This document shows positions 1 through 64,000 of a stretch of 64,000 nt of DNA, piece by piece. Position 1 is the stretch's first letter. Each line of letters starts with the position of its first letter. The notes below the pieces were generated by a model that saw only the letters and a program-made list of their open reading frames with translations, did not search any database and had not been told where the DNA came from. The translations under genes and the position numbers were made by a program. Origin of the DNA: Paraglaciecola sp. (GTDB lineage: Bacteria > Pseudomonadota > Gammaproteobacteria > Enterobacterales > Alteromonadaceae); NCBI GenBank assembly GCA_009993955.1, contig JAACSL010000011.1:1-64000 (forward strand). The letters run 5' to 3'.

Positions 1-1846
1 TTATCAGTACGTTGCCACGCAGTTACCGCATTTAACCATTGTGGTGTCGCCGCTATTGGCGCTCATCAAAGACCAACTGAGTTTTTTGCACAGCAAGGGT
101 ATTCATGCTGCGAGTATTGATTCTACCCTCAACCCTGAGCAAAACCGCGAGGTGATGCAAGCAGTGCGTAGTGGTGATTGTAAGATATTGATGGTCTCGG
201 TTGAACGTTTTAAGAATGAACGTTTTCGCCAATTTATTCAAAGTGTGGCTTTATCGATGTTGGTGATAGACGAAGCCCATTGTATTTCTGAGTGGGGGCA
301 TAATTTTCGACCAGACTATCTAAAATTGCCGCGTTATCAACAAGAACTCAAGATCCCATTGGTATTGTTATTAACCGCCACGGCCACCAAAAAAGTGAAA
401 CACGATATGGCACAGCGCTTTGCCATAGCGTCAAACGATATTGTGCAAACAGGCTTCTATCGCGCCAACCTAAACCTCGATGTTGTGCCCACTGCCTCCG
501 CTGACAAAGACCAACAACTCTTACACGTACTGCGGCAACAAACTTCACTTAATCCCACTAGTTCGGGCATTGTGTATGTAACGCTGCAAAAAACCGCTGA
601 GCAGGTTGCCCAACTATTGCAAGTTCAGGGTATGGCGGCCCAAGCCTACCACGCGGGCTTAAATGATGAACGTCGCCAGCGTATTCAACAGGATTTTATG
701 CAAGGCACTGTGCACGTTGTGGTGGCCACCATAGCCTTTGGCATGGGCATCGATAAAGCCGATATTCGGTTTGTCATTCACTACGATTTACCTAAATCCA
801 TTGAAAACTATAGCCAAGAAATTGGCCGCGCTGGGCGAGATGGGCAAGTGGCGCAGTGCAGCGTATTGGCTAATTTGGATGGTCTCACCACGGTGGAAAA
901 TTTTGTATATGGCGATACCCCAGATCAAGCAGCCATAGGGAGTGTTTTACTGCACATACAAGCAGCAGTGCAAAACGATGACTCTAAGCCACTAAATGCG
1001 GCAAATCCGCAATGGGAAATGCAAATAAACGATCTCTCTAATCTGAGTAATATTCGTCAATTACCTTTAAAAACCTTGTTAGTGCAACTTGAGTTGGCAG
1101 GGGTGATACAACCCTTGTATGCCTACTATGCAGAGTACCGACTGCGTTTTGTGCAAGGACAAAATGAAATTTTGCAGCAATTTACTGGCGAGCGGCAACG
1201 CTTTCTCACGGCCTTGTTTAAACATGTAGAGATGAAAAAAATCTGGGGGACTTTGCACTTCGATAACCTTTACGCAGACTACGGGGCGAGCCGCGATCGG
1301 GTTATCACGGCCTTAGACTACTTAGCCGAACAAGGATGGCTAGAGGTGCAAAGTAAAAGTATGACTGAGGTGTTTGCCGTGGACCTGGCACAACTCGCCA
1401 AACCTAGCTTGAGCGCAAAGCTCAGTGATTATTTTGCCCAAAACGAGGGAAGTGAGATCAAACGCATTGCCGCATTGGCAAGGTTCTTTGCTTTAGACAG
1501 TTGTCTGAGTTACAACTTATCTCGCTACTTCGACGATCACGCCGCGCCACAACACTGTGGCCATTGCAGTGTTTGCGCAGGACGGGTGGCGATTTTGCCT
1601 AAAACACCACAAAGCCCGATGCCCGACGACGAAGCCTTACGTGAAGCCATGCAACAATTGACGGAATTACTTGCGAGCAAACAACAAAACTCAGCGAGTT
1701 TAAGCACTTATTGCCGATTTTTAACCGGGATGACTACCCCTCAAACCAGTCGATTACGCCTCAGCCAGCTAAGCGGTTTTGCTTTATGTGCTCATCAGCC
1801 CTATGCCGTAGTACGTAACAAGCTATCCAGTCTTATCGCTAATTAA
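1..1846 (+). CDS. RecQ-family ATP-dependent DNA helicase, 5' truncated by window edge
   Basis: Open frame continues from base 2 (YQYVATQLPHLTIVVSPLLALIKDQ). DEAH box 'VIDEAHCISEWGHNFRPDY', 'YHAGL', 'ATIAFGMGIDKADIRFVIHYDLPKSIENYSQEIGRAGRDG', and C-terminal zinc-binding Cys cluster. Confidence 0.93.
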   Translation, partial: YQYVATQLPHLTIVVSPLLALIKDQLSFLHSKGIHAASIDSTLNPEQNREVMQAVRSGDCKILMVSVERFKNERFRQFIQSVALSMLVIDEAHCISEWGHNFRPDYLKLPRYQQELKIPLVLLLTATATKKVKHDMAQRFAIASNDIVQTGFYRANLNLDVVPTASADKDQQLLHVLRQQTSLNPTSSGIVYVTLQKTAEQVAQLLQVQGMAAQAYHAGLNDERRQRIQQDFMQGTVHVVVATIAFGMGIDKADIRFVIHYDLPKSIENYSQEIGRAGRDGQVAQCSVLANLDGLTTVENFVYGDTPDQAAIGSVLLHIQAAVQNDDSKPLNAANPQWEMQINDLSNLSNIRQLPLKTLLVQLELAGVIQPLYAYYAEYRLRFVQGQNEILQQFTGERQRFLTALFKHVEMKKIWGTLHFDNLYADYGASRDRVITALDYLAEQGWLEVQSKSMTEVFAVDLAQLAKPSLSAKLSDYFAQNEGSEIKRIAALARFFALDSCLSYNLSRYFDDHAAPQHCGHCSVCAGRVAILPKTPQSPMPDDEALREAMQQLTELLASKQQNSASLSTYCRFLTGMTTPQTSRLRLSQLSGFALCAHQPYAVVRNKLSSLIAN

Positions 1847-2017
1847 ATGTCATAAAAAAATAATCAATACAAAGCGTTAGAACAAAAAATCAATATTAAG
1901 CACTGGCCACAAATTTGCATCTGGTTACATCTTGAACACAAATTCGTGACCTTTGACCCTCTGCAAAACGCGTAAAAAAGCGTAAATTAGCAGTCTTAAA
2001 AATTTTACGGAACCAGC

Positions 2018-3130
2018 ATGTCTTCTGTCTTGACCAAACTACGCCAACAACCTGCCTGGATAGCGTTGGCTATCGTGATTGTCTTAACCCTGTGGATTGC
2101 CTCAGGCATGTTGTTTGCGGGTGATGCAGCTAAAACCAACCCCAATAAGGTTGAAAAACACCATGTTTCCCCTTTAGTCAAAGTGACCGTCAGCCTTACA
2201 CATGCAGAGGAAGTTAATCGAGAAATTACCTTGTATGGACGCACAGAGCCTGATCGTATCGCGACCTTGCGTGCCGAGGTAAAAGGCCTCGTGCAGGAAA
2301 TTTACGTACAGGAAGGGCAGTTTGTTGCAGCAGGCGAGAAAATCCTGCGTCTAGAAAGTACCGATGCGGCTAATCGTCTGCTGTCTGCCAAGGCCATGTT
2401 AAAACAACGAGAAATGGAACTGGATGGCGCCAAATCGCTGGGCAAACAGGGTTATCAGTCGCAAGTTACCCTAGCACAGGCACAAGCCAATCTGGCGATG
2501 GCCCAAACTGAGGTGAACAATTTACAGTTGGCGATTAGCAAAGCGTTGATCACGGCGCCTTTTGCTGGGGTAGTTAATGAACGTTTTGTCGAAGTGGGTG
2601 ACCTGCTGCGTGATGGCGACCAAATTGCGTCCCTTGTCGATTTAGACCCCTTGGTCATTACCGCCAATGTAACGCAAGGTAATGTGCAAGGGTTGCAGGT
2701 TAACCAGCTTGCTGCTGGCCGTTTAGTGGGGGGAGAGATTGTTGAGGGTAAAGTGCGGTTTATTTCCAGCGTGTCTGAACCCGGCACCAATACCTTTAAA
2801 ATTGAAGTAGCGGTGCCCAATCCTGGGCAAAAACAATTGGCTGGTATGAGCACCGAACTGGCTCTCCCTCTGCAAAAAACCTGGGCAATACGCATCACGC
2901 CTTCCGTTATGGCCTTAGATGAAGAGGGCAACCTTGGGGTGAAAACCGTGGTAGATAAACACGTTAAATTCATTCCCATCGACATCGTTAAAAGTGATAG
3001 CCAAGGTGTGTGGCTAAGTGGCATGGGCCAACAAGCTGACATCATCACCTTGGGTCATGGTTTTGTGCGTGACGGTGACGAAGTAGACGCAGTATACGCG
3101 GATGAAACCAATCAGCAGGTTATTCAATGA
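2018..3130 (+). CDS. RND efflux transporter periplasmic adaptor (membrane fusion protein)
   Basis: N-terminal TM, lipoyl-like hairpin region 'GLVQEIYVQEGQFVAAGEKILRLES' and 'ITAPFAGVVNERFVEVGDLL'; overlaps the following RND gene. Confidence 0.92.
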   Translation: MSSVLTKLRQQPAWIALAIVIVLTLWIASGMLFAGDAAKTNPNKVEKHHVSPLVKVTVSLTHAEEVNREITLYGRTEPDRIATLRAEVKGLVQEIYVQEGQFVAAGEKILRLESTDAANRLLSAKAMLKQREMELDGAKSLGKQGYQSQVTLAQAQANLAMAQTEVNNLQLAISKALITAPFAGVVNERFVEVGDLLRDGDQIASLVDLDPLVITANVTQGNVQGLQVNQLAAGRLVGGEIVEGKVRFISSVSEPGTNTFKIEVAVPNPGQKQLAGMSTELALPLQKTWAIRITPSVMALDEEGNLGVKTVVDKHVKFIPIDIVKSDSQGVWLSGMGQQADIITLGHGFVRDGDEVDAVYADETNQQVIQ

Positions 3131-6100
3131 ACGCACTCATTCAAGCTGCGTTAGAACGCAGTCGCACGGTACTGATGATGTTTGTATTGTTGATCATTGC
3201 GGGTGCGGTGACCTATGCCACCATTCCCCGTGAGTCTAATCCAGACGTGCCAATCCCCGTGATCTATGTGTCTATTGTGCACGATGGTATCTCGCCAGAA
3301 GACGCGGAGCGTATGTTGGTCAAACCCATGGAACGTGAACTGCGTTCCATCGATGGCATCAAAGAGATGAAGGCCACTGCCGGTGAGGGTTTTGCCAACA
3401 TCACTATGGAGTTTTTTCCGGGTTTAGATTCGCAGGCTGCCCTGGCCGATGTGCGTGACAAAGTGACAGTTGCCCGCGCCAAATTGCCTTCAGAAACCGA
3501 AGAACCCACCATTCATGAAGTGACCATGGCCGGTCAGCAAGCGGCCATTACCGTGGTATTGGCAGGACCAATCTCTGAACGCGCGTTATTGGTGGTAGCC
3601 CGAGAACTGAAAAATCGTTTAGAGAGCATGAGTGAAGTGCTGGAAGTAGAAGTGGGGGGCGATCGCGAAGACATCGTGGAAATCGTGGTCGATCCTCTGT
3701 TGATGGAAAGTTATGGCCTCGATCAAAACGATATCTTTAATCTACTCTCGCGCAATAACCGTTTAGTGCCTGCCGGCACCATGGACAATGGCAAGGGCAG
3801 TTTTGCGGTGAAAGTGCCCTCGGTATTTGAATCAGTTAAAGACGTGATGGAACAGCCAGTCAAAGTTCAGGGTGACAGTGTGATCACCTTTGCCGATGTG
3901 GCTCAGGTGCGCCGTTCCTACAAAGATCCCAACAGTTTTGCCCGTTTAAATGGCGATGCATCGGTTTCGTTAGAAGTAAAAAAACGCCCCGGTGAAAATA
4001 TGTTAGATACCGTGGCCAAGGTCAAAGCTTTGATTGCAGAGGCGCAACAATCGTCTATTTGGCCAGCCAGTATCAATGTGAGCTACACGGGTGACCAAAG
4101 TGTTGACGTGAATATGATGTTAAACGATCTGCAAAATAACGTGTCTAGCGCCATTATTCTGGTGGCGGTGGTGATCGTGGCCATCTTAGGGCTACGCACC
4201 GCCTTGCTGGTGGGGGTGTCTATTCCCGGTTCGTTTTTAACCGGTATTCTGATCATTGCCATGTTTGGTTATACCCTCAACATGGTGGTGTTGTTTTCCT
4301 TGATCATGGCCGTGGGCATGCTGGTGGATGGGGCCATTGTCGTCACCGAATACGCTGACCGCTGCATGAGTGAGGGCATGGACAAGAAAAAAGCCTATGG
4401 CTTGGCTGCCCAGCGCATGGCTTGGCCAATTACCGCTTCAACCGCCACCACCCTTGCGGCGTTTGCCCCTTTAATGTTCTGGCCGGGCATGATGGGTGAG
4501 TTCATGAAATATCTCCCCTTTACGTTGATTGCAGTGTTATCCGCATCTTTGGTGATGGCGCTGATTTTTGTGCCTGTACTCGGTGGAGTATTTGGTAAGC
4601 CGCGTTATGTGTCAGAAGCCTCGCGTCAGCAATTATTGCAAGCGGAAAGCGGCGATATCCGTCACTTGAGTGGTTTGACAGGTAAATACGTGAATACCTT
4701 GGCCGTGGCCATTGAGCACCCGTGGAAAATCTTGGGGGCCGCCATCGTCATCGCGATCTTATCGTTCACTGCTTTTGCCATGTCAGGTCTGGGTGTGCAG
4801 TTTTTCCCCAATGTCGACAGTCCAGGCATAAACATCACCGTGCGGTCATCCGGCGACATGTCGATTTACGAAAAAGATGCCATTATCCGCGATGTGGAAC
4901 GACGTTTAATCGATATGGAAGAAATCGAAACCTTGTATGAGCGCACAGGCGGACGTGACCAAATCGGTTACCTACGCATGAACTTGGTTGATTGGCATTA
5001 TCGCCCCCATTCTGACGAGGTGCTCAAAGAAACCCAGCAACGTCTGAAAGGTATTCCGGGTTTGGATATCGAGATTTCACCCGATCAAAATGGGCCTCAA
5101 TCGGGTAAGGATCTGCAAATTCAGTTGTCGTCACGCTTCCCTGAATTGTTAGATGAAGCAACCCTGAAAATTCGTGCGGCCTTGGATGCTAACGACAAAT
5201 TCACCTCCATCAGCGATACCGCGTCCAAACCCGGCATTGAGTGGCAACTTAAGGTTAACCGCAGTGATGCAGCACGGTTTGGGGCTGATGCCACCTTAGT
5301 GGGCAGTACCGTACAGTTTGTCACCAACGGTTTAAAAATTGGCGAATATCGCCCAGATGACGTGGATGATGAATTAGACATTCGTGTGCGTTACCCGGTT
5401 GACTCGCGCTACATCGGCAAACTCGATGAACTTAGAATGAAAACCGCCACTGGCATGGTGCCAATCGGTAATTTTGTAGAGCGCACGCCGCAGCCAAAAA
5501 CCGATTTAATCCGCCACATTGACAGTGAACGGGTATTGACCGTGGAGGCGAACATGGTGCCCGGTGAGCAACTCAGTCACGAACTGCCCCTATTGCAGGC
5601 GCAGTTGCCAGAACTGGGCATCGATCCGCGGGTGAGCTTGTCGATCAAAGGTCAAAATGAACAACAAGATGAGTCAGAAACCTTCTTAAAAAATGCGTTT
5701 TTGGTCGCCCTGTTTGTGATGGCGATTATTTTAGTGACCCAATTCAATAGCTTCTACCAAGCATTTTTAATTTTGAGTGCGGTGTTGTTCTCCACTGTTG
5801 GGGTGTTTTTGGGATTAGTGATTTTCCAAAAACCCTTTGGCATTGTTATGTCAGGAATAGGCGTGATTGCCTTGGCTGGTATTGTAGTCAACAACAACAT
5901 TGTATTGATTGATACTTACAATATTCTGCGTAAAGAAGGGTTCGCCCCCATGGAAGCGATATTGCGCACTGGCGCGCAACGTTTGCGCCCCGTAATGCTC
6001 ACCACCGTTACCACCATTTTGGGTTTGTTACCCATGGTCGCTGAAATCAACATCGACTTTATTGGGCGTAATGTAGACATTGGCGGTCCTTCCACCGAAT

Positions 6101-6264
6101 GGTGGTCACAGCTCGCCACAGCGGTAGCGGGTGGTTTGGCCTTTGCTACCTTGTTAACCCTGGTTTTGACCCCGTGTATGCTGGCTCTCAAAGCCCGTGG
6201 TGAAGAGCGACAAGCCTTAAAAAAGGCACACGCACAACAGGGTGAATTGGTCAGCGTGAAATAA
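3127..6264 (+). CDS. RND-family efflux permease (AcrB/MexB-like)
   Basis: 1045 aa; 'PRESNPDVPIPVIYVSIVHDGISPEDAERMLVKPMERELRSIDGI', multiple TM segments, 'NNNIVLIDTYN'; 4-bp overlap with adaptor gene. Confidence 0.95.
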   Translation: MNALIQAALERSRTVLMMFVLLIIAGAVTYATIPRESNPDVPIPVIYVSIVHDGISPEDAERMLVKPMERELRSIDGIKEMKATAGEGFANITMEFFPGLDSQAALADVRDKVTVARAKLPSETEEPTIHEVTMAGQQAAITVVLAGPISERALLVVARELKNRLESMSEVLEVEVGGDREDIVEIVVDPLLMESYGLDQNDIFNLLSRNNRLVPAGTMDNGKGSFAVKVPSVFESVKDVMEQPVKVQGDSVITFADVAQVRRSYKDPNSFARLNGDASVSLEVKKRPGENMLDTVAKVKALIAEAQQSSIWPASINVSYTGDQSVDVNMMLNDLQNNVSSAIILVAVVIVAILGLRTALLVGVSIPGSFLTGILIIAMFGYTLNMVVLFSLIMAVGMLVDGAIVVTEYADRCMSEGMDKKKAYGLAAQRMAWPITASTATTLAAFAPLMFWPGMMGEFMKYLPFTLIAVLSASLVMALIFVPVLGGVFGKPRYVSEASRQQLLQAESGDIRHLSGLTGKYVNTLAVAIEHPWKILGAAIVIAILSFTAFAMSGLGVQFFPNVDSPGINITVRSSGDMSIYEKDAIIRDVERRLIDMEEIETLYERTGGRDQIGYLRMNLVDWHYRPHSDEVLKETQQRLKGIPGLDIEISPDQNGPQSGKDLQIQLSSRFPELLDEATLKIRAALDANDKFTSISDTASKPGIEWQLKVNRSDAARFGADATLVGSTVQFVTNGLKIGEYRPDDVDDELDIRVRYPVDSRYIGKLDELRMKTATGMVPIGNFVERTPQPKTDLIRHIDSERVLTVEANMVPGEQLSHELPLLQAQLPELGIDPRVSLSIKGQNEQQDESETFLKNAFLVALFVMAIILVTQFNSFYQAFLILSAVLFSTVGVFLGLVIFQKPFGIVMSGIGVIALAGIVVNNNIVLIDTYNILRKEGFAPMEAILRTGAQRLRPVMLTTVTTILGLLPMVAEINIDFIGRNVDIGGPSTEWWSQLATAVAGGLAFATLLTLVLTPCMLALKARGEERQALKKAHAQQGELVSVK

Positions 6265-6428
6265 CTGCGTTTGCCGGGCAGTGTGTGGGCATGCCACGCA
6301 CTGTTGGCGGCTACTGTCAGTCATGATGTGATCGAGTCACTCACATCGCTTCCGATTTATTTTCCGTGGTATTTTACAAAAAAGGGCTTTCGTTCAATTC
6401 ACAAAATCGGTAGTATCAGCGCCGCTTT

Positions 6429-6515
6429 GCAGATGTGGTGGAATTGGTAGACACGCTAGCTTCAGGTGCTAGTGGCTTAACGGCCGTGGGAGTTCGAGTC
6501 TCCCCATCTGCACCA
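6429..6515 (+). tRNA. tRNA-Leu (anticodon CAG), CCA encoded
   Basis: Acceptor stem GCAGATG/CATCTGC, anticodon arm CTAGC-TTCAGGT-GCTAG, long variable arm, T-arm 'GAGTTCGAGTCTC', encoded CCA. Confidence 0.95.
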
Positions 6516-6737
6516 ACAAATTCAAAATATGGCTTAGTTAACCCAATAATTAAGCTCTCCTTGGTTTTTCGCTGTAAAAAGCACTCCTGCCTTTGTAATT
6601 CAGCTGTAAGTTTTTTGTATTTTATATTGATTCTCATGCCATTAAGTGTGACAAAAGTATGGCAACAAAATAATCATCAGATTGTGCTGCGTCGATACGC
6701 ATTCAAGTCATCAAAAATTCCACTTGGAGCTGAACAA

Positions 6738-7142
6738 ATGGCCACTAAAAGAGCATCTTCGGTGCATGAAGATCCCACCATCATTAACCTTTTAGAGAAA
6801 ATGCCAAGCCATGTTCGGCAATCATTTAATGAAGAACAATTAGCCCATCTTCGCAACGCGTTAGTCGGGCGCAAGTGGCAGCATCATGCCCTCGATATGC
6901 GCGGCACGGTGCCATGGTTTAACTATCGCTATTATTATGTGGTGATTGCCGGCAAGAATAAACGACAACTCAGCCGCACTGAAAAACAGGTTTCAAGTTT
7001 TATGATGGCTGCTTTTGTCACCGTCTTGCTGACACTCTCCACGCTGTTTGGCTTGTTGCTGTTATATCTGCTCAAATCAGCCTTAGGTATCAATTTATTT
7101 GAAGACTTTTCCCTTGGCATTTGGGGCTGGTTTCGTTCCTAA
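6738..7142 (+). CDS. Conserved hypothetical protein with one C-terminal-region TM segment
   Basis: Start at MATKRASSVHEDPTIIN chosen because the longer ORF begins inside tRNA-Leu; 'MAAFVTVLLTLSTLFGLLLLYLL' TM. Confidence 0.7.
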   Translation: MATKRASSVHEDPTIINLLEKMPSHVRQSFNEEQLAHLRNALVGRKWQHHALDMRGTVPWFNYRYYYVVIAGKNKRQLSRTEKQVSSFMMAAFVTVLLTLSTLFGLLLLYLLKSALGINLFEDFSLGIWGWFRS

Positions 7143-7314
7143 ACGCGTAGGATAGTTTGGTCGGTGAAACAATCTTGGATGCAAAAGGCAAACTCAATGC
7201 AGAGTTAGGGTTGACGCCGAGGTTAAGTCCTTACTAGCGAAAGATTAGCGTCAGCCACGCAGATACCTGTAGACTCTTCAGCAGCAAAGGATTGGCGTGA
7301 ACAGCAATAGCCAT

Positions 7315-8430
7315 TTATTCAGCAGCGGCTTGGCCCATCGTGCTGGCATAAGACAGGCGATATTCGTTTGGCGTAGCGCCAAAGGCGGCTTTAAATGCTC
7401 GACTAAATGGCCCTACTGAAGCAAAGCCACTTTCTAATCCAACTACCAGAACTGGCCAATGCAGACAGTTAGGATCCTCTAGTAAGGTTTTCGCGTGGTT
7501 AATGCGTAAGGCATTGATAAATTGATTAAAGTTACGTGCATCGAGCTGTTCACGTAACACGCGACTCACACGATACTCAGACACATTAAATTGCCGGGCA
7601 ACATCCGCCACTTTCAGTCCTGACTCTAAGTACCAGCGTTGGGTAACGAGCAATTGTTTAATCTGCATGCCTAGATATAGATCATCCTGGCTTAGATTTT
7701 TCTCTGTATCGCAGGGTGGCGATGAAAAAGCTTGTATCTTGACTTTACTATCTGCATCTTTTGCATGAACGTTTTTTGACGAATGCTGCCAGATTATCAA
7801 GCCCTGGGTGACAATTAACATCAATAAGGCAGCTAGTCCATTGACCACAAGTTGCACGGATTCTCCCGCAAAAACGGCGTGGTAGGCTTTGGCCAACACC
7901 ATACAACTCAGTACGGCTAGGGCGTAAGTGCTGACAAAAATTAATGCTTGCCAGCGCGGCGCACCATGTTTCGACGATAAACCACGACAGCCTTCCCAGC
8001 ATGTCAGCAATAACATGCCTGACGACAAAAGTGCGACCAAGTGACCGATAACCGCCTGCAAGGGAACAATAAAGGCGCTGTCAAAAACATGGCTTTCTTG
8101 AATAAATTGCAAGCCTTGTGAGCAAGCTATTAAGCTTGCCACCGATGCAGCTAGTGCAAGGTGGCGCCACGCAATGGCGTTTTTAACGCGAAACATCGCC
8201 CTTGCGACTAACCAAAACCCATTGCAGGTGGCACAGGCCCCAAGACCAATTAAATACTGATAGGCCCCTACTTTGTCTGCACTTAATTGTTGGGCGGCCA
8301 TCATGGCAATTGATCCACAAAAAACGGCAAAACATAAATGTACGGCGGTTTTGTGGCGAACAGCCACCTGCGCCAATAACAAGGCAAGGCTGGTGGCAAG
8401 AACGAGACTAAAAATAATAGTGGGGTACAT
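7315..8430 (-). CDS. Membrane-associated AraC-family transcriptional regulator
   Basis: Several TM segments then AraC HTH: 'LKVADVARQFNVSEYRVSRVLREQLDARNFNQFINALRINHAKTLL...GFASVGPFSRAFKAAFGATPNEYR'. Start at MYPTIIF preferred over the 8565 ORF start. Confidence 0.88.
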   Translation of the reverse strand: MYPTIIFSLVLATSLALLLAQVAVRHKTAVHLCFAVFCGSIAMMAAQQLSADKVGAYQYLIGLGACATCNGFWLVARAMFRVKNAIAWRHLALAASVASLIACSQGLQFIQESHVFDSAFIVPLQAVIGHLVALLSSGMLLLTCWEGCRGLSSKHGAPRWQALIFVSTYALAVLSCMVLAKAYHAVFAGESVQLVVNGLAALLMLIVTQGLIIWQHSSKNVHAKDADSKVKIQAFSSPPCDTEKNLSQDDLYLGMQIKQLLVTQRWYLESGLKVADVARQFNVSEYRVSRVLREQLDARNFNQFINALRINHAKTLLEDPNCLHWPVLVVGLESGFASVGPFSRAFKAAFGATPNEYRLSYASTMGQAAAE

Positions 8431-8597
8431 ACAGCAAACTAATTTCGCAGACGAGCCTGCATGGTAGTGGCTTATGTGGTGAAGGGTCAAACCTACTTTG
8501 TTGCCGCTTGTGTCTGAAGCCAGATAGCTCAGTGAATGTCGCTTAAAAAGCGTTAACTTAGGCAAAACTGTAGGCCGAATTTAAAATTCGGCGCGCT

Positions 8598-9512
8598 GTG
8601 CTTGAAAAAATCTTACACCATCTGCCTACGATTAATCATAGTAGAGAATGTTGTATGTTGAATTTAGTGACGCGCACATGGCGCGATATGATCCTTGCTA
8701 ATAGTCCAAGCGCTGCAGACAGAGCCTTGCGAATGGGAGTGGCCAGTTGGCTTACCATAGCGTTAGTTGGACAGTGGATTTTTGCTTGTTATATTTTTAT
8801 CGTTTATGCCATACCAGTTGCAGGCGGTGACTTCGCCTTAACTCGGCTGAGCCACCCAATAACCGGTTATGTGGAGAGTGATACGATGGGCAACGTATTG
8901 TATTTTTCCCACGTCATCCCTGCTGCCATTCTCAGCATGGCTGGTGTACTGCAGATTATCCCCGCGTTAAGGCAACAATATCCTGTGTTGCATCGTTGGA
9001 GCGGCCGTCTGTTTTTAAGCCTAGGTTTATGTGGTGCCATAGGCGGCTTGTATTTGACTTGGGGACGAGACTCTCGACTCAGTGACTTTGGCGCTATTGG
9101 TATTACGCTAAATGGTCTGCTCATTCCTATTGCGGTGTATCTGGCATGGCATTATGCTCGGCTGCGGCGATTTGCTGTGCATCGTCGTTGGGCCATTCAA
9201 GCATTTCTGCTGGTTAACGGGGTTTGGACGTTTCGGCTTTATCTCATGGGCTGGTATATCATCAATCAAGGGCCAAATGGCAACACCAAACAACTAGACG
9301 GCCCCGCAGACATTGTCTTGTCTTTTGCCTGCTACTTATTGCCTATGGCTGTGTCTGGCTTGGTCTTTTGGGCCGAACACAAAAAGCACACAATACTAAC
9401 GTGGGGGGTGAGTGGCATTATGATGTTAGGCAGTATCATCACGCTTTTTGGGGTCATTGCCGCTACGTTTGCTATGTGGATGCCTCCCATTCAAGCCGTA
9501 CTGGCTGCCTAA
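8598..9512 (+). CDS. DUF2306-like membrane protein
   Basis: Multiple TM; 'YFSHVIPAAILSMAGVLQIIPALRQQYPVLHRWSGRLFL' and 'HRRWAIQAFLLVNGVWTFR' pattern recalled from DUF2306. True start may be downstream (MLNLVTRTWRDMI). Confidence 0.75.
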   Translation: MLEKILHHLPTINHSRECCMLNLVTRTWRDMILANSPSAADRALRMGVASWLTIALVGQWIFACYIFIVYAIPVAGGDFALTRLSHPITGYVESDTMGNVLYFSHVIPAAILSMAGVLQIIPALRQQYPVLHRWSGRLFLSLGLCGAIGGLYLTWGRDSRLSDFGAIGITLNGLLIPIAVYLAWHYARLRRFAVHRRWAIQAFLLVNGVWTFRLYLMGWYIINQGPNGNTKQLDGPADIVLSFACYLLPMAVSGLVFWAEHKKHTILTWGVSGIMMLGSIITLFGVIAATFAMWMPPIQAVLAA

Positions 9513-9525
9513 GGTTTTGCCTGTC

Positions 9526-9553
9526 TGGCTGCCGCAACCATCTGCGGCAGCCA
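9526..9553. terminator. Bidirectional hairpin between convergent genes
   Basis: Perfect 11-bp arms TGGCTGCCGCA-accatc-TGCGGCAGCCA between genes ending at 9512(+) and 9565(-). Confidence 0.6.
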
Positions 9554-9564
9554 TTTAACCCACC

Positions 9565-10770
9565 TTAACTACTGGTGTTTGCGACAAGTGTTTTGTGGTC
9601 AGCTGATAAGTGTGGGTTGCTGGGTTTTAAGCCAAACAAGTAGCGAGAAATGTTATGTCGGCGAATTACCTCATAGCTCAGTACACAGCCTACTACGGTC
9701 AAAATAATCAACATTGGCGCTTCAATTACAGCGGGGATATGCCAAGCCTTAATACTCATAGCCAATACGATGATCAGAGTTTGATGCACGATGTAACAAG
9801 GTAAAATCGCTTGATTGGCATAGGCAACAAAACGATTGTTGAATTGTAAATATTTACCTGCATAGGCAAACAAGGCAAAAATCCACGCCCAATGATTAAT
9901 TGAAAGCAACATGGCGTGCACAAGTTGGGTGACCATCAAGGCATCTAATGCGGGGCCAACATTTAACACACCATGTCTGTCGAGGAGCAACCAGCTGTAA
10001 CCAGCCAGGGCTAAAGCGGCAAACCAGCGGCGCTTAACAATAATGTTCTGCCAAAGCGCGGGTAAGGTTGCCACCGCCATGCCACTGACAAATACACTAA
10101 AATAAATACCGTGCAAAAACCAATCATCAGTGAAGCCGTGAGTGCTGGGATATTCTTTCAACCATAGACCCACACCGACGAGCCACAGCACTAAAAAACT
10201 AAACGCTAACCACGTGGGCAATTTTTGCATCAGCGCGGTTTGTAGTACGATTTTTAAAGGCCTGTAGAGCACAATCATGATCAAACTGTAACTCCACAAG
10301 TAGGGCAAAAACCACAGGTGATTCCAGGTGATCAACCCGATGTTTGATTGTTTATGTGGAGCCAATGTGGTGTGAATATTCAGGTAGTCTTGCAAGAACG
10401 CAAAGTAGGTACCGCTAAATTGCTGTTGGCATTGCAGTTCAAAATACAGTTGTGGTGGCACAATCACCAACATGCCAAACACCAAAGGCAGTAATAAACG
10501 TATGGTTTTTATTTTAAACAAAACCCACGTTGATAACTTGTGGTGAACCAAGGCCAGCGCTAAGCCGGAAATAAAAAATAGCAAAGACATGCGCCATTGA
10601 TTACTCAACAACATCAGGTTCTGCAGCACAACGCTTTGTTGTTCACTTTTAATGTGCCAACCCCAATCGGCCACATAATACATACCCACGTGATATAAAA
10701 TAAGGATGCCAAAGGCCAAAATGCGCAACCAATCTAAGTCGTAGCGCCGTGAATCTAGAGCTTGAGTCAT
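9565..10770 (-). CDS. Acyltransferase-3 family membrane protein
   Basis: 'RRYDLDWLRILAFGILILYHVGMYY', about 10 TM helices, 'ILPCYIVHQTLIIVLA'. Confidence 0.85.
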   Translation of the reverse strand: MTQALDSRRYDLDWLRILAFGILILYHVGMYYVADWGWHIKSEQQSVVLQNLMLLSNQWRMSLLFFISGLALALVHHKLSTWVLFKIKTIRLLLPLVFGMLVIVPPQLYFELQCQQQFSGTYFAFLQDYLNIHTTLAPHKQSNIGLITWNHLWFLPYLWSYSLIMIVLYRPLKIVLQTALMQKLPTWLAFSFLVLWLVGVGLWLKEYPSTHGFTDDWFLHGIYFSVFVSGMAVATLPALWQNIIVKRRWFAALALAGYSWLLLDRHGVLNVGPALDALMVTQLVHAMLLSINHWAWIFALFAYAGKYLQFNNRFVAYANQAILPCYIVHQTLIIVLAMSIKAWHIPAVIEAPMLIILTVVGCVLSYEVIRRHNISRYLFGLKPSNPHLSADHKTLVANTSS

Positions 10771-10842
10771 GATGTTTTCTCAGGTTAAATGATGCACTGA
10801 GCTTCACGCATTGGGTGTGAGATAACGAGAGCTAAAGGACAA

Positions 10843-11766
10843 GTGGATAGGTCAGAGGGACAAGCGGTGGCAGATAGGGATGAGGTGCAGGATGTTAAAC
10901 AGGAGCAGAGCAGCGTGACATGGTTTGAAAAATTTGATCAACATCAAGGGCGCTATGTTGCCTTGCTCATGGCAGCGTATTTGTTGGTTAATAATAGTAT
11001 TAACGCGACGTCTAACTGGATGGAAGCCAGCCGCAACGGCAGTCCAGATTTTGCTTTGTGGGAGCCATTTTTGTGGGAGTACTCCAGTGCTATCAGTACC
11101 CTGTGTTTGGCACCAATATTGTTTTTCTGCTGGGCTAAACTGAGTAATAATTTGCTCAAATTGCCCAAGCAAGTAGTCTTGCATGTGGGCCTTGCAGTGG
11201 CGTTTTCTGTGTCTCATGTCGCCCTCATGGTGGCAATGCGTAAAGTGGTGTATGCCTTGGCCGCCAGTGAATATAACTTTGAGCCGGTGTTCAGAGAATT
11301 TTTTTATGAATTACGCAAAGATGTGTGGGGCTATCTGTTCTTTTTTGCCCTGTATCAACTGTATCAGTTTGTTTATCGACGGCTTAAAGGCGAAGCCAAT
11401 CTTATCAGTGCGCAAACTAAGGATCAGCGGGTACTGGCGGCACCTGAACATCTGTTGGTGAAGAAGCTCGACCGTGAATTTTTGGTGCGAGTCAGTGACA
11501 TCGAATGGCTGGAGTCATCGGGCAACTATGTCAACTTGCACAGCGGAGGGCGAATCTATCCTTTGCGCGCCACATTGGGCGAGCTTAGCGAGCGCTTAGC
11601 TGAAAGTGGTTTCAGCCGTATTCATCGTAGTTACATGGTCAATCATCACGTCATTGACCACATCAGCTATCAGAGTAGCGGTGATGGTGAAATCCACTTA
11701 AAGGGTGGCCAAGTTCTGAATTTATCCCGTCGCTACAAAGACGCCTTTAAAGAAAGACTCAGCTAG
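10843..11766 (+). CDS. LytTR-type DNA-binding regulator with N-terminal membrane domain
   Basis: 'FLVRVSDIEWLESSGNYVNLHSGGRIYPLRATLGELSERL...FSRIHRSYMVNHHVIDHI...LSRRYKDAFKERL' is a LytTR domain; TM region upstream. Confidence 0.9.
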   Translation: MDRSEGQAVADRDEVQDVKQEQSSVTWFEKFDQHQGRYVALLMAAYLLVNNSINATSNWMEASRNGSPDFALWEPFLWEYSSAISTLCLAPILFFCWAKLSNNLLKLPKQVVLHVGLAVAFSVSHVALMVAMRKVVYALAASEYNFEPVFREFFYELRKDVWGYLFFFALYQLYQFVYRRLKGEANLISAQTKDQRVLAAPEHLLVKKLDREFLVRVSDIEWLESSGNYVNLHSGGRIYPLRATLGELSERLAESGFSRIHRSYMVNHHVIDHISYQSSGDGEIHLKGGQVLNLSRRYKDAFKERLS

Positions 11767-11787
11767 CTTGTATGCCTGAGCTTTTGT

Positions 11788-12903
11788 TTATTGATTGTCT
11801 GCGATTATCGGTTTGCGTAAATCCACGATTTCACCAAACGCTGGCAGGCGTAAGCTCACGCCCTTTTGTTGGCTAATTCTGCGCACCTCATTAAGAGGTT
11901 CATCCCAAGGGTGAAACGCCAGATCAAACGTACTGTTGTGGATGGGTATTAATACTTTGCCTTGCAGGTCAATATGGGCTTGCACGGTTTGCTCAGGAAA
12001 CATATGCACGGCCGGCCAGTTTTTGTCATAGGCACCATTTTCCATCAAGGTAATGTCGAAGGGGCCATACTTCTCGCCAATTTCTTTGAAACCGCCAAAA
12101 TAGCCGCTGTCACCACTAAAAAATACCTTCACCTCGGCAAACAATAAGGTCCACGACCCCCACAGTGTTTCATTACTGTCCCATGGCGTGCGTCCTGAAA
12201 AATGCTGGGTGGGGGTGAACACCACTTTTGCCTTGGCAAACGGCTGCTCATCCCACCAATTAAAGGTTTGAATGCGCTGTGCGGGCACACCCATATCCAT
12301 GATCTGTTGATCAACCCCTAAAGGCACCAAAAATAAAGCTGCGCGTCTGGCTAAAAATTCTATGCTGCCCTTGTCGAGGTGATCGTAGTGATTGTGGGAC
12401 AAAAACACTTTGTCGATGGCTGGCAAGTCTTGCAGGCTAATCGCGGGTGGTTCAAAGCGTTTTGGGCCAGCAAAAGAAACAGGGGAAGCCCGTTCGCCAA
12501 ATACGGGGTCAATCAACCAATATTCACCGTAAACCTTTAGCAATAGCGAAGAGTGGCCAAGTTTAATTAAATATAAACCCTCATCATCCAATGCAGCCAA
12601 AGCCTCTTTTTCGAGTGCTTGCACTAAGGCAACATCGGGTTTGATGTTGCTACGTTTTTCGAACATAGCGCGTTTGAAGATGGTGAGTATGGTGGAAAAA
12701 CTGGGGCGATGGTCTTGTTCAGTGTTGGCGAAACGCACGGTCTCTTCCTCAGGTTGCTCAGTGGGTTTACCTGCATTGGCAGCACAAGCTTGTGTGATCA
12801 ATATGCTAAGGCCAAAGCAACCAATCCGTAATCTGTTGAATATCATGTTTTTATTGCGCTCAAGCGATGCAAGGCTGCGCTGGCTGTTAACTATGTTATA
12901 CAT
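11788..12903 (-). CDS. MBL-fold metallohydrolase (UlaG/NAPE-PLD-like)
   Basis: 'LIKLGHSSLLLKVYGEYWLIDPVFGERASP', 'LSHNHYDHLD', 'VFFSGDSGYFGGFKEIGEKYGPFDITLMENGAYD'. Likely start MIFNRLRIG with a signal sequence. Confidence 0.85.
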   Translation of the reverse strand: MYNIVNSQRSLASLERNKNMIFNRLRIGCFGLSILITQACAANAGKPTEQPEEETVRFANTEQDHRPSFSTILTIFKRAMFEKRSNIKPDVALVQALEKEALAALDDEGLYLIKLGHSSLLLKVYGEYWLIDPVFGERASPVSFAGPKRFEPPAISLQDLPAIDKVFLSHNHYDHLDKGSIEFLARRAALFLVPLGVDQQIMDMGVPAQRIQTFNWWDEQPFAKAKVVFTPTQHFSGRTPWDSNETLWGSWTLLFAEVKVFFSGDSGYFGGFKEIGEKYGPFDITLMENGAYDKNWPAVHMFPEQTVQAHIDLQGKVLIPIHNSTFDLAFHPWDEPLNEVRRISQQKGVSLRLPAFGEIVDLRKPIIADNQ

Positions 12904-12936
12904 AGTTGATTCGAGGCCAGACAGATCAGTGAAAGC

Positions 12937-13332
12937 TTAGCGATGGAATGTTTGTAACGCGCTGAGCGCTTCTTCAGCGCGTGCGGCGGGTACAAAAATA
13001 TGGTCGTGGTAATACGCCGCTATCACATTGGCACTGATACCCAGCGAAGCTAATTGTGTCGCAACAGCTGCGGTCAAGCCAACAGCCTCCAGACTGGAAT
13101 GCACGGTTAAGGTTATTTGCCTAAACACGCCGTTAAAAGCCAATCCAGCTTGCAATGCTTGCGATTTTTCTAAGACCAAGGTTAGCCCTTCTGACTCGAT
13201 AAAGGTGGCAACAGATCGAAGGGATAAGTAGTCCACTAATTCACCTTTTACACAGCAAAATACAAACTCTGCTGGAAGTAAGATCGGACGCATCGAAGAG
13301 AGTAATAGATCTAACTGGGTAATGCCTGACAT
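12937..13332 (-). CDS. ACT-domain-containing protein
   Basis: 131 aa; 'ITLTVHSSLEAVGLTAAVATQLASLGISANVIAAYYHDHIFVPAARAEEALSAL'. Confidence 0.75.
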   Translation of the reverse strand: MSGITQLDLLLSSMRPILLPAEFVFCCVKGELVDYLSLRSVATFIESEGLTLVLEKSQALQAGLAFNGVFRQITLTVHSSLEAVGLTAAVATQLASLGISANVIAAYYHDHIFVPAARAEEALSALQTFHR

Positions 13333-13400
13333 GCTGGATGCCCTAATGTAAATTAAACTGCCGTGTTGATCTTCACAGAAAATACCATGAATTCAGGTGA

Positions 13401-13691
13401 CTACAACTCGAGGTCGATACTTGAATCAGAGTGTTTGATGAGACGACCTAAACTTCTGAGCAGCAAAGCAACCGCTCTGAACGGAAATTCAACTACGACC
13501 TCAAGTAAATCATACCAATGACTGTCATGGTCATGCTGCGCTGGCCACAGATAATCAGAGCATGCAAAGCCAACAAAACTTGACAATAATACAGCCCAGT
13601 TAAATCCAAACAAGACTAAATCAATTACGAGATAAGTACTTAGGATGAAAATCAGAAGCGACAGAACAGCGCGAAAATTATGCATGGTCAA
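13401..13691 (-). CDS. Hypothetical membrane protein
   Basis: 96 aa with two hydrophobic segments; no recognised family. Confidence 0.45.
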   Translation of the reverse strand: MTMHNFRAVLSLLIFILSTYLVIDLVLFGFNWAVLLSSFVGFACSDYLWPAQHDHDSHWYDLLEVVVEFPFRAVALLLRSLGRLIKHSDSSIDLEL

Positions 13692-13776
13692 TACAATTAA
13701 AATGCCTAGAAATACCTACGGTCAAGGTTACCAAGGAGAATGATTAAATAACGCATGCCTGTGTATCCTCGTTTAT

Positions 13777-14154
13777 TTATTTAACATCATGTTGATGATA
13801 TGAACGTCTATTTGCCTCAATGGAGGGCAATGCAGACTCCGCCCATGCTTTGGCCATCTGTACAACCGGAACCAATGATTCGCCTAACTCTGTCAGTTGA
13901 TATTCCACTTTAAGCCGCCCAGAGTCTGGGCAAACAAGGCGCGAGACTATGCCATCTCGTTCTAACTGGCGTAAAGCTTGGGTGAGCATCTTCTGTGATA
14001 CACCCTCACAGAGTCGTTTCAGCTCACCAAATCGAAGGACTTGTTGGTCTAGACCGCCAACAATCAACGAGACCCATTTTTGCCCAATTAAAGCCAGTAC
14101 ATCTCGAGAGGGACAAATCGCAGCATAGACGTTTGGTTTCACTTCATTATTCAT
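13777..14154 (-). CDS. HxlR-family winged-helix regulator
   Basis: 'CPSRDVLALIGQKWVSLIVGGLDQQVLRFGELKRLCEGVSQKMLTQALRQLERDGIVSRLV...VEYQLTELGESL'. Confidence 0.9.
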   Translation of the reverse strand: MNNEVKPNVYAAICPSRDVLALIGQKWVSLIVGGLDQQVLRFGELKRLCEGVSQKMLTQALRQLERDGIVSRLVCPDSGRLKVEYQLTELGESLVPVVQMAKAWAESALPSIEANRRSYHQHDVK

Positions 14155-14157
14155 GGG

Positions 14158-14177
14158 TAGTTACCAAAAGGTACCTA
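14158..14177. promoter_or_regulatory. Candidate HxlR operator (imperfect palindrome)
   Basis: TAGTTACC-AAAA-GGTACCTA, one mismatch, in the divergent interval between the HxlR gene and an alpha/beta hydrolase. Confidence 0.4.
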
Positions 14178-14333
14178 ATTTACGGTATAAACAAGGGTCT
14201 GATAAAGTACTTAAGCTTGTTAATAACCAAGCGAACTCGCTTGAAAAAATGAATGTGTAAGCAATTCCAACACTTGAACTGGCGAACGGCATTAATGTTC
14301 GGCGAAACTTTAGATTAAGAAGGATGCAGTAAT

Positions 14334-15212
14334 ATGCAAGCAGTCATCGTAACGTCGGCCAGTTTTATCGTTGAGCATGATGTTGTGCTCGGCAACTTGT
14401 ATATGCCGTCGTCATCCTCCACAAAATTACCGGCAGTTGTTGTTGCTGGCCCTATGACCAGCGTTAAAGAACAAGTAACCGGCGTGTACAGTCGTGCAAT
14501 GGCTGAGCAGGGATTTGCTGCATTGACCATTGATCATCGACATTATGGTCAAAGTGACGGGCAACCAAGACAGTACGAATATTACCCACACAAAATTGAA
14601 GATCTTGTTGCCGCCTTAACCTTTTTGTCTGAGCAGGCAGAGGTGGATACCAATAATATTGGTTTGTTGGGAATTTGTCTGGGTTGTGGTTATGCCAGTT
14701 GGGCATCCCAACGCAGCGATAAAGTAAAATGGTTGGGATTGATTGTTGGTTATTACCGCGACGTTGAAGCAATGAAAACCAGTGACAATCAGAGTTTTCA
14801 ACAAAAAATTGACCAAGGTGTGAAGGCAAGACGGCATTACGAGAAAACAGGCGAAGTGATCACGATCCCTGCTGCTGCAATGCATGGTGATGCAGCGATG
14901 ACTTCAGAAAATTTAGTGGATTACTATACTCATAGGGCGAATGTTGCCAATTATAAAAATGGCTTTGCCCTAATGTCTCGTGAACACTTTTTACCATTTG
15001 ACGTTCAATCAGCCGCAAAAAATATCACGGTGCCAACAGTTATGGTGCATTCCGAGAACGCCCTATCACCAAATCTCGCACGAAAGTTTTATGAAAATTT
15101 AGAAAGTGAAAAAAAACTGTTTTGGCTCACAGGGAACAGCCAAGATGATTTTTATGACAATAGTCATTTAGTTAAGCAAGCTGTCACTTTTATGATTCCT
15201 CAAAAAAACTAG
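14334..15212 (+). CDS. Alpha/beta hydrolase (dienelactone-hydrolase-like, Cys nucleophile)
   Basis: 'GLLGICLGCGYAS' nucleophile elbow with Cys; divergent from HxlR regulator. Confidence 0.83.
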   Translation: MQAVIVTSASFIVEHDVVLGNLYMPSSSSTKLPAVVVAGPMTSVKEQVTGVYSRAMAEQGFAALTIDHRHYGQSDGQPRQYEYYPHKIEDLVAALTFLSEQAEVDTNNIGLLGICLGCGYASWASQRSDKVKWLGLIVGYYRDVEAMKTSDNQSFQQKIDQGVKARRHYEKTGEVITIPAAAMHGDAAMTSENLVDYYTHRANVANYKNGFALMSREHFLPFDVQSAAKNITVPTVMVHSENALSPNLARKFYENLESEKKLFWLTGNSQDDFYDNSHLVKQAVTFMIPQKN

Positions 15213-15371
15213 GTATCAACAATGGTTCGCAGACTCTTGTGTTTTGTGCAGTTCAACGAACAGACATCATCACTCTTTTTTTAACAATTCGCTAACGTAA
15301 TCCGTTGCAAGTGCTCAACGGCGGGGCATTTTAGTTTAAGCTCCTCACAATATGGTTTGTTTAGGAAATTT

Positions 15372-18023
15372 ATGTCGCGAATTCTCAGCCAACAAAGTGT
15401 CTGTGTTACATCCCTACTGTTACTCGCCGCGTGCGCCACTATTAATAACACGACTTCATCTGTCGCCTATTTGGATACCAGTCTGAGTTTTGAACAGCGG
15501 GTTGATGATCTGGTGTCGCGCATGACCACTTCAGAAAAAATCGCGCAAATGTATAACGATGCGCCGGCTATCGAGCGTTTGGGGGTGCCTGCTTATGATT
15601 ATTGGAACGAAGCGTTGCACGGCGTTGCAAGGGCGGGCAAGGCTACTGTTTTCCCCCAAGCGATAGGCATGGCAGCAATGTGGGATGAAGATTTAATGTT
15701 AGACGTGGCGACGGCTATTTCTGATGAGGGGCGGGCAAAACATCACTTTTTTGTGGAGAACGATGTGCACTATCGTTATACCGGCTTAACGTTTTGGTCG
15801 CCCAATATCAATATTTTTCGTGATCCGCGCTGGGGCCGCGGCCAAGAAACCTATGGTGAAGATCCTTATCTGACCGGTGAGTTGGCTGTGCAGTTTATTC
15901 ATGGTTTACAGGGGGACGATCCCAAATACTTAAAAACCGCTGCCACCGCCAAACATTTTGCCGTGCACAATGGCCCAGAAATTAGCCGCCATTCCGACAA
16001 TTATGTGGTGAGCAACAAAGACCTTTACGAAACCTACATGCCAGCTTTTGAGAAAGCCATTGTGGATGCCGATGTTGAAGCAGTGATGTGTGCTTATAAC
16101 CGCGTGAATGGTCAACCTGCCTGTGGCAGTGATCTGCTACTCAAAGATATATTGCGTGGGCAGTTTAAGTTTAATGGCCATGTGATGTCAGACTGCGGTG
16201 CTATCGCCGACTTTTATGACCCTAACGCGCATAATGTGGTGCAAGCCCCGGCTGTAGCTGCGGCTTGGGCGGTAACGGCGGGTACAGATTTAAACTGCGG
16301 TACCGGGCGACTCAGCACCTTTGCTAACTTAAACTTTGCGCTCCAAAAAGAGCTCATCAGTGAAGATCTGATTGATCAAGCGGTGCAGCGCTTATTTATG
16401 ACCCGTTTTAAATTAGGCATGTTTGATCCTAAACAAGACGTGAGTTACGCCAACATCCCCACATCCGTGGTGGGCTCGCCTGAACACCTAGCCTTGGCAC
16501 AAAAGGCCACGGAATCTTCATTAGTACTGCTGAAAAACGATGGTTTATTGCCCTTGAAAAAGGGCATCAAAGTCGCGGTGATTGGGCCTAATGCGGATAA
16601 CGAAGATGTACTGTTAGGCAACTACAACGGCATTCCCATCGCCGCAGTTACCCCGTTACAAGGCATTAGCTCTTATCTGGGAGCCGATCAGGTGAGTTAT
16701 GCGCCGGGTAGTGCCATCATTGCCGATGTCTATGGTCATTACCGCACAGTGGGCCCTGAGTATTTCTTCCACCAAAATGCCAACAACGCACTGGTTAGCG
16801 GATTAGAAGCCAAGTACTACCATGTCAGTCACCCGAAGATCACCGATTTTACTAATCTGCGCCCAAGTGGCGAAATGGTGGGTGAACCCGTGCTGAGCCG
16901 CGTTGATGACAACATTGATTTTTATTGGGAACGTTCACCCATTGATGACAAAGTAATGAGCGATTTTGCAGTGGTATGGCAGGGTATTTTAGTGCCACCT
17001 AACAGCGGCAATTACCGCTTTGACGGTGCAGTGGATATAAGCATTGATGGGCAAGCGGTGCAGGGCAGCGTGAAGCTTAAGGCTGGTCAACATTATGCGT
17101 TTAAGGCCTCACGAATTTTTCTGAAAAACCCATGGAGTAATACCATTCCCACGCTGACACTGCGCTGGTTAAACGAATCACAAAACCTGGTTGATGAGGC
17201 GCTTGCCCAAGCTAAAAATGCCGATGTGATGGTGGTGGTGGTGGGTATTTCGCCACGCATTGAAGGGGAAGAAATGCCCGTGAAGTTGGATGGCTTCAAC
17301 TACGGTGACCGGGAAGATATCGACCTGCCTGATGAACAGCAAAACCTCATAAAAGCCCTACACAAACTAGGCAAACCTATGGTGTTAGTGAATTTCAGTG
17401 GTAGCGCGGTGGCCTTGAATTGGGAAAACGACAACTTAAATGCCATCGTGCAAGCATTCTATCCGGGTGAAGCCACCGGCACTGCTTTGGCCAGATTGTT
17501 ATGGGGGGAATACAGTCCATCTGGTCGTTTGCCCATCACCTTCTACAAAAATCTAGCGGGATTTGCCGCGTTTGATGACTACGCCATGGAGAATCGCACC
17601 TATAAATATTTTGCCGGTGAGGTGTTATATCCCTTTGGTTATGGCCTAAGTTATGGTGATTTTCATTACAGTAATTTGCAGGCCCCGACTGCCTTATCAG
17701 CCGGGCAAGACCTGAGTTTCAGTGTGGATGTGAGCAACGTAGGTGACATGGACTCCGCTGAGGTGACACAAGTTTATGTGAGCATGCCCGATGCGCCAGT
17801 ACGAGTGCCACAACTTGAATTGGCGGGTTTTCAGCATCATGACTTGGCCAAAAGGGAGCAACACACTCTGCATTTTACTCTCACCGCTAAGCAGCTCAGC
17901 TATGTTGACAACGACGGCATTCATCAGCCTTACGTCGGTAAGTTGTTACTCAGTGTTGGCAGCGGTCAACCGAAATATCTGCAAGCACAATACAAACAAC
18001 AGGCAGTGGTTACCCTTAACTAG
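15372..18023 (+). CDS. Glycoside hydrolase family 3 lipoprotein (beta-glucosidase/xylosidase-like) with PA14-like insertion and FnIII-like C-terminus
   Basis: Lipobox 'LLAAC'; 'WNEALHGVARAG', 'TAKHFAVHNGPE', 'GHVMSDCGAIADFY', 'GEYSPSGRLPITFYK', 'YPFGYGLSYGDFHYSNL'; insertion around 'SGLEAKYYHVSHP...WQGILVPPNSGNYRFDGAVDISIDGQAV'. ATG at 15372 preceded by AGGAAA. Confidence 0.92.
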   Translation: MSRILSQQSVCVTSLLLLAACATINNTTSSVAYLDTSLSFEQRVDDLVSRMTTSEKIAQMYNDAPAIERLGVPAYDYWNEALHGVARAGKATVFPQAIGMAAMWDEDLMLDVATAISDEGRAKHHFFVENDVHYRYTGLTFWSPNINIFRDPRWGRGQETYGEDPYLTGELAVQFIHGLQGDDPKYLKTAATAKHFAVHNGPEISRHSDNYVVSNKDLYETYMPAFEKAIVDADVEAVMCAYNRVNGQPACGSDLLLKDILRGQFKFNGHVMSDCGAIADFYDPNAHNVVQAPAVAAAWAVTAGTDLNCGTGRLSTFANLNFALQKELISEDLIDQAVQRLFMTRFKLGMFDPKQDVSYANIPTSVVGSPEHLALAQKATESSLVLLKNDGLLPLKKGIKVAVIGPNADNEDVLLGNYNGIPIAAVTPLQGISSYLGADQVSYAPGSAIIADVYGHYRTVGPEYFFHQNANNALVSGLEAKYYHVSHPKITDFTNLRPSGEMVGEPVLSRVDDNIDFYWERSPIDDKVMSDFAVVWQGILVPPNSGNYRFDGAVDISIDGQAVQGSVKLKAGQHYAFKASRIFLKNPWSNTIPTLTLRWLNESQNLVDEALAQAKNADVMVVVVGISPRIEGEEMPVKLDGFNYGDREDIDLPDEQQNLIKALHKLGKPMVLVNFSGSAVALNWENDNLNAIVQAFYPGEATGTALARLLWGEYSPSGRLPITFYKNLAGFAAFDDYAMENRTYKYFAGEVLYPFGYGLSYGDFHYSNLQAPTALSAGQDLSFSVDVSNVGDMDSAEVTQVYVSMPDAPVRVPQLELAGFQHHDLAKREQHTLHFTLTAKQLSYVDNDGIHQPYVGKLLLSVGSGQPKYLQAQYKQQAVVTLN

Positions 18024-18035
18024 TGGGAGCGAGGC

Positions 18036-18065
18036 AAAAAACCGAGGGCCGTGCTCGGTTTTTCT
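18036..18065. terminator. Bidirectional intrinsic terminator
   Basis: AAAAACCGAG-ggccgtg-CTCGGTTTTT between convergent genes. Confidence 0.8.
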
Positions 18066-18075
18066 GCCCTTCAAG

Positions 18076-18714
18076 CTAAGATTCTGTTTTATTTAACAGG
18101 TAGAGGACTAACGCGATGTACTCATCGGTGGAGGTGATGCTGTTGGCGATAACCTGATATTTGTCATTCACAATCACCGTTGGCACAGTATGGATCCCCG
18201 CTGCCCGCAGTGCTGCCGTGCTGCGCTGTGCTTTGTTGAACTGGGCATTGACGGCAAAGCTGCTCATGGTTTTATCGAAGGCTTCACCCTCAACATCGTT
18301 GATGACAAACAAATTTTTGAGGTCTTGCTGGTTACTAAAGTCTGCTTTATTAACGTGGATATAGTTAAATATCGCTGGGATCATGGTTTTGTCGACATGC
18401 AATATTTCCGCGCTAAACAATGCTTTTGTCAGCATGTGCTCTATTTCAGGATTGCGACCAGGCAGGCTATCAACATGGTTTTTTACGAAGGTAGTCCCGG
18501 CTGGCAAGGCAGCATGCATGGCATCGATAATCGGTTCAAAGCGAAAGCAATGCGGGCAATAGAATGAAAAATACTCAGTCACTTTAGGGCTTTCGGACGC
18601 TTGCTCCGCTACCACCGCAAAATGTTTACCTTTTTCAAACTCAATGGCCATGCTAGCTGTACTAAGCACGCTAAGTACACTGAAAAACCCTATACAAACC
18701 AAACGTTTAAGCAT
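18076..18714 (-). CDS. Thiol:disulfide interchange protein, DsbA-like
   Basis: Signal peptide 'MLKRLVCIGFFSVLSVLSTASMA', active site 'FYCPHCFRFEP', cis-Pro 'GIHTVPTVIVN'. Confidence 0.9.
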   Translation of the reverse strand: MLKRLVCIGFFSVLSVLSTASMAIEFEKGKHFAVVAEQASESPKVTEYFSFYCPHCFRFEPIIDAMHAALPAGTTFVKNHVDSLPGRNPEIEHMLTKALFSAEILHVDKTMIPAIFNYIHVNKADFSNQQDLKNLFVINDVEGEAFDKTMSSFAVNAQFNKAQRSTAALRAAGIHTVPTVIVNDKYQVIANSITSTDEYIALVLYLLNKTES

Positions 18715-18996
18715 CTGAATATTCCACAAAAATCTTTTAACTAGCCTCGCAGTGTACGTGGTGATCAAGGCCTTGCAAGGCAAAAAATGTGTATAAACGT
18801 GTCATGCCAGTTCAGCTGAATTGGCCACCGAAAGTGCCGTCAGGGCTGGTGCAAAATGGTTGTCATATTTTGCTCAACGGGAATGATGGTCACAAACTGA
18901 CCGGTTAAACGGTGTCATATAAACGTCAATAAACTGCAATAAATCAGTCAAAAAGCCATGTTACTTTTGCCCAAACCAGCTGACTGATGAGTTGTA

Positions 18997-20760
18997 ATGA
19001 ATCCGAGCTATGTCACGTATATTGCACTGACTCTTGTCGCGGTGTACCTGCTTTACCGAATTATGGTGCGTTTGCAACTATCACGGGCTAAACACCCCTC
19101 ACTACGTGGACACAGTAAATGGTCGCGTCGGGTTGCCCGTTTTATCCCGTATTTTAGTTACGATGGTGAGCATTTTTTTGCCAGTGACGGGGCGCCACCG
19201 CACATTGTTGACCAACGTCGTCAAGCACTGCATGCACTGCAGCAATCCATGGAAGCAACATCGCCACGTACCCTAGCTTATGCATCAGCCATTGAAAACA
19301 GCATTTCCGACGTGCGTTTTACCAGCCACTACCGCATTCCTTTTCCTTATCGTCAGCAGCTTCCGCAGGTTTTTCGCTTAGGCTCCATCGCCCAAGAAAG
19401 TCAGGGTTCTAAAATCAAAGACTTAGATGGCAATTGGCGTTACGACTTGTCCGGGTCGTATGGCGTTAACGTGTTTGGTTACGATTTTTACAAAACGTGT
19501 ATGGACGATGGCATTGCCCAAGCTCGGCAGCTTGGCCCAGTGTTAGGCAGTTATCATCCTTTGATTGCAGAAAACGTCGAGGCCATTAAAAAGATATCGG
19601 GCTTAGATGAAGTATCGTTTCACATGTCTGGCACCGAAGCGGTGATGCAAGCAGTACGGCTGGCGCGTTACCACACCGGCAAAACGCATTTAGTGCGTTT
19701 TTGTGGCGCTTATCACGGCTGGTGGGATGGGGTACAACCGGGTATTGGCAATACCCGCGTCACTAACGACGTCTACACCTTGGCCGATTTCAGTGAGCAT
19801 AGCTTGCAGGTATTGCGTCGTCGCAAAGATATCGCCTGCGTATTAATAAATCCCTTGCAAGCGTTTCACCCCAATGCCGATGCGCCATCGGATGCCGCTT
19901 TGGTGGCCAGTGATCGAAACACCGATTTTAATAAACAACGTTACAGCCAATGGTTGGCCAATATCCGTGAAATCTGCAGTGCACGAGGGATAGTCTTGAT
20001 CATGGACGAGGTGTTTACTGGCTTTCGTTTGAGTTATCGCGGGGCACAAGGTTTTTACGGTATTCAAGCTGATATGGTGACTTACGGTAAAACACTTGGC
20101 GGGGGCCTGCCCATCGGCGTATTGGCAGGTACCCATAAATTAATGAAACGTTTTAACGATGCGCAGCCGGTGAATGTGTCCTTTGCGCGCGGTACCTTTA
20201 ATAGTCATCCCTATGTAATCGGTGCAATGCATCGCTTTTTAACACGCATCGCCCAAGCCGATATTCAGCAGCAATATGCTGATTCTGAAGCCCTGTGGAA
20301 TAGACGCACTGCACGTTTCAACCAGCGTTTAATCGCCGCAAATCTGCCTGTGCGCATCAGCAATATTCACTCGATTCTGTCAGTGCTTTACACCATACCC
20401 AGCCGCTATAACTGGATGTTGCAGTTCTACCTCAAGCATGCAGGCCTAGAACTCAGTTGGACAGGCACCGGACGTTTGATCATGAGTTTTAGCTTCAGTG
20501 ATGCAGAATTTGACCAAGTGATCGACGCGTTTGTGCGTGGAGCCACCCACATGCAGCAAGATGGCTGGTGGTGGCAGGCGCCACAACTCACTAATAAAAC
20601 CATCAAACGTCAGTTTTTGATGGATATGCTGGGCAGTAAATTTCCGTGGTTGGCGGGCTGGCTTCCGCAACCATTAGCCCAGCGCCAAACCTACCATGCA
20701 TCTATACAAACCTCGAACCATTCGCATGAACACGCAACTAATGTAAGCAAGGTGGGTTAG
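18997..20760 (+). CDS. Class III PLP-dependent aminotransferase (glutamate-1-semialdehyde aminomutase-like) with N-terminal TM anchor
   Basis: N-terminal 'YVTYIALTLVAVYLLYRIMV'; 'SGTEAVMQAVRLARYHTGKTHLVRFCGAYHGWWDG', 'IMDEVFTGFRLSYRGAQG', PLP lysine motif 'YGKTLGGGLPIGVLAG'. Confidence 0.9.
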   Translation: MNPSYVTYIALTLVAVYLLYRIMVRLQLSRAKHPSLRGHSKWSRRVARFIPYFSYDGEHFFASDGAPPHIVDQRRQALHALQQSMEATSPRTLAYASAIENSISDVRFTSHYRIPFPYRQQLPQVFRLGSIAQESQGSKIKDLDGNWRYDLSGSYGVNVFGYDFYKTCMDDGIAQARQLGPVLGSYHPLIAENVEAIKKISGLDEVSFHMSGTEAVMQAVRLARYHTGKTHLVRFCGAYHGWWDGVQPGIGNTRVTNDVYTLADFSEHSLQVLRRRKDIACVLINPLQAFHPNADAPSDAALVASDRNTDFNKQRYSQWLANIREICSARGIVLIMDEVFTGFRLSYRGAQGFYGIQADMVTYGKTLGGGLPIGVLAGTHKLMKRFNDAQPVNVSFARGTFNSHPYVIGAMHRFLTRIAQADIQQQYADSEALWNRRTARFNQRLIAANLPVRISNIHSILSVLYTIPSRYNWMLQFYLKHAGLELSWTGTGRLIMSFSFSDAEFDQVIDAFVRGATHMQQDGWWWQAPQLTNKTIKRQFLMDMLGSKFPWLAGWLPQPLAQRQTYHASIQTSNHSHEHATNVSKVG

Positions 20761-20762
20761 TC

Positions 20763-23519
20763 ATGACCAAGCACACTCAGATAACTAACATGGCGTTGCC
20801 TACACCACCGCCATTTCGCCAAGCCCTCAAAGCAGAGTTTGATCAGTACTTAGCGTCACAAAAAACACGATTTGCTGCCGAAGATTGCCTGCGCATCGAT
20901 TTTCACTGTCACGACCACAACAGTGATGTGCCAGACGAATTGTGGGGTCGCATTTTACGTTTGCCTGAAACCTGGCTGAAAACCAAGAAGCTGGTCAAAC
21001 TGCTCAAAGAAAATGGTAGTTCAGTGGTCACGGTGACCAACCATAACAATGCGCGTTCATGCTGGGAATTACAGGAACAAGGGGAAGACGTATTAGTGGG
21101 GGCTGAATTTACCTGCTACTTCCCTGAGTATGAACTCTTTATTCACGTCTTAACTTACGGCTTTAGCCGTGAACAGGAAAAGGTATTAAACAAAAAGCGT
21201 CAGAATATTTACGACTTTTTGCGTTATGCCGCCAGTGAAGATATTCCGGTGATCATGCCACACCCTTTGTATTTTTATACTCGTAACGAAAAAATTGATC
21301 TGAGTTTGTTTGAAAAACTGGCGGTAATGTTCAGCCGTTTTGAGGTATTAAATGGTCAGCGTGATTTGTGGCAGAGTGTGCTGACCTTAAATTGGGTGCA
21401 GAGTTTAACGGCCGAAAAAATTCATGCCTTTGCACGTAAACACCATCTTAATCCCGCCAGTTTTGGGGTTGATCCACATAAAGCCAAAATACTCACGGGG
21501 GGCTCAGATGATCACACCGGTATTTTTGCTGGACAATGTGGTTCCTACCTCTATGTGCCCAATCTGCAAGAACGACTAAAGACTCAGACCCCCTCTGTGT
21601 TAGCCCTTGAGGCCTTGCGTCAAGGCAATATTGCACCTTTTGGTAACATCGCTGAAAACCAAAAACTGAATATTGCTTTGGTGGATTATTTCTCACAGGT
21701 TGCCACCAAAATGAAAGATCCCGGTTTGTTGCGGGTGTTGTTACACCGTGGCACCGCATGGGACAAAATTGGTTGTTTTGTGGTGAGCAACGTGATGTTA
21801 GAAATGCAAAAACATAAAAAAACCATGAAGTTTTTTGAGTTTGTGCACGATGCCCTGCAAGGTAAAAAACCCAATAAATTGCTCAAATGGCAAGTATCGA
21901 AAGACTACAAATTCTGCATTGGCCAGTTAGAACGCATCGCTGACAGCAAACGGCATCACCCAGAAGTGTTTGTTGAAACCGTCAACAGTGCCATCAGTCA
22001 GCTTTTTAACAACCTCAATAAGTTAGTTGCCAGCCGTGTTAGCAAGGTGATCAGTGGCAACCAAGGTCTGTTGTTAGACAGTTTTTCCACAGAAGAAATC
22101 ACCCGCAAGATGGAAATCCCCAGTCAATTGACATCTTTGTTTTTGGGCGAGGGTAAAAAATCGGAAAACATGAGTAGCATCAACATTGGCAAGATGTTGG
22201 ATAGTCTGTCATTTCCCGTTTTGATCAGTATGATTTTGGCGGGGTCTACCTTGGCTTCAACCCGCGTACTCTATCAAAACCGCGTATTTCTCAATCAATT
22301 TGCCCAGCATCTTGGGCGTAATCATCACAGCAATCGCGCCCTCTATCTCACCGACACCTTGCTGGATAAAAATGGCGTGTCTACCTCCTTGTCGGGCAAA
22401 CTCAAAGAGATGCAGCGCGCTAACTTACCTATTGATTTTCTGATCTGCGATGCCGAGGCTGAGTCGGCTGAGCATTTACATGTGGTGCGCCCAGTGGCCG
22501 AGTTTGATGTGCGGCGTTACGGCGAACAACAAATTCGTATTCCCGATGTGCTGCAGGTAGCGCAGATATTTTATGCAGGGGGCTACGACCGCATCGTCTG
22601 TTCAACCGAAGGCCCCATGGCGGTTGTTGCTTTGTTTATTCAACAAATGTTTAACGTACCTAGCTTCTTTTTCATGCACACCGATTGGATTGACTTTATC
22701 AAACACACCACCGATTTGAATCAGCATGAACGTGACCGTGTGCGGCGTTTGATGCGCGCGTTGTACAATCGTTTTGATGGTGTCTTTGTGCTCAATCATG
22801 AACACAAAAACTGGCTCACCAGCCACGAAATGCAACTGCCCGAAGCGCGTGTTTTTCTCACTGCCCACCACACTCAGCCTCGTGATATGCAGGTACAGCG
22901 GGTAGCCAAAGGCAGCATTGTCCCCGGCGCTACCGATGCGACGCCGGTATTGTTTATCGCCTGTCGTTTGAGTGAAGAGAAGGGCATTTTTGATTTGCCT
23001 GAGATTGTCGCCAAGGCAAAACAAGCCTTGCCCGACCTGCGCATTGTAGTGGCAGGCTCGGGGCCAGCCAGTGAAAAACTCAAACAAAAACTACCTGAGG
23101 CGATTTTCCTTGGCTGGCAGAGCAAAAAACAACTGGCGGCCCTCTACCTCAGTTTGGACTTATTTGTATTTCCATCGCGCTTTGATACGTTTGGCAATGT
23201 CATTTTAGAAGCCTTTGTGCATGGCATGCCCACCGTGGCTTACAACTGCAAGGGACCCAAAGACCTAATTCAGCATGAGGTAAACGGCTACCTGGCAGAT
23301 GATCTCGGTACAATGGTGGCGAATATCGTGAAGTACTTCCATGATGCAAGCCAACAACAACACATGCGTAAACAAGCCACCTTGCGTGCCAGTGAATATC
23401 AGGCAGAACCTATAATGCAGCAGTTTATGCTTAATTTGGGTTTGCAAGTTCCCGATGGCTACTATGCTGCGCCAAGCACCGTGCATAGCGTGACTCAGCT
23501 GCACAGAACGGTGGCTTGA
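20763..23519 (+). CDS. Fusion protein: N-terminal PHP-like phosphoesterase domain and C-terminal GT4-type glycosyltransferase
   Basis: PHP motifs 'DFHCHDHNSD', 'VTNHNN', 'MPHPLYFY', 'GGSDDHTG'; GT4 motifs 'IACRLSEEKGIFDLPEIV', 'VVAGSGPASEKL', 'FLGWQSKKQLAALYLSLDLFVFPSRFDTFGNVILEAFVHGMPTVAYNCKGPKDLI'. Confidence 0.88.
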   Translation: MTKHTQITNMALPTPPPFRQALKAEFDQYLASQKTRFAAEDCLRIDFHCHDHNSDVPDELWGRILRLPETWLKTKKLVKLLKENGSSVVTVTNHNNARSCWELQEQGEDVLVGAEFTCYFPEYELFIHVLTYGFSREQEKVLNKKRQNIYDFLRYAASEDIPVIMPHPLYFYTRNEKIDLSLFEKLAVMFSRFEVLNGQRDLWQSVLTLNWVQSLTAEKIHAFARKHHLNPASFGVDPHKAKILTGGSDDHTGIFAGQCGSYLYVPNLQERLKTQTPSVLALEALRQGNIAPFGNIAENQKLNIALVDYFSQVATKMKDPGLLRVLLHRGTAWDKIGCFVVSNVMLEMQKHKKTMKFFEFVHDALQGKKPNKLLKWQVSKDYKFCIGQLERIADSKRHHPEVFVETVNSAISQLFNNLNKLVASRVSKVISGNQGLLLDSFSTEEITRKMEIPSQLTSLFLGEGKKSENMSSINIGKMLDSLSFPVLISMILAGSTLASTRVLYQNRVFLNQFAQHLGRNHHSNRALYLTDTLLDKNGVSTSLSGKLKEMQRANLPIDFLICDAEAESAEHLHVVRPVAEFDVRRYGEQQIRIPDVLQVAQIFYAGGYDRIVCSTEGPMAVVALFIQQMFNVPSFFFMHTDWIDFIKHTTDLNQHERDRVRRLMRALYNRFDGVFVLNHEHKNWLTSHEMQLPEARVFLTAHHTQPRDMQVQRVAKGSIVPGATDATPVLFIACRLSEEKGIFDLPEIVAKAKQALPDLRIVVAGSGPASEKLKQKLPEAIFLGWQSKKQLAALYLSLDLFVFPSRFDTFGNVILEAFVHGMPTVAYNCKGPKDLIQHEVNGYLADDLGTMVANIVKYFHDASQQQHMRKQATLRASEYQAEPIMQQFMLNLGLQVPDGYYAAPSTVHSVTQLHRTVA

Positions 23520-24430
23520 TGTTAAAGACAGCAACGGTTTCCTTGACCAAACAAGAACAACTGAATTTTTTATTAACTAATCGAATTCCGCGCCGCTGGC
23601 TTACCTTGTTTATGGGCTGGTTCAGTCAAATTGAGAGCCCGTGGTTGACTAAGCTTTCCATTGCCATCTGGCAGCTATTTGCCGAAGACTTGCGTTTAGA
23701 AGACGCTAAACAACAATCCTTTTCCAGTTTAGGCGCGTGTTTTACCCGCCAGTTAAAAGATGGCTTACGCCCAGTTGATCAGCGTGCCGATGTGGTGACC
23801 AGCCCGTGTGATGCCATTGTTGGTGCCTGTGGGCAAGTGCAAGGCACGCAACTTTTTCAGGCCAAGGGTTTCCCTTATGAATTAAGCGATTTGATCCCCG
23901 ACAGCCATATTGCCAATAAATACCGCAATGGTGTGTTTGTCACCCTGCGTCTCAAATCCAGTATGTATCACCGTTTTCATGCCCCGATTGATTGTCACGT
24001 CAGCAAGGTTGACTACATCTCAGGTGATACGTGGAACGTCAACCCCATTGCCTTGAAACGCATCGAAAAGTTGTTTTGTAAAAATGAACGGGCGGTTATC
24101 GAACTGCACAATCACAGCACGAACGGCAGCATTACTTTGGTACCCGTGGCCGCTATTTTAGTGGCAAGCATGAAATTTCATTTTTTATCCGACACCTTAG
24201 ATTTGAAGTATCAGGGGCCTAATCAATTGCCCTGTAATGCGAGTTTTACTAAAGGTGATGAAATGGGCTATTTCCAACATGGCTCAACCATCATCGTATT
24301 TGCCAGCGGCAACTATCAATTGTGCCCGGGCATTGGCGAAGGAACGCCAATTAAAATGGGGCAAGCCCTGCTGCGCGATCACAGTGATTCGCCCTATTCA
24401 TCAACCCTTAATGCGCCGCAAAGCCATTAA
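23519..24430 (+). CDS. Phosphatidylserine-decarboxylase-family protein
   Basis: 'KYRNGVFVTLRLKSSMYHRFHAPIDCHVSKVDYISGDTWNVNPIALKRI'; self-cleavage-like 'KGDEMGYFQHGSTIIVF'. ATG overlaps the TGA of the upstream gene. Confidence 0.87.
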   Translation: MLKTATVSLTKQEQLNFLLTNRIPRRWLTLFMGWFSQIESPWLTKLSIAIWQLFAEDLRLEDAKQQSFSSLGACFTRQLKDGLRPVDQRADVVTSPCDAIVGACGQVQGTQLFQAKGFPYELSDLIPDSHIANKYRNGVFVTLRLKSSMYHRFHAPIDCHVSKVDYISGDTWNVNPIALKRIEKLFCKNERAVIELHNHSTNGSITLVPVAAILVASMKFHFLSDTLDLKYQGPNQLPCNASFTKGDEMGYFQHGSTIIVFASGNYQLCPGIGEGTPIKMGQALLRDHSDSPYSSTLNAPQSH

Positions 24431-24459
24431 TACAACTGTTCAACCCGCAAGGAAAATCC

Positions 24460-25095
24460 ATGACCTTTTACCAAGAATTACAAAAACAACGTTGGGATGA
24501 TCACCGTTATTATCATCACAATCGCATTAATCAATTTTTGCATTTACTCAGCGCCAGCTGTTTTTTAGCCAGCTATGTTCTGGTGTTTTATTACCCCGCT
24601 GCGGCCGCTTTAGTCGGCTGGTTGTTAGCCATGGTATTACGTCAAACCGGCCACTTTTTCTTCGAACCTAAAACCTATGACGAAGTGAACAAGGCCACCC
24701 ATGAGTACAAAGAAAGCGTCAAGGTGGGTTACAACCTGAGCCGCAAAGTGGTGTTGTTGAGTATCTGGGCTTTAGTACCGGTGGTGTTGTACGTTAAACC
24801 TGACTTTTTTGGGGTATTTACGCCAGCCACTAACTTTCCTGAGTTCATCAATAACATGGCGATTATTTGGTTGTACGTGGGCTTGGGTGCGATTGCGTTT
24901 CGTACCCTGCACTTGTTCAAATTAATGGGCGTGCAAAGTGGTTTGGTATGGATGAGTAAAATCATCACTGACCCCTTCCACGACATCAAGATTTACTACA
25001 AATCGCCGTATTACATCCTCAAAGGGGAAATGTACGACAACATGGACGATTGGTACGTAGAAGTCTCGTTTGAAAATCAGGCACTCAAACCATAA
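24460..25095 (+). CDS. Mpo1/DUF962-like multi-pass membrane protein
   Basis: 'DDHRYYHHNRINQFLHLLSASCF' and 'RQTGHFFFEPKTYDEVNK' resemble the His motifs of Mpo1/DUF962; family call by recall only. Confidence 0.55.
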   Translation: MTFYQELQKQRWDDHRYYHHNRINQFLHLLSASCFLASYVLVFYYPAAAALVGWLLAMVLRQTGHFFFEPKTYDEVNKATHEYKESVKVGYNLSRKVVLLSIWALVPVVLYVKPDFFGVFTPATNFPEFINNMAIIWLYVGLGAIAFRTLHLFKLMGVQSGLVWMSKIITDPFHDIKIYYKSPYYILKGEMYDNMDDWYVEVSFENQALKP

Positions 25096-25195
25096 AACAT
25101 GGCGCACGCTTGCGCGGTTTATCGCCAAGCGTGCATTCCTGAGGATTTGTTCATAACATAGCCTTACTCCTTCTCTGCGCAGGCAAGTTGTCGCT

Positions 25196-25624
25196 ATGCT
25201 GCTTTTAGTCTTTCTTATCAATACCTTGGTGGTGGCTGTCGTTGTTATCGTGCACTACGAATTTCTGCGTTTACTCAGCAAACTCATCATTTTGGTAAAA
25301 ATTAAACCACGCCTGCGCATTGTGTTTGGGGTGTTTGGTGCGCTGCTTGCCCATGCTGTAGAAGTATGGATTTTCGCCTTCGCCTATTACGCCATGATCA
25401 ACCTCGATGGCTGGGGACAACTCAGCGGGAATATCGACGGTAGTGTATTGGATTGTGTGTACTTTTCGTTTTCGGTGTTTAGCACCGTTGGTTTTGGTGA
25501 CATCGTGCCCTTGGGCCATCTGCGTTACTTAACCGGTATTGAATCACTCACAGGTTTGGTGCTGATTACTTGGTCAGCCTCTTTTTTATATTATGAGATG
25601 CAAAAATACTGGCACAAAGCCTAA
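25196..25624 (+). CDS. Two-TM potassium-channel-like (Ion_trans_2) protein
   Basis: Selectivity-filter-like 'FSVFSTVGFGDIVPLG' flanked by TM helices. Confidence 0.85.
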   Translation: MLLLVFLINTLVVAVVVIVHYEFLRLLSKLIILVKIKPRLRIVFGVFGALLAHAVEVWIFAFAYYAMINLDGWGQLSGNIDGSVLDCVYFSFSVFSTVGFGDIVPLGHLRYLTGIESLTGLVLITWSASFLYYEMQKYWHKA

Positions 25625-25678
25625 TATATCTACTTAATAAGTTGGCGTTTTACCTAGCGATATTGAGGAGCAAAGCAC

Positions 25679-26266
25679 ATGTTAAAACTTTACGGTTCAA
25701 CCACCTCTCCTTATGTGCGACGTCTGCGTATTTGGTTAGCCAATACTCAGCATGAATTTGTCAACGTGCAGATTTTTGAGCCGGCGGATCGCAGCGACAT
25801 GATCCTAAAAAATCCCACCATGAAAATCCCCATGCTGGAAGATGTGCACGAAAACCAGATAAAACGAATCTATGACTCGCGGATCATCTATCGTTATTTA
25901 GCTGAAAAGTTTGCCTACCCTGCATTAGATTGGCAGCAAGAGAATCAGCTCACCCTCATTGATTCGGCCAATGATTCCCTGGTGCAAATGTTTATTTTGG
26001 CCAAATCGGGGATTGCCGCTGATGAGCAAAAGCTATTTTTTAAATTGCAAAAAGATCGTGTTAATGCGGTATTGGTTGAACTGAATGAGCTCGTCGCAGA
26101 CGGTCATTTTAGCAGTTGGCATTATCCAGCAGTGTGTTTGTATTGCTTGATTGATTGGATTGAATTTCGCAGTTTACATAATTTAAAAGGCCTGCATGAG
26201 CTGTTAGCCTTTCACGAAAATAATCAACAACGTATTGAAGTCACCGCAAGTGACCCCAGAACGTAA
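25679..26266 (+). CDS. Glutathione S-transferase family protein
   Basis: 'MLKLYGSTTSPYVRRLRIWLANTQHEFVNVQIFEPADRSDMILKNPTMKIPMLE...DSRIIYRYLAEKF'. Confidence 0.88.
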   Translation: MLKLYGSTTSPYVRRLRIWLANTQHEFVNVQIFEPADRSDMILKNPTMKIPMLEDVHENQIKRIYDSRIIYRYLAEKFAYPALDWQQENQLTLIDSANDSLVQMFILAKSGIAADEQKLFFKLQKDRVNAVLVELNELVADGHFSSWHYPAVCLYCLIDWIEFRSLHNLKGLHELLAFHENNQQRIEVTASDPRT

Positions 26267-26292
26267 ACAATGTCTTAAAAATTGGAAATAAC

Positions 26293-26595
26293 ATGGATCA
26301 GCAACAACAAACCGAAGCCCAAGCCTATGCCTTTCGCACCTTAGTTAAGCACTTAGATGCCAACAAAGACGTGCAAAACATTGATCTGATGATCCTTGCC
26401 GACTTCTGCCGTAACTGCTTGGCTAAATGGTATATGGCGGGGGCACAGCAACAAAACGTCGACATGGATTATGACCAAGCACGAGAAGCGATTTACGGCA
26501 TGCCTTTTGCGCAGTGGAAAGCACAATACCAAGCGCCAGCTACACCAGAGCAATTGGCTAAATTTGCCGAGCGTGAAGCCGCTAAAAAAGCCTAA
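26293..26595 (+). CDS. DUF1244-like protein
   Basis: 'AFRTLVKHLDANKDVQNIDLMILADFCRNCLAKWY...AREAIYGMPFAQWKAQYQ'. Confidence 0.85.
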   Translation: MDQQQQTEAQAYAFRTLVKHLDANKDVQNIDLMILADFCRNCLAKWYMAGAQQQNVDMDYDQAREAIYGMPFAQWKAQYQAPATPEQLAKFAEREAAKKA

Positions 26596-26731
26596 GCAAC
26601 CTTAAGAATTTTGCTTGGCAACACGGGCTGGCGCGATACTAACCATTAATGATTGGGGGTAATACGGTCTGTCGCCTGAACATAACACTCCCTTAGCTTA
26701 CCATTTTAAAGATAAACAAATTTATATCGAC

Positions 26732-27526
26732 ATGGCCTTGTTGGCCATATTGTATGTGGTGGCGAGTTATGTGCCGATGCTCAAGATTGTGCCCTTGATC
26801 GCCAGTCTTGAATTGTTTAGCTTTTTTACCTTTCACTTACTCGGTCAGCGTCGCCGCCTGCAGTTACAGGGATTTTTAGGTGGCTTCATCTCAAGCACGG
26901 CGGTGTATTTACAAGTGCTAAATGACCCCAAATATGCCAACAGTCATCAACGTGAATTGGCGATAACGCTGTTGCTTGCTCTGTGTGCGATGGTGGTGGA
27001 GTGCCTGTTTATCGTGTTCTATCTGAGCAAAGATGCTCCCTTAAGTTATTATTTGCCTTTTGCTCTGCAATTGGCGTTTTTCCTCGTGGTTGTTGTTTAC
27101 CTGTCACTGGCCAAAACGTTTGCAACGCCCAGTAGTCAAAATACAGCTCGCATCGACATCGAGCTGTTAAATGACCGTCCGATCATTTGGAAAAACGTCG
27201 CGAAATTATCGGTGTTGTTATTTTTGATCATTGGTTTGATGCATTTAATCGGTAATGAATTTGCCATGTCTCGCCACTTGAGTACCTTGTTTATTTCCCT
27301 CTTTGAAGCGCATGCGGTGCTTGCCTCGTTATTAACCCAGAGCGATTCAGTGGCAGCCGAGCAAAACATGCTGACCTTATTTTTTGTGATTTTATTAGGC
27401 AACGCACTGAGTAAAACATTTTTTGTGTTACGCGCTGACAACCTACAAAACAAGGCAGGGTTTATTGCGCTGTTGTGGCTAGGTTTGCTTGGCAGTGCGG
27501 CAATAACCTGGTTGTGGGTGGTTTAA
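26732..27526 (+). CDS. DUF4010-like membrane protein, possibly lacking an N-terminal MgtC-like half
   Basis: Multi-TM; 'LQGFLGGFISSTAVYLQVL' resembles the DUF4010 GGLVSSTA motif. Frame stays open upstream to about 26663 without a standard start. Confidence 0.6.
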   Translation: MALLAILYVVASYVPMLKIVPLIASLELFSFFTFHLLGQRRRLQLQGFLGGFISSTAVYLQVLNDPKYANSHQRELAITLLLALCAMVVECLFIVFYLSKDAPLSYYLPFALQLAFFLVVVVYLSLAKTFATPSSQNTARIDIELLNDRPIIWKNVAKLSVLLFLIIGLMHLIGNEFAMSRHLSTLFISLFEAHAVLASLLTQSDSVAAEQNMLTLFFVILLGNALSKTFFVLRADNLQNKAGFIALLWLGLLGSAAITWLWVV

Positions 27527-27730
27527 AACACAGCACGCCATCTGGTAATTGCCCTGTATATAAAGGCTGCCGAAACCTTTTATTGGCAATGGTTTGGGCA
27601 AAAAACGAGGCATATACACATTTTGAAACAGATAAACCAAATAAACTAAGTCGCATATCAAACCACGACATTGCCTCGAGCGTAGTGTCAAGTTACTGTA
27701 GTTTTATAACGCCAATATAAGCCAAATAAA

Positions 27731-28438
27731 ATGCTCGAACTTCGTCATATTTCCAAGTCATTTGTCAATGGCTCAGAGCAAGTACACGCTCTTAAAGATA
27801 TTTCTTTGTCGATTCAAACCAATGAATTTGTGGCCTTTATGGGCAGCTCGGGTTCAGGCAAGTCGACCCTAATGAACATACTCGGTTGTTTAGATACACC
27901 CAACTCTGGGCAGTATCTGCTGGATGATCAAGATGTGGCGACCCTCGATGACGACACCCTGTCGGCCATCCGCAATCGCCATATTGGTTTTATTTTTCAA
28001 ACCTTTCATTTGCTGCCAAAACTCTCAGCCTTAGAGAACGTCAAACTGCCATTACGTTACACCAAGGTATCGGCAGAAGAAGCCGACGAACGTGCCAATA
28101 AACTCCTTGATCAAGTTGGCTTAGGGCACCGTAAGAATCACCGGCCCAATGAGATGTCGGGTGGGCAACGCCAACGTGTAGCCATTGCCCGAGCCCTGAT
28201 CAACCGACCAACGGTGATCTTAGCTGACGAACCCACCGGTAACCTCGACAGTAAAACCTCGGTTGAAATTATGGCCTTATTAACTGACTTACATCAGCAA
28301 GGACAAACCATTGTGATGGTGACCCACGAAGACGACATAGCCGAGTGCGCAAAACGGGTGATTACCATGCGTGATGGTATTGTGCTCAGCGATAGTGCCG
28401 ACCCGGTTAAGGGTGACCACTCCAAGGAGAGTGAATAA
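27731..28438 (+). CDS. ABC transporter ATP-binding protein (MacB/LolD-type)
   Basis: Walker A '[12 protein letters not shown]', signature '[15 protein letters not shown]', Walker B '[15 protein letters not shown]'. Confidence 0.95.
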
Positions 28439-29451
28439 TGTTACAACAGCTATGTAAAAGCATGATAACCCTGAGCCTTGTGCTGTGTATCAGTGGTCTG
28501 CCTGCAAGGGGATTTGCCAATGAGCAACAAGCCTTGTTAACCGGTGTGGTTACCTCGGCGCGCAGCCAACTGGTTACCGCGCCACGCACCAGCCGCTGGC
28601 AAGTACAAATTCAATGGATGGCGGATGAGGGCAGTGTGGTGCAGGCCGGTGATCTGGTGGTGGTCTTTGACTCTGGCGGTATTCAGGCGCAATTGGAAGA
28701 AAATGAACAGCGCTTAACCACTGAGCAACTGCAACTGATTAAAATTGAAATGGATCTCACCCAAGCCGTGACTGAGGCCCAAGGACGACTCAACCTCGCC
28801 AATATTATGGTAGATAAAACCCGCATCGAAGCCTCTGTTCCCGATGGGCAAATCAGTGCCTATGAAAAGGGTAAACATCAAATAGCTTACGAAAAAGCCT
28901 TGTTAGAAAAGATCAAAGCGGAAGAAAATCTCAAGCTCAAAGAAGCGGAACAGCGGGTAGGCATCGACAAACAAAACATCACCATTCTGAAGTTAGAAGA
29001 AGAAATCGCCTATCAACGCAGCCAAATGGAAAAGCTCAGTGTGGTGGCAGAATTTACTGGGCCGGTGACTCACATGATGCACCCATGGATGGCGCAAAAA
29101 ATTGCGATTGGTATGAACGTGCAAGCGAGTTGGAATATTGTGCAAGTGCAAGCCCAAGAAGCCTATCAAGTGAGCGCTTGGTTACACGAAATTGATGCGG
29201 CCCGTTTAAATGTCGCAAACAGTGAATTAACCCTCGCCTTAGATGCTTACCCCAACACCTACTACACAGGTAAGTTGTTGTCGATGTCGAGCCAAGCAGA
29301 ACAAAAAAGCCAGTGGAGTGATGGCGCTTATTATCGTTTAGAAGTGGCGTTTAATGACTACCCCAAACAAGCAATATTTCCAGGTATGAGCGTACGCGTT
29401 CTGTTGCAAGAAAATGCCACGTTAGCCAGTATCCAAGGAGATAAACAGTGA
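28438..29451 (+). CDS. HlyD/MacA-like periplasmic adaptor (copy 1)
   Basis: Signal peptide, coiled-coil hairpin, 'LDAYPNTYYTGKLLSMSS...FPGMSVRVLL'. Confidence 0.85.
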   Translation: MLQQLCKSMITLSLVLCISGLPARGFANEQQALLTGVVTSARSQLVTAPRTSRWQVQIQWMADEGSVVQAGDLVVVFDSGGIQAQLEENEQRLTTEQLQLIKIEMDLTQAVTEAQGRLNLANIMVDKTRIEASVPDGQISAYEKGKHQIAYEKALLEKIKAEENLKLKEAEQRVGIDKQNITILKLEEEIAYQRSQMEKLSVVAEFTGPVTHMMHPWMAQKIAIGMNVQASWNIVQVQAQEAYQVSAWLHEIDAARLNVANSELTLALDAYPNTYYTGKLLSMSSQAEQKSQWSDGAYYRLEVAFNDYPKQAIFPGMSVRVLLQENATLASIQGDKQ

Positions 29452-30440
29452 GCCAATTTTCATTGAATAAAGCCATGTTGTTGCTGGTAAGTGTTTACTC
29501 ACTCAGCGCCTGTCAAAGCGATGATACTGCAAGCACCAGTCAAAATGTCAGCGTCATCAGCGCACCAGCAGAATTGATTTCGCTTAAAAATGCCACGGTA
29601 GGCCCACCCAATGTGCGCAGTATGTGGCAATTTAAAATCGAGCGCATGGCACCAGAAAACAAACTGGTAAAAGAAGGCGAAGTGATCTTGGTATTTGATG
29701 GTCAGCAGTTAAAAACGGATTTAATTGGGCGTACCAGTGAGTTAGATGCAGAGAAAAAACGCGCTGAAAATGAAAAACTCAATGACGATGCCAAACAGCA
29801 AGATCTCAAATTAGCGCTGGCCGAAGCTGAAATGAATTATCAAATTGCCAAGCGCAAAGTTGAAATTGTTGATGTGTCCAGCTCTGAAATAGACAAACAA
29901 AAGCAGTACGCCGAGTACCTGTATCAGCAGGAGAAATACACTCAAGCGCAGCAAAAACTTGCTCATCATGAAAAAGCCATGGTGATTAACGCCCAAGTTG
30001 CTCAAGGGAAAATTAAGAATTTAATGACCCGGGTTAATCGTATTCAAGAAGACTTAGACCGACTGACCATCAAAGCCCCCAAAGATGGTTTGGTGATGTA
30101 TATGACAGACTGGAATGGTGATAAAGCAGCAGTGGGCGAAACGGTGTACATGGGGCGCAGTTTGATACAGCTGCCGTCGTTAGATGAAGCCGCGTTAAAA
30201 GCTGAATTTGCCGAACCAGACACCGCCAAGTTGCACACAGGTAGCGAGGTTAAAGTGATTTTTGATGCCTACCCAGAAACCGCCTACATGGGCAAAATCG
30301 CTAAACTCGGTCAGTCTTTTTATCCTAAGTCGAGCACTAACCAAAAGGTGGTTTTTGATGCGCAAATTGAATTGGGTGAGCAGCGCCCCAAAGTCATGCG
30401 CCCCGGTATGCAAGCCAAAGTTGAGGTAGTGGTACAATGA
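29448..30440 (+). CDS. HlyD/MacA-like periplasmic adaptor (copy 2), lipoprotein-like
   Basis: 'YSLSAC' lipobox, coiled-coil, 'IKAPKDGLVMYMTDWNGDKAAVGETVYMG', 'FDAYPETAYMGKIAKLGQSF...MRPGMQAKVEV'. Confidence 0.87.
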   Translation: MSQFSLNKAMLLLVSVYSLSACQSDDTASTSQNVSVISAPAELISLKNATVGPPNVRSMWQFKIERMAPENKLVKEGEVILVFDGQQLKTDLIGRTSELDAEKKRAENEKLNDDAKQQDLKLALAEAEMNYQIAKRKVEIVDVSSSEIDKQKQYAEYLYQQEKYTQAQQKLAHHEKAMVINAQVAQGKIKNLMTRVNRIQEDLDRLTIKAPKDGLVMYMTDWNGDKAAVGETVYMGRSLIQLPSLDEAALKAEFAEPDTAKLHTGSEVKVIFDAYPETAYMGKIAKLGQSFYPKSSTNQKVVFDAQIELGEQRPKVMRPGMQAKVEVVVQ

Positions 30441-31618
30441 AGTTAAGCGTATTAGTTGGCGCTATGTGCCTAAGCTTATTAGGGTGTAGTGAAGCACCGC
30501 CATCAAGTGTGCCACTGTATACCGTGCAGAGCCAAGCACTGAGCATTGTCATCCCTGCCACCGGTGAATTAGAGTCTGCCGATGCCCAAGCCATCACCAC
30601 GCCGGGGCGCAACCCGATGACCATTAGCTGGTTAGCCGAAGAAAATAGCTTGGTGCAAAAAGGCGACATTGTGGCACGGTTTGACGCCGAACAATTACTG
30701 CTGGACAGCCGCAAAGAAGAGTTAGAAATGCTGCTTCTCGACAAAGACATGCGTCAGAAAAAAGCCGAAAAAACCCAGCAGCAAACAGAATTGGATTCAG
30801 AGAAAGTATTGGTCAACAAAGAGTTTGCTTTTGTGGATACCTTTGCCATTGACGACCTACGCCTGTATTCCAAATTAGAAATTATCGAAACCCTGTCAAA
30901 CCGCGATTATCTTGGCGCAAAAGAAGAGTTCATTGATTGGAAACAAGACAGTATCGGTGAGCAAAATCAAAGTGCTGTGGAAGTCTTGGATATTCGTAAA
31001 GAAGGTCATCAAGCCAAATATAAGCAACATCAAGCGGCCTTAGCACAGTTAGAGGTCACGGCGCCAAACACCGGTTTATTGGTTTTTGATAAAGACTGGC
31101 GCGGTGAAAAACCACGGGTGGGGCAAACGGTTTTCCCTGGCAGTATTATCGCCAAAATACCCAACTTGGATGTGATGCAAGCCAAAGTCTATGTGCTGGA
31201 TAAAGATGCCATTGGCTTGAAAACCGGACAAAAAGCCACGGTCACATTGGATGCCTACCCAGAGCTACATTTTAATGGCACGGTGAGTTCGGTGGCCGGA
31301 TATTCTCGTACTATCAAACGTGGCAACCCAACCAAGTATTTTGAATTGGTGGTGACGCTTACCGATAAAGATGCTGTATTGCAGCCGGGGAGCAAGGTGT
31401 CGGTGGATGTAGAAGTGGATCGACAACTGGATAAAATGCTGGTGCCCTTGCAAGCCATCTTCAACGAACAGGGGGCAAGTTTTGTTTACCTGCAAGTTGG
31501 TGAAGACTATGAAAAACGTACAGTAGAGACAGCGCAGAAAAATTTGTATTTTGTCGAAATCATCAGTGGCCTGAAACCTGGCGATATTGTCGCCCTTAGT
31601 GCGCCGGAGCAAGTGTAA
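30437..31618 (+). CDS. HlyD/MacA-like periplasmic adaptor (copy 3), lipoprotein-like
   Basis: 'LSLLGC' lipobox; 'TAPNTGLLVFDKDWRGEKPRVGQTVFPG', 'LDAYPELHFNGTVSSVAGYS...LQPGSKVSVDVEV'. Confidence 0.88.
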   Translation: MKLSVLVGAMCLSLLGCSEAPPSSVPLYTVQSQALSIVIPATGELESADAQAITTPGRNPMTISWLAEENSLVQKGDIVARFDAEQLLLDSRKEELEMLLLDKDMRQKKAEKTQQQTELDSEKVLVNKEFAFVDTFAIDDLRLYSKLEIIETLSNRDYLGAKEEFIDWKQDSIGEQNQSAVEVLDIRKEGHQAKYKQHQAALAQLEVTAPNTGLLVFDKDWRGEKPRVGQTVFPGSIIAKIPNLDVMQAKVYVLDKDAIGLKTGQKATVTLDAYPELHFNGTVSSVAGYSRTIKRGNPTKYFELVVTLTDKDAVLQPGSKVSVDVEVDRQLDKMLVPLQAIFNEQGASFVYLQVGEDYEKRTVETAQKNLYFVEIISGLKPGDIVALSAPEQV

Positions 31619-32856
31619 TGAGTACCTTTATGCCTCTCGTGTGGGATGCCTTAGCTGAAATGGCTTCACACAAACTGCGTACCTTGCTGACCTTACTCGG
31701 CATGATCTTTGGTGTGGGTGCGGTGATTGCCATGCTCAATATTGGCGAAGGCGCAGAACGTCAAGCCCTAAAGATGATTGATTCAATGGGCTTGCGTAAC
31801 TTAATCGTGGAGGGCAAGCAGTTCGCCGATGATGAACTGAATGAAGTGCGTAAGGAGTCGTTGGGTTTGACCATCGCCGACGTGCAAGCTGCCAGCGCTA
31901 CCTTGCCCTTTGTCGAAGACTACAGCGTTGAGAAAAAAATCAAAACCCAATCTGTGTATAGCGATGTAGCCAGCGCAGATCTAAATGTTGTGGGGGTCAG
32001 TGCCAGTCATTTTCGTTTGTCAAACATGCAAGCTCAAGTCGGTCGTGTCTTAAATGAAGACGATAATATCAACATTGCGCAGGTGGCCGTGTTAGGGGCT
32101 AATGCAGCGAGTCAGTTATTTAAAGACCAAGAAGCCATTGGTCAATTCGTGAAAGTGAACCATTTATGGCTTGAAGTGGTGGGCGTGTTAAACGATCCTT
32201 ATTTGGGCAAAGATGAGTTTCAGGGGGTAAAAATCGGCGGCGACAGTTCACGTATTTTTGTGCCCCTCAATACGAGCTTGAAAAAACTCAGCAGCCCGGC
32301 GTTAGCCAGTGAACTGGACATGATCAAACTGAAGATCACGGAGGATATTGATCCTTTGGTCGCCGCTAAAGCCGTGGCTCATTTGTTTGAATTTCGCCAC
32401 GGTGAAGCACAGGATTATCAGCTGATTATTCCCGCTGCCTTGTTGGCGCAACAAAAACAAACCCAGCAAATATTCAATATCGTGATGGCCTGTGTTGCAG
32501 GCATTTCTTTGCTGGTGGGCGGAATTGGCATCATGAATATCATGTTGGCTAACGTATTAGAGCGCACCAAGGAGATAGGTTTGTTGCGTGCCATTGGCGC
32601 CACCCAGAAAAACATCAAACTGCAGTTTATCGCAGAGAGTTTTACCATCTCGGTATTAGGCGGTTTGCTGGGTATCGTGTTTGGCTTAATTTTGTCCGAG
32701 ATTATTGGTTTCTATTCAGGCTGGGCAGTGAGTTGGTCGTTGGTGGCGATTATCTTATCGTTGTCAATTTGTATGGCGGTGGGCGTAGGTTTTGGTGCTT
32801 ACCCAGCCGTCAAGGCCTCGCAACTTAATCCCATCGAAGCCCTGCACAGTGATTAA
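31618..32856 (+). CDS. MacB/FtsX-type ABC transporter permease
   Basis: 'ALAEMASHKLRTLLTLLGMIFGVGAVIAMLNIGEGAE', 'LVGGIGIMNIMLANVLERTKEIGLLRAIGATQKNI', 'FGAYPAVKASQLNPIEALH'. Confidence 0.94.
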   Translation: MSTFMPLVWDALAEMASHKLRTLLTLLGMIFGVGAVIAMLNIGEGAERQALKMIDSMGLRNLIVEGKQFADDELNEVRKESLGLTIADVQAASATLPFVEDYSVEKKIKTQSVYSDVASADLNVVGVSASHFRLSNMQAQVGRVLNEDDNINIAQVAVLGANAASQLFKDQEAIGQFVKVNHLWLEVVGVLNDPYLGKDEFQGVKIGGDSSRIFVPLNTSLKKLSSPALASELDMIKLKITEDIDPLVAAKAVAHLFEFRHGEAQDYQLIIPAALLAQQKQTQQIFNIVMACVAGISLLVGGIGIMNIMLANVLERTKEIGLLRAIGATQKNIKLQFIAESFTISVLGGLLGIVFGLILSEIIGFYSGWAVSWSLVAIILSLSICMAVGVGFGAYPAVKASQLNPIEALHSD

Positions 32857-32894
32857 GTAGGGCCTGAGTGATTTGCATAGGTGTAAACTATAAC

Positions 32895-32917
32895 AAGGGC
32901 AACGTATCGCCCTTTTT
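32895..32917 (+). terminator. Intrinsic terminator after the ABC operon
   Basis: AAGGGC-aacgtatc-GCCCTTTTT. Confidence 0.7.
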
Positions 32918-32964
32918 AACGTGGTATGCCCAGCTTGGCTGCGGCGATCCAAGAGGAAGGTGTG

Positions 32965-33432
32965 ATGAATAAATCCCTAGTTATTAATGCTAAAAGTTAT
33001 GAAATCGATGTGGCAGATGAGATGCCCTTGTTGTGGTTTTTGCGTGATAAACTTGAATTAACCGGCACCAAATACGGCTGTGGTATGGGGCTGTGTGGCG
33101 CCTGTACGGTTCACGTAGACGGCCAAGCCACGCGCTCATGTGTATTGCCCGTGGCCGCCGTGGCGGGCAAAAGTATAACCACCATTGAAGGCCTCTCGCC
33201 GACTGGCAACCATCCGCTGCAACAAACTTGGTTAGCCAACAAAGTACCGCAATGTGGCTACTGCCAAGCGGGGCAAATCATGAATGCTGCAAGTTTGTTA
33301 GCCAGTAATCCGCGCCCCAGTGGTGAAGACATTGATAATGCCATGCAGGGTAATATTTGCCGTTGTGGCACCTATCAACGCATCAAACAAGCGGTGGCGG
33401 ATGCGGCCAAAATTATGGTTAAGGAGGTGTAA
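32965..33432 (+). CDS. (2Fe-2S)-binding subunit of a molybdenum hydroxylase (isoquinoline 1-oxidoreductase alpha-like)
   Basis: '[18 protein letters not shown]', '[17 protein letters not shown]', '[12 protein letters not shown]'. [10 protein letters not shown] start preferred. Confidence 0.92.
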
Positions 33433-33433
33433 C

Positions 33434-35638
33434 ATGGCACTTTTTAATGAAAGTTCAGCCAAGGGCGCCAATCCTAGCCGTCGTTTATTTCTCAAACAAA
33501 CGGGTTTAGTCGGTGGTGGCTTAGTGTTGGGCGTGAGTTTCCCGTCAACCACAATGGCTAAATTGGGTTTAACATCACAACCGCAGTTTATCCCTAATGC
33601 GTTTATTGAAATTGCCGCCAATGGCGACACCCTGATTTATTGTGGGCGCTGTGAAATGGGGCAGGGTATCAGCACCGCATTACCCGCCGCCGTGGCCGAC
33701 GAATTAGAAGCAGACTGGCAACGGGTAAAGGTGATTCAGGCTGACGGCAACGAAGAAAAATATGGCTCACAAGCCACTGGTGGTTCCGCCAGTATTCGCA
33801 CTATGTATATTCCTATGCGGGAGGCCGGCGCCGCCGCCAAAATGATGTTAGTGGCCGCCGCTGCCAAAGTATGGGGTGTGGATGTTGCCCAGTGTAAGGC
33901 CGACAATCATTTTGTGATCAACACTGCCAACCAACAAAAATTGGCTTACGGTGAGCTTGCCAGCATCGCTGCCACCCTGCCCGTGCCAGACAAACCTACC
34001 CTTAAAACTAAAGGTGAGTATAAATACATTGGCCAAGACCTTGCTCGCCACAACCAAGGGGATATTGTTCAAGGTACACTAACCTATGGGGTAGATACTA
34101 AGTTACCCGGCATGAAATACGCGGCGATCACCCACTGTCCGGTGTTAGGTGGCAAGCTGAAATCCCTTGATAAAAGCGCTGCCATTAAGGTCAAAGGGGT
34201 GAGCGCCGTGGTGGAAATCCCACGTTTTGATGTGCCGTTTGGCTCCATTGGTGGTGTCGCTGTGGTGGCAGACAATACTTGGACGGCGCAACAAGCGCTC
34301 AAACAGTTGAAGATTGAATGGGACTTGGGCACCAATCAAGGTTATGACACCAAAGCATACAAAGCCATGTTGGTGAAAAACGTCGAAAACCCTGCGCAAA
34401 TGGTCACTGAACGTGGTGATGTGCAGCAAGCCTTTGCTGCGGCAGCCAAGACCCATAAAGCTACCTATACTGGCGGGCATTTATCGCACTCGCCCATGGA
34501 GCCAAACGCCAGTGTGGTGTGGGTGCAACCAGACAGTTGTGAGGTATGGGCCGCCACCCAAAGTCCCGGTGATATCCAAGCTGTGCTTGGTCAATACCTG
34601 CAACGCGATCCTAAAGACATCGTTGTGCACGTCACCATGGCCGGTGGTGCTTTTGGCCGTAAGTTTAAATGTGACTATGTGCATGAAGCCGCGGTGCTTT
34701 CTGCGGCAGTCAAGGCTCCCGTGCAACTCACATGGTCGCGGGAAGAAGACATGCGCACTGGCTATTACCACTCCATCAATGCTCAGCATATCGAGGCAGC
34801 ACTCGATGCACAGGGCAATGTTACAGGCTGGTTGCATCGTGCCGCCTTTCCCTCCATTCCTACCTTATTTGACCCAAGCATACAAAGACCACCTGCAAAT
34901 GTGATCAGAGATGTTGATAATCATCCTTTTAATGTGGCCAATTTTCGTAGTGAATCGGGTGAAGCCATCGCCCATACACGCATTGGTTGGTATCGTGCAG
35001 TGAATGCAATATTTTACGGTTTTGCTTTTGGTAGTTTTGCCGACGAATTGGCCGAGCAAGCCCAGCAAGATACCGTGGCATTTTTGCTGCAAACCTACAA
35101 CAACAATACTGATCCAAACCAAGCTGAACAAGTGGCTCGCTCTAAAGCGGTTTTAACTGAAGCAGCAACACGCTCAAACTGGGATAAACGCCATAACTTG
35201 CCTAAAAACCAAGGCTTAGGCATAGCGGTGCATTACAGTTTTAATACCTATGTGGCCATGGCTGTGCGGGTTGAAGTGCAGGGCGACAACATCAAAGTTT
35301 TAGAAGTCGATGCGGTTGTGGATTGTGGTCAGGTACTCAATACCGACAGTGCCACCGCGCAAATGGAAGGGGCAGTGGTGATGGGCATGTCTTATTCGCT
35401 GCGCACTGAAGTGGTGTTCCGCGATGGCGCGGTAGTGAATTCAAACTTCCACGATTATCCTGTGCTGCGGATCAACGAAATGCCCCAAGTGAATGTGCAC
35501 TTTTTAGCCAATGACTACAAACCCACTGGTTTAGGTGAACCCGGTCTTGGCCCGTTTGCGCCAGCATTAGCCAATGCTGTGTATGCGGCGTCAGGTAAAC
35601 GCTATCGTGATTTGCCGTTTAAACCCATGGCAATCTGA
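33434..35638 (+). CDS. Molybdopterin-binding subunit, xanthine dehydrogenase family (isoquinoline 1-oxidoreductase beta-like), Tat signal
   Basis: 'SRRLFLKQTGLVGGGLVLGVSF' Tat-like; 'CEMGQGISTALPAAVADELEADW', 'MAGGAFGRKFKCDYVHEA', 'GLGEPGLGPFAPALANAVYAASG'. AAGGAGGT RBS upstream of ATG 33434. Confidence 0.92.
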   Translation: MALFNESSAKGANPSRRLFLKQTGLVGGGLVLGVSFPSTTMAKLGLTSQPQFIPNAFIEIAANGDTLIYCGRCEMGQGISTALPAAVADELEADWQRVKVIQADGNEEKYGSQATGGSASIRTMYIPMREAGAAAKMMLVAAAAKVWGVDVAQCKADNHFVINTANQQKLAYGELASIAATLPVPDKPTLKTKGEYKYIGQDLARHNQGDIVQGTLTYGVDTKLPGMKYAAITHCPVLGGKLKSLDKSAAIKVKGVSAVVEIPRFDVPFGSIGGVAVVADNTWTAQQALKQLKIEWDLGTNQGYDTKAYKAMLVKNVENPAQMVTERGDVQQAFAAAAKTHKATYTGGHLSHSPMEPNASVVWVQPDSCEVWAATQSPGDIQAVLGQYLQRDPKDIVVHVTMAGGAFGRKFKCDYVHEAAVLSAAVKAPVQLTWSREEDMRTGYYHSINAQHIEAALDAQGNVTGWLHRAAFPSIPTLFDPSIQRPPANVIRDVDNHPFNVANFRSESGEAIAHTRIGWYRAVNAIFYGFAFGSFADELAEQAQQDTVAFLLQTYNNNTDPNQAEQVARSKAVLTEAATRSNWDKRHNLPKNQGLGIAVHYSFNTYVAMAVRVEVQGDNIKVLEVDAVVDCGQVLNTDSATAQMEGAVVMGMSYSLRTEVVFRDGAVVNSNFHDYPVLRINEMPQVNVHFLANDYKPTGLGEPGLGPFAPALANAVYAASGKRYRDLPFKPMAI

Positions 35639-35663
35639 GATCAGTAAAGAGATCAGTAAACAA

Positions 35664-35686
35664 GCCCCGTTTGGCTACAACGGGGC
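35664..35686 (+). terminator. Hairpin downstream of Mo-enzyme operon
   Basis: GCCCCGTT-tggctac-AACGGGGC; no strong T tract. Confidence 0.4.
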
Positions 35687-35733
35687 GTAAGCCTGTTGAT
35701 TATGTCTGCGGGATATTAGCTGTCATTGCTTGG

Positions 35734-37155
35734 TTAAGGAGCCGTGTTGACCTTTTCAAGGTCTGAGGTAGCTAGGGCATGCAGCAACAAGCCTTTAATG
35801 CTTGTATCAGGCACTACTTGAAAATCCACCGCAACGCCAAGGTAGTCCATTTGATGTGTGGGCCTAGCAACCCAATCGGTAGTAACGATGCGGTATGTTT
35901 TGCCCAAGTCAGGGCTAATTATATTGGCATACACAAAGTCACCACTCATTTTCTCAATATCAGTTAATTGTTGTTGGTTGGCCTTGGCTAGTATCTTGTT
36001 GAGGGTCGCGCCATCCACATTTGCCACCATGAGTTTATTCTCAAAGCGCATGAACTGATCAAAGCGGTAACGTGGCAGTGGCCCCTTGGCCAAACCTGAT
36101 CCAAAAGAAGAATGATTAAACAAGGCCACATCGGCAGCCGTAAACTGACGCATGGTGTCGAGGGTCCAATCTACCGCTTCTTGCAAGCTTAACTCTTTTG
36201 CAACCTTGCCCACTATCTCGGTATCAGAGGGTGTCAAAAACTCAGCGCGTTGTTCAACAATTAAGGCCGCAAACGCCTCATCCACGCCCTGCTCAGCTTC
36301 AGTTAACAGGGAGCTGATGGTCATTTTTGTGGCCTTAGGGGGGGCATTTACAGCAACCAGCACTAAACGTTGGCCTTTAAATGTGGTGTGTAAGTAGGGA
36401 ATATTGGCCACCCTAGTTTGCAGACTCAAATGATCATGCGCACCAAGCACGTACAAAGGGGCTTTGTTTTGTTGCGCTAAAAACGCCAATATGTTTTTGT
36501 CTACCTGTAAACCTGCGTGTGATAACAGCACGGTATCATCTGCATCTGCCGCGAGGGGCTCATAATGTTGTGCAAGCCACGTCAACGGATTCGGGATGTT
36601 TAGTGCATCGCGCAGGGCAGCGGGAAACGTCGCGGGGTGATCGGTATCAACGCCGATAAAACGCACACGTCGTTCGCCCAGGTTTAGGTCAGTGTAGGGT
36701 GACAAGGCACGCTGCAACTGTTGACTGGCAAAGGTGCCAATGACTCGAATTCCACTGTCTTGGGCTTGCTGGATAAAGTCATTCATCTCAAGCACATCAA
36801 AATCATGGTTGCCAATGTTAAAGATCACTTCGCCACGGCTGCGTAGTGCATTTAAAAAAGTCATGTCGAGCATGCCTTTAGAGCGGGTTGCCACCACGCT
36901 ACCTGCCTCAAAAAAATCGCCATTAATCACAAAAATCAACGCCGCCTCAGGTTTTTGTTGGGCAACAACGTCAATATTGTGCAGCAGCTTGGGGTAATTA
37001 TCATAACCAGAGTGCATGTCAGCCATGTTGAAGATCAGCGCGCTAGCTGCAGCAGATGGCGTTTGACTTTGTTGTTTGCAAGCAGTCAGTAGTAACACAC
37101 TACTTAAAATCAGCGTGCAGCAGAGTAGGTAGAAGCGAGGTGGTGTTAAATGCAT
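35734..37155 (-). CDS. 5'-nucleotidase/UshA-like metallophosphoesterase lipoprotein
   Basis: 'LLLTAC' lipobox; 'FNMADMHSGYDNYPKLL', 'INGDFFEAG', 'NIGNHDFDVLEMNDF'; C-terminal 5_nucleotid_C-like region. Confidence 0.86.
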   Translation of the reverse strand: MHLTPPRFYLLCCTLILSSVLLLTACKQQSQTPSAAASALIFNMADMHSGYDNYPKLLHNIDVVAQQKPEAALIFVINGDFFEAGSVVATRSKGMLDMTFLNALRSRGEVIFNIGNHDFDVLEMNDFIQQAQDSGIRVIGTFASQQLQRALSPYTDLNLGERRVRFIGVDTDHPATFPAALRDALNIPNPLTWLAQHYEPLAADADDTVLLSHAGLQVDKNILAFLAQQNKAPLYVLGAHDHLSLQTRVANIPYLHTTFKGQRLVLVAVNAPPKATKMTISSLLTEAEQGVDEAFAALIVEQRAEFLTPSDTEIVGKVAKELSLQEAVDWTLDTMRQFTAADVALFNHSSFGSGLAKGPLPRYRFDQFMRFENKLMVANVDGATLNKILAKANQQQLTDIEKMSGDFVYANIISPDLGKTYRIVTTDWVARPTHQMDYLGVAVDFQVVPDTSIKGLLLHALATSDLEKVNTAP

Positions 37156-37230
37156 GCTGTTTTATTCCTGATTGGAGTGACACCGCCCCTCGGTTGTTTA
37201 CTGCGGGCACGCTTAAGGCTAGCGTGCATT

Positions 37231-37566
37231 TTAAGCTTTTGGATCGCCACCCTCAATGTTTGTATGTTGCCCCTTGCGGATAATGGCGGGTTCGTCAAAG
37301 TACTTATCAGGGTCACTGAGTTTCAAGGCTTCGTATTCACTATTACGAGCTTGCCGCTGTGCCTTGGTTTCACCAAACACTTCAAGGTGCAGGGCATCGA
37401 TGATGTGTTTGATTTCTTCTGCAGTGAAGATCTCTAAGACTATACCGGCTTGCATAAATCCTTCGGCTCGATGCTTTTTTACTGCGTCTGGACGCCCAGC
37501 CAAGCTGAGCTGGTAAACTTCGCGCAGATAACGCTGGCAATCATCAAGATAGCGTTGTTTTGCCAT
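37231..37566 (-). CDS. Conserved hypothetical protein
   Basis: 111 aa ORF with AGGAG-like upstream context; soluble, charged; no family recognised. Confidence 0.6.
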   Translation of the reverse strand: MAKQRYLDDCQRYLREVYQLSLAGRPDAVKKHRAEGFMQAGIVLEIFTAEEIKHIIDALHLEVFGETKAQRQARNSEYEALKLSDPDKYFDEPAIIRKGQHTNIEGGDPKA

Positions 37567-37610
37567 GCTGTGGCTCCTTTTAAACGAAAGATCCTAAACA
37601 CCAATCCGTT

Positions 37611-38021
37611 TTAGGCAAGGGGTGTGAGCTTGAAACTTAAGGGTAGCAGTTCAGCAATGGGCATGGTGGTAATGTGTCCATCGCACGTGGCAAGGTGCAC
37701 CATGGTGTCAGCATTGGCAAATTCAGCGATTTTTTGGCGACAGCCTCCGCAGGGTGGGCACACTTGGGTGTTGGGACTGGCAATGAGTACTTCTCGAATG
37801 GCCTTGCCACCGGCCGCAACCATGGCGCCAATGGCATTGGCTTCAGCACATTGCCCCAAGGGGTAAGCGGCATTTTCCACATTGCAGCCAGCGAAAGTAT
37901 TGCCTGCCTCGTCTACGAGTGCTGCACCTACTTGAAAATGTGAATAGGGGGCATGGGCATTAAGTTGCACACGTTGTGCCTGAACCAATAGTGTTTGTTG
38001 AGAGTCGGGCTTGCTCGCCAT
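37611..38021 (-). CDS. cdd: Cytidine deaminase
   Basis: 'APYSHFQVGAALVDEAGNTFAGCNVENAAYPLGQCAEANAIGAMVAAGG', 'PCGGCRQKIAEFA'. Confidence 0.93.
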   Translation of the reverse strand: MASKPDSQQTLLVQAQRVQLNAHAPYSHFQVGAALVDEAGNTFAGCNVENAAYPLGQCAEANAIGAMVAAGGKAIREVLIASPNTQVCPPCGGCRQKIAEFANADTMVHLATCDGHITTMPIAELLPLSFKLTPLA

Positions 38022-38264
38022 GTATTCCTCGAGTCATACCAAATACTGCCGAGCAGTGTGTCTCAAAGTTACGCTTTGATACAAGTTATATTGATAAAAT
38101 TTATCGCCTGTCTCGCCCCCTCCTTTACTTTTTTGCTGATTTAAGCGACTCTAGCAGCATCTTCCATTTGCCAATAATCCGACTATTGTCAACGCCAATA
38201 ACAGCGTTACGATCTGTCACACTGTTCCAGCAAATAGTCCTACAAGGTAAAATTACCTACACAG

Positions 38265-39176
38265 ATGATGTATATGCGAATCCTATTTTTATTGTGTGTC
38301 AGTGTGCTACTGGGTGCTTGCGCAACGCAAAACTCTAACCAGCAAAGTAATGCGCAAATGAGTAATTTGTTACTTGCTGAGCCAGCACCGATGAGTGTGA
38401 GATCGCAATTAGCTATCGTGCGTTACAGTCAAATTCTGGGGCAAATATCGTTAAAAGATGAAGAGCGTGCGCAGTTATTGCACCAACGCGGCATGTTGTA
38501 TGACAGTGTAGGTTTGTCTGGCCTAGCGCAATATGATTTCAGTCAAGCCATCGCCCTGAAACCTGATTTAGCTGAGGCCTATAATTCCATGGGTGTGCAT
38601 CACACCCAGCAAATGGAGTTCATTCAGGCATACGAAGCGTTTGATGCCACACTAGACATTAATCCAAACTATGAATTCGCTTTTTTAAATCGCGGTATTG
38701 CCTTGTATTACGGAGGTCGCCCCGACTTAGCCGTGCAAGATTTAGATGCTTTTTACAACAAAGATGCCAGTGATCCCTATCGCGCCTTGTGGAGTTTTTT
38801 AGCCCACAGCGAGTTAGATAAAAATCAAGCGAGGCTGGATTTACAGGCTGCCCGTGAAAATCTTGATTCAGCTAATTGGGCCACCAAGTTGGTTGATTTG
38901 TATTTGGGTAAAATTCCGGAAAGAGCGTTATTAGATGCGTTGATAACGGGTGTTACCAGCCAACAACAACTCACAGACCGTTTATGTGAAGCGTATTTTT
39001 ACTTAGGTAAATACCATGCCTCACGTGGAAACCGAGGTGTAGCCTCCAATTACTTCAAGTTAGCGTTGAGTACAAACGTCTTTGAATACGTGGAACATCG
39101 TTATGCGCGCTTAGAGCTGAATTTGTTGCGTAACGAAGCAAACGCTGGCGCGAACGCCGACACCCAGGCGCAGTAA
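38265..39176 (+). CDS. nlpI: NlpI-like TPR lipoprotein
   Basis: 'LLGAC' lipobox; TPRs 'RGMLYDSVGLSGLAQYDFSQAIALKPDLAEAYNSMGVHHTQQMEFIQAYEAFDATLDINPNYEFAFLNRGIALYYGGR' closely follow NlpI. Confidence 0.88.
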   Translation: MMYMRILFLLCVSVLLGACATQNSNQQSNAQMSNLLLAEPAPMSVRSQLAIVRYSQILGQISLKDEERAQLLHQRGMLYDSVGLSGLAQYDFSQAIALKPDLAEAYNSMGVHHTQQMEFIQAYEAFDATLDINPNYEFAFLNRGIALYYGGRPDLAVQDLDAFYNKDASDPYRALWSFLAHSELDKNQARLDLQAARENLDSANWATKLVDLYLGKIPERALLDALITGVTSQQQLTDRLCEAYFYLGKYHASRGNRGVASNYFKLALSTNVFEYVEHRYARLELNLLRNEANAGANADTQAQ

Positions 39177-39181
39177 ACTCT

Positions 39182-40264
39182 GTGTGGCAGTACCTGATCA
39201 AAGCAGTGTACTGTGTCTTCGCTATTATGCCCTTAGTGTTGGGCGTGATGCACTATAGCCAGCAACCTGCCGCGAGTCTCCAGCCTCCTATCACTTCTTT
39301 CGCTCTGGCAAATGTGCAGCAAGGCTATCTGCAACGTGGCATTGCGGCTTGGCAGCGTAGCGAATATGCCTTAGCTGAAGCACAGTTTGCGCTGGCTGCA
39401 CAACATGGTGCAAGTGAGGCAAAAACTTATCTCAACTACATTCAACCCTGGCTCGCACAAGTACCTGATACCAGCGTTATAACAAGTAAGTTCAGGGACT
39501 GGGCAGCCAACACTTGTTTGCAGCAAGTTGTGTTTGTCACCGCCGAGCTCACCTCCCTTGTGCAAGCTCAACGTTTTAGTCAGCAGTTTGCCAAGGATGA
39601 ACGCCTGGTTAGTTTGCCCCTGTGTATTGCGCCCCAGGTCTTGTTTGTGCCCAGCTTGTTTAGCTGCAATGCAAGTGCTGCGCAAAGCCGTATCGCTTGT
39701 GATATCGCGCCCTTAGCGCCAGTCCTTAAGGACGTGCAGTTTAGCCACTTAGTGATCTTTACCCAGCAAGGCAAAGCCTTTGTGCAAAATGGCATCATGT
39801 ATTTAGATCAACACGATACCTACGACGTGTTAGTGCATGAGTTGGCGCATTTTGCCGGTTTTGTGGATGAATACCCTTTGTCAGCGGAACTGGCTCAAAG
39901 AGTGTGTAGCAGCGGTGAAGCGCCAAACATGGTGTTTCAATACGCCAACAAAAAGGGGGTGGACTGGCGCTATTGGCAACATCTTGGCCAGCCGCAAACT
40001 TCAGCCCTGAACCCAGCTCGAACTTGCGATAATCATAGCAGCCAAGCCTTTAAACTCAGTCATGAGCTGACCTTTATGGAGTACCACGATGTGCGGACCA
40101 TCCCGCGTAGTTACTTAGTCGCTTGGCAGAATGCCCTACGTCACCCACTTTATCTTACTCCCGCGTACCTTAATTTTGCCCAAGTATTGGAGCAACAAAA
40201 CCATCCACAGGCAGGTTACTGGCGTGACCGCTTTAGCGAGTATCGTCAGCAAAATTGGCAATAA
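39182..40264 (+). CDS. Putative membrane-anchored zinc metallopeptidase-like protein
   Basis: N-terminal TM, short repeat-like region, then 'DVLVHELAHFAGFVDEYPL' (HExxHxxGFxDEY); 5 bp after nlpI-like gene. Confidence 0.65.
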   Translation: MWQYLIKAVYCVFAIMPLVLGVMHYSQQPAASLQPPITSFALANVQQGYLQRGIAAWQRSEYALAEAQFALAAQHGASEAKTYLNYIQPWLAQVPDTSVITSKFRDWAANTCLQQVVFVTAELTSLVQAQRFSQQFAKDERLVSLPLCIAPQVLFVPSLFSCNASAAQSRIACDIAPLAPVLKDVQFSHLVIFTQQGKAFVQNGIMYLDQHDTYDVLVHELAHFAGFVDEYPLSAELAQRVCSSGEAPNMVFQYANKKGVDWRYWQHLGQPQTSALNPARTCDNHSSQAFKLSHELTFMEYHDVRTIPRSYLVAWQNALRHPLYLTPAYLNFAQVLEQQNHPQAGYWRDRFSEYRQQNWQ

Positions 40265-40378
40265 TCCGCTGTTTAGCCTCAGCATGTTGACTAACATGAC
40301 ATTTTTATTTCCATGGCGTTTGGGTATAATGCCCAGACCTATTTTGCGCCACCTTATCCCCAGTTTTTCAGGTCATCT

Positions 40379-41437
40379 ATGTCTCAGTTTATTGCCGTTG
40401 AAAAAGTCAATTATCCATTTCCAGCAAAACCCAAAGTACTCAGTGCCGATGTACAGCAACATTATGTGGCCGAAATAAAACGTTTATTAGTGGAAAAAAA
40501 CGCCAAGCTCATCGCCCATTATTATACCGATCCGGAAATCCAAGCCTTGGCTGAGGCAACGGGGGGCTGCATTTCTGACTCGCTAGAAATGGCGCGCTTT
40601 GGGCGTGACTGCGATGCCGAGACCCTTATCGTTGCAGGCGTGAAATTTATGGGGGAGACCGCCAAGATTTTAAGCCCTGAGAAAACCGTACTGATGCCAA
40701 CCCTCGATGCCACCTGCTCCTTAGACATAGGCTGCCCAGCCGATAAGTTTGCTGAATTTTGTGATGCCCACCCCGATCATACCGTGGTGGTATATGCCAA
40801 TACCTCTGCAGCGGTAAAGGCACGTGCCGATTGGGTGGTGACTTCCAGTATTGCCTTAGAAATTGTTGAGCATCTTGATTCACTCGGTGAAAAAATCATC
40901 TGGGCACCTGATCGTCATTTAGGTGCGTACATCGCTAAACAAACCGGCGCAGACATGTTGATGTGGCAGGGTGAGTGTATTGTGCACGATGAGTTTTCTG
41001 CTCAAGCCTTACTGACCATGAAACATTTGCACCCCGACGCTGCGATTCTGGTGCATCCAGAGTCACCAGCCAGTGTAGTGGCCATGGCCGATGCAGTTGG
41101 CTCCACCACGCAGTTAATTAAAGCAGCACAAACCCTGCCTCATGAAAAATTTATTGTGGCAACCGACCGCGGTATATTCTACAAGATGCAACAAGCGGCA
41201 CCGGGCAAAATGTTGTTAGAAGCACCCACCGCAGGTAACGGGGCAACCTGTAAGAGTTGTGCCCACTGCCCGTGGATGGCGATGAACGGTTTACAGGCAA
41301 TTTATCAAGCGCTGACCGATACCAGTGGTCATGAAATCTTGGTGGATGAGAGTCTGCGCCAACGAGCCTTAGTGCCACTTGATCGTATGTTAGATTTTTC
41401 TGCCAAACTAAAAATGCAAGTCATGGGAAAAGTCTGA
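40379..41437 (+). CDS. nadA: Quinolinate synthase A
   Basis: '[32 protein letters not shown]', '[20 protein letters not shown]', '[15 protein letters not shown]'. Confidence 0.95.
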
Positions 41438-41465
41438 CTTAAGCCCTTTTAACCCCACCCACGTT

Positions 41466-41486
41466 AGCCAGCGTTGCTGGCTTTTT
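41466..41486 (+). terminator. Intrinsic terminator after nadA
   Basis: AGCCAGC-gtt-GCTGGCTTTTT. Confidence 0.75.
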
Positions 41487-41515
41487 AGCGTTAAGCCCAA
41501 AAACAGGAAGAACAG

Positions 41516-42121
41516 ATGGTAGATTTAAGCCCTTATCAAGGCATCGTGTTTGATATGGATGGCACCCTTATCGACTCCATGGGGGCGCATGCAAAAGCCT
41601 GGCAACAAACCTGTGAACACTTTGGCTGCCCCTACGATGGCGAATACATTCATAACCTCGGTGGTGTGCCCACTCGGGCGATCGTTGTATTACTGAATGC
41701 AAAATATGGCTTAAATCTCGACCCGGATGCGGTCACAGAAACAAAACGTCAAGCCTTTATAACGCTGGATGATAAACCCTCAGTGATCGCAGCCACTTTC
41801 GCCGTCATGCAACGTTACCACGGTCAGTTGAAAATGGGAGTAGGCACTGGTTCAGATCGTCAGAATGCCATGCAGGTATTGCAACAAACGGGCTTGTTAA
41901 GCAAGCTAGATACCGTGGTGACCGCCAGTGATGTTAGCTTGGGCAAACCCCACCCAGAGACCTTCCTAGCGGTTGCAAGTAATATGGGTATTGCACCTCA
42001 ACACTGTGTGGTGTTCGAAGATACAGAGATAGGCCGCCAAGCCGCCCACAATGCAGGCATGGATTGTATTATGGTGAGTCTTGGTGAAATCCAATTACCC
42101 ATATTAAAGCCCAAAGTGTAG
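41516..42121 (+). CDS. HAD-family phosphatase (beta-phosphoglucomutase/YqaB-like)
   Basis: 'GIVFDMDGTLIDSMGAHAKAW', 'VGTGSDRQNAMQVL', 'LGKPHPETFLAVASNMG', 'VVFEDTEIGRQAAHNAGM'. Confidence 0.92.
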   Translation: MVDLSPYQGIVFDMDGTLIDSMGAHAKAWQQTCEHFGCPYDGEYIHNLGGVPTRAIVVLLNAKYGLNLDPDAVTETKRQAFITLDDKPSVIAATFAVMQRYHGQLKMGVGTGSDRQNAMQVLQQTGLLSKLDTVVTASDVSLGKPHPETFLAVASNMGIAPQHCVVFEDTEIGRQAAHNAGMDCIMVSLGEIQLPILKPKV

Positions 42122-42444
42122 CCGGGCTGCAGCAACAAATATCAAACATACGTAGATTGTATAATTGTTAGTCAACTCGTGGCCTTATTCACAGTTATTG
42201 CTTGCACAGATTGATGCTTTTCCCTAACATACGCGCCTCTTTTGTGGGTGAAGCCGGCCTCTGTAGGTGCGAAGCACCGCCCGACTGAAGTTTTTCTAAG
42301 TTGCTCCCAGCAACTTTAAGTTAACATTCTTAGCATGGCCTGAAAGGCGAAAGACAGGATGTCTGGAGTAATGCGCACGCCTGGTGCGCCTGGGAATAAA
42401 CATTAGATAAAGTTTTATTCCAACATAATGATTTTGACAAGTTT

Positions 42445-42534
42445 GGAGAGATGGCTGAGTGGCTGAAGGCGCACGCCTGGAAAGTGTGTTTAGGTTAATC
42501 CCTAACGAGGGTTCGAATCCCTCTCTCTCCGCCA
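42445..42534 (+). tRNA. tRNA-Ser (anticodon GGA), CCA encoded
   Basis: GGAGAGA...TCTCTCC-G-CCA acceptor stem, anticodon loop CTGGAAA, long variable arm, T-arm 'GGGTTCGAATCCC'. Confidence 0.95.
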
Positions 42535-42539
42535 CACAT

Positions 42540-42570
42540 AACCCGTTGATTATCAACGGGTTTTTATTTT
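42540..42570 (+). terminator. Intrinsic terminator after tRNA-Ser
   Basis: AACCCGTTGAT/ATCAACGGGTT inverted repeat followed by a T-rich tract. Confidence 0.8.
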
Positions 42571-42623
42571 TTATAACCCTCGAAAATTAAAATGTGGAAC
42601 AATCGTGTGGAGCAAAACTCGAT

Positions 42624-42713
42624 ATGTATCTACAAAAAGACCGAAACTGCACTTATTACTCTCGTGTAAATCTACCTAAATCCTTAAGAGATAAAAATTT
42701 ACCTCTTGCATAA
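42624..42713 (+). pseudogene. Remnant of a tyrosine-integrase N-terminus
   Basis: ATG-initiated 'MYLQKDRNCTYYSRVNLPKSLRDKNLPLA*', which reads like the N-terminus of tRNA-targeting phage-type integrases; stops after 29 codons; 90 bp downstream of tRNA-Ser. Confidence 0.55.
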
Positions 42714-43174
42714 AAGACGTGATTGATATGGGAATTTACTTAGTACTCAGTGTAGTTCATCTTTAACTTTACGCTGACCCTGAGGGATCTCCACGAAATT
42801 ATGGAACATCAGCGCACGTCATCTGAATGCTTTTTGGACCTAACGAAGATTTAAAACCGACATTCCGCACCAAATTTAGGAATAAATTTGCCGGTAACGT
42901 TCGCCTAGCACAATGTTTGACGACCTTAGAATTCAAAAGGGGTTTAACCATGGTAGCAATGCACCATCAAATCTATTGAGAGACTTTTGCTATTTCCTTT
43001 GATGTATCTCAGCTTTCCTTCCCTTCCCTTGTCTTTATTTAGTTGCTGGCTGATATAAACCTGTTCGCCACAGCACTGTTCACTTAGGCGCTGCCAAATA
43101 AGGCGCTGTTTACCCATTAAGGAGTTGTGGACGTGCCAAACGCCATAACGACATCAAATATAGGAAAGGTAGTG

Positions 43175-45325
43175 ATGATGAGACGAAGTGCATGGATAAT
43201 TAGTTTGTTGTTGTTGGTTTCGGCTTGCGGTGGAGGAGGTAGCAACACTGATAGCCCCAGTCCTAGCCCCGGTGGAGGAAATGCCAAACCCAATGTGGCG
43301 CCGGTGGCGAATGCGGGCAATGATCAAGTTGTTGATGAAAACACAGAGGTGGACTTAATCGGCACAGGTAGTGACACTGACGGTTCTATTGCTAGCTATA
43401 GTTGGACACAAATCGCGGGAACGGCCGTGACACTCACAGCGACCAATACTTCCACTGCTGCTTTCACTGCGCCAGAGATAAGCACTAATGAAACCTTAAC
43501 CTTTCAACTATCTGTGACCGATAACCAAGGTGCGACCCATTCTGACTCTGTTAACGTCTCCATTGTGGCGATAGATTTAGTAACAGTGGTGACTAACGCG
43601 AGTGCAGGCACCGTGATGTATCCGGTTAAAATTAGCACCAAACGTGGAGAAAAAGTCAGCTTTAGGGTGGCATTGGAAACGGGGTATGAAAACATTGTAG
43701 TGAGTGGATGCGGTGGTGAACTTGTCGGCGAAATTTATACAGTCGCGGCAATTGAGAGTGACTGTAGCGTTGCTAGTCAAGCTAGTCTGACAAATGCGGT
43801 TTATTCGGTCTCTTACTCGCCGCCAGATGGCTTCACAGTTGAGCCAGTGAGCACTACCTTTTCGGTAAAAGCAGGAGAAAAGCTTAGCTTAAAATTTTTC
43901 TCAGCAGGTAGTCATCGCATTTCCGGTATACAAGGAAATGGTGGAACGTGGAATGGTTCTGAATATGAATCAGCCCCTATTGTAAAAAATACCCATCTGC
44001 TTTTTTTGAGTGAAGAAATTGGCTCAGCGTTTAAAGTATGGAATACCAGCGTTACTCCAAATGCTGTGTGGCATGAGGACAGAGCGAGCACACCAGTGTG
44101 TTTTGAAGCGGATGTTACTGGCAACTTTAGCAGTATCGTCATGTCACCAAAATGGGATGATCAAGCAAACCGGCCCATGCGAGTGCCGATGTTTGATGAC
44201 GGCACACATTGCGATAAAACGGCAGACGATGGTGTTTACTCAGCCGAATACACATATCCGGATGAATACCCCTACCAGCTCAATTATGCAGGAAATACAG
44301 TAGGTGGAAACTTCATGCAATTTTTTGGTATAGATGCTCAAGATAACCTCTTATACAACCAGTCTGAGGCACTTTCTCAATCCAATGGTACAAACGTTTA
44401 TTTCATCCCTAAAAAGTATGCGGTCGAGGCGACATTGCTGAGTTCAAATAACCAAATGACCGAACATGTATGGTTTATCGAACAAAGTGATATCACTAAA
44501 GATGCGGTATATCCCGAGCTGGTCAGAGCGAAAGCCGATTTAATGTTTGGGAAAAATCGTTTTGACTTTCAAGTGAATTATCAAATCGGTGGCCAATTCG
44601 CTGGGGTCTATCCAGTCCAGTCTTTTCATCCAAACCGCAGCGATGCTTTTGGTATTGGACGCAATGGTATCGTCAAATCAGAAGACGCTGCTGGCCGTTT
44701 GCTTGGGCACTTGTTTATGTCTACTGGCATTGGCACAGTCTATTCCTTATCGCATGAATTTCTGCATGCTTGGGTAAATTATCTGAATAATCCAAGCCTC
44801 AACTTGCAATTCCTGCAACACAATATTGAATGTAATTCTATCGGAGGCATAGTTGGTACTACCTTTGTTTACGAAAAAAATACTAGCGGCGACTTTGTAA
44901 GAAAAGGTGTAACAACGTCATACGCAGGGCCAGCAAGTGAGCTAGAGCTATATCTTGCCGGTTTATTGCCCTTTGAAAACCTAAGCTCTGAAATGTTTTT
45001 TTATCAGGGTGCTACGGATAATTGCTTGGCATGGGGCAATACACCCATCCCCGCATCTGAGTTTTTGCGCGTGGAACCACAGGATATTGCCAACGTGTAT
45101 GGTGAGCGCAGCGTGCCTGACAGGGAACACAGCCGGAAAGACTTTTCTACTCTGTTTGTGGCCGTTTCGCATCGTATGATAACTGAAGCTGAAATGGCCG
45201 TTATTGAGCGTGTAGCAAAGTATTATGAGAGCAGCGACCCCAATTATGCGAGTCAGACTTTTCCACCATTTTATTGGATGGCTCAGCAACTGGGGACAAT
45301 GTCGACAACCATTACCGCCCTGTAG
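43175..45325 (+). CDS. Secreted lipoprotein with PKD/Ig-like N-terminal domain and HExxH metallopeptidase-like C-terminal region
   Basis: 'LLLLVSACGGGG' lipobox, 'APVANAGNDQVVDENTEVDLIGTGSDTDGSIASYSWTQIAGTAVTL', 'SLSHEFLHAWVNYL...ASELELYLAGLLPFENL'. Confidence 0.78.
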   Translation: MMRRSAWIISLLLLVSACGGGGSNTDSPSPSPGGGNAKPNVAPVANAGNDQVVDENTEVDLIGTGSDTDGSIASYSWTQIAGTAVTLTATNTSTAAFTAPEISTNETLTFQLSVTDNQGATHSDSVNVSIVAIDLVTVVTNASAGTVMYPVKISTKRGEKVSFRVALETGYENIVVSGCGGELVGEIYTVAAIESDCSVASQASLTNAVYSVSYSPPDGFTVEPVSTTFSVKAGEKLSLKFFSAGSHRISGIQGNGGTWNGSEYESAPIVKNTHLLFLSEEIGSAFKVWNTSVTPNAVWHEDRASTPVCFEADVTGNFSSIVMSPKWDDQANRPMRVPMFDDGTHCDKTADDGVYSAEYTYPDEYPYQLNYAGNTVGGNFMQFFGIDAQDNLLYNQSEALSQSNGTNVYFIPKKYAVEATLLSSNNQMTEHVWFIEQSDITKDAVYPELVRAKADLMFGKNRFDFQVNYQIGGQFAGVYPVQSFHPNRSDAFGIGRNGIVKSEDAAGRLLGHLFMSTGIGTVYSLSHEFLHAWVNYLNNPSLNLQFLQHNIECNSIGGIVGTTFVYEKNTSGDFVRKGVTTSYAGPASELELYLAGLLPFENLSSEMFFYQGATDNCLAWGNTPIPASEFLRVEPQDIANVYGERSVPDREHSRKDFSTLFVAVSHRMITEAEMAVIERVAKYYESSDPNYASQTFPPFYWMAQQLGTMSTTITAL

Positions 45326-45797
45326 TAAATAAACTTAAACGTTGTAATTTAAATAACCTAGATTGGCTGACACCGTTTCAGTGCGGGCTTTTAACTCGCA
45401 ACGAAATGGCTCAGGCCAATCAGTGCTGTTAACCGTTACCCAAACTATTCTAGAGAAAGAGCGACAGAATCAAGTTTTGCAAGCTTGTTGTGTGGACCAA
45501 AAGCACTAGTAAACGCTTTTGTGATAACATTATCAGGGTTGCCATTTTCTTATCATGCCAAAACGTCTATCTATTTTGATCCCATTCTTTTGATGTGGTG
45601 CAAGCTGCCTATGCGTATGGAAATTTTGTGGTCCACTGTTTCAGTAGCCACAGTGAAGTGCGGCTGCGCGGTTTGTTTTGCCAACCTAAACAGGAGTAGA
45701 ATTTATGCACAAGTTACTGCCGACCTCGTTGAGGGAGAACGTTTGGCGTGTTTACTGGGTAAGTGTGTTTGGCATAATATTGAATAGTGCGGTGCAA

Positions 45798-48056
45798 ATG
45801 GATGTAGCTAAAATAGCATTCAACAAATGTTTTTATTTCAAGTTGCTCCGCAGTTTAAGGCTAGTGGTGTTGGGGTACTTAGTGTTTTTTGGTTCAGTAC
45901 TTTTGGCAGTTGAACCTGAAGTTGACTGCAAAAGTTGTCATGAAAATGTTTATACAAAGTGGCAACAATCTGATCATGCAAAAGCCATGGCCATGGCTGA
46001 CAAAGACTCTGTTTTAGGTGATTTTTCTGGCGTCGAAATCCAACACTATTCACAACGTGTTGCTTTTTTTATCAAAGACGCTGCATATTATGCTGATCTC
46101 AGCGAAGCAGGGAGCACAAATCGCTATCAATTAAAATATACCTTCGGTCATTATCCTTTGCAGCAGTATTTAGTAGAAAAAAGTGGTGGACGATTGCAAG
46201 TTTTTCCTTTTGCTTGGGATACTCGCCCTGTGCTTGAAGGTGGACAACGTTGGTTTGCAAATTATGCACAGGAAGATGTGCAAACAAACGACCGCTTGCA
46301 TTGGCAGCAAGCCCTGCAAAATTGGAATGGGATGTGTGCGGATTGTCATTCAGATGGTTTGAAGCGACATTACTCTACCAAGAGCGACAGTTTTGCCACC
46401 CATTGGGACAATATTAATGTGGGTTGCCAGTCATGTCACAGCGAAACGCCCGACCATGTAAAGAAAAAGCCCAGCGCAGCCATTATCAACAAAAACACCG
46501 AAACCAAGCAATCAACAGTGCTGAATGACAACATTGTCTTAGCGTTTAATGGTAAGCAAACAATTGGGCAATGGATCCGAGGAGAGCATGACAACGTCGC
46601 TCACTGGCAAGGTGAAAAGCGTGATAATCAGTTTATGGAGAACTGTTTTGCCTGTCATTCACTGCGTTCGCCACTAACGGATGGCATTGACCAGCGTAGC
46701 GCTTTTTTAGATCAATTTAGCCCTAGCTTAATCGTACCTTCGCTCTACCACGCTGACGGTCAGATTAAGGAAGAAGCTTACGTTTATGGTTCTTTTTTAC
46801 AGAGTAAAATGTTCACTGCTGGGGTGAATTGTCTTGATTGTCATGACTCGCACACTATGCAAGTGAAGACACAAAGCAACGCGCTTTGTTTGCAATGTCA
46901 CAATGCCGAGGTTTACCAACAAGCTACACATACTCGTCATCAAGCAGACTTTGAAGGGGGGCAGTGTGTCAATTGCCACATGCCTCAAACAACTTACATG
47001 GGCGTGGATAAAAGACGCGATCATAGCTTAACCATCCCGCGCCCAGATTTATCAATAAAATATGCAACACCCAATGCCTGCAATCAATGCCATCAGGATC
47101 AATCACCGCAGTGGAGTGCAAATGCGCTGGAAAAATGGTTTGGTCAACCCGAAGGATTAAGTGCCGCAGAGCAAGGATTCCCCGACTTAATGCAAGGTGG
47201 CTCGCTGTCCCAAAAGCAGCATATCGCATTAATTGATGATAAAACGCTTAGTGTAATCAAGCGAGCTAGTGCATTGGCATTGTTAGGCAATTCAGTGCCA
47301 GAGTTAAGTGACAAACTGATTAAACCCTGGGTCACTTCGGAGCAACCCTTGCTACGTTTAGCGAGTGCAAAAATAGGCTATTTGTTGCCAGTCAAAGAGC
47401 GGCTAAAAAGTTTTACACTGTTACTTGGTGACAAGTACAAGGCAATCAGAGTCGCCGCTGCTAATCACTTGCTGAATATAGGTTTGCACAACAACCCTGC
47501 TTTTACCCAAGCGTTTAAGGAATTAGTGAGCAGCAATGAAATGAATCTCTGGAGCGGTGAAGGTAACTTAAATCAAAGCTTGATCCACATGCGTTTAGGA
47601 GAGAACGACCAAGCAGTTGCCGTTTTACTGCACGGTATTAAGGTGGACCCTTATTTTGAACCCAATTATGTCAATTTAGCTGAAATCTACCGAGTTTCAG
47701 CAAAACCAGAGTTAGAGTTAGGTATTATTCAACAAGCCTTACAAGCTGTTCCTGACTCTGCCCTGTTCCATTACAACTACGGTTTGTGGTTTATTAGGCA
47801 ACAGCAGAAAGCCAATGCAGTGACTGAATTTCGTCAAGCAGCGACACTGGCACCCAGTAATGAGCAGTTTGCCTATATGTATTTTTTAGGTTTAGATGCC
47901 AATGGTGATACCTTGCAAGCGCTGCGTGAGCTGAAAAGTGCGTTAAAGCATTACAATAATAATGCTCAACTCATCCAATTAGGTTTGAGTTTTGCACAAA
48001 AGCTCAACGATAGAGAGGCTTTCGATGAATTACAAAAAAGTATGCATGACAAATAA
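45798..48056 (+). CDS. Multiheme c-type cytochrome (8 CXXCH) with C-terminal TPR region
   Basis: CKSCH, CADCH, CQSCH, CFACH, CLDCH, CLQCH, CVNCH and CNQCH counted directly; C-terminal TPR-like repeats. Start uncertain (ORF opens at 45705). Confidence 0.88.
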   Translation: MDVAKIAFNKCFYFKLLRSLRLVVLGYLVFFGSVLLAVEPEVDCKSCHENVYTKWQQSDHAKAMAMADKDSVLGDFSGVEIQHYSQRVAFFIKDAAYYADLSEAGSTNRYQLKYTFGHYPLQQYLVEKSGGRLQVFPFAWDTRPVLEGGQRWFANYAQEDVQTNDRLHWQQALQNWNGMCADCHSDGLKRHYSTKSDSFATHWDNINVGCQSCHSETPDHVKKKPSAAIINKNTETKQSTVLNDNIVLAFNGKQTIGQWIRGEHDNVAHWQGEKRDNQFMENCFACHSLRSPLTDGIDQRSAFLDQFSPSLIVPSLYHADGQIKEEAYVYGSFLQSKMFTAGVNCLDCHDSHTMQVKTQSNALCLQCHNAEVYQQATHTRHQADFEGGQCVNCHMPQTTYMGVDKRRDHSLTIPRPDLSIKYATPNACNQCHQDQSPQWSANALEKWFGQPEGLSAAEQGFPDLMQGGSLSQKQHIALIDDKTLSVIKRASALALLGNSVPELSDKLIKPWVTSEQPLLRLASAKIGYLLPVKERLKSFTLLLGDKYKAIRVAAANHLLNIGLHNNPAFTQAFKELVSSNEMNLWSGEGNLNQSLIHMRLGENDQAVAVLLHGIKVDPYFEPNYVNLAEIYRVSAKPELELGIIQQALQAVPDSALFHYNYGLWFIRQQQKANAVTEFRQAATLAPSNEQFAYMYFLGLDANGDTLQALRELKSALKHYNNNAQLIQLGLSFAQKLNDREAFDELQKSMHDK

Positions 48057-48271
48057 CGTCAATCCTTTTTGTCAGTTAATGCCGATTCATTCGCATGGCC
48101 ATCGCCCACGCAGCTAATTTAGCTAACTTGTGGTTCGCTTAATCAAAATACAAAAACGAGATGATGCCGATTGATTTATTCAGGTGCTGGTTAGGACAGC
48201 TTTAATTGTTCCGGTGATGCTGTATGCTTTGTATTCAAAGCGTTTTTTAGATTGAGTAGGAATGCCAAGCA

Positions 48272-50410
48272 GTGAAAAAATTTATTGTTGAGCTAAAACG
48301 CCGAAGGCTGCTACAGACGCTGTTGGTTTATATAACGTTTGCTTGGTTGGTTTTGCAAGTTGTCGGCGTAATGGGCAGCATGATCCCCGTCGATCCTTTG
48401 CTGGGCAAAATTACTTTACTAGTCTTGGTGTGTGCCTTACCGGTTGCTGCGTTCCTGAGTTGGCATTTTGATGTAACCACTCAGGGCATCACACGTACTC
48501 CCAGTTTGGAAGAAGAAGCCAGCCTCAACATCCAGCCGTTTGGTACTAAAAATTGGTTGCTGTTGGCCTTATTAGTCTCGGTGTGTAGTGTAATCGGTAG
48601 CCAATATTTTACGGTGATCAAAAGCCAATATCTGGCTGAGCAAAGCCGATTGGCGGCGATTCAAAAAGCCGACTCTATCGCGGTACTGCCGTTTGTGGAT
48701 CAAAGTGCACAAAAAGATCAAGGCTACCTCGCGTTGGGGGTGTCAGAAGAAATCACCAGCTTACTTGGCCGTTCGGAAGGTTTTCGGGTTATGGCTTCGC
48801 GCTCCAGTCAAATTTTGGTCGAAAAAGGCTTTAGCCCCATCGAGATAGGTCAACGCCTAGACGTGGCTACGGTGTTAACCGGCTCTCTGCAAGCCACAGA
48901 TCAACGCCTAAAAATTCGGGTAGAGCTCATAGACAGCGCAAGCGGTAAAACTCTATGGACCGAAAGTTTTATGCGCGAACTCAAAGATGTCTTTGCCATT
49001 GAAAGTGAGATTGGCCGAGCTGTGGTGAATTTATTGCAAGATAAATTTCTTGTTGCCGGAGATTTTAGCAGTTTATCGGCTACCAATAGCACCGATGCTT
49101 ATGTGCTCTACCTCAAAGGCCGTGAGGCATACCGCAAACAAACCACCGAATCCATGCAATCTGCACGCAAGCTATTTGAACAAGCCGTAGCCCTCGACCC
49201 AGAATATGCCAAAGGCTATGTGGGTTTAGCGGATACCTTGGTTTTGCTGGCCGAGGGTGGCACCCGCTTTGGGGTGCTGAAAACCGATATTGCTGCCACC
49301 TTAGCCCAACAAAATATTGATAAAGCCCTAAGTCGTCAGCCACAGATGGCCGAAGCCTATGCTGTGCAGGGTTATATTTATTTCATGTTGGATGACTTTG
49401 ACAGGGCCTTGACTGAATACGCCAAAGCCATAGAACTTAACCCCAGTTTAGCGATTGCCTACATGTGGCAATCGCTAACGTTTAATACACTTCAGCAATT
49501 TGATGAGGCAATTTCCGCTCAACAAAAAGCCCAAGCCCTTGACCCTCTATTTTTGACCAGTACTTACAATTTGGGCATGTTGTTATCGTGGCGAGGTCGA
49601 TATGAGGAAGCCGAAACAATATTCAAACAACTCATGCTAGATTTTCCCGACTCCACCTTTCCTCATGAAGGCTTGGCTGATATGTATTTTAGCCGAGGTG
49701 ATTTTGTCGGCGCCATTCGCGAGGGAAAACTGGCCGCAGAACTGTCGCCAGATAATCAAGATTTAGCTTACAAGCTTTTAGGACCTCTGAGTCAGTTAGG
49801 CTTAACAGATATTTTAAAGAAAAAGACTAGCGATCCTTTTTGGGAGGCAACGCTGTTAATTTTTGAAAAAAAATATGAGGAGTTATTTAAAAAAATGGCG
49901 TTTGAGGTGGCGGCTAATCCAGATGATTATTGGGTGGCCTTTGAAGCAGGTTGGTATCACGCTCTGTTTGGCAATAGAAAAACAGCGCAACAGTTGCTTA
50001 CGGAAAAACTCACTCTCATAGATGAAACAGAAATGTTTGGTATGCCTTATTGTTCGCCTGCAATCGAGGTAGCGTGGGCTGAAAAAAGCTTGGGTAATCA
50101 AGTTCAGGCTTTCAATTTAATAAGCAAATGTAAAACACTTTTAAATGAGCAACTTGATGCCTCGATTATTTACTCCGAACTCTACTATCTGTCGGCACGT
50201 ATTTATGCCTTAGAAGGTAAACCGGAGGACGCCGTCAAGGCTTTATCCGCAGCCATCAACAAAGGCTGGCGTGAGTGGTGGACTCAATACGACCCCTTGT
50301 TGTCAAGTTTGCAAAATGAGCCTGAATTTCAAATGCTTATTGCATTTTTGGAGCAAGACTTAACACGACAACGTAGCGAAGCCCAAAAACTGTTTGAGGA
50401 AAATCCGTAG
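48272..50410 (+). CDS. Membrane protein with TolB-like N-terminal region and TPRs
   Basis: 'FIVELKRRRLLQTLLVYITFAWLVLQV', 'SIAVLPFVDQSAQKDQGYLALGVSEEITSLLGRSEGFRVMASRSS', multiple TPRs. Confidence 0.85.
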   Translation: MKKFIVELKRRRLLQTLLVYITFAWLVLQVVGVMGSMIPVDPLLGKITLLVLVCALPVAAFLSWHFDVTTQGITRTPSLEEEASLNIQPFGTKNWLLLALLVSVCSVIGSQYFTVIKSQYLAEQSRLAAIQKADSIAVLPFVDQSAQKDQGYLALGVSEEITSLLGRSEGFRVMASRSSQILVEKGFSPIEIGQRLDVATVLTGSLQATDQRLKIRVELIDSASGKTLWTESFMRELKDVFAIESEIGRAVVNLLQDKFLVAGDFSSLSATNSTDAYVLYLKGREAYRKQTTESMQSARKLFEQAVALDPEYAKGYVGLADTLVLLAEGGTRFGVLKTDIAATLAQQNIDKALSRQPQMAEAYAVQGYIYFMLDDFDRALTEYAKAIELNPSLAIAYMWQSLTFNTLQQFDEAISAQQKAQALDPLFLTSTYNLGMLLSWRGRYEEAETIFKQLMLDFPDSTFPHEGLADMYFSRGDFVGAIREGKLAAELSPDNQDLAYKLLGPLSQLGLTDILKKKTSDPFWEATLLIFEKKYEELFKKMAFEVAANPDDYWVAFEAGWYHALFGNRKTAQQLLTEKLTLIDETEMFGMPYCSPAIEVAWAEKSLGNQVQAFNLISKCKTLLNEQLDASIIYSELYYLSARIYALEGKPEDAVKALSAAINKGWREWWTQYDPLLSSLQNEPEFQMLIAFLEQDLTRQRSEAQKLFEENP

Positions 50411-50436
50411 GCTGCAGTTTAAAGGTATTTAGAAAC

Positions 50437-50461
50437 AAAAAAGGCGCCTAGGCGCCTTTTA
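50437..50461. terminator. Bidirectional intrinsic terminator
   Basis: AAAAGGCGCC-TA-GGCGCCTTTT perfect palindrome between convergent genes. Confidence 0.85.
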
Positions 50462-50490
50462 GAGTTGTATTACCAAAGGTTGAAAACTGC

Positions 50491-51594
50491 TTAAACCTTG
50501 CGTGAGGATCTTTGCTTACGTCTCAAACCCATACCTGCCAAGCCTGAAACCAGCATGCCGATTGAAGCAGGGGCACTGACTACGCTGTCCACGGGGTCGT
50601 TAGGGCCTGAACTCACTGGCAAGATACGTAGCAGCTCAAAATCAGACGTAAAAAACTGGCTTGGGTCAACTCGTTCATCACGTTCCCCAATGCCTGTTGT
50701 GCCACATATCTCAAATTCGGGTTCCGGTGGCTGGACTGGCGCAGGGCCAATCATACCGTTGTCTTCCCACGCAATAAAAGCATTATCCCACATCTCATAG
50801 GGCCCATTAGCCGCATAGTAGGAGTCGTAGTCTGGATTAACATCACAGACCTCTCTTAAACTGACTTCATCGCCTGGGCGGTTGCGATCATAAAAAAATG
50901 TGCCAGCTGAGGAATAAAAACTGACATTAACCTTGATTTGATAGTCACCAGCAAACAGATCGACAGGCGCAGCAGTGTTTAAAATCACCGAACCGTTGTC
51001 TACAAAACCGCCCAAATTCCATGTATTACCCCCACCAACTATTTGCCAGTTGACACTGTAATTGACATCGGGGGTACCAAAATCCAGACTGAAAAAACCA
51101 AAAGTGAACAGGTCTTCACCATAGTCAAATTCCCATACACAAGGGGTGCCTTCGGTTTTGGCTCGCACTTGTGCATCATATTTATCGTTTATGGCATTCT
51201 CTGCCGCGGTATAAGCAGCGTAATATTCAGCATCAGGTAAACTCTGGTCGATGTTGTTAGAAATATCGTCTAATTCGCTACGTCTATACGCTTCAATATC
51301 CTCGACCTCATCTTGTGTATATCCTCGAATACACTCGCTAGGTACTGAACCTAATCCACGACCGCCGCCTCCCACTGTGCGTGTTTTAATGCCGGCGTTA
51401 GTAAAACTAGCCATTCCCTCTGCTGTAATGCCGAGACTGTTGACATAGGCATTGGGCACATAGTAATAACCTTCGGAGTAGTTACTGCTAAGGTCACCGC
51501 GACCAGAACTTCGAACGAGGCCAGCTTCGGCAAATTGACTGTATAAAAATGGAGTAATTAACGACAGGGTGAGCAGAGATAGTTTACGCGACAT
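50491..51594 (-). CDS. Secreted protein with PEP-CTERM-like sorting signal
   Basis: Signal peptide 'SLLTLSLITPFLYSQFAEA'; C-terminal 'VVSAPASIGMLVSGLAGMGLRRKQRSSRKV' = short motif, TM, Arg/Lys tail. Confidence 0.75.
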   Translation of the reverse strand: MSRKLSLLTLSLITPFLYSQFAEAGLVRSSGRGDLSSNYSEGYYYVPNAYVNSLGITAEGMASFTNAGIKTRTVGGGGRGLGSVPSECIRGYTQDEVEDIEAYRRSELDDISNNIDQSLPDAEYYAAYTAAENAINDKYDAQVRAKTEGTPCVWEFDYGEDLFTFGFFSLDFGTPDVNYSVNWQIVGGGNTWNLGGFVDNGSVILNTAAPVDLFAGDYQIKVNVSFYSSAGTFFYDRNRPGDEVSLREVCDVNPDYDSYYAANGPYEMWDNAFIAWEDNGMIGPAPVQPPEPEFEICGTTGIGERDERVDPSQFFTSDFELLRILPVSSGPNDPVDSVVSAPASIGMLVSGLAGMGLRRKQRSSRKV

Positions 51595-51859
51595 AGTATT
51601 CCTTAAATGAGTAATTAGTGTAAAAACACATTGGCAAACAATACTGCTGTTGCACTCAACAAGCGTGTTAAAACAAATATGAAATAGTGATAGGTAACAA
51701 GATGACGTTGAAACTATGCAATAACTGTCCCTTATTATTTTTATTGTTTAAAATCAAAGGGATACTGTAATTACAGAGTTCATTTTTTCACGAGGTGTAA
51801 ATATTCTTGACACTTTTGGCTTGAAGAGTAGCGAATAGAACGCAGTAAGCAAGCAGAAA

Positions 51860-52360
51860 TTAAACGCTTTGAGGCAATATCCAGGCCTCACGTGGGTAAT
51901 GGCAAGTATAACCATGGGGGTGTTTTTCAAGGTAATCTTGGTGTTCAGGTTCTGCCTGCCAAAAATCACCTGCTGGTTCAAGGTCGGTGACGACTTTTCC
52001 AGGCCACAAACCAGACTGGTCCACAGCGCTAATAACGTTTACTGCCTCTTCGTACTGTTGTTGAGAGGTGTAAAAAATTGCAGAGCGATAGGAGGTTCCG
52101 CGATCGTTTCCCTGCCGATTGGGTGTGCTAGGGTCATGAATTTGAAAGAAAAATTCGAGAATGTGCCGATAACTTATCACTGAATTATCAAACATAATTT
52201 CGATGGCTTCAGCATGATTACCATGGTTGCGATATGTGGCGTTAACCACCTCTCCACCGGTATATCCCACACGGGTAGATGTGATTCCGGGGCGTTTGCG
52301 AAGCAGATCTTGCATGCCCCAAAAACAGCCGCCTGCTAATACCGCACGTTCGATGGCCAC
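51860..52360 (-). CDS. msrA: Peptide-methionine (S)-S-oxide reductase
   Basis: '[31 protein letters not shown]', '[10 protein letters not shown]', '[13 protein letters not shown]'. Confidence 0.94.
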
Positions 52361-52361
52361 C

Positions 52362-52805
52362 TTAACTCTCCACCTGAGCTAAGTACTCGCCGTAACCTTT
52401 TGCTGCCATCTCTTCTTTGGGTATAAAACGTAAAGAGGCGGAGTTAATGCAATAACGCAAACCACCGTGTTCTTTGGGGCCGTCTGGAAAAACGTGACCT
52501 AGGTGGCTGTCGCCGTGTTTGGAACGCACTTCAGTGCGCAACATACCATGGGAGGTATCGGTAATTTCATGCACATTGGCCGCTTCGATGGCCTTGGTAA
52601 AACTTGGCCAACCACAGCCTGACTCATACTTGGCTGATGAAGTAAACAGCGGTTCACCTGACACCACATCCACATAAATGCCGGGGCGTTTGTTATACAA
52701 CAATTCACCAGTGCCAGGGCGCTCGGTACCATTTTGCTGGGTCACGCGGTATTGTTCGGCGTTCAGCGCTGCCAGCGCTTCAGCGGTTTTTGCGTATCTC
52801 GTCAT
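52362..52805 (-). CDS. msrB: Peptide-methionine (R)-S-oxide reductase
   Basis: '[32 protein letters not shown]', '[31 protein letters not shown]'. Confidence 0.95.
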
Positions 52806-52939
52806 ATTCTCCTCGGTACTTATATTGCTGATTGAAAACACAGATCTCTGTAGCAGACCTTAGCAACAGGGGATTTGTTTCACATGGCCTTATGAGTACC
52901 CACAGGCATAGCTTAAGATCATCTTGTGCATGGAAATAC

Positions 52940-54376
52940 CTAGATTAATTGTTCAGAACTAGCTTGCTTGAGCTGCAAAATCTTAACGTTAAAAAAAGCA
53001 AATAGCAGCGCTATCACTGGATTGATGAGGTTAAAAAAGCAATAGGGCAGGTAGGCAATGGTAGCAACGGTTAAGGTGCCTGCCATAAACACCCCACATG
53101 CATTCCAAGGTATCAGGGGCGACGTCAAGGTGCCCGCATCTTCTAATGTTCGCGATAAGTTAACGCTATCTAGCTGGCGTTTTGCATATTCCCCTTGCCA
53201 CATGTGACCGGGTAATACCAGCGACATGTATTGGTCACCCGTGACCACATTCACGCCAATGCAGGTCGCCATGGTTGAAGAAATAAGTGAAAACGTCGAG
53301 CGCACAAAGCGGAGCATGAGGCGCATGATTACATCGATATAGCCAATTTTTTGCAAGACGCCGGTCATCATCATTGAAGCTAGCACCAACCACACCATGT
53401 TCACCATGGCCGCCATGCCACCCCGCGACAAGAGATCGTTGACGCTGGCATTGGTGGTTTCGATTGAAAAACCCTGAAATAGCGCCACCCACAATGCCTT
53501 GATGAGCTGCAAGCCTTGTTCGCTGCCGGCGAATGTCAACAGTGCCTGGTATTGAAACACCACGGTAAACCCACAGGCCAATAACGATACGCCCATGATC
53601 GCTAAAAAAGCAGGCACCCGTTTAATCGCAAGCCACAAGAGCAACACAATGGGGATTAAATTAATCGGAGAAATAACAAAGTGCTGCTCCAGGGTTTGCA
53701 CAAAGGCGATAATGTCGGTTTGACTGCCGGCACTCACGGGTTCACGCAAACCCAGAAACAAAAACAGCAATACCGCTAGGGAAAAGCTTGGCAGCGAAAC
53801 CCAGGCCATATGCCGAATGTGCTCAAACAACTCGCTGCCTGCCACCGCCGGCGCTAAGTTAGTGGTTTCTGACAACGGTGACATTTTGTCGCCAAAATAC
53901 GCGCCAGAGACAATGGCTCCTGCGGTAATGTCGGGTGATAAATTAAAGCCGTAAGACACGCCAATTAAGGCCACCCCGATGGTGGCGGCAGTTGTCCAAG
54001 AACTGCCGATGCAAGTAGCGACCAAAGCGCAGATTAAGCAGCACAGTGGGTAAAAATAGGTAGGGGATAAAATACTTAAACCATAGTACAGCAGGCTTGG
54101 CACCGCGCCGCTTAACATCAAACTGCCGATGAGTGCGCCAATGGCTAAAAAAATCAGATTAGGGCTCACGGTCTTCGCTGAAGAAGCCACAATGCTTTGT
54201 TCTATCTGTGTCCAACTAACGCCGTTCTTTAAACCCACTAAAGCAGCTAAAAAACCTATCACCAACATCGCTACCTGAGTGGCACCGGACAGCGCATCGC
54301 TGCCAAAAATGCCGATTACTGCCCCCATCACCGTCAACAAAATTACCGTGACGATGAGCGCATCGATGCGACTCAT
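52940..54376 (-). CDS. nhaC: NhaC-family Na+/H+ antiporter
   Basis: 478 aa, many TM; 'SGAYFGDKMSPLSETTNLAPAVAGSELFEHIRHM', 'DAGTLTSPLIPWNACGVFMAGTL'. Confidence 0.9.
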   Translation of the reverse strand: MSRIDALIVTVILLTVMGAVIGIFGSDALSGATQVAMLVIGFLAALVGLKNGVSWTQIEQSIVASSAKTVSPNLIFLAIGALIGSLMLSGAVPSLLYYGLSILSPTYFYPLCCLICALVATCIGSSWTTAATIGVALIGVSYGFNLSPDITAGAIVSGAYFGDKMSPLSETTNLAPAVAGSELFEHIRHMAWVSLPSFSLAVLLFLFLGLREPVSAGSQTDIIAFVQTLEQHFVISPINLIPIVLLLWLAIKRVPAFLAIMGVSLLACGFTVVFQYQALLTFAGSEQGLQLIKALWVALFQGFSIETTNASVNDLLSRGGMAAMVNMVWLVLASMMMTGVLQKIGYIDVIMRLMLRFVRSTFSLISSTMATCIGVNVVTGDQYMSLVLPGHMWQGEYAKRQLDSVNLSRTLEDAGTLTSPLIPWNACGVFMAGTLTVATIAYLPYCFFNLINPVIALLFAFFNVKILQLKQASSEQLI

Positions 54377-54433
54377 AGGCCTAGCCGTGAGATTTTCAGG
54401 TGGCGCGATAGGTTTCCCCTTAGCTGTGTTGGC

Positions 54434-56005
54434 TTAATTATCTTTTATGATTTCTCGTGCAGCATTATGCCCCGGTGCGCCAGTTACACCGCCGCCAGGA
54501 TGCGTGCCGGCACCACACATGTACAAGCCCTTAATGGGTGAGCGGTAGTTGCCGTGGCCTAACAAGGGGCGAGTACTAAACATCTGATCGAGACTCATGT
54601 TGCCATGCATGATGTCGCCTTTAGTAAGCCCGAAGATCCGTTCGAGATCAAGAGGGCTCAATACCTGACGACCTAATACCGATTGCTTGAAACCCGGCGC
54701 GTATTTATCCACCTGAGCAATGATCAGATCCGCTACCTGTTCGCGATGTTGGTCCCAGTCGATAGCGGGATCAAACTGCTGGCAAAATAAACTCGCCACA
54801 TGTTGCCCAGGGGGCGCGAGGGTATCGTCAAGTGTTGAAGGAATGAGCATTTCGACAATGGGTGCTTGTGACCAGCCAAGCGTTTGGGAATCTCGATAGG
54901 CTTTGTCTAAGTAAGTGCATGTGGCACCGACAATGATGCCGCCGGTTAAATGATCGGCAGTAGCACGCTCTTGTTGGGCGAGGCAGCTAAATTTGGGCAA
55001 TTCGCTCAGTGCTACATTCATCCTGAAGGTACCTGAACCGTTTTTATAATGCTGCATGCGCCGGGCAAAATCCTCCGGCAAATTCTCGCGGTCAACAAGC
55101 TGGTTATACAACAAACTGGGGTTGAGATTAGACGCAATAATCTTGGCTTCTAAGATGTCACCATTTTCTAGCTCTACTCCATAAGCTCGATCGTCTCGCA
55201 CCAGCACTTTTTTCACCGCGGCGTCGGTTTTGATTTCAACACCTTTGCTCAGTGCTGAACTGGCCATGGCTTGGGTAATGGCACCCATCCCACCGATGGC
55301 ATGGCCCCACACACCCTTTTCACCATTCACCTCACCAAAGGCGTGATGCATCAGCACATAGGCTGAACCAGGTGTGCGGGTATCAGCGTAATTGCCAACA
55401 ATACCGTCAAAGGCAAACGCGCCTTTGACGTATTCATTTTCAAAATAAAGGTCGAGGAAATCCGACACACTTTTGGTAAAAATATCCAAAACAATGCGTT
55501 GATCTTCTATGGAGAGCTTGCGCAAACGGTTGCCAAATTTAGCGGCTTTGAAAATATCTTTGATGCCACTGCCAGCATTGGGCGGGGTTTCCAGTAAGAA
55601 GTCACGGATCAAATCAGCTACCATGCCGGTATCACGAAAATAGCGTGTTAGGGCATCGGCATCGGCTGGCGAAAAACGTGCGATTTCAGTTTTGAGCTGC
55701 TCTGAACCAACCACAAAGGCCAAAAAGTCTCCGTTATCGTGGGGCCATAAATTATTGACCTTACGATGCACAATCTCCAAACCATGTTTATGTAATTCTA
55801 GGTCTATGATCACTTTGGGGTTGAGTAAGCTGACGGTGTAAGACGCGACGGAGTTGCGAAAACCCGGATGGAATTCTTCTGTAACGGCAGCACCTCCAAC
55901 CACAGAGCGGCGCTCCAACACTTTGACTTTTTTACCTGCCATGGCCAAATAATTAGCACACACCAAACCGTTGTGTCCGCCGCCAATAATAATTGCATCT
56001 AACAT
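54434..56005 (-). CDS. FAD-dependent oxidoreductase (phytoene-desaturase/PYROXD2-like)
   Basis: 'DAIIIGGGHNGLVCANYLAMAGKKVKVLERRSVVGGAAVTEEFHPGFRNSV', C-terminal 'LYMCGAGTHPGGGVTGAPGHNAAREI'. Confidence 0.92.
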   Translation of the reverse strand: MLDAIIIGGGHNGLVCANYLAMAGKKVKVLERRSVVGGAAVTEEFHPGFRNSVASYTVSLLNPKVIIDLELHKHGLEIVHRKVNNLWPHDNGDFLAFVVGSEQLKTEIARFSPADADALTRYFRDTGMVADLIRDFLLETPPNAGSGIKDIFKAAKFGNRLRKLSIEDQRIVLDIFTKSVSDFLDLYFENEYVKGAFAFDGIVGNYADTRTPGSAYVLMHHAFGEVNGEKGVWGHAIGGMGAITQAMASSALSKGVEIKTDAAVKKVLVRDDRAYGVELENGDILEAKIIASNLNPSLLYNQLVDRENLPEDFARRMQHYKNGSGTFRMNVALSELPKFSCLAQQERATADHLTGGIIVGATCTYLDKAYRDSQTLGWSQAPIVEMLIPSTLDDTLAPPGQHVASLFCQQFDPAIDWDQHREQVADLIIAQVDKYAPGFKQSVLGRQVLSPLDLERIFGLTKGDIMHGNMSLDQMFSTRPLLGHGNYRSPIKGLYMCGAGTHPGGGVTGAPGHNAAREIIKDN

Positions 56006-56032
56006 CTATTTTTCTCAACCGTACTGCACGAA

Positions 56033-56070
56033 GATTGACAGTATTGAACACTCGTTCAATACTGTCAATC
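56033..56070. promoter_or_regulatory. 38-bp perfect palindrome, candidate TetR/BetI-like operator overlapping a symmetric divergent promoter
   Basis: GATTGACAGTATTGAAC-actc-GTTCAATACTGTCAATC; TTGACA on each strand; lies between divergent starts at 56005(-) and 56100(+). Confidence 0.8.
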
Positions 56071-56099
56071 ACGCTATTCATGCAGGTTAGCCTTCACCT

Positions 56100-57305
56100 A
56101 TGTCATCGCCAAGCCGCCTTAAAATTCAAGATTTAGTTGCCGCCCAGCGCTCAGGATATTCTCTTGCTCAGGCTTTTTACAAAGACCAAGATGTATATCA
56201 ACAAGAAATAAATCAGATATTTCTCAAACACTGGTTATATGCTGGACACGTATCGCAAATTCCCCAGAGTGGCGATTATTTCACGCTGGAGTTTGATACT
56301 GAGTCGGTGATTGTGGCGCGCAACAGCGTAGGTGAAGTTAAAGCGCACATGAATGTGTGCCGTCACCGTGGCTCGCGAATCTGTCTCGAATCTTCTGGTT
56401 CAAAAAAGTCTCTGACCTGCCCCTATCATGCGTGGAGTTACAGTTTGGACGGCGAGTTGCTGTCTGCTCGCACTATGCCTGAGGGCTTTGATCGCAGCCA
56501 ACATGGTCTACATAAAGTGCAGGTAGCGGTGTTGCATGGACTGATTTTTATTTGCTTAAGTGAGCATGCCCCGAGTCTCGATGCTCTCGCCCGTGATCTG
56601 GCTGAGGTGTTTGTTTTGTTTGGTTTTGACACCATGAAATTGGCGGAAACGAAGTCTTATCGCATTCCCGCTAACTGGAAGTTGGCGGTGGAAAACTATC
56701 AAGAATGTTACCACTGTGCGCCCTCCCATCCTGAATTTGCACAAATACACGCCATGGCTAAGGCGCCACAGGTATTTCAAACCGCCAAGGCTAACTTTCA
56801 TCAAGATCAGCAAAACAATCCTAAATTTAAAGCCTTCAATCGTTATTTCGACTTAGCTGAAGCGGGGCAAGAGGGGTATCAATATGATCGAAACCCACTG
56901 CTACGTGGCTCAGTGAGTGGTAGCGCAGGTGGTAAGGCGGTGGCACCTTTGCTGGGTAATATTAGTGATTACGATGGTGGTGCTTCAGAACTAATGGTGG
57001 GCCCTTTAAGCTATTTTTTACTGTATGACGATCATATGCTGGGCTACCGTTTTTTACCCCTTTCAGAGGATGAATGTGTCTGCGATGTCTCGTGGTTTGT
57101 GCATGAAAAAGCACTAGCAGGCAAAGACTACCAACTTGATCAACTCACTTGGTTGTGGGATGTGACTACCCAAGCCGACAAAAAAATCATCATGAATAAT
57201 CAACAAGGGGTAGATTCTCGCTATTATCAAAGCGGCCCCTTGTCAGCGATGGAACACTTTCAGCAACATTTTTTACGCTGGTATTTGCAGGCTTTGACGC
57301 GCTAA
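56100..57305 (+). CDS. Rieske-type ring-hydroxylating/N-demethylating oxygenase alpha subunit
   Basis: Rieske 'CRHRGSRICLESSGSKKSLTCPYHAWSYSLDG'; mononuclear iron site 'ENYQECYHCAPSHPEF'. Confidence 0.92.
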   Translation: MSSPSRLKIQDLVAAQRSGYSLAQAFYKDQDVYQQEINQIFLKHWLYAGHVSQIPQSGDYFTLEFDTESVIVARNSVGEVKAHMNVCRHRGSRICLESSGSKKSLTCPYHAWSYSLDGELLSARTMPEGFDRSQHGLHKVQVAVLHGLIFICLSEHAPSLDALARDLAEVFVLFGFDTMKLAETKSYRIPANWKLAVENYQECYHCAPSHPEFAQIHAMAKAPQVFQTAKANFHQDQQNNPKFKAFNRYFDLAEAGQEGYQYDRNPLLRGSVSGSAGGKAVAPLLGNISDYDGGASELMVGPLSYFLLYDDHMLGYRFLPLSEDECVCDVSWFVHEKALAGKDYQLDQLTWLWDVTTQADKKIIMNNQQGVDSRYYQSGPLSAMEHFQQHFLRWYLQALTR

Positions 57306-57306
57306 T

Positions 57307-57984
57307 TTAGAGTCTACAGGCTGCATCAACCCATTGTTCACACAAGCTAATTGCCTCGTCGGCATTAAAGGTATCGCTGGCTAAACACCATTCTAGCCAC
57401 AAGCCGTCGATGATGGCCGTGAGTCCGATGGCTGCCAGACGCGGTGACGGCCTAACTGCTTGTTGTAGGTTAAGTTGAGCAAAACTTTGTTCAAGATATA
57501 CACGAAACGCTTGATTGGAAGCATCGTGGGCGGCTTTAATGGGCGGGGCACTGTCGATCATGCTCCAGAATACTACCCACGCCCGTAATATTTTGCGTTG
57601 TAATACCGCATCACTGAAGGTCTGTTGAATAAACAAAGATAATTGTTGGCGACTATCGATATTGCAACCATTGTTGTGACCCCCAATATCGCTGCTTTGC
57701 GATTTCTCAATGGCTTGGTCTAACAAACTGTAGGCCAAGTGCAAATACGCCGCGGCCAGAAGCTCGTTGAAGGTACCAAAGTGATAGTGTATCAGTCCTA
57801 CGGCGCAGCCCGCCCGCTCGCAAATCTTGCGTACTGAACAGCCGGCTAAACCTTCCTCCATTAAAGCCTCAAGGCATGCTTGGATTAGCTTGTATTGAAT
57901 CTTGCTGTAACTTGGTCGTCTTTGGGGGGCGGTCAAATTTGCCTCATCTACCATGCCCTGATCTACCAAGAATAGTCCACCCAT
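57307..57984 (-). CDS. TetR/AcrR-family regulator (BetI-like)
   Basis: 'IQACLEALMEEGLAGCSVRKICERAGCAVGLIHYHFGTFNELLAAAY' HTH. Confidence 0.9.
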   Translation of the reverse strand: MGGLFLVDQGMVDEANLTAPQRRPSYSKIQYKLIQACLEALMEEGLAGCSVRKICERAGCAVGLIHYHFGTFNELLAAAYLHLAYSLLDQAIEKSQSSDIGGHNNGCNIDSRQQLSLFIQQTFSDAVLQRKILRAWVVFWSMIDSAPPIKAAHDASNQAFRVYLEQSFAQLNLQQAVRPSPRLAAIGLTAIIDGLWLEWCLASDTFNADEAISLCEQWVDAACRL

Positions 57985-57998
57985 CTAGACATCGCGTT

Positions 57999-59111
57999 TT
58001 AGTGGGCCTGTTCTGCTTCACTGGCCTCTAAGCCTTCCGCTCGTACCACCGGATAACCAAAGTTCATCCAACCAAAGATGCCTTCATACAGCACAGCGGT
58101 GTGGTTGAATCCAAGCTCAGCCAATTGCTCAGTTACATACTCGGCAGCAGCCCTTGGGCAGGAACAATAAGCGACAATTTGCACATCTTTGGGCAATTCA
58201 CCCATGCGTGTTTGCAGGTCTGAGTAATAAGGGAAGGGTACGGAGCCCTCTAAATGGGCGCGTTGCCAAACGGATGTAACACGTGTATCCAACAACACTA
58301 AGCGTTTTTTGCTTTGCATCGCCGCATACAAGTCAGCAGATGAGACAAATTTGCCGTCCTCAAGAGTAAAGGCCGGATCTTCACCCTGCGGGTTGATCAC
58401 GTACTCTTCAGGTGTTGGCAAGGCGCGCAGTTGGACTTGGGTAATCTTTGCGTCCTTGGCTTTGCTACGGATAAACGCGGTGACATTGTCTATTTCAACG
58501 GAGGATAGTTTATCCAAAAATGACACCATCGGCGTACCATCTCGGCCCTTTTCTATGGCATAACGAATGAATTCATCTTTGTTGTGCGCCAAAAATGATT
58601 GATTAGCCAAGGCGGGTGCAGTGATACCTTCGCCATTTTTACCATGGCAGGTAACACAGTGTTGCTGGAAAACTTTTTCTCCTTGAGCAATATCACCAAG
58701 CACTGGGTTCTCAGTTAGCTTTATGCGTTGTGCTCCCGATTGCCAATATAACCAATAGGTCAAATCCCACGTCTCATCCAAGGTCATGGGCCCACCCACT
58801 TCATCTAAGTAACCCCCCATAGCCGTGCCTTGGCGACCATAAGACATCGGTCGCAAAATAGAGTGGGGCGCACCTGATTCAAACAAACTCTTGCTGCGTA
58901 GTGACGGGGCGTGATCATTTTTATGCCCTTCACGATTTTCACCGTGGCACAACGCACAATATTTCTGGTAATTCCTGGCAGCGCGGGCTGTTTGTTCTGA
59001 GGTGAGTTCGCGTGGGTCGGCATCTTTTTCATAAACTCGTTCGGCAAACGCCAAGGAAGTCGAGCCAACAAAAACACTGATCAACAAGATAATTACATAA
59101 GGGTAAGTCAC
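57999..59111 (-). CDS. Di-heme cytochrome c fused to a rhodanese-like domain
   Basis: 'YCALCHGENREGH' and 'HCVTCHGKNGEG' heme sites; C-terminal 'KRLVLLDTRVTSVWQRAHLEGSVPFPYYSDL...QIVAYCSCPRAAAEYVTEQLAELGF'; signal peptide. Confidence 0.88.
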   Translation of the reverse strand: MTYPYVIILLISVFVGSTSLAFAERVYEKDADPRELTSEQTARAARNYQKYCALCHGENREGHKNDHAPSLRSKSLFESGAPHSILRPMSYGRQGTAMGGYLDEVGGPMTLDETWDLTYWLYWQSGAQRIKLTENPVLGDIAQGEKVFQQHCVTCHGKNGEGITAPALANQSFLAHNKDEFIRYAIEKGRDGTPMVSFLDKLSSVEIDNVTAFIRSKAKDAKITQVQLRALPTPEEYVINPQGEDPAFTLEDGKFVSSADLYAAMQSKKRLVLLDTRVTSVWQRAHLEGSVPFPYYSDLQTRMGELPKDVQIVAYCSCPRAAAEYVTEQLAELGFNHTAVLYEGIFGWMNFGYPVVRAEGLEASEAEQAH

Positions 59112-59260
59112 TGCAGCATCTCCATGTGAACCAAGCTCAGCACTAAATTAAGTGGCTATTAAACGCGCGAATGACAGCGGATGCAAACTAATCACCACCA
59201 CCCGATAGATGTACGTTGTGGCAAAGTGAAAAAGCCTAGCGGTGGAGAAACAGGCACTGA

Positions 59261-60223
59261 CTAGAAGCTAAAGCGCTGTTTAATACCAAGCTGGAAACGA
59301 GTGTTGTGTTCGTATACCTCAAATTTTGTAAACCAAGCCAAATTTGCAGACTCGGCCAGCTTACCATCAAATTCTAAGGCTAAGCCGTGACCTGTGGCGA
59401 GGAAGTCTTCGGTGAGTTCGGCTCGCGGCCCAAAAGCCTCATCTACATAACTGTAGTAAGCAAAAAAGCCAATTGTTTGTGAAAACAATGACAGTTGTCG
59501 TTCGGTGCTGATGATCACTTTGAGTTTGTCGTCGTCTAATTTATCGATAACTTCAAAGGCGTAGTGATGGTTTTCATCTCGGGTATAGCGTAATTCTGCT
59601 CGAGCAAAATTTGCACCTAACATGCGTTCTAGACTTAATTCGTAATTGAATGCTTGCTGCTTAGCGCTAGAAAACTCTAGTTCGACGTAATCTAATTCAT
59701 TCGGTAGGTTGAGGGCATGGGCCGCTTGCGTATTGTTAAGTTGCCCTACTACCCATTCGAGTTTGCTATTCGCCAACAATGCCACATGGCGTACACCAGC
59801 AATCCAACCATCTTTGGCTAAACCTGTTGAGGATACACGGCCTTTAAAAGTTGGAATAATACCCAGTTCTGTGCTTGAGCTTTCGCCACTGTGTCTGACA
59901 AACAAACGACGTATGTACAAGTAATCGCTGTTGCCATCAAACAGCGTATTGTGGCTTGAGGAAAACGCATCCCCTGTCGCCACAAAGGCATGCATTGACC
60001 AATTAGGAAGGCGAGTGAAATCAAGCTGCGGAGAAAATCTTAAACGATATTGATAGCGATCATCGCGATTTGAACGATCATCAAAACGTACTTCACTCTC
60101 TATGTTTGCGGTGATTTCTGCGGCTAGTGTGCTGAATGCGCCTAACACGGTGACAGCCAGCAACGTTGTCGCCCTAAGCAGCGAGAACAGCGTTGTGCGT
60201 AACGTAAAGCGACTACAATTCAT
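59261..60223 (-). CDS. Putative outer-membrane beta-barrel/porin-like protein
   Basis: Signal peptide, alternating beta-strand pattern, C-terminal Phe (...GIKQRFSF). Confidence 0.6.
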   Translation of the reverse strand: MNCSRFTLRTTLFSLLRATTLLAVTVLGAFSTLAAEITANIESEVRFDDRSNRDDRYQYRLRFSPQLDFTRLPNWSMHAFVATGDAFSSSHNTLFDGNSDYLYIRRLFVRHSGESSSTELGIIPTFKGRVSSTGLAKDGWIAGVRHVALLANSKLEWVVGQLNNTQAAHALNLPNELDYVELEFSSAKQQAFNYELSLERMLGANFARAELRYTRDENHHYAFEVIDKLDDDKLKVIISTERQLSLFSQTIGFFAYYSYVDEAFGPRAELTEDFLATGHGLALEFDGKLAESANLAWFTKFEVYEHNTRFQLGIKQRFSF

Positions 60224-60322
60224 CAAGTTACAAACCATAGATTAACAATCGACACCCACTATACGGATCAGTTTATACTTGGAACAGAAATATTGGCATC
60301 CTAGGCCTCCTTCTGCCTCAAT

Positions 60323-60670
60323 TTAGACGGTATGCAGGTAAATCATTAGCCCTGCGCCAGCCAGCATAAATACGTTCTCGGTAAGCGACACAAAACCCAG
60401 CGGCACCTGGCTATCGCCTCCTACACAGGCACATTTAAGTGATCGTTTATCAATATATACCGCTTTCACCACTGACACTGCCCCGACTGACCCAATAAAT
60501 AACGATACAGGGGCTACCCACCAAACAGGTAAAGCAGCAACCATACCGAGGCCGGCATAAGCTTCTAAAAATGGATATAAAGTGGCATAAGGCAAATAGC
60601 GCATCGCCACTAAGTCATAGTGTGTTTTCAAGTTTTGCTTAGCAACTATCCCGTCGGTAATAAAATTCAT
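60323..60670 (-). CDS. MauE-like membrane protein, apparently short at the N-terminus
   Basis: 'THYDLVAMRYLPYATLYPFLEAYAGLGMV' and 'KCACVGGDSQVPLGFVSLTENVFML' resemble MauE/DoxX-like proteins. Confidence 0.65.
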   Translation of the reverse strand: MNFITDGIVAKQNLKTHYDLVAMRYLPYATLYPFLEAYAGLGMVAALPVWWVAPVSLFIGSVGAVSVVKAVYIDKRSLKCACVGGDSQVPLGFVSLTENVFMLAGAGLMIYLHTV

Positions 60671-60686
60671 GCTCACCGCAATAACG

Positions 60687-61136
60687 TTAACGTTTTTGGA
60701 AGGTGTACCTGTTGTTATGCGCTGCATCCTGCAATTGCTGAACGATGGCACCTATGTCAACGCCAGCTGCAGCGTAGATGTCGATGATAGCTTGTGGCGA
60801 TCTGTAACTTGCCTGGGCAAGTGCCCATAAATGCGCTACACGTTTTCCGCTTCGGCAAAACGCATGCACTTTGAGCGTTGGCTTGGTGATTGTCTCGCTA
60901 AAACGCTGGATAGCTTGAGATGGATAGACAAGTGATTTGACTGGAACTTTGACATATTTCATACCCAACGCTTCAACTTCATTCTGATACTGCCGTGAGC
61001 TGATTTGTTTTGCATCTTCGCCGTCGAAACGCGAATTAATAATAACATCCACGCCCTGCTGCTGTAGCTCAGCTAATTCAGCAAAGGTTAACGCGCCAGA
61101 TATTGAAAAGTTGTCATTTATTTTGGTGTAATTCAT
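60687..61136 (-). CDS. DUF442/TIGR01244-type sulfurtransferase or phosphatase-like protein
   Basis: 'FSISGALTFAELAELQQQGVDVIINSRFDGEDAKQISS', P-loop-like 'VHAFCRSGKRVAHLWALA'. Confidence 0.85.
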   Translation of the reverse strand: MNYTKINDNFSISGALTFAELAELQQQGVDVIINSRFDGEDAKQISSRQYQNEVEALGMKYVKVPVKSLVYPSQAIQRFSETITKPTLKVHAFCRSGKRVAHLWALAQASYRSPQAIIDIYAAAGVDIGAIVQQLQDAAHNNRYTFQKR

Positions 61137-61166
61137 TGTCTTTCCTGCCCAATACAATGTTGAAAA

Positions 61167-61937
61167 TCAACTTAGCCAAAGTGCATAAATAGAATGGCCT
61201 AAAATAAATAATCCCAGGGCAATTAACAGCAGTGCAAAGAGCTGTTTGATGCGTTTTTGTGGAATACGACTACTGAGTTTTGAACCTACAATGACACCCG
61301 CGCAACCGAGCAAAATCATGCTCAAAACCACGGGCCAATTGATGGTTATCTGTGCTTGGTTCAAGAGATAAAGATATTTAAAAAAACCAGTAAATGACTG
61401 CAAAGCAATAATGACTAAACTGGTGGCAGTGGCCTGCTGTAAACTAAGGCGCGCTAATAAAAATAGTGCTGGCACTATTAGGAATCCCCCGCCAACCCCA
61501 ACAAAACCGGCTAACACACCAACAGCCACCCCAACTAAACTGATACTCAATAGTTGCACTGAGGCTACGGGTTGCGCATTAGCAATAGGGCTTTTCAGCA
61601 TCATTCTGCTCGACACCAACATCACAACTGAAAACGTCAGAACTTGTACCAAACCAGATACAAACTGGGCGCTCCAAGCGCCAATATAAGTACCAAGCAT
61701 GCTGGGCACACCAAACCATATAATGTAGCGCAGATTGATGAGTTTAGATTTTGCCAACAGTAAACTCCCCACACTGGCAATACTGCCAACCACTAACAGC
61801 GATTCTGCTATGGCCAATTTTTCGGGTTCACCTACCACATACAACAATAAAGGCATGGTAATAATCGACCCACCCGAGCCGAGCAAACCTAAACTCAGAC
61901 CAATAATAATGGCACCCAAAAACACTAGAATATTCAC
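61167..61937 (-). CDS. TauE/SafE-family sulfite exporter-like protein
   Basis: 'GLSLGLLGSGGSIITMPLLLYVVGEPEKLAIAESLLVVG', 'GVLAGFVGVGGGFLIVPAL'. Confidence 0.92.
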   Translation of the reverse strand: MNILVFLGAIIIGLSLGLLGSGGSIITMPLLLYVVGEPEKLAIAESLLVVGSIASVGSLLLAKSKLINLRYIIWFGVPSMLGTYIGAWSAQFVSGLVQVLTFSVVMLVSSRMMLKSPIANAQPVASVQLLSISLVGVAVGVLAGFVGVGGGFLIVPALFLLARLSLQQATATSLVIIALQSFTGFFKYLYLLNQAQITINWPVVLSMILLGCAGVIVGSKLSSRIPQKRIKQLFALLLIALGLFILGHSIYALWLS

Positions 61938-61949
61938 AGAGTTATCTCG

Positions 61950-62816
61950 CTACAGCAGATTAAGGGGGATTTTTAAATAGCGTTGTCCATTAGCCTCGGT
62001 GGGAGGAAATTCACCACCTCGAATATTAATTTGAATCGCTGGAAGCAATAACTTTGGTACATCTAGGCCCGCATCTCTGGCTTCGCGCATGGTGACAAAA
62101 TCTTGCTCGCTGACGCCTTCATGGACATGAATATTGTGGTGTTTTTGCTCAAGCACTGAGGTTTCCCACGCAAACTCACTACGTCCCTCGGGCAAATAAT
62201 CGTGACACACAAAAATGCGCGTATTGTCAGGCAGTGCTAACAACTTTTGAATTGATTGATAAAGTCGATTGGCGCTGCCACTGGGGAAGTCAGTTCGGGC
62301 GGTGCCATAGTCGGGCATAAATAGTGTATCACCAACAAACACCGCATCTTCGATAAGATAAGAGACACAAGCCGGGGTATGTCCTGGTGTATGCATTACC
62401 CGCACATCTAAATGACCTAAACGAAATTTTTCGTCATCACTAAACAGCTGATCAAATTGATGCCCATCGGCGATAAACTCATCTTGCAGATTAAACAATT
62501 GTTTAAACGTCGATTGCACACGCACAATATGTTCACCGATACCAATAGTACCGCCCAATTTTGCTTTTAAATAAGGTGCAGCCGTTAGATGATCCGCATG
62601 AGCGTGCGTTTCCAGTATCCATTCCACTTTATAACCAAATTTGTCAATGTGATTGACAATTTTGTCAGCAGATGTAGTTGAGGTTCGACCTGAGTTTGCT
62701 TGGTAATCAAGCACAGGATCGATGATGGCACAAAGCTTAGAAGCCACGTCTATAGCGAGATAGGTGACGGTATTGGTCGCATTATCAAAAAAAGATTCTA
62801 CCTTAATTTTGCTCAT
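61950..62816 (-). CDS. MBL-fold persulfide dioxygenase-like (ETHE1/Blh-type) protein
   Basis: 'FFDNATNTVTYLAIDVASKLCAIIDPVLDY', 'ETHAHADHLTAAPYLK', 'MHTPGHTPACVSYLIEDAVFVGDTLFMPDYGTARTDFPSGSANRLYQSI', 'CHDYLPEGR'. Confidence 0.9.
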   Translation of the reverse strand: MSKIKVESFFDNATNTVTYLAIDVASKLCAIIDPVLDYQANSGRTSTTSADKIVNHIDKFGYKVEWILETHAHADHLTAAPYLKAKLGGTIGIGEHIVRVQSTFKQLFNLQDEFIADGHQFDQLFSDDEKFRLGHLDVRVMHTPGHTPACVSYLIEDAVFVGDTLFMPDYGTARTDFPSGSANRLYQSIQKLLALPDNTRIFVCHDYLPEGRSEFAWETSVLEQKHHNIHVHEGVSEQDFVTMREARDAGLDVPKLLLPAIQINIRGGEFPPTEANGQRYLKIPLNLL

Positions 62817-62889
62817 AATAGGGTCTCCGGTAGCAAGCATGTATTCTCGATTTGTTAGTCACTACGCAAGTAGCTTGCCAAGTGTAGGA

Positions 62890-64000
62890 TTACAAAATTA
62901 GCGTAGTTGAATCGCGATTGGGATTAGCTGTGTATTGCCAAAACGCGGGTTTTTCATGCATCAGTAAAACCACACATTTGTCTTGTAACCAAGGGCTTAA
63001 GTTTGTCCATATCGTGGCGGCCATGTTGCTATCAACACCATTAAAGGGTTCATCCAAAAGCAAAAATTGCGGGGATTTTAATACGAGTCTGGCTAAACAA
63101 ATTCGACGGGCTTGACCACCTGATAATTGATTACCCGTATCACCCAGCCAGGTATCGAGTTGTTGCGGAAGCGATCTTACCCACTCACTTAATGCAACTT
63201 TATCTAAGGCGGCAAAGATCTCAGCGCTGCTTAAATTGGGCATGCCTAAGGTGAGATTGGCATACAAAGTATCAGCTAAAATAGTATTTTGTTGACTCAA
63301 ATAACCTATCTGATTTTGCCAGTGGGCAATATTGGTGTGCGTAAGCATTTGTTCGTTAAGTAAAATTGTGCACTGAGCTTGGCTAAAACGTAGCACATTG
63401 GCTTGCCCACTGAGCAACTCACTTAATGTGGATTTCCCCCTGCCCGACTTTCCGAGTACTAACAGTTTGTCATTAAGCCCTAAGTTAATATCGATTACGC
63501 TTTCACAACTAGCCGGTATATAAGGGTGTTTTGACAGGTGCATTGCAAAGGAACGGATACAGGAGAAGCCAGCTTCTTCGTTTGTCGGTGTTGAACTAGC
63601 TGGCTGATCTTGTGCTGCCAGCCTGTGATCATTACTGGATAATTGTGCCAGCGGTTGCAAACGCTGCGCTGCATAGGTGGTTTTACCCCATTGACTAAAC
63701 TGACTAGGTAAGTTTTGCAGGAGTTCGATGACACCAATACAAGCCAGTATGATTAAAACGGCCATTGGACCACTGAAATAATCCTGCTGAAATCCATAAA
63801 ACGCCATAAGGCAAAAGAAAATCAGGGCGATGCTAAGCACTACGCTATGCAATAGCTGACAATGCTCCAAGCGTCGCTTAAGTCGATTTTGTAACTCACC
63901 AAATTGCGCGATGGTTTGCAGCAAATGCTGCTGATGTTGCTGATTAGCAGCCATTGATTTTAGCACCAACTGCCCTTGTAAATGTTCGATGGCTTGGCTA
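62890..64000 (-). CDS. CydC-like ABC exporter (fused TM/ATPase), truncated by window edge
   Basis: Frame stays open to the edge (...SQAIEHLQGQLVLKSMAANQQHQQHLLQ); Walker A 'GKSGRGKSTLSELLSG', signature 'LSGGQARRICLARLVL', Walker B 'FLLLDEPFNGVD'. Confidence 0.8.
   Translation of the reverse strand, partial: SQAIEHLQGQLVLKSMAANQQHQQHLLQTIAQFGELQNRLKRRLEHCQLLHSVVLSIALIFFCLMAFYGFQQDYFSGPMAVLIILACIGVIELLQNLPSQFSQWGKTTYAAQRLQPLAQLSSNDHRLAAQDQPASSTPTNEEAGFSCIRSFAMHLSKHPYIPASCESVIDINLGLNDKLLVLGKSGRGKSTLSELLSGQANVLRFSQAQCTILLNEQMLTHTNIAHWQNQIGYLSQQNTILADTLYANLTLGMPNLSSAEIFAALDKVALSEWVRSLPQQLDTWLGDTGNQLSGGQARRICLARLVLKSPQFLLLDEPFNGVDSNMAATIWTNLSPWLQDKCVVLLMHEKPAFWQYTANPNRDSTTLIL

Follow-up and report, generated by a model that had tools for sequence, protein, structure and literature searches.

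A candidate Pho-regulated lipid-remodelling operon of Paraglaciecola combining a putative PHP-GT4 fusion with a possible aminolipid module

The 64-kb stretch of Paraglaciecola DNA analysed here (the window) carries on its + strand four tightly packed genes that encode a class III PLP aminotransferase (AT), a PHP-GT4 fusion protein (PHP-GT), a PSD-family protein (PSD) and an Mpo1-like membrane protein (MPO) (Table 1). On balance, we consider it probable that these genes form a Pho-regulated lipid-remodelling operon, in which the PHP-GT4 protein would act in place of PlcP and Agt while AT, MPO and PSD would supply an aminolipid. The gene order, the co-inheritance of the genes and the sequence of the Pho box come directly from the computations described below.

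Shortage of phosphorus restricts growth over much of the ocean. Lipid remodelling by the PlcP-Agt system under phosphorus deficiency is known (PMC4796936; PMC8528852; PMC9239053), and surveys of such remodelling in bacteria have relied on plcP as their marker (PMC4796936); new here are the PHP-GT4 variant and the three-enzyme branch, which may be a new pathway. If our reading is correct, Paraglaciecola species lacking plcP may remodel their lipids with a different, fused enzyme, as possibly do other carriers such as Colwellia, Psychrosphaera, Marinobacter, Mariprofundus and Halioglobus, and the co-inherited AT-MPO-PSD trio would indicate a missing aminolipid pathway.

Table 1. Coordinates of the operon genes and of the predicted promoter element in the window
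Feature	Position	Strand	Remarks
Pho box (predicted site of PhoB binding)	18913..18941	+	three direct repeats of 11 bp, TGTCATATAAA CGTCAATAAAC TGCAATA
AT, class III PLP aminotransferase, 587 aa	18997..20760	+	PF00202, Lys/Asp conserved
PHP-GT4 fusion, 918 aa	20763..23519	+	GT4 by Pfam and AF2/Foldseek; PHP by motifs only
PSD paralogue, pyruvoyl type	23519..24430	+	PF02666, TIGR00163, catalytic Asp/His/Ser
MPO, Mpo1-like (DUF962) polytopic membrane protein, 211 aa	24460..25095	+	PF06127, conserved residues

Layout and conservation of the cassette

The four same-strand reading frames and their near-zero spacing, first noticed in a sequence-only reading of this DNA, were confirmed. The TGATG stop/start overlap at 23517-23521 is real and the spacer preceding 24460 is 29 bp long; ATG at 23519 is the likelier start of PSD, with TTG at 23516 as the alternative. 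The family calls made in that reading for the aminotransferase, the GT4 and the PSD also stood, and the Mpo1-like call survived marginally, by a partial profile match of 24.8 bits to PF06127 (cut-off 24).

PHP-GT was searched for in a sample of 21 congeners and 39 other relatives. It was found in 10 of the 21 congeners, at 75-78% identity, and the order and strand of AT, PHP-GT, PSD and MPO are kept in all ten; none of the 39 relatives outside the genus sample has a full-length PHP-GT, and MPO is present in precisely the 11 of 61 genomes that bear one. The identical cassette also occurs, in the class and phylum samples, in another genus of the family, in another family and in another class. 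A species-wide scan of 84,980 species genomes recovered 78 PHP-GT loci; all four genes are in order in 47 of them, contig ends interrupt a further 7, and 24 have PHP-GT without AT, PSD and MPO. The sequence-only reading had made its proposal depend on the genes being conserved together, which they are: the shared order and strand go far beyond chance and are neither a chance neighbourhood nor an artefact. Among the 24 trio-less proteins, 22 form a more distant group (36-54% identity), while L076 and L084 have PHP-GTs of the cassette group without AT, PSD and MPO, which indicates that the PHP-GT and AT-MPO-PSD modules are not obligate partners.

Some features of individual loci may be added. 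Two differing copies of the cassette lie on separate contigs of a single Colwellia assembly (L082 and L083, MAAE01), owing to a duplication or to a mixed bin. The ion-channel gene downstream of the operon (window 25196-26595) was not found in the 10 congeneric cassette loci. GST-like and DUF1244 genes, located further downstream, are near the cassette in several congeneric loci, and the recurrence of these neighbours suggests a stable insertion site for the cassette.

Predicted control by phosphate starvation

The Pho box precedes the start codon of AT by about 84 bp. A de novo motif search, run with no prior on 44 regions upstream of AT, learned the motif TGTCATAAAAaCGTCACAAAACTGAAATA, composed of three 11-bp repeats, which is the layout of PhoB sites. 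At width 22 its log-likelihood was 260, compared to 79-94 in four shuffled sets. The genus's own phoB promoters have a low motif score and E. coli was used as the control instead: in two E. coli K-12 stretches of 20 kb each the two best matches of the motif were the phoB and pstS promoter sites. In the window, over both strands of the 64 kb, the top match of the motif is the site at 18913. When the motif was retrained with every Alteromonadales locus excluded, this site still ranked first, and the phoB and pstS promoters were again at the top of the two E. coli stretches. Pho-box-like sites precede distant PHP-GT genes too; such a site at L076 is divergent from a phoX gene, and at L059-L061 one lies ahead of a GNAT-PHP-GT operon. 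No clear motif site was seen in most high-GC loci, and a PstS search of the Paraglaciecola genome itself gave no clear pst locus. A hand-made TGTCA-N6-TGTCA scan was weak alone (11 of 45 with p<0.05) and the de novo motif was used instead of it.

These observations make it very probable that the operon is under PhoB/phosphate-starvation control through the predicted Pho box. When phosphate runs out, PhoB would bind the triple site and the operon would be expressed. The sequence-only reading had recognised a conserved lipid-directed set, for which we likewise found no name, and had overlooked this regulation.

Another strong Pho-box match (score 20.8) was observed on contig C81 of the same genome (L202, 6004-6032, - strand), immediately ahead of a GGDEF-EAL gene, a hint that cyclic-di-GMP signalling may respond to phosphate starvation.

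The PHP-GT4 fusion and its relation to PlcP and Agt

The fusion protein consists of a PHP-like region (approximately residues 40-300), a helical linker and a GT4 domain (approximately residues 520-895). The GT4 domain is recognised by Pfam with scores of 88.7 and 87.1 bits. The N-terminal assignment to PHP is made from motifs only: the putative metal ligands H48, H50, H94, E115, H167, D249 and H251 are invariant in 50 homologues, and the PHP call is weaker than had been stated before, with no PHP domain found in the N-terminus at the Pfam threshold (best E 0.075). An hhalign comparison of the PHP half with E. coli RNase AM gave no match; in a Foldseek search with the whole fusion the match list was filled by GT4 and no PHP was recognised, and a tblastn search of plasmids with PHP-GT matched the GT4 half only.

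The parallel with PlcP-Agt phosphate-starvation remodelling, overlooked in the sequence-only reading, became apparent in the class sample, which includes eight genomes with MPO and without PHP-GT. AT is close to MPO in all eight, PSD is also close in five (one more, L226, is cut by the contig), and a separate GT4, whose best NCBIfam matches are lipid glycosyltransferases, is nearby in seven. Five of the eight loci also contain a calcineurin-type phosphoesterase of one family. Its best NCBIfam match is UDP-2,3-diacylglucosamine diphosphatase, below the cut-off, and its plasmid homologues, two of which adjoin GT4 genes, are annotated under the same name; judging by the gene context and by its PlcP motifs, this phosphoesterase is probably PlcP. 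A homologue of it is present in 7 of 11 cassette-negative congeners and in none of 11 cassette-positive Paraglaciecola genomes, the one studied here included (Fisher p=0.004 over 22 congeners, kinship ignored). In a GT4 tree of the PlcP-associated GT4s and 19 other GT4s, none of them a characterised Agt, the domain from PHP-GT groups with the PlcP-type GT4s with a support of 0.965. Seventeen of the 19 other GT4s fall apart from this group; of the two exceptions, one shares 55% identity with a PlcP-type GT4, while the second carries a calcineurin-like domain as a fusion of its own.

The mutual exclusion and the GT4 tree together argue that PHP-GT replaces PlcP-Agt, and the simplest reading is that the one-chain protein would do the work of both PlcP and Agt. 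The PHP domain would convert a phospholipid (or phosphatidate) to diacylglycerol, and the GT4 domain fused to it would glycosylate this product. We consider such a glycolipid role likely, and are more confident of it than of the reading of the operon as a whole. Both systems are Pho-box-preceded operons pairing a phosphoesterase, in the cassette a putative one, with a GT4, their GT4 domains group together and homologues of PlcP-Agt stand in for PHP-GT beside AT, MPO and PSD. In the cassette, however, the putative phosphoesterase is PHP-like and fused to the GT4, whereas PlcP is a phospholipase C of the calcineurin type, and AT, PSD and MPO are added.

Other fusions and more distant operons were encountered in the course of the survey. 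In another genus of the family a 758-residue frame (L015, 103-2376, + strand) has calcineurin-phosphoesterase-like motifs, recognised by eye, fused to a GT4, and is possibly an independent phosphoesterase-GT4 fusion. A second group of PHP-GTs (L118, L121, L124, L128, L129, L130, L132, L134 and L135) has a recurrent partner, the cluster c7 protein of 780-880 aa, which often directly precedes PHP-GT, belongs to no Pfam family and is glycoside-hydrolase-like in the appearance of its sequence; the same fusion may here serve a different pathway. Distant PHP-GT operons with a histidine phosphatase were found in L059 (8640-13022), L060 (9076-12302) and L061 (7988-12165), with a GNAT (Acetyltransf_5) gene upstream in L059 and L061. 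In L126 (12765-16250) and also in L127, downstream of a distant PHP-GT, come an 824 aa protein that belongs to no Pfam family and a PSD of divergent sequence (22-23% identity).

The AT-MPO-PSD module

AT matches PF00202 (Aminotran_3) with 110.5 bits; the Schiff-base Lys365 and the cofactor-binding Asp337 are invariant in 17 homologues, and its N-terminus contains a hydrophobic segment resembling a membrane anchor. The nearest solved relative is the aminotransferase of mycosubtilin synthase (6kfm, profile 7e-62), followed by glutamate-1-semialdehyde aminomutase at about 1e-37; an assignment as HemL was rejected at 166 bits against an equivalog cut-off of 527. The mycosubtilin enzyme aminates a 3-oxoacyl chain. 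AT shares with these two enzymes the class III PLP fold and the catalytic residues, but it is stand-alone, has the hydrophobic N-terminus and in two genomes (L228 and L229) it is joined to MPO as a single chain of 738-742 aa. This fusion, overlooked in the sequence-only reading together with the separability of the trio, which accompanies either PHP-GT4 or PlcP plus GT4, makes it very likely that AT and MPO act together.

MPO was modelled by AF2 as a helical protein (pLDDT 80), and a fold search with the model gave no match. Residues H15, H19, H20, H28, H65, E69, D171 and D175 are invariant in 32 homologues. Yeast Mpo1 acts on 2-hydroxy fatty acids. MPO is likewise a polytopic membrane protein and has the N-terminal His/Glu motifs; the similarity to Mpo1 (DUF962) is, however, marginal and confined to the N-terminal half, whereas the C-terminal half, with a DPxHD-type motif, is MPO's own.

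PSD matches PF02666 (PS_Dcarbxylase) with 188.7 bits and TIGR00163 above the cut-off, and it shares with E. coli PSD the fold family, the N-terminal membrane-association region and the equivalents of the catalytic set Asp90, His144 and Ser254. It differs in the cleavage motif (HGST versus LGST) and in the replacement of Asp142 by Met. In the E. coli enzyme the side chains of Tyr137 and Ser166 contact the phosphate (PMC7952604), and the aligned cassette proteins have Arg and Asn at these positions. Since Arg is found at the Tyr137 position in about 15% of PSDs (PMC7952604), the cassette PSD may still use phosphatidylserine. A separate housekeeping psd, 27% identical to the cassette PSD, is present in the genome.

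All 10 main loci read from the phylum sample have AT, MPO and PSD close together, accompanied in eight of them (L247 partial) by a GT4 of the PHP-GT/PlcP type. Several of these loci also encode a methyltransferase with the best NCBIfam match, below the cut-off, to the phospholipid N-methyltransferase PmtA. Among the eight class-sample loci with MPO and without PHP-GT, the surroundings in L222 include PhoX, PhoU, PAP2 and an acyltransferase-GNAT fusion; L225 has an OlsF above its equivalog cut-off; a BtaA-family protein with a methyltransferase was found in L228, together with alkaline phosphatase, and in L229; L227 has a UDP-glucose dehydrogenase and L224 a phytase-like protein. The BtaAB and OlsF genes are, as proposed for the trio, phosphorus-free aminolipid genes of phosphate starvation, and they share islands with AT and MPO (BtaA family in L228 and L229, OlsF in L222 and L225), but AT, PSD and MPO have no sequence relation to them. 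Because BtaA or OlsF is present besides the trio, the latter probably makes something else.

We propose that AT, MPO and PSD constitute a second, separable module, which would produce an amine-bearing, phosphorus-free lipid replacing phosphatidylethanolamine. MPO and AT would share one membrane substrate, probably by oxidation and then transamination, and PSD would generate a primary amine by decarboxylating a lipid that bears an amino acid. To our knowledge, no enzyme acts in the way proposed for MPO and AT. The aminolipid role is put forward tentatively, and both its chemistry and its sequence of steps are inferred.

The proposal has to be weighed against the possibility that PSD is a second phosphatidylserine decarboxylase and that AT and MPO modify acyl chains (e.g., to 2- or 3-amino acyl) with no new head group. 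The passing TIGR00163 score, the occurrence in several genomes of a PmtA-like methyltransferase next to PSD and the acyl substrates of the mycosubtilin aminotransferase and of Mpo1 are in agreement with this, but the genome already has its housekeeping psd, both phosphate-contacting side chains are altered in the paralogue, and making more phosphatidylethanolamine under phosphate starvation would be counterproductive; we regard this explanation as unlikely. Slightly less probable still is a phosphate salvage route, in which PSD would make phosphatidylethanolamine, the PHP domain would split it into diacylglycerol and phosphoethanolamine, and AT, as a phosphoethanolamine phospho-lyase, would free the phosphate, leaving only the glycolipid as a new product. 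Class III PLP enzymes do include phosphoethanolamine phospho-lyase, and both the Pho control and the second PSD fit such a route; AT, however, most closely resembles the mycosubtilin aminotransferase and the glutamate-1-semialdehyde aminomutases, its 60 best solved relatives include no phospho-lyase, so this function of AT is not favoured, its predicted membrane anchor and its fusion to MPO would be odd for a soluble substrate, and MPO would be left without a role. That the product is a surface polysaccharide, a thiol or another non-lipid compound made on a soluble GT4 acceptor is very improbable: neither the GT4 nor the PHP family is specific to lipids and BshA and MshA are among the top fold matches of PHP-GT4, but the Pho box, the exclusion with the PlcP homologue, the OlsF and BtaA-family neighbours and the lipid-glycosyltransferase matches of the partner GT4 all speak against it.

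The changed phosphate contacts of PSD, the separate psd and the relatedness of AT to the mycosubtilin enzyme favour the amine-bearing, phosphorus-free lipid. The earlier suggestion that the gene set adds an amino or sugar headgroup to a membrane lipid fits the evidence, the product itself being putative. A wider joint reading, which we hold with no more conviction than the aminolipid role, would be that AT, MPO and PSD are an undescribed aminolipid pathway and PHP-GT4 a new class of one-protein glycolipid synthase, that the pathway occurs in several proteobacterial lineages, in many cases linked to Pho-regulon or lipid-remodelling genes, and that the aminolipid is N-methylated where the PmtA-like enzyme occurs. 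Text searches, with most subscription journals outside their coverage, brought up no publication in which these gene families are connected.

One further locus, L252 (9551-11392), has a second, divergent MPO (48% identity); its neighbour is another aminotransferase-like gene, and the AT-MPO-PSD cluster is present in this genome as well.
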